IMG/VR virus record: IMGVR_UViG_3300005355_000014
Location: 1 to 32,834 of that record
Strand: one strand, 5' to 3'
Length of the DNA stretch: 32,834 bases
DNA from: a virus
Shown here: piece by piece, positions 1-32,834 of the stretch
Position numbering within the stretch: position 1 is the stretch's first letter
Layout: every line of letters starts with the position of its first letter
The notes under the pieces: generated by a model
What the model was told of the DNA's origin: nothing
Seen by the model: the letters and a program-made list of their open reading frames with translations, nothing else
Databases searched by the model: none
Program-made: the position numbers and the translations under genes

Positions 1-118
1 TGTGCCGGGTGTCTACGAGGTGCAGTATTGGGTAGGCAGCGTGCCAGGAGGTTCGTCCACCACGCTTCCCGCGGACGTGACTACCTTATTGGCGCCATAC
101 AAGGACGTCGGTGTGTGA
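1..118 (+). CDS. C-terminal end of an unidentified structural protein (partial)
   Basis: This frame is open from base 2 to the TGA at 116-118 and gives 38 residues beginning VPGVYEVQYWVGS and ending APYKDVGV. The composition looks like the end of a beta-rich phage structural protein. The stop overlaps the next start in a GTGA junction, the usual coupling in this operon. The N-terminal part lies outside the window, so the function cannot be named. By position it could be a capsid, neck or head-tail joining component. A longer reading in the +1 frame from a TTG at 28 overlaps it completely and is less likely to start there. Confidence 0.6.
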   Translation, partial: VPGVYEVQYWVGSVPGGSSTTLPADVTTLLAPYKDVGV

Positions 119-438
119 CGCCGGAAGACTACCATCGCCTTGAGGCGGTGGACTTCGCCATCGCCAACTCCAAGTCGCTCGATGAACTCGTCGGGTATTT
201 AGAAACTGTGGCGCCGGACATGGCGGCTTCCATTGAGGGTAAGTCCCTGATGTCTGCGCGCAGCCCACTTGGCGTGTTGCTGTTTTATGTCCTCGGCGAG
301 TTGTTGGCGTATTCGCTGCAATTGGGGTTCGAGGCGACCGCAGGCTTGGTTGGAATATTCGTGCTAGTCGGCGCCTACGTGATGCGTATTGCGACACGGA
401 CGCCGATCACCGGTCTGTTCCGCACGCGCCAGGTCTGA
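115..438 (+). CDS. Small membrane protein of the neck-gene region, unknown function
   Basis: I start this 107-residue protein at the GTG at 115 rather than the upstream TTG at 28. The GTG has AAGGA about 9 nt upstream and forms a GTGA overlap with the preceding stop. The product begins MTPEDYHRLEAVDFAIANS. Residues about 50-95 hold two hydrophobic stretches (LGVLLFYVLGELLAYSL and ATAGLVGIFVLVGAYVM), so a small inner-membrane protein is likely. The first half is polar and helical. It lies between structural genes but does not look structural, so it may be a passenger gene. I do not recognise the family. Confidence 0.65.
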   Translation: MTPEDYHRLEAVDFAIANSKSLDELVGYLETVAPDMAASIEGKSLMSARSPLGVLLFYVLGELLAYSLQLGFEATAGLVGIFVLVGAYVMRIATRTPITGLFRTRQV

Positions 439-443
439 AAAAG

Positions 444-477
444 CACCGGGGCGGATTCCTGACGGCAAGCCCCGGTG
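444..477. other. Inverted repeat (hairpin) after the membrane-protein gene
   Basis: CACCGGGG at 444-451 is perfectly complementary to CCCCGGTG at 470-477, with an 18-nt loop. It lies 6 nt past the stop of the preceding gene. No T-run follows, so it is not a standard Rho-independent terminator. It could protect an mRNA end or act as a weak attenuator. The remaining 76 nt before the next start contain an AT-rich stretch (TTTATTATACGAAATAT at about 520-536) that could supply a -10 element, but I found no matching -35. Confidence 0.45.
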
Positions 478-553
478 AGTTAGTCAACAACAGAAACGCT
501 CTCTCAGGTGAGGGCGCGGATTTATTATACGAAATATCCACAGGAAGGCAATA

Positions 554-880
554 ATGAATGCTGATGGCTTCTTGCGGATTGTCTCCGGCCGGATGGGGCC
601 GATCCAGACGATCACCCTGCGGCGGCGCAATGCGCCCGACGTCGTAATTCCCGCCTCGGTGCAAATTGGTGGCACCTCCGTGGTCGTTGGCGATGTGCAG
701 CAGACGGCGGATAAGATAATGTGCACCGACCGCGAACTGAAAACCGCCTGGGCTGACGAGCCGAAGCACGGCGACCAGGTGATCTACAGCAACGGTCGCA
801 CGACCATGGTGCAGGGGCGCGCCGAGCCGGTGCAATTCGACGCCGATCGTGTGTTCATCCTACGCTGCTCTGGCGGATGA
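554..880 (+). CDS. Putative neck / head-tail connector protein
   Basis: The 108-residue product starts at ATG 554 behind AGGAAG. It is small and predicted beta-rich (for example ITLRRRNAPDVVIPASVQIGG), with no membrane segment or signal. It sits two genes before the tail terminator, where siphophages encode head-completion or stopper proteins of similar size. The function rests on position and size only, since no motif identifies it. The stop at 878-880 is followed after one base by the start of the permease-like gene. Confidence 0.45.
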   Translation: MNADGFLRIVSGRMGPIQTITLRRRNAPDVVIPASVQIGGTSVVVGDVQQTADKIMCTDRELKTAWADEPKHGDQVIYSNGRTTMVQGRAEPVQFDADRVFILRCSGG

Positions 881-881
881 T

Positions 882-1226
882 ATGCACTGGTTCTCGGCCA
901 CTGCACGCTGGACCGCAGAGCAGCTTGGCCACGCCTACTCGTTCATTGCCGCGCTGCTGTTTGTAATCGTCTGGGCCATCAGTGGACCGTTCTTCCACTG
1001 GTCAGACACCTGGCAACTGATCGCCAACACTGCGACGACGATCATCACCTTCCTTATGGTGTTCCTGCTTCAGCATACTCAGAACCGGGACACCATAGCC
1101 ATGCAGATCAAGATGGATGAACTAATACTTTCGACCAGAGAGGCATCGAACAACCTGGTGCGGATTGAGGATCTGACCGAAAGCGAACTGCGCACCCTGC
1201 GCGAGCGTAGGGCGGGCAGGCCGTGA
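882..1226 (+). CDS. Low-affinity iron permease family (PF04120-like) membrane protein
   Basis: The product is 114 residues from ATG 882; a GTG at 849 in frame would overlap the previous gene by 32 nt and is not preferred. It matches the hallmark pattern of the low-affinity iron permease family: a hydrophobic helix ending WAISGPFF, then SDTWQLIANTATTIITFLMV as the second helix, then QNRDTIAMQIKMDELI. The C-terminal tail (RIEDLTESELRTLRER) is helical and charged, also as in the family. In bacteria this family is short and its transport role is uncertain. A gene of this type inside the head-tail module is unexpected and suggests a host-derived passenger. The stop overlaps the next start (GTGA). 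Confidence 0.8.
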   Translation: MHWFSATARWTAEQLGHAYSFIAALLFVIVWAISGPFFHWSDTWQLIANTATTIITFLMVFLLQHTQNRDTIAMQIKMDELILSTREASNNLVRIEDLTESELRTLRERRAGRP

Positions 1227-1657
1227 GTCCGGAAGTCTGGCTGGACGCGAAGGCGGTCATTGATGCCACGTTGACTGGACTTGCCAGCAATTCGCCACCG
1301 GTCATCATCTTTCCTGAATATCCGAACGAACTGTTCGAGCCACCAGAGCCGATACAGACGTGGCTTTCCATCGACATCGGCGGAGATGTCGCAGAGCCGA
1401 TAGAACTTGGCGGTAAGACATGGGAAGAGACCGGCGCAATATGGTTGCATCTGATGCTACCGATCGGCGACGGAATTGAAAATGGATTGACCTGGCGCAA
1501 GGCATTCTCTGTTGCGTTTCGTGCCGCCATACCAACGGTGCAAGGCTTGTATTATCGCGACCAGTCATTCGATCCGCTCGGTGCGGAAGACGGCGTATGG
1601 CGAAGATTGAGTCTGATAATTCGTTATGAATTTAATGACATACTGATAACCGCTTAG
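1223..1657 (+). CDS. Putative tail terminator / tail completion protein (DUF4128-like)
   Basis: The 144-residue product starts at GTG 1223 in a GTGA overlap. It opens with a helix (VWLDAKAVIDATLTGLASN), followed by a beta region with PIQTWLSIDI and later TGAIWLHLMLPIGDG, and ends RLSLIIRYEFNDILITA. This layout is typical of lambda gpU-like tail terminators and DUF4128 proteins, which cap the tail tube and mediate head joining. Position, directly before the tail-tube region, supports it. The assignment is by pattern and context, without an alignment. Confidence 0.7.
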   Translation: MSPEVWLDAKAVIDATLTGLASNSPPVIIFPEYPNELFEPPEPIQTWLSIDIGGDVAEPIELGGKTWEETGAIWLHLMLPIGDGIENGLTWRKAFSVAFRAAIPTVQGLYYRDQSFDPLGAEDGVWRRLSLIIRYEFNDILITA

Positions 1658-1681
1658 GCCCCTTCCTGGGGCCTTTTCTTT
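1656..1681 (+). terminator. Rho-independent terminator after the tail terminator gene
   Basis: AGGCCCC (1656-1662), loop TTCCT and GGGGCCT (1668-1674) are followed by TTTCTTT. The stem begins inside the stop codon of the upstream gene. The next start is only 30 nt downstream, which leaves no clear room for a separate promoter, so readthrough probably feeds the next gene. The same hairpin and tail recur at 3065-3089. Confidence 0.85.
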
Positions 1682-1710
1682 AACGCACCCCCGGCAAATG
1701 GAGATCCCGC

Positions 1711-3000
1711 ATGAGTGGAACACGCTCGGCACAGGTGCCGACGAAGGACGAATTCGACGCGCTCGCCGCCAAGGTCGACAAGAACACTGCCGACATCGCG
1801 TCGCTCAATACGCGGGTGACCAAGCTCGAGGGTGGCGGTGGCAATTCCCCGTCGAACAAAGTCCCATCGGCTGACGGCACCACGGTCACCAGCACGAGCG
1901 GGCAGATCGTCGACGGTGACCTGCGCACGTTCAAGCTGACCGGAGCTGCAGGCAATTACGTCATCGACGTGGATGGCGTAAAGACCGGCGGCGGCGTGGT
2001 TCGTCTCTATGCCAAGAGCCGCCTCTGCTACCAGGAGAACTCCCACCATAATTGGTGGTATTTGCCGCTAGGGTGTGGCACCGCTCACGACGACAAGTGG
2101 ATCCAGTGCCCGAACCCGACCGGTGAGCAGCCGCCTATTCCACCGCAGCCAAGCGGCGTTCCGCCGATGGCCGCCGAGGTCGGCTACAACAAGCGGACCC
2201 ATGGCCCCCATGTGACCCTCGGGCAGAACTGGTTCGCGGTCCCGGGGGCCTCAAATGGCGTCCGACAAAATTCCGATGGTTCGGTCACCGATCTGGGCCC
2301 GATCAACGGCGGCAACTGGCACTATAATTTCCATTTCGGCACTGAACGTGATGCTGGAGGCGGCAATTTCGGTGGCGTGGCGTTTGGCGGCGGCGGGTAT
2401 TTTGAGATCGTCATGTCGATCCAGGGCAACATCAAGGGGTGGTGCACTCCTGGACAGGGCGACTGCAACGGCTGGCCGGCGTGGTGGTTCGACGCCCTAG
2501 AGGGCGCTTACAAGGACTTTCCTAATCCGCCGTGCAATCCGATGCAGCACATTGAATACGACGCCGCGGAATTCCTGCCAGCGTCCAATCGCGATTATTC
2601 GGCGGGTATTATCCACTGGTCCGATGCGAACAGTCCGCCGGACAGGTTTAATAATAATGCGACAGGCCAGGACTCGAACGTGCATATCGCTAACCAGACC
2701 GACTTTTCCGGCAGGAACAAATTCGGCTGGCTATGGGTCCCGGCGACGAGCACGACACAGGGATATTGCAAGCAATATTACAACGATAAGCAGGTAGGCG
2801 CGACATATACGTGGACGCCTTACACAAGCGGCAGCAAGCCCGGTGATCCCGGCTGCCCTCCTTGGTCGGTGCTCGACATGCAGCATTGCCGGATGATGGT
2901 CGGAACGTGCACGCAGAATCCGCTGACGGTCTACGCCTGCTCCGTCTGGCAGAAGGACGACAGCAAGAACGTTCGCCGTGGCACTCCGCTGCCGGCATGA
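1711..3000 (+). CDS. Putative GH16-like carbohydrate-active virion protein with N-terminal coiled coil
   Basis: This 429-residue protein has three parts. Residues about 10-40 form heptads (DEFDALAAKVDKNTADIAS) that suggest a trimeric or dimeric coiled coil. Residues about 53-138 are one copy of the 95-residue repeat found four times in the large fibre at 11816. Residues 157-429 form a domain clearly homologous to fibre residues 1071-1325. That domain has GH16-type marks: WPAWW at the substrate cleft and EYDAAEF (E282, D284, E287), which fits the ExDx(x)E catalytic signature. It carries eight of the protein's eleven cysteines, whereas the fibre copy of the domain has one. Depolymerase or carbohydrate-binding activity is inference. 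The gene is flanked by twin terminators and sits just before the tail tube gene. RBS GGAG precedes ATG 1711. Confidence 0.7.
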   Translation: MSGTRSAQVPTKDEFDALAAKVDKNTADIASLNTRVTKLEGGGGNSPSNKVPSADGTTVTSTSGQIVDGDLRTFKLTGAAGNYVIDVDGVKTGGGVVRLYAKSRLCYQENSHHNWWYLPLGCGTAHDDKWIQCPNPTGEQPPIPPQPSGVPPMAAEVGYNKRTHGPHVTLGQNWFAVPGASNGVRQNSDGSVTDLGPINGGNWHYNFHFGTERDAGGGNFGGVAFGGGGYFEIVMSIQGNIKGWCTPGQGDCNGWPAWWFDALEGAYKDFPNPPCNPMQHIEYDAAEFLPASNRDYSAGIIHWSDANSPPDRFNNNATGQDSNVHIANQTDFSGRNKFGWLWVPATSTTQGYCKQYYNDKQVGATYTWTPYTSGSKPGDPGCPPWSVLDMQHCRMMVGTCTQNPLTVYACSVWQKDDSKNVRRGTPLPA

Positions 3001-3064
3001 CGTAGACTGCGCGCCTATGGCGGTGTAGTAAGCTAAGGCGCGAACGTGATTGGCTGCAAACCAT

Positions 3065-3089
3065 AGGCCCCATCTGGGGCCTTTTCTTT
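3065..3089 (+). terminator. Rho-independent terminator before the tail tube gene
   Basis: AGGCCCC (3065-3071), loop ATCT and GGGGCCT (3076-3082) are followed by TTTCTTT. Stem and tail are identical to the terminator at 1656-1681 and only the loop differs. The two copies bracket the 429-residue GH16-like gene. I saw no confident promoter in 3001-3064 or in the 86 nt that follow. Confidence 0.85.
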
Positions 3090-3175
3090 GTCTATCTCCT
3101 GGAACCCAAAGTCCTGAAAAGCCGCGTCGCCGACGGCTCATTCGGCAACCTCTCAACAGCTAGGAGACTGGTGCC

Positions 3176-4381
3176 ATGCCGGCGACCACTGGGTATAGCG
3201 CGGCCTTTGAGACCAACAACTCAGCGCTTGCATACAACGTAGAGTCGGTCTGGGGCGTCCCGCAGGGACAGTTTCAGTATATACGTTACCAGAGCACGAC
3301 GCTCGCCGGTCAGCGCACGACGCAGCGTCCGTCGGAAATCACCGCCACCCGTGAAGCCGCCCAGTCGGTTACAACGCAGGTTGCGGCGCAGGGCACCGTC
3401 AACTACGCGTTCTCGGCGACCACGTTCGATGAACTCGTATTCGCCAACGTGCTGCAGGCTGACTGGCAAACTCCGCAGACGATAAACGGCGTGGCAGGCG
3501 ATATTGCTCTGACCGCGTCGTCCGGCGCTGTAACATTGTCGTCCACGACGCCGAACAAGTTTGCGAATATCACCTCTGGTCAGTGGATCCGATTGCTCGG
3601 ATTTACCAACGCGGCGAACAACGGGTTCTGGTTCGTAAGCACCGGTGCGGGAAACAGCCCTGACTTTCTTAATCTTATGGGGCCAAACTCGGCTACCGCA
3701 GTGACCGAAACGCCATCCGGCGCGGCGGCGAAGGTTCGTGCATCTACCATACGCAATGACAAGATCTGCAAGACGTATTTCGTGGAAAAAGCGCTCGACG
3801 CGACGAACATCCTGCAGTATCCCGGTTCGTATGCTACGCGGATGACGTTGAACGGTGGGCTTGGCGCCTTCACCACCGGCACGGTCGACCTGGTGGCTAA
3901 GTCAGAACAGATAGCCACAACGACATCGTCCAGTGGACCCATCCTCGCTGCCCCGACCGGTCGTGTGCTCAGCCCGATCGCCGACTTCGTTGGGGTATTT
4001 TTCAATGGTGTCGCGCTATCTTCAGGCGTCGAGAATTTTACCATCACGGTAGAGAACACCGGGGCGGCCGGTGAATTCGCCATGGGTAGCGCTTCGGCCA
4101 TTGGCATTCTGAGCGGGACACATACCGCAAGCGGCAGTCTAAGAGCGTATGTCAAAGACTTCTCGATGTATAACAACGTCGTCAACGAGACATCAGGTCA
4201 GTTGGCCATCATCGTGAAGGACTCGACGCAGTATGCGTATGCCTTCACCTTCCTCGATGCCAGACTAAACGGCAGCATTGCGATCGGCGGTCCAGGCCAG
4301 GCGGTGATGGCCGACTACACCATAGAAGCCGGTCCGACGGCGCAGAGGACATTCGTCATCGACCGTATGGCAGCATCGTAA
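3176..4381 (+). CDS. Major tail (tube) protein
   Basis: The 401-residue product starts at ATG 3176 behind TAGGAG. It begins with a typical tail-tube arrangement: ALAYNVESVWGVPQ, then a strand with RPSEITATREAAQSVTTQVA and INGxx-type beta segments, resembling Phage_tube_2 family proteins. Such proteins polymerise as rings around the tape measure to make the tail tube. The interior (residues about 105-180, GVAGDIALTASSGAVTLSS and after) looks like an inserted extra domain, and the C-terminal half (ENFTITVENTG and INGSIAIGG-like) returns to the tube fold. Location between tail terminator and assembly chaperones agrees. A strong terminator follows. Confidence 0.82.
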   Translation: MPATTGYSAAFETNNSALAYNVESVWGVPQGQFQYIRYQSTTLAGQRTTQRPSEITATREAAQSVTTQVAAQGTVNYAFSATTFDELVFANVLQADWQTPQTINGVAGDIALTASSGAVTLSSTTPNKFANITSGQWIRLLGFTNAANNGFWFVSTGAGNSPDFLNLMGPNSATAVTETPSGAAAKVRASTIRNDKICKTYFVEKALDATNILQYPGSYATRMTLNGGLGAFTTGTVDLVAKSEQIATTTSSSGPILAAPTGRVLSPIADFVGVFFNGVALSSGVENFTITVENTGAAGEFAMGSASAIGILSGTHTASGSLRAYVKDFSMYNNVVNETSGQLAIIVKDSTQYAYAFTFLDARLNGSIAIGGPGQAVMADYTIEAGPTAQRTFVIDRMAAS

Positions 4382-4390
4382 ACTGGATGG

Positions 4391-4482
4391 CCTGACGGGG
4401 ATGACGTTCGGCTAGCGGCAACTCCCGATGGCTATGGCGGCGCTGTCGCAGTTTCCTCCCAGAGATCGACAGTCCCGTCAGG
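4391..4482 (+). repeat. Long-range 9-bp inverted repeat downstream of the tail tube gene
   Basis: CCTGACGGG at 4391-4399 is perfectly complementary to CCCGTCAGG at 4474-4482. The 74-nt spacer contains no gene. The right arm overlaps by two bases the base of the terminator stem at 4481, so the two helices would stack or compete. It may be part of a structured 3' UTR that stabilises the abundant tube mRNA. Confidence 0.45.
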
Positions 4483-4521
4483 CGCGGTGGCGATCATCAC
4501 TCGCTGCCGCGCCTTTCTTTT
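4481..4521 (+). terminator. Strong Rho-independent terminator between tail tube and chaperone genes
   Basis: GGCGCGGTGGCGA (4481-4493) pairs with TCGCTGCCGCGCC (4501-4513) as a 13-bp stem with two G-U pairs and a 7-nt loop, followed by TTTCTTTT. The next start codon is 12 nt beyond the T-run, so downstream tail genes must be expressed by readthrough or antitermination. This would lower chaperone output relative to the tube protein. Confidence 0.85.
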
Positions 4522-4533
4522 ATGGAGAGACAC

Positions 4534-5010
4534 ATGGAAATAGACGAGTTCGTCACCAGCACGCGTGCGATGAAAGACGGCATGTGGGTGCTGGTCGATG
4601 AGGCCAAATACGGCAACCTGGAAATCTTCGCCTGCGGCTTTACCGACGAGATGATCGACGCGCGGGCTGACCTTGAGTATGCCGCAGCAGACCGTCTCAA
4701 TGTCGACCTCTCCCGCAATGAGAGGCTGCCGAACGCCGAGCAGCGCAAGATCAATGCGACGCTACTGGAACGCTATCTGGTCAAGGACGTGCGGGGATTG
4801 ACCAAGGGTGGCCAGCCGGTGTCGGTCGATGAATTCCACCGATTGATGTATCTGCCAGGATATGAGGCTTTGGCTGGGGCGGCGTGGCAGGCGGCACGGC
4901 GAATTTCCACCACCACAGCGAGCCAGATGGAACAAGCCATGGGAAACTCGCTGAAAGTCTCGACATCGAACTCAAATGGTCAGGGATTCGCCAGCAATTC
5001 ACCGGATTGA
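4534..5010 (+). CDS. Tail assembly chaperone, short form (lambda gpG-like)
   Basis: I start at ATG 4534 (MEIDEFVTSTRAMKDGMW) because GGAGAG lies 5 nt upstream, whereas an ATG at 4522 has no ribosome site. The 158-residue acidic, helical protein has the size and position of lambda gpG-like chaperones, between tube and tape measure. It carries CGFTDEMIDARADLEYAAAD and RYLVKDVRGLTK, typical of proteins that handle the tape measure during tail assembly. Near its 3' end lies a slippery heptamer at 4941-4947, from which ribosomes can enter the overlapping -1 frame. Residues after the slip site are low-complexity (SLKVSTSNSNGQGF), as expected where the short form simply ends. Confidence 0.78.
   Translation: MEIDEFVTSTRAMKDGMWVLVDEAKYGNLEIFACGFTDEMIDARADLEYAAADRLNVDLSRNERLPNAEQRKINATLLERYLVKDVRGLTKGGQPVSVDEFHRLMYLPGYEALAGAAWQAARRISTTTASQMEQAMGNSLKVSTSNSNGQGFASNSPD
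4941..4947 (+). other. Predicted -1 programmed ribosomal frameshift site GGGAAAC
   Basis: The codons ATG GGA AAC at 4939-4947 place the heptamer G GGA AAC in exactly the X XXY YYZ register; lambda uses GGGAAAG in the equivalent gene. Slipping back one base continues as CTC GCT GAA AGT into the -1 frame, which stays open to the stop at 5319-5321. The fused protein would be about 262 residues (138 from the short form plus 124). Tail chaperone pairs of this kind are well known in long-tailed phages. I did not compute a downstream stimulatory structure. Confidence 0.75.
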
Positions 5011-5321
5011 TGCCTGAGGAGGATCTACCGCCCGCTCCGAACGTCAATCCGCGTTATCGTTGGATCTGGCGCGCTTGGCATCGGCTATCGCTTGACCGTC
5101 CGTATTATGGCGGCGGCATGGGGCCTCCGGTGCCGGGCAATATTCCTTGGTGGCAATTAAAACTGTGGGCACAGCATCATGGCCTTACGCGGAGCCAATT
5201 TACGATGTTGGACATATGTGTCCGCAAAATGGACGAGGTCTATCGCACGTGGATACGCGATAAGATGGAAGCCGATCGCAAGGCGCTTGAGTCGCAGAGG
5301 CGGATAGATGGCCCTCGGTGA
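5010..5321 (+). CDS. Tail assembly chaperone, C-terminal (gpT-like) frame
   Basis: This frame encodes the gpT-like half of the predicted gpGT fusion. It contains NVNPRYRWIWRAWHRLSLDR, then GGMGPPVPGNIPWWQLKLWA, LTRSQFTMLDICVRKMD and a basic helix, a pattern seen in tail chaperone extensions (DUF1799-like). The frame is open upstream through 4947. Two routes of expression are possible: -1 frameshifting at 4941-4947, which I favour, or reinitiation at the ATG at 5010 that overlaps the stop as TGATG. The second half of the fusion normally binds tail tube subunits and recruits them to the tape measure. Confidence 0.7.
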   Translation: MPEEDLPPAPNVNPRYRWIWRAWHRLSLDRPYYGGGMGPPVPGNIPWWQLKLWAQHHGLTRSQFTMLDICVRKMDEVYRTWIRDKMEADRKALESQRRIDGPR

Positions 5322-5976
5322 CGGCCTGCGCACGCATCTACTCCGCTTGACGGTGGATGGCGCGCTGTCGCCGAAACAGCTTGGCGTGCTGGTTGGCACA
5401 TACGCCAAGACGCGGCATCAGCAGCTGGTTGAGCAAGAGGCACTCCCGGAAGTCTGGACGCGCTACGTCGATGGCGTGGCGAACGTGCCGGAGACCCAGG
5501 TCAAGATCACCAAGGACCACCCGGGCAAGATTGAATATCGCGGCTCCACGCTCGTCCAGGCGGCGGCGTATGTCTGGCTCATAGCAACCGAGGCTTCGCG
5601 CAATATCCCGCAGCGGCCAAGCCAGTTCCCGGCAGGGACGTTTGCTCAGTCATGGCGTGTCTTTGCCGATGGCCAAGAGGTGACGATCGAGCGCATTCCG
5701 GCGCGCACGACCGAAGTCATCATCGTTAATGTGACGCCGTATTCCAGGTTCCTGGAACAGCATGTGGGCGTGCGCCGCCAACGTCCTGCTTATATGATTT
5801 CTGAAATTGCTTCTCGTGCTGGTAAGCGTAAGTTCGCCGGGCTATCGATCCGCCGACGGTTTGTCACCCTACCTGGTGTGGCTGGGGTTCCATTCGCCGT
5901 TCCGTATCATCTGCAACGACCACCAGGAGGCGAGATGACATATCCGGCTGTCGTCATCGCCAGGTTGGAACACTAA
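5308..5976 (+). CDS. Conserved-position tail protein of unknown function, upstream of the tape measure
   Basis: The 222-residue protein starts at ATG 5308 inside the end of the chaperone gene (14-nt overlap). It is basic and soluble. The N-terminal third is helical (SPKQLGVLVGTYAKTRHQQL). The middle has FAQSWRVFADGQEVTIERIP followed by IVNVTPYSRFLEQHVGVRRQ. A fixed-up 'PYSRFLE' segment of this sort is reminiscent of HK97 gp10-like tail completion proteins, but the similarity is slight. It probably has a tail assembly role by position. Confidence 0.5.
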   Translation: MALGDGLRTHLLRLTVDGALSPKQLGVLVGTYAKTRHQQLVEQEALPEVWTRYVDGVANVPETQVKITKDHPGKIEYRGSTLVQAAAYVWLIATEASRNIPQRPSQFPAGTFAQSWRVFADGQEVTIERIPARTTEVIIVNVTPYSRFLEQHVGVRRQRPAYMISEIASRAGKRKFAGLSIRRRFVTLPGVAGVPFAVPYHLQRPPGGEMTYPAVVIARLEH

Positions 5977-5979
5977 CCG

Positions 5980-8900
5980 ATGTCGGGAACGACCGGTGGT
6001 GGCGGCACAATCCGCGAAAACTATGAAATAAACGCGATCCTCGTTGATAAGGTAAGCGCCCCAGCTGCGGGAATTACCGGCGTCCTCGATGATATGGGGC
6101 AGGCCGGCGTCAATGCGCAGGAAGAAATCGGGCGCATGACGGACGCGATGGCAGCCGGATTTGAAAGGGCCGGTCGAGCGTCCACGCGAGCGTCGGCTGA
6201 TCTGCGTCAATTCGGCCAGGCTCAGCGCTTCTTCGATCCTCTGGCCAGATCGTTGGACCAGGCCACGAACAAGCTGGATCAGGTGCAGCGCAAGATAAGG
6301 GAGAACGGCGCCGAAGTAGAAAGGTGGCGTAGTCTGTTGGCGCCTGCCGAGGCGCGGGTCGCGAGCCTGACCCGTGAGCACGATAAGTGGTTAGCAAGCC
6401 TAAGTCGCGCTGATGGACTGAGCCGGCAGGCGGCATTCGGTCTACGTAATATGTCTACCCAGATGATCGACGTCGTGCAGGGCTTTGCCTCTGGCCAAGC
6501 GGCAATGACCATCTTTCTGCAGCAGGGCGGTCAAGTTGCGCAGATAGCGGCAGGGTCGGGAATCGGGCTCGGCACGATGGCACGGGCTTTGGGTGGGCTT
6601 ATTACGCCCATGGTTGCGGTGGTCGGAGGGATTGTAGCGGTTACCGCCGGCCTTGCTGGACTGATTGCATTCTCTGAGTCGACGGAGCGCCGCATCGCGG
6701 CTCTGCGTTTAGCATTCTCCGGGTCGCGTGACGACTACGTCCAGATGGCCAAAGACGTTGAGGACGCGTCGCATCTGACTTCGCAGACGATAACGTCCTC
6801 TGCTGAGGATATCGCCAAGGCGCAGCGAATTATCATCGCCCAAGGCCGCTTCCAGGGCACCGCCCAAGATCTGCTTAGGGTGACAGAGCAGGCAGAGGCT
6901 CTTGGCAAGGTGATGGGCACTGACCTGCCCGCTGCGATGAAGCTATTTGCCGAGGCTACGCGAGACCCCATCTCGGCGATAAAGCAGATTGCCGAATCCC
7001 CAGAACTCTTGCGCCAAGTCTCCACAACGACGCTCGGTTTGGCCAAGGCTGCTGCAGAAGCCGGCGATAAGGCCAAGGCCACTCAGCTCATAATGAGCGA
7101 GCTGAACAAGTCGCTGCAAGTCCAGAGAGACCAGCTTACGCCTCTGCAGAAAGAATGGAAGCAGATCGACGACGACTTCAATAGCATTGGCCAGAGCATT
7201 CGTAACCTAGGCCTCGCGTTCGGCGAGTTCCTGAAGTCGTATGTGGTTGAGACCGTCAAAGGCGTTAAGGAGTTCATTGACCTCTTAAAGCAGATACCGT
7301 CACTCATACCGAGTTCTGGGCGTAGCTCATCTGGGCCGGACCTCTCGGTTAGAGATCCTAATACCATAATGAGCAGGTCGATTATTTCCGACCAGGATAC
7401 ATTAGCTCTGCTCAACCGCTCGACTGCGTCGACTGGGGCATTCGGGCAATCGCTCTACCAGGCTCTAATTGCCAATGAGAGTGGTGGAAGGCAATTCGAT
7501 CCAGTCGCTGGCGGTGTATACACGTCGAGTAAAGGAGCGTTAGGCGTCGGGCAGGTGATGCCAGCCATGGCGCAGGGATACGACCTGACGACGACGGAAG
7601 GGAATATCGCTGCATCGTCAAAGTTCTTTGTTCATCTCTATCAGAAGTATAATGGCGACCCGACACTCGTTGTCGCGGCATACAACTGGGGAGAGACGAA
7701 CCTTGACAGGTTCCTAAGGAACGGTGGGCAGATGCCTGCCGAGACTCAGGGGCTCGTCGGCCGTGTCATCGGCACGTTGTATAACGCAGGCGTTACCCGG
7801 CCTGAAGTTTCCGGTGGTGCTGGAGCGGCCGGTGGTGCTGGAGCGGCTGATCTCGGCCGAGGTCAGTTCGGCCCGCCCTCGGCGCAGGACTTCGCCGGTC
7901 AGGAAGGTGCCAGGCGAGCGATTGCGGGCGACTTTGGTGCCGGGACCGCCAAGCAAATCGCCGATGTAAGAAGCCAGCTTAACGACGCTACCGCGGCATT
8001 TAACAATTTCCGAGATACGCTAGGCGGGAATGATAAGGTCACCCAGGAATACGCCGCTCGCGTAGCGAACCTCCGTGAGCAACTCAGCAATCTGCTTGAC
8101 CCGACACGTGAGAATATCCGTGCCGCGCTGCAATCGTCTGATGTCACGCGCCTGCTAGGAGAGGCCGACCAGAAGCTGCTCCAGACCAGGCAGAGGATAG
8201 CAAACTACAATGAGGCGCACCGTAACACTCAGATCGATGATGCGCATGCGACTAGGGAACTGTCTGCCGTCACCAAGGAACTTGATGCGGCGTATGAGCG
8301 TAGCCAGGCTGTCCTTAATAGGGACATCGCCAATAGGCAGAAGCAGCTGGAGCTTTACAAGCAAGGCCCGCGCGCCGTGGCCGATGCCGCTATTGCGTAT
8401 CAGGCATATCAAGAGACTTTGAAGACGACATCCGAGACGGACTCGAGGTTCGCCGAACGCCTGAACGAGACCACGAAGCAGCTACAAAAGCGGAGGGACC
8501 TGGAGAACGAGTTCAAGCTGTCCGACATGAGTAAGGATATTGAGAACCAGACAGAGGTTCTCAATAAGCAAATAGAGACACTCGGACAAGACAATGACGC
8601 ACGCTCGGTGACAATAGACTTGCTGCGAACCGAGCAGGGGCTGCGTAAGGACTCGGCTGGCTTCACGGACGAGCAGATCCAGGGATATCTGAGAGAGAAA
8701 AAAGCGCTTGATGAATTGGCCATTACACAGCGCAACCGCCAGCGTGATTTCGATGAGATCTCTGGACTTATCTCGTCATCGTTCGACCAGATAGGGAGCG
8801 CAATCGCCGAGTCATTCCTGAATGGACAGAATGCGGCGGTGAACTTTGCCAACGTCATGAAGACGGTTGCTACGCAGATTATCAACGAGTTCTTAAAGCT

Positions 8901-11031
8901 TTCGATTATTAACCCCCTCATCAACGGTCTGTTTGGAGGCGTGGGAGGGCAGACGCTTCCTACACTTGGTGGGGTGCTAAATAGTGTCGCGGCACAAGGT
9001 ATTGGTGGCGGGAACTTTGGCGGCGGCATTTTTGGTAATGGTGCGCTGGGTCTGGGTGGTCTGCTGTCAGGCGGCCTTTTCGGCACGTCTACCGCCGAAG
9101 CGCTTGCCGGCACTGGGGCGACGTCTCTTGCCGGCCTAGGCGCTGACGCCGGGTCATTCGGCAGCCTGGCGGGGCCGACCGGTTTGGCTGGCGGCATATC
9201 GCTTGGCGGAGCATTGCTTACCGGCGCTGCCGGATTCGGCCTTGGTTCGTTCGCTGGTGGCCAATTGCAGCAGGCGCTGGGTAAGACGGGGCCTGGTCCA
9301 ATGATCGGCGCGGGCTTAGGCACGCTCGGCGGTTTCGCTGGCGGCGCTCTGGCCGGCGCTGCAGCCGGCTCTGTAGTGCCCGTCATCGGCACAATCATCG
9401 GCGCAATCGCTGGCGGATTGCTGGGAGGCGCCATCGGGCCGCCGCGCAAGAATCCCTATACGGCTACTGGCGTGATCATCGGCCCGAACGGGCAGTTGGT
9501 GGCAGATCCAAGGCTGTCAGCCAGTCAGCTAGCTGTGTCGAACTATCAGATGATTGCCAACCAGGCGTCGGAACTCAATCAGGCGTTCGGCGGTCTTGGC
9601 GTTCAGGTAACGGGGACCGGGGCTCCACCACCAGCCGGCGCGGGCCTGGGCTTCTTCGGCGCCGGACGAGGCGGCGGCATTATCGGCCAGAATATCACAG
9701 ACGCGTTCTCCAATCTCCGCTTCGGCGCCCAGGCCACTGGATACGGTCCCGCCGAAGCTGAGGTCCTCAACCGCAATCTCTCAGGGCGGTCCTTTGCATC
9801 TCTGGACGCGCTTGGCGCCGCCGTCGGCAAGGTCCGCACCTTCGTTGAGCAAACCGTTCCGGCCCTGCAGAAGTTCGGTGATGTCACCGGCAGCTTAGGT
9901 GATTCTCTCGCCCAGGTAAGCGCCGCGTTCGATCCAGCTATTCAGACTGCCAAAGAACTCGGATACCAGGAGGCGGAATTAACGGCTAAGCGCGATGAGC
10001 AAATCCAGAAGGCCCATGAACTGGCGCTTCAGCCGTTCATCCAACTGCAGGGCGACCTAGCAACGCGCTACGCGGCAGCCACGGCGGGCACGCCACAAGA
10101 AGCTCTGCAGGCGCAATCCATGGCGTTCGATCAGCAGGCCGCGCAACAGCGTAAGCAGCTGAACGACCAGCTTCGTGCGACGTATGGCGATGGCTATACA
10201 ACCCTGCAACTCTACGCCGATCTATCGGTGCAGTTGGAGAAGACGCTTGGCGCTGAGCGTCTAGCTATCCAAAAGCAAGCCACCGAAGCCATGGTGGCTC
10301 AGCAAATCCAAGAAGCCACGCTACGGGGCGACCTCGATGCGCGCTATGCAGCGGCGACGGCGACCACGCCGCAGGAGCAGTTGACCGCGCAACTTATTGC
10401 GTTCGATCAGCAGGCATACCAACAACGGCTCGCGCTGAACGCACAACTCAGATCTTACTATGGAGACGCCTACGCATCTCAGCAGGCCTATGTCGATCTC
10501 TCCGCGCGGCTAGAAAGGACGCTCGGCGCTGAACGACTGGCCATCCAGAACCAAGCCAACGCTGCCATGGTTCAGGCAATGGAGCAGGCAAGGTCATCTG
10601 CGTCACAGTTGATTGGTTCAATCGCGGATTATGCCAGAGGCCTACAGTTCGGCCAGGCAAGCCCGCTGTCACCGCAAGCGCAACTTGAGGCCGCGCAGAG
10701 GCAGTTCCAGGCGGTCTCTGGCGCGGCCGCGGCGGGGGATGCGAATAGTCTGAGTAAGTTGACGAGTTACAGCGATACTCTGTTGGGTGCTGCAAGAAGC
10801 GTCTACGGGAGCGGCGAGGGATATGTGCAAATCTTTAAACAGGTCAGCGATGCACTGAACAGCGTCGCGGCGGTCAATCCAGATACGCTGACCGCCAGCG
10901 TGTTTGCTCTGGAGACCAGGAGCCAAACGCAAACGCTGGTCGACTCCCTCGCGGCGTTGCAGAACGAAGTGGCCGCGCTTCGTGCCTCTATCGCATCGGG
11001 TGCGGCGATGCCGGCGAGGCTGGCGGCATGA
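5980..11031 (+). CDS. Tape measure protein with lytic transglycosylase domain
   Basis: This 1683-residue protein sets tail length and leaves the tail during DNA entry; at about 1.5 Angstrom per residue it predicts a tail near 250 nm. Residues about 150-235 match the TMP_2-type start (MSTQMIDVVQGFASGQAAM, FLQQGGQVAQIA) followed by hydrophobic helices. Residues about 490-600 are an SLT-type lysozyme-like domain with ANESGGR (catalytic E500), GALGVGQVMP (Q525) and AAYNWGE (568-572), which would open peptidoglycan locally. Long coiled coils fill residues 640-960. Residues about 975-1157 are Gly/Ala-rich and hydrophobic, likely membrane-inserting. A 92-residue tandem repeat follows at 1356-1539. 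The stop is 3 bp from the stop of the opposing lipoprotein gene. Confidence 0.93.
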   Translation: MSGTTGGGGTIRENYEINAILVDKVSAPAAGITGVLDDMGQAGVNAQEEIGRMTDAMAAGFERAGRASTRASADLRQFGQAQRFFDPLARSLDQATNKLDQVQRKIRENGAEVERWRSLLAPAEARVASLTREHDKWLASLSRADGLSRQAAFGLRNMSTQMIDVVQGFASGQAAMTIFLQQGGQVAQIAAGSGIGLGTMARALGGLITPMVAVVGGIVAVTAGLAGLIAFSESTERRIAALRLAFSGSRDDYVQMAKDVEDASHLTSQTITSSAEDIAKAQRIIIAQGRFQGTAQDLLRVTEQAEALGKVMGTDLPAAMKLFAEATRDPISAIKQIAESPELLRQVSTTTLGLAKAAAEAGDKAKATQLIMSELNKSLQVQRDQLTPLQKEWKQIDDDFNSIGQSIRNLGLAFGEFLKSYVVETVKGVKEFIDLLKQIPSLIPSSGRSSSGPDLSVRDPNTIMSRSIISDQDTLALLNRSTASTGAFGQSLYQALIANESGGRQFDPVAGGVYTSSKGALGVGQVMPAMAQGYDLTTTEGNIAASSKFFVHLYQKYNGDPTLVVAAYNWGETNLDRFLRNGGQMPAETQGLVGRVIGTLYNAGVTRPEVSGGAGAAGGAGAADLGRGQFGPPSAQDFAGQEGARRAIAGDFGAGTAKQIADVRSQLNDATAAFNNFRDTLGGNDKVTQEYAARVANLREQLSNLLDPTRENIRAALQSSDVTRLLGEADQKLLQTRQRIANYNEAHRNTQIDDAHATRELSAVTKELDAAYERSQAVLNRDIANRQKQLELYKQGPRAVADAAIAYQAYQETLKTTSETDSRFAERLNETTKQLQKRRDLENEFKLSDMSKDIENQTEVLNKQIETLGQDNDARSVTIDLLRTEQGLRKDSAGFTDEQIQGYLREKKALDELAITQRNRQRDFDEISGLISSSFDQIGSAIAESFLNGQNAAVNFANVMKTVATQIINEFLKLSIINPLINGLFGGVGGQTLPTLGGVLNSVAAQGIGGGNFGGGIFGNGALGLGGLLSGGLFGTSTAEALAGTGATSLAGLGADAGSFGSLAGPTGLAGGISLGGALLTGAAGFGLGSFAGGQLQQALGKTGPGPMIGAGLGTLGGFAGGALAGAAAGSVVPVIGTIIGAIAGGLLGGAIGPPRKNPYTATGVIIGPNGQLVADPRLSASQLAVSNYQMIANQASELNQAFGGLGVQVTGTGAPPPAGAGLGFFGAGRGGGIIGQNITDAFSNLRFGAQATGYGPAEAEVLNRNLSGRSFASLDALGAAVGKVRTFVEQTVPALQKFGDVTGSLGDSLAQVSAAFDPAIQTAKELGYQEAELTAKRDEQIQKAHELALQPFIQLQGDLATRYAAATAGTPQEALQAQSMAFDQQAAQQRKQLNDQLRATYGDGYTTLQLYADLSVQLEKTLGAERLAIQKQATEAMVAQQIQEATLRGDLDARYAAATATTPQEQLTAQLIAFDQQAYQQRLALNAQLRSYYGDAYASQQAYVDLSARLERTLGAERLAIQNQANAAMVQAMEQARSSASQLIGSIADYARGLQFGQASPLSPQAQLEAAQRQFQAVSGAAAAGDANSLSKLTSYSDTLLGAARSVYGSGEGYVQIFKQVSDALNSVAAVNPDTLTASVFALETRSQTQTLVDSLAALQNEVAALRASIASGAAMPARLAA
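10045..10596 (+). repeat. Two tandem 276-bp units in the tape measure gene
   Basis: Residues 1356-1447 and 1448-1539 are homologous in register. LQGDLATRYAAATAGTPQE aligns with LRGDLDARYAAATATTPQE, and LEKTLGAERLAIQKQA with LERTLGAERLAIQNQA. The change is an exact 92-residue helical duplication, which lengthens the ruler without altering frame. Divergence is moderate, so it is not very recent. Confidence 0.85.
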
Positions 11032-11034
11032 TGG

Positions 11035-11463
11035 CTAATACGTTGCTCGACGCGCCGAGGCGGCCTGCACGCACAGATCATAGGTCTGGTTGCCGTAGGC
11101 CATCGCCAGCAATCCGATGCCTCCTACTCGTGCCATTGTCTCCTGCGCGCGTAGTTTGCACTCAAGCCTGTCCGCCTCTGCCCGCCGAGCATCCGCCTCT
11201 GCCCGCCGAGCATCCTGCTCGGCCTTTCTGATCTGGGCCTGGTAGACGGGATCTGCCGCTTTGCGCGCTACTTCTTTTGCGACCGCTTGGTCGCGAAGCA
11301 TTAGAGATTCGTGCTTTTGCATGTCGGCGGCCTGCACACGATCGAGACAGGCACCGTATGCCTCGCCAGCCCGGCAGTTCTCAGCAGCCCAATCATATTT
11401 GGGCGGATGTGAGCAGCTACTAAGCAGCCCGGCCGCGACCAGACCTAACAACGGGAGATTCAT
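11035..11463 (-). CDS. Lipoprotein with charged coiled coil, moron-like
   Basis: I start at the ATG at 11463 (behind AGGGAA); a longer reading upstream would overlap the neighbouring gene and hide the signal peptide. The 142-residue product begins MNLPLLGLVAAGLLSSC, a type II signal peptide with lipobox LSSC. After the cysteine come a short domain with CRAGEAYGACLDRV, a long charged helix with the tandem ARRAEAD, and an end with AYGNQTYDLCVQA. Four cysteines remain after lipidation. It is encoded against the tail operon, 12 nt downstream of the small gene at 11475. Surface-expressed prophage lipoproteins often alter receptors or block superinfection; that role is inference. An o-spanin is less likely because it is long and not proline-rich. 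Confidence 0.75.
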   Translation of the reverse strand: MNLPLLGLVAAGLLSSCSHPPKYDWAAENCRAGEAYGACLDRVQAADMQKHESLMLRDQAVAKEVARKAADPVYQAQIRKAEQDARRAEADARRAEADRLECKLRAQETMARVGGIGLLAMAYGNQTYDLCVQAASARRATY

Positions 11464-11474
11464 GTTCCGTTTCC

Positions 11475-11735
11475 CTAAAGTCGTGGGCGATGTGTAGCCA
11501 GCCATCGTTCTACCTCTGAGAGGGTCATGCCGTTCTGCGGATCGCCGGCTTCGATTGAGTTGTTTTTCGGGTTGATGATCCAATAAACGCCATAGCCAAT
11601 CGCCCAAGGATCGCGGACGCGACTTTTGGATAGTTGGTATCCGCGCCTTTGCACCATCCGGCGCAGCTTATTGTCCAACACTTTGTAATCGCTGGGAGAC
11701 ATCGCCTTCAGCTCGGCTGGGGTGTGGATTTGCAT
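11475..11735 (-). CDS. Small orphan protein, widespread type in Rhizobiales
   Basis: The product is 86 residues if started at ATG 11735 (MQIHTPAELKAMSP); an in-frame ATG at 11759 is the alternative. The pattern LDNKLRRMVQRRGYQLSKS followed by RDPWAIGYGVYWII and TLSEVERWL resembles a family of short proteins common in Bradyrhizobium and relatives, with a basic helix and then a small beta hairpin. The function is unknown to me. It heads the two-gene minus-strand cassette. A plausible promoter sits immediately upstream and would start transcription at or next to the ATG at 11735. Confidence 0.7.
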   Translation of the reverse strand: MQIHTPAELKAMSPSDYKVLDNKLRRMVQRRGYQLSKSRVRDPWAIGYGVYWIINPKNNSIEAGDPQNGMTLSEVERWLATHRPRL

Positions 11736-11741
11736 CCGCAG

Positions 11742-11770
11742 GATATACCCAAAGGTCATCCAGAAATCAA
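11742..11770 (-). promoter_or_regulatory. Putative sigma-70-type promoter of the minus-strand cassette
   Basis: On the minus strand, TTGATT (11770-11765) and TATATC (11747-11742) are separated by 17 nt. The expected transcription start falls about 7 nt past the -10 box, at the ATG at 11735. No good ribosome site precedes that ATG, so a leaderless transcript is possible. Typical morons carry their own promoter, which this arrangement fits. Confidence 0.5.
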
Positions 11771-11815
11771 GCCGCAAGCGATGCCTTAATTCAGGAAATT
11801 ACGCAAAGGATCGCC

Positions 11816-14800
11816 ATGTCCGGCACCGGCTACACAAGCGCACCGATTACCGTTTTATCGACCGAGCTGGACAATCTCGCGTCGTCGTCGGGGGACGTGC
11901 TGGCGGTCAGTAGCGCCCTGGTAAATACCACAGGTGCGCCCCTCGCCGATCTCGAGCTGGACTTCGGTGGGACTCGTTCCCCGGTCGCCGACGCCTTTGT
12001 CGAAATCTGGGTGCTGCGTTCGATCGACGGCGGCATCCGCTATGAGGACGGGGCAGCCAATATGGCGCCCGGCCGTCCAGCGGACGCCATCATATCAGTC
12101 GCGTCCGGCACGAACATAACCCCGCACGCGGGCGAGCCATCCCTGATCATGCCGCCGGGTTTCTATAAGATCGCGCTGCGGAACCAGACGGGCGTCACCA
12201 TCCCGACCAGCTCAATCCTGCGCCTGTCGACATACGGTCAATCGACCACGGGCGGCGGCGGGACGGGTTTAACTCTCCCAGGCGATGTTGCGGGCACGAC
12301 AGCCTACCGTATCGCGGACATGCTTGAGCGCTTTGGGGTTGTCACTTACAGCCAGAGCGATACCAGCGTTAACCCGTGGGGCGCTGGCGTATCGGATTAC
12401 ACCACCGGCAGCGTCATCAGCGCACTCAATTATATAACCGCCAACTCCGGGCTGGTGTGCAATCTGCGGGAATACCATGTCGCAGGTCGCGATAGTGGCG
12501 GCGGATCCAATCAACTCTCCTGGTGCCCGACGGTAGCTAGCGCGACGGGCGGTCGCTTTGCGGTCTCTCTATTGCGGGGCGCCGTCGCCGCTGACGCGAC
12601 GAGCCTCTCGAATATGGCGACATCGTCAGCGGGCGGCACTGGTTGGATGGCGTGGGCGGAAGGGTTGAACACGCCGAACGATGGTTCGGTCACCGCGGCA
12701 AACTGCGTCACGGTGCAGCAAACGTTGGAGTCTGGTGTCGCTACTACCGCGTCGTCGTCCAAGCCTGTTGGTGTCGTCGGACCGTCATTCACGTATAATA
12801 CTTTGCCGCCCGAGACCTCGACGGCGATTGCGAACTATCTCACGGCGCAGCAGAAGTCCGATTTGCTGGCGGCATCGGCATTGGCGTCTGTGCGTTATTT
12901 CCCGACCGCCAATCCGGGGGCCAATGACAGCGCGGGGCGTGGTGGCAATTCCGACGATGTGTCGATCGGTCATACGATCTACTTTGGCAAGCCGGAAATT
13001 CTTGGCGAATTCCATCCAACGCAGTTGAGTGGCGATAGTCCGTCGCGCGCCACTGACGACAACATCGGCGCTTATTATGGCGCGCTGATGATGCTGCACG
13101 CACATCGTCTCGACTACCGTGCATGGTTCTGGAAGAGCCTGTTCGACATCGGCCAATCAGGAGACTCGCCATGGGTGAGGGTGGGACTGTTTCCAAACCG
13201 TGGATCGGATACACCACGGCTGCCGGCTCGAGCAATTCGGGCCATGTATGCGTTGACCGGGGATACTGGGTCGTCGAAGCGAAGCTTCCAGCCGTCGAAC
13301 CTGGATTACGCGATTTCGGGTCTGCCCGCACCGCCAGCGTCAGCGACACCATGGATGGGTGGTCATCATCGGCTGTTCCAGAATTCCGGTGGCACGTTCT
13401 TTCTGTTCGTCTGGAGCGAAGCCTTATACCCAGGTGGCTCCGGGACGACGGTTACCATCAGCTTCAACCGCACTATGTCGAAGGTCATTCACTATGACCT
13501 GACCACCGATCCAGCGGCGGCCGAAACACCAGTCAGCACGCTGACGAATATCCCGTCGCTGAGTTTCTCACTTACCGCCTCGGTGCGGTTGTTCGTCATT
13601 TTCCCGCAGGGCTCCACGATCCCCACGGAGTCCGCACAGGATACGACACTCACATCGACGGCTGGCGCGATCTATGACGCATTGGGTGTGGCGTGGACCT
13701 TGGTGAGCAATCCACCATTCGGCTTGCAGGTCGCCCACGCCAGCATGGTCGACAGCCAGAACGTGGTGCTGTTGCTCTATCACGACCACGTCGTGCACCA
13801 GCAGAACAACGTCGGGACATGGCAATTTTGGAATAACGCCACGCAGGCTTGGGTGGTTGAGCCGGGCGATCCGCGCATCCAAATCACCGAGAGCCCGGAA
13901 GGCAGGACCGTCAATACGACCGGTCAGACGATTTTCGCCTCGCAGACACCGGGCCAGGTTGGCGGCGCCACACTCGATGCGTGGGCACTGGACTCTACTG
14001 CGCATGCCACCAAGAACGGCGTGCAGGATGGCGCAACCGCCAATGCGATGGAGTTGTTCTACCACAATCACACGGTTTACCTGGAGCAGACCACAGGCAA
14101 CAGTTTTGGGACGCCGGGTTGGAAGTTCTATAACGGTTCAGGTTGGACCGACTGCCCCAATCCGCACGGCGTTGTTGAGTCGCCCGAAGGCACGCAGGTC
14201 ACTAGCATCGGCCCGACGATCAATGCGTCGGTCACGCCCGGGCAAGCGTCAAACACCCTGCACATCTGGGGGCTGACCGATCCCTTGCCGGGCGAACCCG
14301 CCTTCCGCATGACGTTTGACGGCGCGATCGATGTGGATAGCTGGGGCGTTGACCTGCTCTACTATCACAACCACTCCCTGTATCAGCGCACGGTGGGCTC
14401 CAACTCACTCGGTAGTCCGGCTTGGTATGTCTGGGCGGGTCCTGGCATCAATAATTGGGTTGATACCACCAATCCAAACCCGGTCCAGGGGCCGACCGAA
14501 TCGACTGAAGGCACCACCGTCACCGATTCCGGGCCGATTATTTATGCATCGAGGACACCGGGTCAGGCATCACCGTCTGGTGCGCCGCTCGATCAGTGGA
14601 CAATTACCTCGGGAAGGCAGGCGTTTTTAAATGGCTCGTATGATGGCAGCAGCGCCAATGTTCTCTCGCTATATTATGCCGGGCACTTTGTTTATCACTC
14701 CGCGAGCAACGGTAACAATCTCGGCTTTACCCCGGGCTGGTGGCGCTGGAGCGGCACTGCCTGGGTCGACGTCACCCCGCCGATAGCGCAAACGCAGCAG

Positions 14801-17446
14801 TCGATCGCCATTACGACGATACCGCAGCAAGTCGTCGGAAGTGCATTTAGCGTTGTTGGGACGCTGAGCGGTTATTCGTCGCCGCCATCGCTGCAGTATC
14901 GCGATGGGGCATCGGGCACATTTGTTGCTTTGCCTGCTGGCGCGGTAGTCAGTGCTACGGCGTTTTCCTTTACCCATCCGGCGCTCACTTCGGCGACGAC
15001 GGCAGCTCCAGCAGCGGCGGCTGCTGTGGGCTTTAACATGCGCACGCATGGCCCCAATGTGACGTTGGGGGCAAATTGGAAGGTCCATTCGCCAACGGCG
15101 ACCCAGAATCCGGATGGCTCTGTGAGGCTCTCCGAGGACTTTTACGCTGCCAACTTGAATATCAACACCGCGGGCAACGGTGGCAATTTCGCCGGTGTTG
15201 CATTTGGCGGTGGCGGATACTTCGAGATCGTGTTCTCAATCGAGAACGATATCCTCGGTTGGGGCGGAGATCCAACTGGTTGGCCGGCCTGGTGGATGAA
15301 CAACATAGAAGGGACCTACGACAACGTTCCCAATCCCTTGGTTGATCAGCAGGGTATCGAGTATGACGCTTGCGAATTCCTCGACCCACATGGCACCCCT
15401 ATCAATGCAGGGATTATCCTGTGGTCTGGCGACGGTCGCTTGTGGAACAACACAGACAACGGCCAAGGCAACGGCATTTTCTTGCCGGGCGGCGACTTCA
15501 CGGTGCGGCACAGATATGCGTGGCTCTGGGTTCCTGCAACGAACACCACGCAGGGCTACATAAAGAACTACATCGACGGCGTTCAAAAGGGGCTCACCTA
15601 TACCTGGAATAAGTTTGTGCCAGGCAGATCGTGGGAAGACTCCAAAAATAACGACCCCTGGGCAGTTATGGATACGGGGCGGTATCGGCTGCTGGTTGGA
15701 AGCAATCAGCTGAACCCCATGACCGTTTACTCTGTTGAAGTCTGGCAAGCGAACGATAGCGCGAACCTACGTGTTGGCACCCCGCTGCCTAGTGGAAGCG
15801 GGACGGGATCGACCACGGTCAGTGTGCGCGACGCTGGCAACACCAGCATCCAGGCGACGTCCAATTCGTTCAACGTCGTGGCTAGCGGGTCCGTATCGCT
15901 CAACAACATTACACTGTCGAACAACACACAGATCTCTGGCGCCGTCGCTGGCACAGCGATCGGCACGATAACCGTCGTGGTTTCTGGGGGGCTGTTCAGC
16001 GGCACGCTGGCGGTCAACGACACGGCCCGGTTCAGGATCTCTGGGTCCACGCTGCAAAACAACACGACGCTGGCCGTCGGCAACTATAATATCACCATTA
16101 CTGCGACGCAGGCCTCAGCCAGTGGCTCGCCGCTATCGCGCAACTTCACCATTGCGGTGTCCGGTTCCGGCAACACGACGATCAACTTCTCATCGCCGAC
16201 CGGCAAGACGCTGAATAAGGCGCTGTTCGGCTTCTCCTGCTCGTTCTTCGGCGGCCAGCAGTTCACCAATGCGACGTTCCGGAATACCGCGAATACGTTC
16301 CTCAAGCCATCTGCGCTCTGGTTCAACTCTGACTGGGATCTCGATACCGACTTTGCCAATGGCAACATGACTACGATCAATGCGCTGCTCAATAACTACC
16401 GCTCGTTCTGCCAACCCGGCGTCCGGGTCACCATGGGGTGCTGCAAGGACAACACAGTCTCGGCATCGACCAGGGCATCGCGCGCGGCGAACTTTGCGAC
16501 CTTCCTGAACAACAACGGCTTCTCAGATATTCTGGATTGGACGATCGGTAATATCTGGGACTTCAACGGCATCTCCCAGAATACGGCGCAGAGCTACTTC
16601 AACGCGGTCGCCGATGCGCTGCATGGCGTGAATTCATCATACCGCATTTGGGGGCCGCCGCAGTGGCACGCCGGATCATTCGCCAATTCGACATGGGCGA
16701 ACGCTGTCGGGACGACGCGCAACAATGGTGGCATCGTCTGGGTGTCCTATGATGTCCCGGCGGATAACAACGGCGGTAACATCACGGTTGGCCTCGACGT
16801 CGCATACGGCCAATGGGGCGTGAACAACCAGAACGCTGTCATCCAGCGCAACGCCTTGGCTGGCACGTCGATGGCGAACGCCAGATTTGGCGTCATCGAA
16901 TACAATATGGCCGAGGACATGGTGAACATCATCACCATCAACCAAAGCGGCCGATACATGGGCGGCATTTACGCCGCTTGCTATCTCTACGGAATTTTCA
17001 AATCGGTCGCCAGCGGTGTGGACTTCGCGCATCTGCAGAACATCGTCAATTACAACGACAACGGCGCCATCGGCAATGAGCAGCAGGGCGGCAATCTATC
17101 TGCGGTCAGTTGCGCTGGATACATCATTGGCCGGTTGGGCCAGACTATGTTCGGCCCCGAGTATTCGTCGTCGACCACGATCGCCAATCTGGCAGTGCTT
17201 TCGGTTAAGCCGACCACGACGACCTTCGCCATCCTGCTGATCAACTACGATCTGGCGAATTCGCGGACGGTGAATATAGCGGTGAGCGGCGGGGTTCCGA
17301 CCGGAACGATAACCCGCTGGGAAATCGGCAAGTCATCGCCGGGCGCTCCCAACTCACCGACGCCAACCACCGGCACACAATCGAGCCTCGCGTCGGTTTC
17401 GATCGCCTCCGAGACGGTGGTTATTCTTACGGGGACCCTGGCATGA
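11816..17446 (+). CDS. Very large multi-domain tail fibre / spike with several glycosidase-like domains
   Basis: The 1876-residue product starts at ATG 11816 behind AAAGGA. Domains, by my reading: residues 1-145, anchor domain homologous to the whole protein at 17443; about 160-600, TIM-barrel glycosidase-like with WAEGLNTPND (E282) and EILGEFH (E398) as candidate acid/base and nucleophile; 605-989, four repeats of 87-107 residues; about 990-1060 plus 1332-1357, an Ig-like domain; 1071-1325, a GH16-like domain with WPAWW and EYDACEF (E1182, D1184, E1187) sitting inside that Ig-like domain; about 1357-1455, a cadherin- or Ig-like beta domain; 1455-1876, a second barrel-like glycosidase with FGVIEYN (E1695) and a C-terminal beta sandwich. 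A role in binding and cutting host exopolysaccharide is inferred. Confidence 0.8.
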   Translation: MSGTGYTSAPITVLSTELDNLASSSGDVLAVSSALVNTTGAPLADLELDFGGTRSPVADAFVEIWVLRSIDGGIRYEDGAANMAPGRPADAIISVASGTNITPHAGEPSLIMPPGFYKIALRNQTGVTIPTSSILRLSTYGQSTTGGGGTGLTLPGDVAGTTAYRIADMLERFGVVTYSQSDTSVNPWGAGVSDYTTGSVISALNYITANSGLVCNLREYHVAGRDSGGGSNQLSWCPTVASATGGRFAVSLLRGAVAADATSLSNMATSSAGGTGWMAWAEGLNTPNDGSVTAANCVTVQQTLESGVATTASSSKPVGVVGPSFTYNTLPPETSTAIANYLTAQQKSDLLAASALASVRYFPTANPGANDSAGRGGNSDDVSIGHTIYFGKPEILGEFHPTQLSGDSPSRATDDNIGAYYGALMMLHAHRLDYRAWFWKSLFDIGQSGDSPWVRVGLFPNRGSDTPRLPARAIRAMYALTGDTGSSKRSFQPSNLDYAISGLPAPPASATPWMGGHHRLFQNSGGTFFLFVWSEALYPGGSGTTVTISFNRTMSKVIHYDLTTDPAAAETPVSTLTNIPSLSFSLTASVRLFVIFPQGSTIPTESAQDTTLTSTAGAIYDALGVAWTLVSNPPFGLQVAHASMVDSQNVVLLLYHDHVVHQQNNVGTWQFWNNATQAWVVEPGDPRIQITESPEGRTVNTTGQTIFASQTPGQVGGATLDAWALDSTAHATKNGVQDGATANAMELFYHNHTVYLEQTTGNSFGTPGWKFYNGSGWTDCPNPHGVVESPEGTQVTSIGPTINASVTPGQASNTLHIWGLTDPLPGEPAFRMTFDGAIDVDSWGVDLLYYHNHSLYQRTVGSNSLGSPAWYVWAGPGINNWVDTTNPNPVQGPTESTEGTTVTDSGPIIYASRTPGQASPSGAPLDQWTITSGRQAFLNGSYDGSSANVLSLYYAGHFVYHSASNGNNLGFTPGWWRWSGTAWVDVTPPIAQTQQSIAITTIPQQVVGSAFSVVGTLSGYSSPPSLQYRDGASGTFVALPAGAVVSATAFSFTHPALTSATTAAPAAAAAVGFNMRTHGPNVTLGANWKVHSPTATQNPDGSVRLSEDFYAANLNINTAGNGGNFAGVAFGGGGYFEIVFSIENDILGWGGDPTGWPAWWMNNIEGTYDNVPNPLVDQQGIEYDACEFLDPHGTPINAGIILWSGDGRLWNNTDNGQGNGIFLPGGDFTVRHRYAWLWVPATNTTQGYIKNYIDGVQKGLTYTWNKFVPGRSWEDSKNNDPWAVMDTGRYRLLVGSNQLNPMTVYSVEVWQANDSANLRVGTPLPSGSGTGSTTVSVRDAGNTSIQATSNSFNVVASGSVSLNNITLSNNTQISGAVAGTAIGTITVVVSGGLFSGTLAVNDTARFRISGSTLQNNTTLAVGNYNITITATQASASGSPLSRNFTIAVSGSGNTTINFSSPTGKTLNKALFGFSCSFFGGQQFTNATFRNTANTFLKPSALWFNSDWDLDTDFANGNMTTINALLNNYRSFCQPGVRVTMGCCKDNTVSASTRASRAANFATFLNNNGFSDILDWTIGNIWDFNGISQNTAQSYFNAVADALHGVNSSYRIWGPPQWHAGSFANSTWANAVGTTRNNGGIVWVSYDVPADNNGGNITVGLDVAYGQWGVNNQNAVIQRNALAGTSMANARFGVIEYNMAEDMVNIITINQSGRYMGGIYAACYLYGIFKSVASGVDFAHLQNIVNYNDNGAIGNEQQGGNLSAVSCAGYIIGRLGQTMFGPEYSSSTTIANLAVLSVKPTTTTFAILLINYDLANSRTVNIAVSGGVPTGTITRWEIGKSSPGAPNSPTPTTGTQSSLASVSIASETVVILTGTLA
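13628..14782 (+). repeat. Four tandem protein repeats of about 95 residues in the large fibre gene
   Basis: Units begin at 13628, 13889, 14177 and 14498 (residues 605, 692, 788 and 895). Each opens ES-x-E/D-G/T-T-x-V-T/N (for example ESPEGTQVTSIGPTI). Each has a central YHNHTVY-like strand and ends in a Trp-rich strand (GWKFYNGSGW, AWYVWAG). A fifth relative is residues 53-138 of the protein at 1711. DNA identity is low, so these are old duplications of what may be a carbohydrate-binding module. Confidence 0.8.
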
Positions 17447-17880
17447 CGAACGTTGGCTGGTCGCCCTATGACCTTCCCGTAACGCTGCTCAGCAGCGAGC
17501 TGAACGGATTGGCGAATAATGCCATCTCGGTGATATCCGCCGACACCGTCAACAGCACCGGCCGGCTCTACTGCGACTTTGAGTTCGTGGCGGGCGCCGC
17601 GTTTACGCCTGGGTCAAATGCAATTCTTGATATATGGATGCTGCGCTCAATCGATAATGGCGTGTCGTTCGAGGACGGGTCGTCGTCGCAGCTGCCACCG
17701 CGCGATCCGGACTTGTCGATCGTGGTTCGGGCCGGCACGTCGATCATCCCGCGTGCCGGAGCACCACTGATCGTCTTGCCGGTGGGACACTACAAGGCCC
17801 TTGCCCGTAACCGCCTAGGGGCAGCGGTGCCGACCGGCAGCATCGTGCGTATGGCTGGCTACACCGAGCAAGCGATCTGA
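17443..17880 (+). CDS. Small tail protein homologous to the anchor domain of the large fibre
   Basis: The 145-residue product starts at ATG 17443 in an ATGA overlap. Its whole length aligns with residues 1-145 of the preceding fibre: LPVTLLSSELNGLANNA matches APITVLSTELDNLASSS, and DIWMLRSIDNGVSFEDG matches EIWVLRSIDGGIRYEDG. The fold is beta-rich. A stand-alone copy next to a fused copy suggests an oligomeric baseplate ring or adaptor into which the fibre N-terminus also packs. This protein type appears in other siphophages of Gram-negative hosts without a defined function, as far as I recall. Confidence 0.75.
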   Translation: MTNVGWSPYDLPVTLLSSELNGLANNAISVISADTVNSTGRLYCDFEFVAGAAFTPGSNAILDIWMLRSIDNGVSFEDGSSSQLPPRDPDLSIVVRAGTSIIPRAGAPLIVLPVGHYKALARNRLGAAVPTGSIVRMAGYTEQAI

Positions 17881-17888
17881 GCTAGCTC

Positions 17889-20800
17889 ATGCCGTCGCTG
17901 TTCTCCCTCGACGTTCGGGCGGCGACGGTCAAGCCCGCGCCAGGAGAACGCTCGGTCATCGACCGCGCCGTCCCCGCTGCGGCTGGACTGCGCAGCGTCC
18001 TGCTGTTTGAGGGCCACAGGCTCACCGACCTCAGCAACCCGATCCGTCTGATCAGCAAGCGTGGCTCGGTGGCCATTTCCCAGGGCCTGCACGGCGCGCA
18101 GGCGCGCACGGCGATGACCGGGACGACGGGGCTAGCTGCCTCGCCGTGCCTGCTGCTGGCCCCCACAGACGCGGCGCTGAGCACGCTGACGGTCTCTGCC
18201 TTGGTGCGGTTCAACGGCACTGGGCCGGTCCCTGGCAGCTTCAACACGATCGGTGCGGCACTGGCTGGCGATGACAGCGGGCGGATGCCGCTGTTTGTTT
18301 CCACCGCCGCAGATACGTTTCGTGTGCGGGCTGGCGTCGAGGCGGAATTCCTGTCGGGCGGTCAGCCGCTCAACGTCGCCTCGCTGACCGGTTGGCACCG
18401 GGTGACCGTGACGATCGCCGCCAATGTGGCGACACTCTACGTCGATGGCGGAGCGACGTTCACCGGAACCGCCACGCAGTCGTTCCCCAGCTTTACGCTA
18501 CGCTCGGTTCTTGGCTCGGACGTCACCCTCGGCACCGAGTGGCCTTGGCCGACCGCGGATATGTTCTACTGGTCGCGCGCGCTGTCTGCGCAGGAAGTGC
18601 TGAACCATAGCGTTGGCCCCTATCGGGTGCTGAAGTCGCGACTGGCGGAACGCTGGACCAATCCGACAGTCACGGCACCGCCGGTCGATCCCGGCGGTCG
18701 AGCCTGGGACGATGAATTCACTATCGACTTTGGCAACTCGATCGCATTCGGCGTTATTGCTCAAATCCGCGGCGTCGGTCGGCTGACAGCAACAGCTGCG
18801 GTGATGCATTCATCCCCGCCGATCACGGTTAGTCGTCAGATCGACGGCGCTGGCTTCCTGCATATCGAGGGTTTCGTCCTCAAGAGCCCATCCTTCGCTA
18901 CCGTTTCCGGCGAGGGCACGCTGACGGCCAACCCAATAGTCCGTCGCATGGTATCCGGTCTGGACGGCGTGGGTAATGTTGTCGGATTTCCCCGGCAGCT
19001 GCGTAGCGCAGTATCGCTGATTGATGGCACGGGAAGCCTTAGCGCTCGTCCAGGTATCGGATATACCGCGCGCGCGGCCCAGCGTGGCCAGGGAAACATC
19101 CTGACCGACCCATTCATTCTTGAGCCATTCAATCGTGGCAGGGCTCGCTTCAACGGGATGGGAACGCTAACGGCCAACGCCGTTGTGCGTGCCGCACCAG
19201 TGAATGCAGCAACTTTGCGTGGATCTGGAACACTCAACGCAGTTGGGATCCTGCAGAGGGCACGCGGCCGTTCGGTCATCCTTGGGACCGCACGGCTGTA
19301 TGCCCGACCGACCATCATTCGTAGGCCACGGATGCGGCCTGGCATCGCTTCCGGCGCGGCTCCGGACTTCGTCGCGGTTGAGATTGAGACGTATGTCCCC
19401 GGGAATACGTCGGTCATCGCCGTGGCTGGTCACGGCACGCGTGCGCACGGCACGCTCACGCGTTTACCGCCAGCATCCAAACCAGAGACCACTGCACAGA
19501 TTTTTGCGTCAGATATTGGGTATCGCACCTCGCCGTCCGATCCGCTCAGCCCGCCCGTCAGACCGTATCCTCCTTTGGTTAATGAGGCCTATCAGATTGA
19601 CACGGCGCTCAGCCTAGAGCCTGCGCGCACATCGTCTGCGGCTTCGTGGGGAACCCTGTTACTGGCTAACCCGAATCGGACGTTCGACGATTTGATAGGA
19701 GTGCAGAACTCGGACGGCCGGCCGGTGCGGATCTTGAGTGGTCGTAAGGGCTGGGACAGCAGCTTGCAATATCTCACCGACCCGAACTACGCCAGCTTGA
19801 CTCTTATGTTCTCAGGCCTTGCAGCACCCTGGTCGCTGACTGATGACGGTCTGAGTATCCCACTGCGAGATGCCACGTATTTTATCGAGAGGCCATTACA
19901 ACCGGACGTGTTCGGCGGCAGCGGTGGGTTGGATGGGACGCAGGACCTGGCAGGCAAGCCGCGTCCTATATTGCGCGGAGGCACCGCATCATCTCCGGTT
20001 CAGAACATCACCCCGGTGCTGATAGATCCGGCCAATCGGATTTATCAATACAGTGATGGCCCTGGGTCTATCGTGGCGCTTTACGAGGGTGGTGCTACCG
20101 GATCCGGCGCGATCACGCCCGCCGGAGATACGACAAATCTATATGCGGGCACGACACCGTTCGGCCGGTATAGAACCGACAACTCTCGTGGGCTGTTTCA
20201 ACTTGGCAGTGTGCCTGTCGCAGCCATAACGATAGATGCGGTTGGCCTTTTCCCGATCGCAGGGGCAGTCAATCATCCGTTCATGATATGTCGCTATTTG
20301 ATGAGCGAAGATATGACGCTGCCTGAGTCGATGCTGCATGTTCAGAGTTTTGCCGACTTGGCCGCTGCATACCCGTCATATGTCGCCGGGATGTATTTTG
20401 GTTCTGATGAACAATGGTCGTGTGTGCAAGCGATCGATGCCATTCTATCTGCTCTGGGTGCCAATATCGTCCCTACCAGGGACGGCAAGCTGCGCCTGAT
20501 GCTGTTGCGGGATATCAGTGGAGCCGAACCAGTCGTCGGCAATTACAATGAGGCGACGATTATCAGCTTGCGGCGTCGTCCACTCCCTGCATCGCTTGAT
20601 CCTCCGCCTTATCGGATACGTGTCGGTTATCAGCACAACTACACGGTCATGACCAGCGATATCAACCAAAGCCTGACAACGGCCGATAGGCGGCAATTCA
20701 TCGCCTCGCCTGACCGGTTCGCGACTTTCGTCGATCTCACCCTGTTGCGCGCTTACCGTAAGCCAAACGACTACGCACAAATGCCGAGTCCCCTGCTGAC

Positions 20801-21026
20801 CTTGGCAGCGGCGCAATCTGTCGCCAATGACTTGGGATCTCTTTGGGGAGCCCCCAGACGTCTCTACGACGTTATTCTACCGCGCAGGTTATTTGGCCAC
20901 GAGCTGGGAGATGTTGTGCAGGTGCACTATCCCATCGAGCAGCTTACCTCAGGCAAAGACTGTCGCGTGGTCGGCTACTCTCTGCGTGCTTCGGACGCCA
21001 CTGTTACATATACGGTCCTAGCCTGA
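17889..21026 (+). CDS. Tail hub / central baseplate protein with LamG-like domain
   Basis: This is a 1045-residue protein. Residues about 80-245 form a concanavalin/LamG-type beta sandwich (GWHRVTVTIAANVATLYVDG and FYWSRALSAQEV are the signature strands). Residues about 285-480 contain roughly nine short GxGxLxA units. The remaining half (500-1045) has features of hub proteins at the tail tip: ASWGTLLLANPNRTFDD, PLRDATYFIERPL, a helical segment around SCVQAIDAILSALGANIVP and a C-terminal beta barrel-like end with HELGDVVQVHYP. It probably closes the tube end and holds the fibres. ATG 17889 has no strong ribosome site and may rely on coupling to the gene ending 8 nt upstream. Confidence 0.7.
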   Translation: MPSLFSLDVRAATVKPAPGERSVIDRAVPAAAGLRSVLLFEGHRLTDLSNPIRLISKRGSVAISQGLHGAQARTAMTGTTGLAASPCLLLAPTDAALSTLTVSALVRFNGTGPVPGSFNTIGAALAGDDSGRMPLFVSTAADTFRVRAGVEAEFLSGGQPLNVASLTGWHRVTVTIAANVATLYVDGGATFTGTATQSFPSFTLRSVLGSDVTLGTEWPWPTADMFYWSRALSAQEVLNHSVGPYRVLKSRLAERWTNPTVTAPPVDPGGRAWDDEFTIDFGNSIAFGVIAQIRGVGRLTATAAVMHSSPPITVSRQIDGAGFLHIEGFVLKSPSFATVSGEGTLTANPIVRRMVSGLDGVGNVVGFPRQLRSAVSLIDGTGSLSARPGIGYTARAAQRGQGNILTDPFILEPFNRGRARFNGMGTLTANAVVRAAPVNAATLRGSGTLNAVGILQRARGRSVILGTARLYARPTIIRRPRMRPGIASGAAPDFVAVEIETYVPGNTSVIAVAGHGTRAHGTLTRLPPASKPETTAQIFASDIGYRTSPSDPLSPPVRPYPPLVNEAYQIDTALSLEPARTSSAASWGTLLLANPNRTFDDLIGVQNSDGRPVRILSGRKGWDSSLQYLTDPNYASLTLMFSGLAAPWSLTDDGLSIPLRDATYFIERPLQPDVFGGSGGLDGTQDLAGKPRPILRGGTASSPVQNITPVLIDPANRIYQYSDGPGSIVALYEGGATGSGAITPAGDTTNLYAGTTPFGRYRTDNSRGLFQLGSVPVAAITIDAVGLFPIAGAVNHPFMICRYLMSEDMTLPESMLHVQSFADLAAAYPSYVAGMYFGSDEQWSCVQAIDAILSALGANIVPTRDGKLRLMLLRDISGAEPVVGNYNEATIISLRRRPLPASLDPPPYRIRVGYQHNYTVMTSDINQSLTTADRRQFIASPDRFATFVDLTLLRAYRKPNDYAQMPSPLLTLAAAQSVANDLGSLWGAPRRLYDVILPRRLFGHELGDVVQVHYPIEQLTSGKDCRVVGYSLRASDATVTYTVLA
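18750..19325 (+). repeat. Short GxGxLxA-type tandem repeats within the hub gene
   Basis: About nine units of 18-30 residues contain variants such as RGVGRLTA, SGEGTLTA, IDGTGSLSA, FNGMGTLTA and LRGSGTLNA, with variable linkers. They predict a stalk of short beta hairpins between the LamG-like domain and the hub part. The boundaries are approximate. Confidence 0.7.
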
Positions 21027-21823
21027 TGCCAGCAACCATCTTCCAGAATAGCACCACGCTGTTGGCATGGAACAACTATGTCCTTACGTCGCCGCTTAGC
21101 ACAACAAGCGCTTCTCTACCTGTCACCAACCTGACAGACGAACGAGGGGCGCCTTCTCTGGGATGGCAGTCAGCGTCTGGTGTGACACAGGATGTCATTG
21201 TAAGCGTGGTTCCCGCCATTACCAGGTCAACCTGGCGCGTCGTCGGGGCCTTTCGCACCAATCTTACCCCGTCCGCAAGAATGACTGTCAGATTGATGAA
21301 CCAGCCAAACTTGCTGGTTTTTATGGCCTCCACTGACGGACCGGAACCAGGGTTCGGTCAATCGATCCTCGTATTGCCTAACGATATCGTGGCTGACTTT
21401 TGCTCGATAGAATTCGACGATCCGGCGAATCCACAGCTCTTTATCAATGTTCCACTCATGTATGCCGGTCCAGCCTGGATTACCGCGAGCCCACCGGCTT
21501 GGGACACGACGTTCGGTGGCAATGCTACAGTCAATGAAGCGGTATCACGCGGCGGTCAGGAGTATCCCGTCTTCCTGTATGAACAGCGCCGCGGAGAGCT
21601 GTCGTTCAACGGGATTCGCGCAGGCGAAGTGTTCGGCCCGCTCGCAGAGCTCAGTGCTACTGCACGTCGGGGAAACAACATTCTATTCATTCCAGACACC
21701 AGCTCAGCGACAGTTAATATAGAGGCGATTTATGGTCGCGTTACCGCGACCGCTGATGTTGGTTTTCCGTATGCCGCGGCGGATCGCCGCAGCTGGCGGG
21801 CAAGGATCACAGAACGCCTATAG
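21026..21823 (+). CDS. Minor tail protein, unknown function
   Basis: The start is ATG 21026, overlapping the hub stop as TGATG; an in-frame upstream start would run far into the hub gene and encode a basic shadow sequence. The 265-residue protein is beta-rich (SASLPVTNLTDERGAPSLGW, STWRVVGAFRTNL, ELSFNGIRAGEVF). The 'values in two columns' layout of an N-terminal half with WQSA..TQDVIVS resembles discoidin-like binding domains encoded near tail tips in other phages. No catalytic motif is seen. It is probably a fibre base or receptor-contact protein. Confidence 0.6.
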   Translation: MPATIFQNSTTLLAWNNYVLTSPLSTTSASLPVTNLTDERGAPSLGWQSASGVTQDVIVSVVPAITRSTWRVVGAFRTNLTPSARMTVRLMNQPNLLVFMASTDGPEPGFGQSILVLPNDIVADFCSIEFDDPANPQLFINVPLMYAGPAWITASPPAWDTTFGGNATVNEAVSRGGQEYPVFLYEQRRGELSFNGIRAGEVFGPLAELSATARRGNNILFIPDTSSATVNIEAIYGRVTATADVGFPYAAADRRSWRARITERL

Positions 21824-21869
21824 CCCTGCCGACCGCTTTCCCTCGGAAGCTAAATGAGGAGTTCTGGCA

Positions 21870-23003
21870 TTGATCAGAAACTTCGTGGTTGAGAATGCCA
21901 ACGCTCCCGGAACGAACCTTAATGTGCTGTTAGCGGGTGCGAACCAAGGCTATCAGACCTGGCGTCAGGCTTACCCTACCGATGGTTCGTTGGTTTTCTA
22001 CTTTATAGATGACGGCGGCGCCGCGGAATGGGGCGTCGGCACACTGCATACAGCCTCAAACCCAGTCACTCTGTCGCGTGACACTGTGATCGGGAATACC
22101 GGCGGCGGCACTGGACGGGTCAATTTTGTTGGTGCCGTGCAAGTCTATAACGAGATTCCCGGCGAGAGAATGCCGTTCATCCACACTGGAATTTTGCGGG
22201 CTCCTGGCGCGACGCTCGATACACACAGTGGAGGCGTGCCGATTGGCGCGAGTATGGATTACTGGGGCACCGTGTCGCCTGCTGGTTGGCTGTTCTGCGA
22301 TGGACGGTCTATCTCCCGAACGACGTATGCTATGTTATTCGCAGTTATCGGCACGACATACGGCGCCTTGGATGCTAGCTCCTTCCTGCTTCCTGATACA
22401 CAAGCCAATCTGACCTACGGAAAGAGCCAACCAGAACCGCCGGCTAGTTCCGGCGCTTCCGGACTGAACCGCCTGGGGCCGTGGCAGAACACGCCATTAG
22501 GCGGAGTAATCGGAGACTGGCGGTTGGATACTCATAATCACGGTCTCAACTGGTTTGACCCGGGCCACGCGCACGCCGTTGCTGATCCGTCCCACGTGCA
22601 TGGCGTCGGCGATCCAGGCCACGCGCACGCCGTTGCTGATCCTGGGCATAACCACGCGCTTGTCGACCCAGGGCATGTGCATGCCTATAGGCATTCGAGT
22701 ATTATTAGCGCATCAGGATTTGCGGCCGGCGCCAACTTTAACATAACGGATCAGTTCCTCAATACTGACGACGGTGCGGTGCGCGGGACCGGAATGTCCA
22801 TGAATGCAGCAGGAACCGGCATCGAAATTTTTCTCGCCGGCACCGGCGTATCTCTCGGGGCCGCGGTCACCCACGTCTCTATTTTTAGCGCCAACACCGG
22901 CATTTCTGCGTCTGTTCAACCAGCAGGCTCGGGCATCGGGTTTCAGAATGTGTCGCCAGGGATCGTATGTAACAAAATTATTTACGCCGGGCCCGTGCCA
23001 TGA
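21870..23003 (+). CDS. Tail fibre with phage collar domain and histidine repeats
   Basis: The 377-residue product starts at a TTG at 21870, 9 nt after GAGGAG, and no ATG in frame serves as well. The N-terminal 120 residues (FYFIDDGGAAEWGVGT) resemble a common fibre attachment module. Residues about 126-180 form a collar domain: WGTVSPAGWLFCDGRSIS, AVIGTTYG and FLLPDTQ. Then come five 9-residue units built on DPGHxH, giving many H-x-H motifs, as in the iron-binding knitted tips of T4 gp37. The rest is a threonine/alanine-rich shaft and a C-terminal beta region. It probably binds metal along a trimer axis. Confidence 0.82.
   Translation: MIRNFVVENANAPGTNLNVLLAGANQGYQTWRQAYPTDGSLVFYFIDDGGAAEWGVGTLHTASNPVTLSRDTVIGNTGGGTGRVNFVGAVQVYNEIPGERMPFIHTGILRAPGATLDTHSGGVPIGASMDYWGTVSPAGWLFCDGRSISRTTYAMLFAVIGTTYGALDASSFLLPDTQANLTYGKSQPEPPASSGASGLNRLGPWQNTPLGGVIGDWRLDTHNHGLNWFDPGHAHAVADPSHVHGVGDPGHAHAVADPGHNHALVDPGHVHAYRHSSIISASGFAAGANFNITDQFLNTDDGAVRGTGMSMNAAGTGIEIFLAGTGVSLGAAVTHVSIFSANTGISASVQPAGSGIGFQNVSPGIVCNKIIYAGPVP
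22557..22691 (+). repeat. Five 27-bp repeats encoding DPGHxH units
   Basis: The units read DPGHAHAVA, DPSHVHGVG, DPGHAHAVA, DPGHNHALV and DPGHVHAYR. At DNA level they share the core CCAGGCCACGCGCAC-like sequence. It is a coding array, not CRISPR. A further HNH motif lies just upstream (DTHNHG). Confidence 0.85.
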
Positions 23004-24031
23004 GCGCCTGGACAGACGCTTTATCGGGCACTCTGCTTGCCAACCATAGTTATGCAGATGGGGTCAGCTGGAACTACGTCGGTAGCGGACTTTGCGAAAA
23101 TCGTTCGACGACACCCATCGCATTTACATCGGAGCTAATCAACGAGATCTTCGCAGCGTTCGGCAATGACTTGCGAACTGTGTCGCAAACTAGCGAATTG
23201 CCTCTGGAGTTCTTGGTCGCGGCGATTGCTTTGGTGGCTGAATTAGTTGGAACCGCCTCTGCCGCAACTTATGTAAAATTCCTGCCCGGGTTCATAAGTG
23301 AGGAGGATACTCCGGAGCTGGCTTATGCAGGGAGCACTGGCCTACGATTCGACTACGTGCGCGCGCTTCGTGGCGCTATATTGATCCCAGATTATATCGC
23401 CGTCCCAGCGACGGCAATCAACACGGCGGCGGAGCATATGGTTGCCGCTGTGGGGTCAACCATGTTCCAGCCACCCATGGTGGCATCAGCGTATAATACT
23501 GATTCTGGCGTGCGATATGACCCCACCTCGCGTTGGCGAATGGCGAACGAAGCGCAGACGGATCGTTATCTCGGGTGGTGGAACGCTACCACGAGAGTCA
23601 TAGCCATGGATGGCACTATCGCAGGAAGCGCGCCGACATTCACCTCGGCTCTACAGCAGATTACTCCGGCTGAACCGGTGTCGCCTACCGATGCTGGGCA
23701 ACAATTCGGCAAGCCAGATAGCCAAGCAGCCGTTGCTAATGGAATGATGACATCTTGTGAGCATAACCCGAGTCTATCGACGACATGGCCCTTGGATAAG
23801 ACCACGCAGGACCGTATTGCCAACGTGGCCATGGCTTCCTCGTCCGGTCTTGGTCTGCCACTGGGGCAGGCGACGTTCTCCTATCCCGATCGTGGCGGGA
23901 CAATGCGGGAAATGACCCCATCCGAGGTGCAGAATCTGTTTATCGCTATGCGGGACTATTTGACTGGAATACAGCAATACGACATAGGCAGCGCGCAAGC
24001 CCTGCCGGGCCAGCCGGTTTACATGCCGTAA
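23000..24031 (+). CDS. Distal tail fibre / fibre assembly-like protein (DUF4376-like C-terminus)
   Basis: The 343-residue product starts at ATG 23000 in an ATGA overlap. The body has a helical segment (LPLEFLVAAIALVAELVG) and a beta-rich middle with DSGVRYDPTSRWRMANE. The C-terminal 60 residues (ATFSYPDRGGTMREMTPSEV then LFIAMRDYLTGIQQY) resemble DUF4376 domains found at the ends of tail-fibre accessory proteins. It is the last gene of the tail operon and ends 27 nt before a strong terminator. The exact function is uncertain. Confidence 0.55.
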   Translation: MSAWTDALSGTLLANHSYADGVSWNYVGSGLCENRSTTPIAFTSELINEIFAAFGNDLRTVSQTSELPLEFLVAAIALVAELVGTASAATYVKFLPGFISEEDTPELAYAGSTGLRFDYVRALRGAILIPDYIAVPATAINTAAEHMVAAVGSTMFQPPMVASAYNTDSGVRYDPTSRWRMANEAQTDRYLGWWNATTRVIAMDGTIAGSAPTFTSALQQITPAEPVSPTDAGQQFGKPDSQAAVANGMMTSCEHNPSLSTTWPLDKTTQDRIANVAMASSSGLGLPLGQATFSYPDRGGTMREMTPSEVQNLFIAMRDYLTGIQQYDIGSAQALPGQPVYMP

Positions 24032-24058
24032 TTCCCTGGCTTAATCGCTGACCGCTAA

Positions 24059-24089
24059 GCCCCCGGGCCCCACGCCCGGGGGCTTTTTT
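24059..24089 (+). terminator. Strong terminator ending the late tail operon
   Basis: GCCCCCGGG (24059-24067) and CCCGGGGGC (24075-24083) form a 9-bp GC stem, followed by six T. There is no A-run on the left side, so it should act on plus-strand transcripts only. It separates the tail operon from the convergent minus-strand run ending at 24154. Confidence 0.93.
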
Positions 24090-24153
24090 GTTCAGCGACG
24101 CTGACCATGCGCCGGCCCATCGGAATTCTGGTTAATTCGCGTCTCACACTATC

Positions 24154-25092
24154 TCACACCAGCGCAGGAACATGCTGCGGCAACTCGGGACCGAAGCGCT
24201 CGTTGGCGAATTGGCCAGGTGAGTGGATTTCGATGCCAGGTCCGCCGGCCGATGTGCCTTGCGAGACAGTGAAAGTTGCGAACTCCGGGGTAGGCGTGCT
24301 GATGCGTAGCGTATCCGCCACTTGGCTGCCGTTGTAGAGGCTTAGCGTGTTGGTGACACGGTCGTAGGTGTAACTGTCAGCAGCCAAGCCGTTTAGGTCA
24401 ACGACCGCCCTTTCCGACTCCCAGCTAATCGCGGCCTTGAAGAGGTCTGGTCTGTCCACCTCCAAGACGGAGAAGCCCACGCCGCTTTGCATATGCACGG
24501 TCTGTCCTGAGCCGACCGCGCGGGTGAATTCCAGTGTGCCGCGGCCGGGCGAGTGGAAGCTGGTCACGTAAAACTCCCCGGGTCCTACGACGTCGGCGTT
24601 GATGAAGGACATCTGGCCGTCGAAGCCAGCGGTAGAGGTCGTGTTGACGAAGGTCCCGCCATTGATCGCGACATCAGTGGCCGAGGGTGAGAAGCCGCCA
24701 ATCAGCGTCCCATCGTTGTTGACGATGATGTCCCCGGCACTAAATCGGCTCGTCGCATGGAAGTCAGCGAAATTCCATCCATGGGCATTGACCACCACGT
24801 GGGACTGATATGGCAGCAGAAAGGCGACGTCAGTCCCCGACGAGTAGGAGAGATTGAGCGTTGCGCTGCTGATGAGGAACAGCGCGTCGCCCCACGCATT
24901 GTCGACGTTGACCGTTGTGGGGCCGGTGATGGTCAGCGTGGCTGAGTCTGGCAATTGATCCCCCTGAATGTTGATGGTGCCGTGAGTGGCCGTGAGACGG
25001 TCTCCTGGTTGCAGCGACCCTCGGACCGACCAGTTACTCGGACTGGATATTCTGTTGTTATTGTGGCCGCCGATCCACGCGCGATCTGTCAT
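24154..25092 (-). CDS. Beta-helix-like surface protein, accessory (moron) gene
   Basis: The 312-residue protein starts at ATG 25092 behind AGGAG. The first residues, AWIGGHNNNRISSPSNWS and then LQPGDRLTATHGTINIQG, and regular short strands (TLTITGPTTVNVDNAWG, DVAINGGTFVNTTST) predict a right-handed beta-helix or roll. The C-terminal part (VVDLNGLAADSYTYDRVTNT) resembles endings seen in secreted proteins of Acetobacterales and Rhizobiales. There is no signal peptide, so secretion is unproven. It has its own promoter candidate and is transcribed towards the tail-operon terminator. It may be a host-surface or lysogeny-related protein, or a virion protein acquired from the host. Confidence 0.65.
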   Translation of the reverse strand: MTDRAWIGGHNNNRISSPSNWSVRGSLQPGDRLTATHGTINIQGDQLPDSATLTITGPTTVNVDNAWGDALFLISSATLNLSYSSGTDVAFLLPYQSHVVVNAHGWNFADFHATSRFSAGDIIVNNDGTLIGGFSPSATDVAINGGTFVNTTSTAGFDGQMSFINADVVGPGEFYVTSFHSPGRGTLEFTRAVGSGQTVHMQSGVGFSVLEVDRPDLFKAAISWESERAVVDLNGLAADSYTYDRVTNTLSLYNGSQVADTLRISTPTPEFATFTVSQGTSAGGPGIEIHSPGQFANERFGPELPQHVPALV

Positions 25093-25154
25093 TGGGGTTA
25101 CTCCTGGGGTTTCTTCTCATTATCTAGACGGGATTTATGGGACCCCCCACAGGG

Positions 25155-25183
25155 AATATCCTCTGCCATTTTCCAGATGACAA
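25155..25183 (-). promoter_or_regulatory. Putative promoter for the beta-helix-like gene
   Basis: On the minus strand, TTGTCA (25183-25178; 5 of 6 to consensus) and GATATT (25160-25155; 4 of 6) are separated by 17 nt. They give a leader of roughly 55 nt before ATG 25092. This is the best sigma-70-type match I saw in the window. Confidence 0.55.
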
Positions 25184-25187
25184 GCGG

Positions 25188-25350
25188 TTATTCGCTAGTT
25201 AGCGGGCCGGCCCAGTTGTAGCCGTGGCCGTGCCAGCGATTGTGGCCGTATCCCCAGCCATGATAGGGCACCACAGGGGCGACCCCTTATCCCCGCCCAC
25301 AGTAGTTGCGGGCGTCAGCGAGGCTGGCAATGATGCCGATCACGGGTTTC
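25188..25350 (-). pseudogene. Relic of a secreted Gly/Tyr/His-rich protein
   Basis: In one minus-strand frame, read with an in-frame TAA, the region encodes PVIGIIASLADARNYCGRG, stop, GVAPVVPYHGWGYGHNRWHG and ends HGYNWAGPLTSE with a stop at 25188. This parallels the intact protein at 25974, which has AVASLSGTAEARNGYG and then a WNYGYRGGWHNHGYYNNWAAP stretch. The start codon and the C-terminal half are missing. It is probably a decayed duplicate or recombination remnant of that gene. Confidence 0.6.
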
Positions 25351-25352
25351 GG

Positions 25353-25640
25353 TTATTCCCGTCTGCGACATTGCCTGCGCTCCTCAACGTCTTTTGCCTT
25401 CGCTGCCTTTATCGTCTGCCATTGCAGGTTGGCTATACTATCCGGCCCCCCGGCGCAGAGTGGGATTATGTGGTCCTTTACGAAGCCAGGACACGCGCCG
25501 TAGCGCCTAAGCGTGGATGGGCAGGGGTGCAGGCGCTGGAACTCGCGGGTAACGGCCTGCGAGCGCTGGGTGACGGCATCGGCGGGCGGCGGGGCCGCCA
25601 GAATAAGGCAGGCGATCAGTGGGGCAAGTATTCGCCGCAT
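25353..25640 (-). CDS. Secreted small HNH-like protein
   Basis: The 95-residue product starts at ATG 25640, 3 nt after the upstream gene. Residues 1-22 (MRRILAPLIACLILAAPPP, ADA) are a signal peptide. The mature part has HPCPSTLRRYGACPG, then KDHIIPLCAGG and ANLQWQT: the DHI-P-GG-NLQ spine of HNH nucleases. The final H/N and zinc residues of a complete HNH motif are only partly present (AAKAKD), so it may bind DNA or metal without cutting. Short exported HNH-like proteins of this type occur in Rhizobiales genomes. Whether it nicks DNA in the periplasm is untested. Confidence 0.7.
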   Translation of the reverse strand: MRRILAPLIACLILAAPPPADAVTQRSQAVTREFQRLHPCPSTLRRYGACPGFVKDHIIPLCAGGPDSIANLQWQTIKAAKAKDVEERRQCRRRE

Positions 25641-25643
25641 GTT

Positions 25644-25826
25644 TCAACGCCCGAGTAAGCGGTCGTCGATCGTTGCGCGGTAGCTTTTGCCGGCGAGCCA
25701 ATCGAGCCACTCAAGGTGTGGTGGCTGAGCCAGCACGATGCCCAGGTTCTTTGGCCGGTCGCTTACATGGAGCCAAGCCAGCAACGTCGGCAGGTCAACG
25801 ATCGTATCATCGCCGGCCATTGCCAT
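25644..25826 (-). CDS. Small hypothetical protein
   Basis: The 60-residue product starts at ATG 25826; an in-frame ATG also lies at 25820. The sequence has DDTIVDLPTLLAWLHVSDRP and a second helix with LEWLDWLAGKS. It sits 3 nt upstream of the HNH-like gene and 3 nt downstream of the 43-residue membrane gene, so all three are probably cotranslated. I do not recognise the family. Confidence 0.55.
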   Translation of the reverse strand: MAMAGDDTIVDLPTLLAWLHVSDRPKNLGIVLAQPPHLEWLDWLAGKSYRATIDDRLLGR

Positions 25827-25829
25827 CGC

Positions 25830-25961
25830 TTAAAGCCAGCCGCCGAGTATTCCAAGGAACGCTACGAACATTCCAACCGAGAGAATGGCCAACACGCTGA
25901 GCAATACGTTCTCAGTTATATCCGCACCACTGCGCTTCGGTGCTTGCATGCTATGGAACAT
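25830..25961 (-). CDS. Single-pass membrane peptide of 43 residues
   Basis: ATG 25961 is preceded by a perfect GGAGG at the right distance. The product starts MFHSMQAPKRSGADITENVL. Residues about 18-42 form one transmembrane helix (LLSVLAILSVGMFVAFLGIL, GGWL), with a positive N-terminus. It could be a pinholin- or antiholin-like peptide or a membrane anchor. Only size and hydrophobicity support that. Confidence 0.6.
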   Translation of the reverse strand: MFHSMQAPKRSGADITENVLLSVLAILSVGMFVAFLGILGGWL

Positions 25962-25973
25962 ATTTACCTCCGT

Positions 25974-26303
25974 TCAATAACGCCAGTAGTAGGGAGGCGG
26001 CGCGTAGTAGGCGCCGTAGGGCGGCGGGTAATAGGCTGGCGGTGGGGCATAATAATACGGCGCGGCCAGGGCTGCTCCCAGCGCCAGCGAGCCAAGCCCC
26101 AAGGCAAGCGGTGCCGCCCAGTTGTTGTAGTAGCCGTGGTTATGCCAGCCACCACGATAGCCGTAGTTCCAGCCACGATACGGGGCGCCGCGATAGGCTG
26201 GGCCATAGTATCCTGGTCCATAACCGTTGCGGGCCTCTGCGGTGCCTGAGAGGCTGGCAACAGCTGTAACGGCAGCTAGCAGAGCGATTTGGGACTTACG
26301 CAT
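25974..26303 (-). CDS. Secreted Gly/Tyr-rich protein
   Basis: The 109-residue product starts at ATG 26303 behind AGGGAAG. A signal peptide (MRKSQIALLAAVTAVASLSG, cleaved near AEA) precedes a region rich in Gly, Tyr, Arg and His (GYGPGYYGPAYRG and following). Then come an Ala/Leu-rich hydrophobic segment (LALGLGSLALGAALAAP) and a Pro/Tyr-rich tail (YYAPPPAYYPPPY). This architecture is common in exported proteins of Bradyrhizobium-like genomes. The function is unknown, perhaps cell envelope. A degenerate homologue lies 620 bp away (25188-25350). Confidence 0.7.
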   Translation of the reverse strand: MRKSQIALLAAVTAVASLSGTAEARNGYGPGYYGPAYRGAPYRGWNYGYRGGWHNHGYYNNWAAPLALGLGSLALGAALAAPYYYAPPPAYYPPPYGAYYAPPPYYWRY

Positions 26304-26324
26304 TGGTGTCTTCCCTGGATTCAG

Positions 26325-26555
26325 TCACAATCCCAGAAAGCCAGCCCTGCGGAGGGCGAATATCCTGTCACGCAGGGCCAGCAGCTCACTCGCTTGATAA
26401 TGCCAATTAAGTTGGCGCTCATCTCCCATCAGAGGCTCGTCGGGGTCCTGGTCGAATGTCGCGCATAGCTCCCTGGCAATTGTCTCAAATGGCGCAAGCC
26501 TTGGGACAACTTCCAGCCATTTACGCATTACCTCATCTGCTTTCGTCTGTGCCAT
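26325..26555 (-). CDS. Small acidic protein, paralogue A
   Basis: The 76-residue product starts at ATG 26555 after GGAGG. It ends in ARELCATFDQDPDEPLMGDE, then RQLNWHYQASELLALRDRIF and ALRRAGFLGL. The paralogue at 27473 shares all but the first 25 residues. The fold is predicted helical and no catalytic residues are evident. The function is unknown. The central 66 bp are identical in DNA to the paralogue. Confidence 0.65.
   Translation of the reverse strand: MAQTKADEVMRKWLEVVPRLAPFETIARELCATFDQDPDEPLMGDERQLNWHYQASELLALRDRIFALRRAGFLGL
26383..26448. repeat. 66-bp perfect direct repeat, copy 1
   Basis: The block begins AGCTCACTCGCTTGATAATG and ends CTCGTCGGGGTCC. It is identical to 27528-27593 (offset 1145 bp) and falls inside the coding sequence of paralogue A. 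Sequence on both sides diverges abruptly. Identity at all third codon positions implies recent recombination or gene conversion rather than simple protein constraint. Confidence 0.95.
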
Positions 26556-26585
26556 GCGTGCCTCCAGAAGGGGGGTGAAGTTTAT

Positions 26586-26930
26586 TCAGTTGCCGCCTGG
26601 CATTTCCGGCATACCCGGCGTTGGATTGCGAGGTATACGGAATGGTGATGTAGATCCATCGTATTTGCTGATGCCTATCGTCCACGATGGTGTCCAAGCC
26701 CAAATCGCATTGCATCCTGGTGCGCCGTATCCTTCATCAAACCCATAGCTAATCCAAGGTATCGCCTGCTCCCAGGATAGCACCTGCCCTCGCGGTTGTT
26801 CAGCGTATCCAGGCACATTCTCAGAGCCATGGTCTCCCCACCCCATTTCGCCGATCACAACGGCCTCAACCGGCTCACCATCTGCCATAATCTCTATCCA
26901 CGCCTTTAATGTCGTTGCTTCATCGTCCAT
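26586..26930 (-). CDS. Hypothetical protein
   Basis: The 114-residue product starts at ATG 26930 behind AGAGGATATCC. The first half is acidic (LKAWIEIMADGEPVEAVVIG). The second is aromatic, with SYGFDEGYGAPGCNAIWAWT and a Pro-rich tail ending TPGMPEMPGGN. I do not recognise it. No signal peptide or membrane helix is present. Confidence 0.6.
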   Translation of the reverse strand: MDDEATTLKAWIEIMADGEPVEAVVIGEMGWGDHGSENVPGYAEQPRGQVLSWEQAIPWISYGFDEGYGAPGCNAIWAWTPSWTIGISKYDGSTSPFRIPRNPTPGMPEMPGGN

Positions 26931-26939
26931 GGATATCCT

Positions 26940-27032
26940 CTATCTCTTACTCCAAGCCTGAATAACTAACCAAGCCCACGTCCAGACTGCCAGCACCACT
27001 CCTGCCGATATTATGAAATGTAGAAGCGGCAC
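26940..27032 (-). CDS. Candidate 30-residue membrane peptide
   Basis: A GTG at 27032 opens a 30-residue frame: MPLLHFIISAGVVLAVWTW, then AWLVIQAWSKR, with TAG at 26942-26940. It is one membrane helix ending in a basic tail. It begins 10 nt after the stop of the two-helix membrane gene and ends 9 nt before the start of the next gene, filling the gap exactly. The ribosome site is weak (GGATAAG), so coupling would be needed. Confidence 0.4.
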   Translation of the reverse strand: MPLLHFIISAGVVLAVWTWAWLVIQAWSKR

Positions 27033-27042
27033 GGGGTTGAGC

Positions 27043-27240
27043 TTATCCGCGACCGAAGCGGGAGCGCGCCCGCTTCGACAGGTAATCGCCAAGCGTGAAC
27101 TCCAGGGCGTAGTAGATACCCATAATAGCGACCACCTGTAGCGGCACGTATGCGCCGATGAGTGTGCCTATGCTCATAAAGACGGCCATCCGCACGAAGT
27201 AGAATGCGGCCCACCAAGCAGTGCTGTCAGAAGGGAGCAT
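27043..27240 (-). CDS. Two-helix membrane protein, holin candidate
   Basis: The 65-residue product starts at ATG 27240 behind GGAGGAA. It has helices WWAAFYFVRMAVFMSIGTLI and VVAIMGIYYALEFTLGDYL, and a basic C-terminus (SKRARSRFGRG). Small size, two helices and a charged tail are holin-like, but no endolysin gene is nearby, so this is a suggestion only. I prefer this frame to the overlapping one at 27011-27217, which lacks a ribosome site. Confidence 0.55.
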   Translation of the reverse strand: MLPSDSTAWWAAFYFVRMAVFMSIGTLIGAYVPLQVVAIMGIYYALEFTLGDYLSKRARSRFGRG

Positions 27241-27265
27241 GGCGTTTCCTCCGCCGCGGTGAAGT

Positions 27266-27448
27266 TCATTCTGATCGTTGCGGAATATCCCACCTTAGGA
27301 AGGCGGGCTCCTGCTCAGCCCCGCCGCAGGTTGGGCAGCTATAGTAGCAGTTCGATTTCCTCTGCTCGGATGGGCTCATATCAATGCCCGATATCTGCTC
27401 GTAGAACGTTCCACATTCTCTGCATCTGCCAGGCATTCGGTAGGCCAT
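27266..27448 (-). CDS. Small zinc-ribbon protein
   Basis: The 60-residue product starts at ATG 27448 behind GAGGTAAA. Pairs CRECGTF and CPTCGG, spaced 25 residues apart, form a four-cysteine zinc knuckle; an extra Cys precedes the second pair (NCYYSCP). Small zinc-ribbon proteins are common in phage genomes and often bind nucleic acid or host proteins. The target is unknown. Confidence 0.65.
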   Translation of the reverse strand: MAYRMPGRCRECGTFYEQISGIDMSPSEQRKSNCYYSCPTCGGAEQEPAFLRWDIPQRSE

Positions 27449-27472
27449 CGGATTTACCTCACTGGAGTTAAG

Positions 27473-27727
27473 TTAATCCAATAGACCGGCCCGGCGAAGC
27501 GCCGATATTCGCTGCTGAAGTGCCTCAAGCTCACTCGCTTGATAATGCCAATTAAGTTGGCGCTCATCTCCCATCAGAGGCTCGTCGGGGTCCATTCCGA
27601 ACTCTGCGCAAAGCTCCCGAGCGATAGGTTCGAGATGCTGGAACTTTGGTAACTGCTCTGACCATATGCGCCAGTAGTCGTCTTCCGCCGGACGGCTCGA
27701 TTCTGACTTTTCCTTCCACGGCCACAT
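27473..27727 (-). CDS. Small acidic protein, paralogue B
   Basis: The 84-residue product starts at ATG 27727. Its N-terminus (MWPWKEKSESSRPAEDDYW) differs from paralogue A, but residues from about 33 match: ARELCAEFGMDPDEPLMGDE, then RQLNWHYQASELEALQQRIS. Two copies 1.1 kb apart in the same gene run imply tandem duplication followed by insertion or loss of intervening genes. The function is unknown. Confidence 0.65.
   Translation of the reverse strand: MWPWKEKSESSRPAEDDYWRIWSEQLPKFQHLEPIARELCAEFGMDPDEPLMGDERQLNWHYQASELEALQQRISALRRAGLLD
27528..27593. repeat. 66-bp perfect direct repeat, copy 2
   Basis: Identical to 26383-26448. Recombination between the copies would delete 1145 bp, including three to four small genes, and leave one hybrid paralogue. 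Confidence 0.95.
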
Positions 27728-27753
27728 CTGTGTGTGCGTTCCTCAATCGGGTG

Positions 27754-27951
27754 TTAGGTTGTTGCTTCCTTGATTGCCTCTCGCGCCTCTGTGACAGCAT
27801 CGCTCCAGGCTTTCACTGAAGGTCCATCCCATCCAAGCCCTTCTCGTTCTCTGATCTCATAGACCAGGCCGCCAAGGTCAACATGTTCATGGGTCATAAG
27901 CGACTTGAGGGCCTCTAAGAGACGCGGTCCTGTCACCGTCCAGTCTGGCAT
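27754..27951 (-). CDS. Small hypothetical protein
   Basis: The 65-residue product starts at ATG 27951. It is helical and acidic: PRLLEALKSLMTHEHVDLGG, then YEIREREGLGWDGPSV and KAWSDAVTEAREAIKEATT. The ribosome site is weak (AGTAGAAAC), and the gene starts 4 nt after the stop of the zinc-finger peptide gene, so coupling is likely. No family is recognised. Confidence 0.55.
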   Translation of the reverse strand: MPDWTVTGPRLLEALKSLMTHEHVDLGGLVYEIREREGLGWDGPSVKAWSDAVTEAREAIKEATT

Positions 27952-27955
27952 GTTT

Positions 27956-28057
27956 CTACTTTGCAGCGGGCCGAGCGCAGTAGGGGCACTGACGCCAGAC
28001 CAGCATCCTTACCTTGTCTGACAATTTGCGTTCGCAAATGCTTACCGTGGTGGTCAT
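27956..28057 (-). CDS. 33-residue zinc-finger-like peptide
   Basis: ATG 28057 follows GGAGCGAGAC. The peptide is MTTTVSICERKLSDKVRML, then VWRQCPYCARPAAK. CPYC together with the upstream Cys suggests metal binding, probably in a dimer because only three cysteines exist. It is the first gene of the minus-strand run. It is short but has a good ribosome site, sensible composition and tight spacing to its neighbour. Confidence 0.55.
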   Translation of the reverse strand: MTTTVSICERKLSDKVRMLVWRQCPYCARPAAK

Positions 28058-28161
28058 GTCTCGCTCCGGGTGTTGTTTCTGTCTTTCTGATTGACAGCTC
28101 TTACCATCCTAATGTAAGTCACGCAATAGGAAAATCACGAACAGGACGGAAAATCAGATAA
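28058..28161. promoter_or_regulatory. Divergent intergenic control region
   Basis: These 104 bp separate the minus-strand run from the plus-strand early array, so both operons probably start here. A perfect -35 hexamer TTGACA (28091-28096) faces the plus gene, but no good -10 lies at 16-18 nt. CTTAC at 28100-28104 and GTAAG at 28114-28118 form a short inverted repeat that could be an operator. GGAAAATCA occurs twice (near 28129 and 28149) just before the GTG start. Confidence 0.5.
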
Positions 28162-28821
28162 GTGCCGAAAACCTATGCGAGAAATGGCGTTTGGGGTTGG
28201 TCCGTTGAGGCACAGGATACGGTCCTGGCAGCCGCCGCTCCCTCCACCGCTGCGCACTATCGCGACATCCTCAAGGAGAACCGAGCCAAGCGCCCGGCCC
28301 AAATACACGGCGAGTGGCTGACTGAGCGGGATGCCATGTTCCGCCCTACGGGACGCCGGAATCGCGACGACACGATCTATGTCGCCACCATGCTTGCGCT
28401 GGGTATCCGGGAGGCCGATCTGGCCAAGGTGCTTGCCGCTGCTGCCGATCGTGGGCTGACCATTGTGGCGCTGGACAGCGGTGTTTCGATAGCTCCTGCA
28501 GCTGGGGCGCTTGGTGTGAGTGCGGCTCTAGAGGACTGGGCCAGGGCCAAGAGGAGCGCCCAGACGCAGCCGGGTAGATTGCTTGGGGTTCAGGCTGCGG
28601 CCTCCGCCAAGCGGTCCCGCACGATGGCCAAGCTGCCGGAAGCCCGTCCGCTGTGGCGGGATGCGAGACCGGACAGGCTCACGTCAGAGCAGGTTGCTGA
28701 GAGGGTCGGGCTGTCCGTTAAGACGCTCTACAGCGAGCTTGGACGGCGTCCGGCCGTGAAGAAGAAAGCAAGCCGTAGCTTATCCAAGGCGGTGAGGGAG
28801 ATTCATAGTGTCGAAATCTGA
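28162..28821 (+). CDS. Helix-turn-helix DNA-binding protein
   Basis: The 219-residue product starts at GTG 28162. The C-terminal region (residues 173-196: LTSEQVAERVGLSVKTLYSE) is a clear helix-turn-helix of the resolvase/Hin type, followed by a basic tail (KKKASRSLSKAVREI). The middle (ATMLALGIREADLAKVLAAA, then DRGLTIVALDSGVSI) has the helix-strand rhythm of a resolvase-like domain, but I see no catalytic serine region, so recombinase activity is unlikely. It faces the divergent region and leads the early array. It is probably a regulator of one or both operons. Confidence 0.65.
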   Translation: MPKTYARNGVWGWSVEAQDTVLAAAAPSTAAHYRDILKENRAKRPAQIHGEWLTERDAMFRPTGRRNRDDTIYVATMLALGIREADLAKVLAAAADRGLTIVALDSGVSIAPAAGALGVSAALEDWARAKRSAQTQPGRLLGVQAAASAKRSRTMAKLPEARPLWRDARPDRLTSEQVAERVGLSVKTLYSELGRRPAVKKKASRSLSKAVREIHSVEI

Positions 28822-28966
28822 AACGACCCATCCCAGCCTTCTGTTCGAGGAAGCGTGTTTGCTGGATCGAGATATCGACGCCTGGCAGGTGCAGAGCGAC
28901 AAAGAGGAACCGCTGGCGGCCTACCTCGTGCGCATTGGCTGGCGAAAGGAAAATCAGAATGGCTGA
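28808..28966 (+). CDS. Small hypothetical protein, first of the tagged array
   Basis: The 52-residue product starts at GTG 28808 (MSKSETTHPSLLFEEACLL), overlapping the DNA-binding gene by 14 nt. It is acidic and helical, and ends RIGWRKENQNG. It has the short N-terminal tag type (SETT). No function is recognised. The AGGAAAATCAG near its 3' end is the ribosome site of the next gene. Confidence 0.55.
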   Translation: MSKSETTHPSLLFEEACLLDRDIDAWQVQSDKEEPLAAYLVRIGWRKENQNG

Positions 28967-29159
28967 TTCCGACACCACCATGCCGGGGATGACGCCGTTC
29001 CTCGCGGAGCATAAGCGACGCCCGACCGCAAAACAGGATGGCATCAAGGCGTGGCTACAAGATCAAGTTGACTTCCTTCAGACGATCCGACTGACCGATT
29101 TCGGCAACGGCGCCTTGTCTGCTTATAGGTCCACCTTAGAGGAGCTTGACCGTGAGTGA
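28959..29159 (+). CDS. Small hypothetical protein (tag MADSDTT)
   Basis: The 66-residue product starts at ATG 28959, with AGGAAAATCAG upstream and an 8-nt overlap (ATGGCTGA). After the tag come a basic stretch (EHKRRPTAKQDG) and a helix (AWLQDQVDFLQTIRL) ending LEELDRE. It may be a small nucleic-acid- or protein-binding factor. Unrecognised. Confidence 0.6.
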   Translation: MADSDTTMPGMTPFLAEHKRRPTAKQDGIKAWLQDQVDFLQTIRLTDFGNGALSAYRSTLEELDRE

Positions 29160-29350
29160 AGATCAGAAGCCGCAAAACCCAACCACCCAATCTGGACGAG
29201 TCTGACGAAACGTGGGGGCGGCTGCAAATGGCATATCGGGCACGTAAGCAGATGCTTCGTGCCCTGGCTGAGTGGACGGAGGAGATCCGTGAGTTGGAGA
29301 CGCAACGATATGGCTATCCGTCCACCAGGCGAGTGGAGGTGGGACTGTGA
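29156..29350 (+). CDS. Small helical protein whose body is out of frame with its tag
   Basis: The body frame (64 residues from GTG 29156) is helical: RLQMAYRARKQMLRALAEWT and EEIRELETQRYG. The conserved tag, MSEDQKPQNPTTQ, is instead encoded from GTG 29152, which has the best spacing to GGAG and makes the usual 8-nt overlap. That frame stops at 29203-29205, and the body is +1 to it. Possible causes are an indel between 29188 and 29203, a sequencing error, ribosomal slippage, or use of the second GTG. The gene may be functional only if the second GTG is used. Confidence 0.55.
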   Translation: MKIRSRKTQPPNLDESDETWGRLQMAYRARKQMLRALAEWTEEIRELETQRYGYPSTRRVEVGL

Positions 29351-29592
29351 GTGCAGATCCGAAATCGCAAAACTCCACCACGGGCCTTTCGTTGGGGGAG
29401 ATTGATCGCATCATCACCGATCTGAGTGCAACGGCAGACTTCCTGGACTGGCTCTGTGATCGTGGTTACGTCGTGGCCCAACGAAGCATCCAACGCGAAT
29501 GGATTCCGATCTCTGAAGAGACTGCATCAAGGCTAGCGCGAAGCTTTTTGGAAGAAAGGCTGCAAGTGACGAGGATTGCAGATCATGACTGA
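29347..29592 (+). CDS. Small hypothetical protein (tag MSADPKSQNSTT)
   Basis: The 81-residue product starts at GTG 29347 in a GTGA overlap. After the tag it is helical with LGEIDRIITDLSATADFLDW, then a short beta part (GYVVAQRSIQREWIPI) and a C-terminal helix ending ADHD. The terminal HD and stop are encoded by the next gene's start sequence (CATGACTGA). The function is unknown. Confidence 0.6.
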   Translation: MSADPKSQNSTTGLSLGEIDRIITDLSATADFLDWLCDRGYVVAQRSIQREWIPISEETASRLARSFLEERLQVTRIADHD

Positions 29593-29755
29593 CCAGAACT
29601 CATCGACCATCTCTGACCTGTATTCGCAGCTTACATGGCTTCAGCGGCAGCACCGCAAAACATATGAAGAGATGATCTGCATCGAGAATGAAATGGACGA
29701 TATTAGGTCTCAGCTAAAAGCGGCAGGAGAGGAGGCCTTTGCCGATGAGCCATGA
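29585..29755 (+). CDS. 56-residue coiled-coil protein (tag MTDQNSST)
   Basis: ATG 29585 overlaps the previous gene by 8 nt. The sequence after the tag is one long helix: SDLYSQLTWLQRQHRKTYEE, then MICIENEMDDIRSQLK with heptad spacing, and an acidic end. It is probably a dimer. The function is unknown. It is too short for most gene callers but the overlap pattern on both sides supports it. Confidence 0.6.
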   Translation: MTDQNSSTISDLYSQLTWLQRQHRKTYEEMICIENEMDDIRSQLKAAGEEAFADEP

Positions 29756-30002
29756 AGATCAGAAAACGCAAAACTTATCCACAGAACGAGGTCTGATGCA
29801 TCAGCCTCCGCCCGAGCATGTCGGGTATCCGTTCCATTGGATACAATTCTGCGACGACGAGCCGCTTGTGTGGGAATGGAGCCGATTGCACAAATTCTGG
29901 GTAGGCACTCCTTGGCACTATAAGTGTGCTCCTGATAAGCCGAATGCCGGATGGACCTATCTGGCACCAGCCATTCCTCCGAAGTCAGGGAAATCACCAT
30001 GA
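29745..30002 (+). CDS. Hypothetical protein rich in Trp and His (tag MSHEDQKTQNLST)
   Basis: The 85-residue product starts at ATG 29745 behind GGAGAGGAGG, overlapping by 11 nt. The body has PPPEHVGYPFHWIQFCDDEP, LVWEWSRLHKFWVGTP and WHYKCAPDKPNAGWTYLAP. Two cysteines and several histidines could bind metal. The frequent W-x-W and a compact beta look suggest a small phage domain of the type that describes scene elements around tail genes, but none is identified. Confidence 0.6.
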   Translation: MSHEDQKTQNLSTERGLMHQPPPEHVGYPFHWIQFCDDEPLVWEWSRLHKFWVGTPWHYKCAPDKPNAGWTYLAPAIPPKSGKSP

Positions 30003-30313
30003 CCAGTAACCCCACCACCGAGAAGCACGACCAGGACGCCAAGGTGCATGAGGATTTGGGGCGGGCCAGCGTGACGCGGAGAAAGATCCGACCACGATCC
30101 GATACGACCGAGTGGACGGTCGCGATCAGCGACGGACCGAAGTGCCCCAAGTCCCACACGGAAGGATTCGATGACTGGTGGCATGATCCTTCCGTCAGGG
30201 CGAGCGGCGGTATCATGCGCGGACGGCTGCGGTGCCACGGATGCGGCCGGTTCTTCTCCGTCACCTTCTACCATGGCGGCGAGACTCACTCGGCTATGAG
30301 GATCAGAGCATGA
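29999..30313 (+). CDS. Small zinc-binding protein (tag MTSNPTT)
   Basis: The 104-residue product starts at ATG 29999 in an ATGA overlap. After a basic linker (RRKIRPRSDTTEW) the protein has CPKSHTEGFDDWW and then RCHGCGRFFSVTFYHGG. One CxxC pair with another Cys and several His could hold zinc. It resembles small phage zinc-ribbon proteins. Confidence 0.6.
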   Translation: MTSNPTTEKHDQDAKVHEDLGRASVTRRKIRPRSDTTEWTVAISDGPKCPKSHTEGFDDWWHDPSVRASGGIMRGRLRCHGCGRFFSVTFYHGGETHSAMRIRA

Positions 30314-30525
30314 GCAACGATACCACGGACGGCGGACTGGCCATCAAGTGGCCGGTCGCGACCCCAGAGAACCGCGCTCAAGTGGGATGCTATTCTGCTG
30401 TCGTAGGCAATGAACACGCATGCTGGTGCGGTTATTCGATTGCGGTGGGTTTTGGCCAATGTCCTGAGTGCAGAGCAAAACAGGACCCAGACAATGTCAG
30501 ACGAGTGTTGGGAAATCATCTATGA
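30310..30525 (+). CDS. Small zinc-ribbon protein (tag MSNDTT)
   Basis: The 71-residue product starts at ATG 30310 in an ATGA overlap. The body has GCYSAVVGNEHACWCGYS and then FGQCPECRAKQD: C-x-C and CPEC pairs form a plausible zinc ribbon. The end is a basic helix (DNVRRVLGNHL). Confidence 0.62.
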   Translation: MSNDTTDGGLAIKWPVATPENRAQVGCYSAVVGNEHACWCGYSIAVGFGQCPECRAKQDPDNVRRVLGNHL

Positions 30526-30716
30526 GAAACGATACCACCACACTTATCAACCACGTGGCCGCTGCGCTTGCTAGGGAAGCTGGATGGGTAACGCCGTTGA
30601 TGGAGATGGAAGCGGAATTTGTGCTCGGATATCAAAGACGAGCCAAAGCCGCAATTATCGCCATGAATGACTGGGAACGCGAGCAACGATTGTTTGGAGA
30701 TCGCCCCCATGACTGA
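30522..30716 (+). CDS. Small helical protein (tag MRNDTT)
   Basis: The 64-residue product starts at ATG 30522 in an ATGA overlap. It is helical: LINHVAAALAREAGWVTPLM and EFVLGYQRRAKAAIIAMNDW. It ends RPHD, with the last codons made by the CATGACTGA junction. The function is unknown. Confidence 0.6.
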   Translation: MRNDTTTLINHVAAALAREAGWVTPLMEMEAEFVLGYQRRAKAAIIAMNDWEREQRLFGDRPHD

Positions 30717-30906
30717 CAACACGACCGACTGGCGGGAAGCAATGAAGGCCCGCGAAATGGGAACGATCCTGCGGCACCTCTACATTGCCTTGGGCGCGGC
30801 GACTATGATCAATGACGAGGAAGTCATCGGTCAGTTAAGGCCGATCATATTCCGCTACCGCGAGAAGACGGCGAATGACCTTGCGGGGACGCCCTATGCA
30901 GAATGA
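30709..30906 (+). CDS. Small helical protein (tag MTDNTT)
   Basis: The 65-residue product starts at ATG 30709 with an 8-nt overlap. Helices are EAMKAREMGTILRHLYIALG and EEVIGQLRPIIFRYREKTAN. It may be weakly related to its neighbour at 30522 in layout, but no alignment is claimed. The function is unknown. Confidence 0.6.
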   Translation: MTDNTTDWREAMKAREMGTILRHLYIALGAATMINDEEVIGQLRPIIFRYREKTANDLAGTPYAE

Positions 30907-31060
30907 TGCAAATCAGAAGCCGCAGAACCATACGACCCAACACTGGACCAGCCGTTATTACGCAACGGTTCTGTCTTTAGTGCTGTCCTGGGGCTTCGTG
31001 TGGGGCATTGTCATTGGGGCACATCTCGAAAAGATTACGGAATTTCTGAATGACCGATAA
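30896..31060 (+). CDS. Single-pass membrane protein (long tag with QKPQNHTT)
   Basis: The 54-residue product starts at ATG 30896, overlapping by 11 nt. The tag MQNDANQKPQNHTTQH is followed by one transmembrane helix (YYATVLSLVLSWGFVWGIVI, then GAHLEKITEFLNDR). It is a membrane protein with the tag on one side of the membrane, showing that the tag is not tied to soluble proteins. Confidence 0.65.
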   Translation: MQNDANQKPQNHTTQHWTSRYYATVLSLVLSWGFVWGIVIGAHLEKITEFLNDR

Positions 31061-31373
31061 ACCAACCACCGCTTTCGAGTGTATCAACTGCGGTAACAAG
31101 ATCGCTCAATTGCCGTGCCATGTATGCGGCGGGATATGGTGTCGGGCGACGGCGACGATAGAGACGCCCGCGAAACTAACCACCGTCGGATGGCGCCTGC
31201 TGGTATTCGATCAAGCCACGGAGGGGCTGGTGACAGAGGTCATGTTGACCCATGACCAAGCGGTGAAACTCCGTCCATATCTGGGTATCGTAGATACAGA
31301 TGACCATTTTGGGTCATACCCGGTCGCGGGTTTGTCGTGGTTCGCAGAGGAGCATGTGGAAGATCATGACTGA
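31050..31373 (+). CDS. Zinc-ribbon protein (tag MTDKPTT)
   Basis: The 107-residue product starts at ATG 31050, overlapping by 11 nt. CINCGNKIAQLPCHVCGGIW provides two CxxC pairs, a compact zinc ribbon. The remainder is beta-rich (GWRLLVFDQATEGLVTEVML) and acidic, ending VEDHD at the CATGACTGA junction. It is possibly an adaptor that modifies a host enzyme, which is inference only. Confidence 0.65.
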   Translation: MTDKPTTAFECINCGNKIAQLPCHVCGGIWCRATATIETPAKLTTVGWRLLVFDQATEGLVTEVMLTHDQAVKLRPYLGIVDTDDHFGSYPVAGLSWFAEEHVEDHD

Positions 31374-31608
31374 CCGACCCGAGACGACCCGCAAGGTCGG
31401 AGAGAACGATCCGATCTACCGCATTCGCCAACGCGAATCGACGGTCGAGATCGGATGGGTGCAGGGCAGGTTTCGGCATATCGATGAATGGATGACACGA
31501 CTTGGGCTACATTCCAGGTCTCCCCAGTTTCTATCCGAGCCCATCAGCGACGAGGCCAGGCGCAAAATAGACAATAGGCTCGCTAGCGTTCCGAGAATCA
31601 AACTATGA
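31366..31608 (+). CDS. Small hypothetical protein (tag MTDRPETT)
   Basis: The 80-residue product starts at ATG 31366 with an 8-nt overlap. The body has DPIYRIRQRESTVEIGWVQG, then RFRHIDEWMTRLGLHSRSP and SDEARRKIDNRLASVPRIKL. It is basic and probably alpha/beta. Unrecognised. Confidence 0.6.
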   Translation: MTDRPETTRKVGENDPIYRIRQRESTVEIGWVQGRFRHIDEWMTRLGLHSRSPQFLSEPISDEARRKIDNRLASVPRIKL

Positions 31609-31799
31609 ACGATCAGCCGACGCAAAACTCAACGACCCGGGACATGGACGTCTTCGACGAAGGGTATGACGCATTCGTGGATAACCACTTAGACCGCGAC
31701 GCATGTCCTTACCCTATCGGGGCAGCCAAACGTAAAGACTGGCTAAGGGGATGGGACTGCGCTTTGGACTATGCGGCGACTGCGACGTGGGAAGATTAA
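31605..31799 (+). CDS. Ribosome modulation factor-like small protein (tag MNDQPTQNSTT)
   Basis: The 64-residue product starts at ATG 31605 in an ATGA overlap. The segment CPYPIGAAKRKDWLRGW matches the Rmf/CrpP-type pattern (N/C-P-Y, small linker, W-x-x-G-W) seen in bacterial ribosome modulation factors and in many phage and plasmid relatives. Rmf dimerises 70S ribosomes in E. coli; the role of phage versions is mostly unknown. An acidic segment (MDVFDEGYDAFVDNHL) precedes the motif. Confidence 0.65.
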   Translation: MNDQPTQNSTTRDMDVFDEGYDAFVDNHLDRDACPYPIGAAKRKDWLRGWDCALDYAATATWED

Positions 31800-31800
31800 C

Positions 31801-31941
31801 ATGACTGATTCCGATACCACCGCAAACTGGTGGCATACGCCCATCGTGTCTCCGCATCAGGTCATTCTGACACTGATCACGTGGACATTTGCGCTGAACA
31901 TCCTTTTGGCCACTGTGAGGGCGCTATGGCAGATCACTTAG
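31801..31941 (+). CDS. Small membrane protein (tag MTDSDTT)
   Basis: The 46-residue product starts at ATG 31801, one base after the previous stop. After the tag and a Trp-rich spacer (ANWWHTPIVSPHQ) there is one transmembrane helix (VILTLITWTFALNILLATVR). It is too short for most gene finders. The next gene begins within its last codons. Confidence 0.6.
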   Translation: MTDSDTTANWWHTPIVSPHQVILTLITWTFALNILLATVRALWQIT

Positions 31942-32117
31942 ACAGATCCCAGATGACCGATCCAGACTCGCTCGCATTGTGGAGAAGTATCGGCCGGATG
32001 GCCCGCTTAGCCAACGAACCGTGTGAGCCTCCATCGGTTCTGTCCTATCTGAATGACGCCTGGGTTGAAGGATGGCGGCAGGAAGATACGAAGCAGGAAG
32101 GTCAACATGCCAGATAA
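31926..32117 (+). CDS. Small hypothetical protein
   Basis: The 63-residue product starts at ATG 31926, with GAGGG five bases upstream and a 16-nt overlap. A second in-frame ATG at 31953 begins MTDPDSLAL, which looks like the array's tag, so the true start may be there. The body has ALWRSIGRMARLANEPCEPP and LNDAWVEGWRQED. It is helical and of unknown function. Confidence 0.55.
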   Translation: MADHLDRSQMTDPDSLALWRSIGRMARLANEPCEPPSVLSYLNDAWVEGWRQEDTKQEGQHAR

Positions 32118-32442
32118 ACCAACGACCCGCGAAGATCTCATTGGCACCGGCATTATCCAGTGCTGTCCTGAATGTGGTCTGCCACTAGAGGGGGTGGCCA
32201 TCAACATTCACGGTTCACTTCCCTACATTCGCCACATCAATGTGTCTGGGAATATCAGGGGGGCGATTCGCAGATCGGCGGGAAACAGCGAGAAGTTGGC
32301 GGTCGAGCTGACCAACATGATCGTCGGCCAGGAATTCCCCGTTGAGGAGATCGGCGATATCCTCGAATGTATCAGCATTTATCAGCCGACACCGATCCCT
32401 ACCGAGGTCGTAGAGGCAATAAGGGCCCGTTTGAATGTCTGA
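32107..32442 (+). CDS. Small protein with partial zinc knuckle (tag MPDKPTT)
   Basis: The 111-residue product starts at ATG 32107, overlapping by 11 nt. CCPECGLPLEG forms a CxxC knuckle near the N-terminus. The rest is alpha/beta, with SGNIRGAIRRSAGNSEKLAV and EEIGDILECISIYQP. The second zinc pair is missing, so metal binding is uncertain. Confidence 0.6.
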   Translation: MPDKPTTREDLIGTGIIQCCPECGLPLEGVAINIHGSLPYIRHINVSGNIRGAIRRSAGNSEKLAVELTNMIVGQEFPVEEIGDILECISIYQPTPIPTEVVEAIRARLNV

Positions 32443-32692
32443 CGAGCGAAACTCATCGACCGGCTGGCAGGCATGGTGGAAACCGATAAGCACTGCGTCC
32501 CAGCAGAGCTATGAGACGCGCTACATCGACGCAGCACACGACAGGGCTGCGCGCGCCATTGCAAGTGTGCTGACTGATTCAGGCGCGTTGAGGCCCGGCC
32601 CCGCACTGAACTGTGCCATGGCGTGCCTCACGCGGCTGCAAGGAGAGGGGCTGCTGGTTGCGGATGGGAAGATGGAGCTATGGCAGAGATGA
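32435..32692 (+). CDS. Small helical protein (tag MSDERNSST)
   Basis: The 85-residue product starts at ATG 32435 with an 8-nt overlap. The body is helical: YETRYIDAAHDRAARAIASV, then GPALNCAMACLTRLQGEGL. No catalytic motif is recognised. Confidence 0.6.
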   Translation: MSDERNSSTGWQAWWKPISTASQQSYETRYIDAAHDRAARAIASVLTDSGALRPGPALNCAMACLTRLQGEGLLVADGKMELWQR

Positions 32693-32834
32693 GTGACGAT
32701 CAAGACAGCAATTCCGAAACCACCCGGGACCTCGCATGGTCCTGCCGACCTGATGCGCGCGACCTTTTTGTTCGTGCGGAGCTAGTTCTGAGCCGCGTTC
32801 ACACGATCGCATCGGCGGCACTTAACGGACTTCA
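32689..32834 (+). CDS. N-terminal part of the next tagged gene (partial)
   Basis: ATG 32689 lies in an ATGA overlap. The frame stays open to the window end for 48 residues: MSDDQDSNSETTRDLAW, then a helical region (DLFVRAELVLSRVHTIASAA). The SETT end of the tag again matches the array. The array therefore continues past the window. Confidence 0.6.
   Translation, partial: MSDDQDSNSETTRDLAWSCRPDARDLFVRAELVLSRVHTIASAALNGL

Follow-up and report, generated by a model that had tools for sequence, protein, structure and literature searches.

A train of small phage genes whose likely exchange point is a translated Thr-Thr hexamer near each start

The window, i.e. the whole analysed stretch of 32,834 nt from one viral record, ends in an array of 19 overlapping plus-strand genes with starts from 28808 to 32689 (Table 1). 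The array runs off the end of the window and was not extended by a second record of the same phage (100% identity over 31,373 nt). Each of the 19 genes begins with a tag, a brief leader peptide whose last two residues, Thr-Thr (or Ser-/Met-Thr), are encoded by ACSACC. An earlier note on this DNA had reported such an N-terminal tag on about nineteen genes from 28808, and this is borne out: [TSM]T lies within residues 2-15 in 19/19 array genes (TT in 15/19), compared with 9 of 116 14-residue stretches taken from the bodies of the same proteins and 11 of 53 non-array ORFs of this phage (TT in 6 of 53). Moreover, when a weight matrix was built without the window phage, by training on other phages only, five window tags took ranks 1-5 of 125,376 positions, and the top 20 included 9 of the 19 tags. 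One gene start, previously placed at 31954, had to be moved to 31926 (MADHLDRSQMT followed by DPDSL), so that gene 16 is tagged too. Gene 3, starting at 29152, meets a stop after 17 codons (MSEDQKPQNPTTQSGRV and stop), and this stretch is open in another frame from 29156 on; the gene is therefore either frameshifted or read from a second start. The bodies, among them membrane proteins, zinc ribbons and a protein resembling RMF, are mostly unrelated as had been claimed, but some families (RMF-like, zinc ribbons) recur. The ribosome modulation factor (RMF) domain of gene 14 scores above cut-off (PF04957, E 8e-7).

Table 1. Array genes and the gene at their head (a slash precedes the two tag residues encoded by the hexamer)
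Gene	Tag	Position	Strand	Hexamer site	Remarks
Head gene, 219 aa		28162..28821	+		weak helix-turn-helix matches only
1	MSKSE/TT	28808..28966	+	28823-28828	body in L034 behind MSDQNS/TT
2	MADSD/TT	28959..29159	+	28974-28979	L034 has tag (MANSD/TT), other body
3	MSEDQKPQNP/TT	29152..29205	+	29182-29187	alternative frame 29156-29350
4	MSADPKSQNS/TT	29347..29592	+	29377-29382	
5	MTDQNS/ST	29585..29755	+	29603-29608	
6	MSHEDQKTQNL/ST	29745..30002	+	29778-29783	
7	MTSNP/TT	29999..30313	+	30014-30019	internal second site ACGACC 30104-30109
8	MSND/TT	30310..30525	+	30322-30327	
9	MRND/TT	30522..30716	+	30534-30542 (ACCACCACA)	
10	MTDN/TT	30709..30906	+	30721-30726	L034: same tag and upstream body, different body after
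11	MQNDANQKPQNH/TT	30896..31060	+	30932-30937	L034 body behind MPDEDHPDRSQ/TT
12	MTDKP/TT	31050..31373	+	31065-31070	zinc ribbon and DUF7683-like body
13	MTDRPE/TT	31366..31608	+	31384-31389	L034 body behind MAENP/TT
14	MNDQPTQNS/TT	31605..31799	+	31632-31637	RMF domain; L034 body behind MSPND/TT
15	MTDSD/TT	31801..31941	+	31816-31821	
16	MADHLDRSQ/MT	31926..32117	+	31953-31958 (ATGACC)	75% identical L034 body behind MVDQPNQSE/TT
17	MPDKP/TT	32107..32442	+	32122-32127	98% identical L034 body behind MNNRPDRSE/TT
18	MSDERNS/ST	32435..32692	+	32456-32461	tag twice in L034, before other bodies
19	MSDDQDSNSE/TT	32689..32834	+	32719-32724	runs off window

The relative phage L034 shares eight modules with the window phage, in scrambled order. 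These modules are 75-98% identical at the nucleotide level, whereas the tail genes of the two phages are only ~63% identical, which indicates that the modules travelled separately. All 16 module borders, in both genomes, fall on the ACSAC hexamer (p about 1e-10, even with borders restricted to the vicinity of starts). The moving unit extends from the Thr-Thr of one gene to the Thr-Thr of the next, comprising a body, the stop and start, and the next tag, so that each swap stays in frame; the same body stands behind different tags and the same tag ahead of different bodies. A fusion occurred at the internal ACGACC of gene 7: past this point, L034 has the gene 9 body. Seven informative junctions fit a crossover in the AC core, a position elsewhere in the hexamer being also possible, and many exchanged tag pairs have just 5-6 nt in common. 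Some tags are common to both phages without either neighbouring body, pointing to exchange at the 5′ edge of the tag as well. On these comparisons, cassette exchange at Thr-Thr is well supported. The L034 swaps, along with a cassette duplication described below, also lend strong support to the earlier suggestions of a shared 5′ element that shuffles cargo and of a cassette system for accessory genes, the accessory role of the cargo being probable. What did not hold is that genes swap behind a constant leader: the tag goes with the module upstream, and exchange takes place at the Thr-Thr hexamer of the tag's 3′ end.

The motif RAWWMCNMNACSACC lies downstream of the start, 3-12 codons in (an example tag site is ATGACTGACAAGCAGACGACC), and this varying distance argues against a start-positioned device. 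The first Thr codon is ACC or ACG at 54/54 sites, compared with ~30% ACA/ACT in the bodies, and wobble bases at codons -3, -2, 0 and +1 are non-random in two separate phage sets, which shows conservation of the site at the DNA level. The AC at +3/+4 is invariant (63/63 sites). Site logos display A-rich bases ahead of the hexamer and conservation of the left side only, no dyad or conserved half-site being seen on the right. The crossover sites of serine invertases and resolvases normally consist of two inverted half-sites around a 2-bp core; here the invariant AC and the junctions are consistent with a 2-bp exchange, but only the left half is conserved. The site is also present inside genes, namely, in gene 7 and at position 2191 of L037.

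Tagged arrays were also found in other phage contigs, in Acetobacteraceae chromosomes and in one plasmid. In a pattern search independent of the recombinase, sites were detected, clustered, in 10 of 377 Acetobacteraceae genomes and in none of 367 other alphaproteobacteria. In one Acetobacteraceae genome a cassette of 283 nt is duplicated exactly from ACGACC to ACGACC, the copies being 99.6% identical and 4.5 kb apart; one duplicated cassette ends past a stop codon instead of at a hexamer. Between genomes, promoter, recombinase and first tag are kept, while homology stops at ACGACC and the cargo differs. There are also orphan tagged genes, around which no recombinase was present in the 8-16 kb covered. 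A QKPQN-type DNA pattern retrieved 25 stretches from IMG/VR, with array tags only in those of the same phage. The window DNA had no match among INPHARED phage records, nor its array a DNA match among plasmids; further viral scans for close relatives yielded no new array phages, a genus search around G264 no additional close copy, and a class-wide recombinase search no tagged arrays.

As a rule, an array is preceded by a Gin-like serine recombinase from a single clade: a tagged gene comes after the recombinase in 10 of 14 clade members and in 0 of 68 recombinases outside it (Fisher 5e-10). The recombinase gene heads most related arrays, overlapping or directly preceding the first tagged gene. 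L034 and the plasmid of Acetobacter vaccinii KACC 21233 (NZ_CP043507.1, locus 63795-64522) both encode a recombinase. Its products in the relatives match PF00239 (E 8e-40) and the Gin structure 4m6f (E 6e-40), and their Resolvase domain has intact catalytic motifs (YARVS..Q, KLDRLxRN). Upstream of the chromosomal recombinases lies a palindrome, TGTCAACNAWGTTGACA, that overlaps the promoter; a link between it and the TGACAA of the tag was rejected, as visual inspection showed a mismatch in spacing. L039 and L040 carry tyrosine integrases past the array, on the other strand. Both the linked serine recombinase and the arrays outside phages lay beyond what the earlier note saw.

In the window, the position of the serine recombinase is occupied by the head gene, whose helix-turn-helix matches are below cut-off (phrog_664 'DNA binding protein', E 1.3e-4). 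We considered this gene as a recombinase and rejected it: hhalign to the recombinase profile gave a probability of only 11.5%, and the blastp match was weak (33% over 61 aa). A single-sequence structure model was uninformative (pLDDT 48.7). Among INPHARED phage records the head gene had no relatives, only invertases below 60% identity being retrieved, and a serine recombinase was not recognisable in the known sequence of the window phage (PF00239 absent from G001).

Exchange at the hexamer, its conservation as DNA and the linkage to a recombinase somewhat incline us to read the array as an in-frame cassette train, with the recombinase as its probable agent. A cassette would reach from the ACSACC near one gene's start to that of the next gene. 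Besides one body with its stop, it would thus contain the front end of the next gene: ribosome site, start codon and leader peptide. Joining would take place at the hexamer, most likely within the second Thr codon at its invariant AC, possibly via circular cassette intermediates. Because the codon phase of the hexamer is constant, any cassette could be joined behind any other; the upstream neighbour would lend it an N-terminus and thereby allow translation at once, so that the shared peptide would be no signal but the half of a recombination site that is translated. The enzyme carrying out the exchange is most likely the linked Gin-like serine recombinase, which in the window phage would be encoded outside the known genome part or supplied by the host. 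The broader proposal, a serine-recombinase-driven counterpart of integrons with a translated attachment site in temperate phages, plasmids and chromosomes of Acetobacteraceae, carrying accessory and probably defence or counter-defence cargo, is in our judgement evenly balanced.

Alternatively, the tags could be dispersed short homologies, joined by general recombination of phage or host (RecT/YqaJ-type annealing, or rare illegitimate events), with selection keeping the in-frame joints that have a start; no site-specific enzyme would then be involved, and the linked recombinase would serve another purpose. Partial similarity of the tags over 20-40 nt, their separate movement at the 5′ edge, the lack of a recombinase in the window phage and the YqaJ recombinase encoded by L039 are all in line with this. 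However, joints would then do equally well at the start, ribosome site or anywhere in the tag, whereas all 16 borders are at the hexamer, unspread; many exchanged tags share no more than 5-6 nt, and the association with a single recombinase clade finds no explanation. We regard this explanation as possible but doubtful.

Considerably less probable is a translation device, i.e. an unstructured or specifically bound mRNA start that aids initiation or coupling in an operon of tightly overlapping genes and is kept by selection on expression. No such aid is needed to account for the array. Purine-rich, ribosome-site-like stretches do precede the tags, the genes overlap and the bases before the hexamer are A-rich, but the variable placement of the hexamer, its occurrence inside genes, its coincidence with recombination joints and its absence from most ordinary genes of the phage speak against such a role. 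The earlier note had also offered a peptide signal. As the main cause this is unlikely on the sequences, because of the wobble constraint, the sites inside genes and the very different leaders found before the same, intact body in two phages. A polar leader ending in Thr-Thr is indeed kept at the amino-acid level across phages, but a targeting, protease or packaging handle for proteins acting in one place also sits poorly with cargo this diverse, and we give it hardly any chance.

If the cassette reading is true, the arrays would represent a mode of gene shuffling not described before, by an in-frame DNA joint and probably with help from a linked recombinase, and a cassette system beside the integron that uses a different enzyme class. 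The rule would be simple, one codon-phased joint in the gene start through which any gene can be added and expressed at once. This would account for rearrangement in the hypervariable small-gene regions of phages and would connect phage with chromosomal cargo; the tag could serve as a search key to unknown accessory genes, and in-frame gene assembly might make use of the joint.

Modular cassette exchange at a defined site, a criterion of integrons (IntI, attI, attC), was found in the array. In both, a recombinase gene stands at the head with the first site adjoining, the gene cassettes all point the same way and are exchanged and duplicated at a short site, and there are orphan cassettes. In contrast to integrons, the present arrays have no tyrosine IntI but a PF00239 serine recombinase at the head, or an HTH-like protein in the window; the site is inside the reading frame and translated, with borders in coding sequence at ACSACC; and each cassette lends the next gene its start. 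No attC-like hairpin or inverted-repeat structure was seen at the array borders. The linked recombinase shares its Resolvase domain and intact catalytic motifs with Gin, Cin, Hin and Tn3 resolvase, and the palindrome overlapping its promoter is reminiscent of res sites. However, known serine invertases and resolvases act on a single segment flanked by dyad sites, which they invert or resolve, whereas here there are many direct repeats with no visible dyad. Terminal reassortment of type III effectors likewise places unrelated bodies behind a common N-terminus, but there a leader with promoter and secretion signal defines the chimera, whereas the array leader stays with the upstream cassette. 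PMC6460904 names terminal reassortment as a concept. PeSL elements of T4-type phages (Arbiol 2010, Comeau 2014, cited in PMC4503421), which are promoter/stem-loop elements, resemble the array element in being short, repeated and mediating the modular shuffling of small phage genes; unlike them, the array element is coding and in frame, and overlapping genes take the place of an intergenic border of promoter and stem-loop. Start-associated sequences (SAS) of Cluster K mycobacteriophages are short asymmetric repeats at many unrelated non-structural gene starts, in one orientation (PMC3203893); the available part of that source describes neither shuffling borders nor a linked recombinase for them. 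Their GGGATAGGAGCCC-type repeat is located 3-7 nt upstream of starts, whereas the array motif RAWWMCNMNACSACC is downstream of the start.

The earlier note had read the right end of the window as an array of about nineteen genes sharing an N-terminal tag, and this holds. With 31926 taken as the start of gene 16, all 19 overlapping genes open with a leader whose last two residues are TT, ST or MT, compared with 9/116 14-residue pieces of the same array proteins and 11/53 other ORFs of the window phage. With a weight matrix trained on other phages, the five best matches among 125,376 positions were window tags. Chance is excluded as the source of the shared leaders. The window is 100% identical over 31,373 nt to a second record (G001, IMGVR_UViG_3300025931_000285; 61,241 nt), which is the same phage; 62.7 kb of it are thus known, with the array at the right end. 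Matches to tape measure, minor tail and tail fibre proteins indicate a tailed phage. Since a tyrosine integrase directly follows the array in two other array-bearing phage contigs (L039, L040), array phages are probably temperate, with the array between tail/lysis genes and integrase. Gene 3 is either a frameshifted cassette or has a second start reading the tag DNA in another frame.

The first Thr codon of the leader is ACC or ACG in 54/54 cases; by comparison, ACA or ACT account for 31-32% of the Thr codons found in the bodies of array genes and for 27% of those in large structural genes. After removing near-identical leaders and redrawing synonymous codons from body usage, we found wobble bases to be non-random at codons −3 (A/T), −2 (C), 0 (C/G) and +1 (C), both in the window plus its relative L034 and, separately, in four other phages, and random at −5, −4 and +2 in both sets. 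Codon choice and wobble bias show that not only the reading phase but also the DNA of the tag site is conserved. The site motif is RAWWMCNMNACSACC, with A and C at +3/+4 invariant (63/63).

L034 (IMGVR_UViG_3300025941_000657) is a related phage that carries a similar array; the proteins of its tail-end genes share 49-67% identity with those of the window, and the longest DNA alignment reaches ~63% identity. The two arrays have eight modules in common, which match at 75-98% nucleotide identity but stand in a different order. Their borders fall on the hexamer (ACSAC) encoding Thr-Thr in both genomes in 16 of 16 cases, two of the L034 sites being mutated (ACCGCC and GCCGCC); with borders placed anywhere within 25 nt of leaders, the chance of this is ~1e-10. 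The same body occurs behind two leaders (a slash separates leader and body) in MQNDANQKPQNH/TTQHWTS vs MPDEDHPDRSQ/TTQHWTS, MPDKP/TTREDL vs MNNRPDRSE/TTREDL and MNDQPTQNS/TTRDMD vs MSPND/TTRDMD, and the same leader, with its upstream gene kept, precedes two bodies in MTDN/TTDWRE vs MTDN/TTIPEF and MSDERNS/STGWQ vs MSDKRNS/STGHM. Given these borders and the reassortment of bodies and leaders, the mobile unit spans Thr-Thr to the next Thr-Thr and comprises body, stop, ribosome site, start and next leader. The suggestion that cargo is shuffled at 5′ ends is thus borne out by the scrambled modules, except that the leader stays with the upstream gene instead of being constant before cargo. In border alignments (mutated sites set aside) base +2 varies only with the leader and base +5 only with the body, so wherever decidable the exchange appears to lie within AC at +3/+4, the seven informative junctions being too few against other points of the hexamer. 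L034 also holds an in-frame fusion of the initial 95 nt of gene 7 to the gene 9 body, joined at an internal ACGACC; thus, an in-gene site acts like one at a gene start. Internal tag-like sites in L037 and L039 suggest that cassette joints can also make fusion proteins.

In L034 the array is headed by the gene of a serine recombinase (PF00239, E = 8e-40); among proteins of solved structure, DNA invertases are closest to it in sequence. A tagged array lies after each of its nearest relatives on viral contigs (L037/L038, L039, L040, L041), but at no locus with a more distant recombinase other than L059, where tagged genes follow a broken recombinase. When 82 recombinase domains were placed in a tree, all ten with a tagged next gene fell inside one clade of 14 (support 0.94) and none of the 68 outside it had one; the remaining clade members run into a contig end inside the gene (n=1), precede degenerate tags (MTATQT, MTDNRT; n=2) or have none (n=1). 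Array phages were found via the recombinase, which biases co-occurrence alone but not the split by clade. The window phage is an exception, as PF00239 was not found in G001.

Cassettes would join within the codon-phased hexamer, each taking start and leader from the preceding cassette and giving start and leader to the next. Excision between two hexamers would yield a circular cassette whose trailing leader now opens the body of that very cassette, so that the gene is complete again, and the non-palindromic AC core would account for the single orientation of all cassettes. The serine recombinase is the natural candidate for the joining enzyme; a right half-site is missing at tag sites. The main rival to its presumed action is general recombination at the short shared tags, in favour of which some tags are exchanged at their 5′ edge.

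The array works like an integron yet is not one, having neither IntI nor attC and its borders within coding sequence. Nor is it of the kind of the promoter early stem-loops (PeSL) that shuffle modules in T4-type phages, as cited in PMC4503421, or of the start-associated sequences known from Cluster K phages, whose place is upstream of the start (PMC3203893). No account of such a cassette system was found in the literature searched, most subscription papers being outside its reach.

Searches of the family Acetobacteraceae and its order revealed the recombinase and tagged-gene arrangement in bacterial genomes, one copy (G860) matching a plasmid of 165,009 nt from Acetobacter vaccinii KACC 21233, a cultured strain. 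Five genomes share a ~730-nt block of promoter, recombinase and first leader at 77-90% identity; in three of them homology breaks off at the final base(s) of ACGACC, and unrelated genes follow. The bacterial contig G285:C22 has more than ten tagged genes after the block, beside an HEC-01A/B defence gene pair. One cassette is duplicated there, the identical part being bounded by ACGACC at both ends, with different leaders before and different genes after; in another duplicated cassette ACGACC forms the left border, and the right end lies just after the stop codon. DNA pattern search alone found the site in 10/377 Acetobacteraceae genomes, in clusters of up to eight (no clusters with the reversed pattern), and in 0/367 other alphaproteobacterial genomes, so the window phage probably infects a member of Acetobacteraceae. 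Several pattern-found genomes have orphan tagged genes with no recombinase nearby.

Coordinates of array genes, sites, repeats and neighbouring genes
Sequence	Position	Strand	Feature
Window	28162-28821	+	Head gene; weak HTH matches only
Window	28808 to 32689		Starts of array genes
Window	29152-29350		Gene 3; stop 17 codons after start, other frame open from GTG 29156
Window	30104-30109		Internal ACGACC of the gene 7/gene 9 fusion
Window	31605-31799		RMF-like cargo, PF04957, E = 8e-7
L123 (another array)	2484-2687	minus	RMF-like cargo, E = 1e-3, below cut-off
Window	31926		Start taken for gene 16 (MADHLDRSQMT/DPDSLALW)
L037	2056-2457		Single gene, internal tag-like sites (with L039: IEDQPDKSQTT, YENRTT)
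L039	10350-10616		Single gene, as L037
G285:C22	10829-11111; 15369-15651	both in reverse complement	Duplicated cassette, 283 nt, 99.6%
L158	10953-10976	reverse complement	Near-perfect inverted repeats (24-28 nt, with L160) inside chromosomal cassette genes
L160	11058-11085		As L158
L161	12224-13930		LmuB (Lamassu) defence gene, E = 3e-200, ~3 kb after tagged gene
Window	26383-26473; 27528-27618		92-nt repeat, 91% identical, in minus-strand genes 26325-26555 and 27473-27727
Window	15406-15619		Repeated module, 77% DNA identity to G001 copy
G001	20035-20251	reverse complement	Repeated module
L034	14102-17879	minus	Type IV secretion genes directly after array; VirD4-like PF02534, E = 5e-26

RMF-like cargo recurs in different arrays, and the cargo of L037 and L040 includes DnaJ-like CXXCXGXG zinc ribbons. 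The 92-nt repeat is a duplicated C-terminal module, present in L034 too; the other repeated module, with GFNxRTxGPxVTLGxNW-like motifs, lies in two large proteins of one phage. The type IV secretion genes of L034, which also include VirB11- and VirB10-like genes as judged by eye, raise the possibility that this phage lies within a conjugative element or is linked to one.
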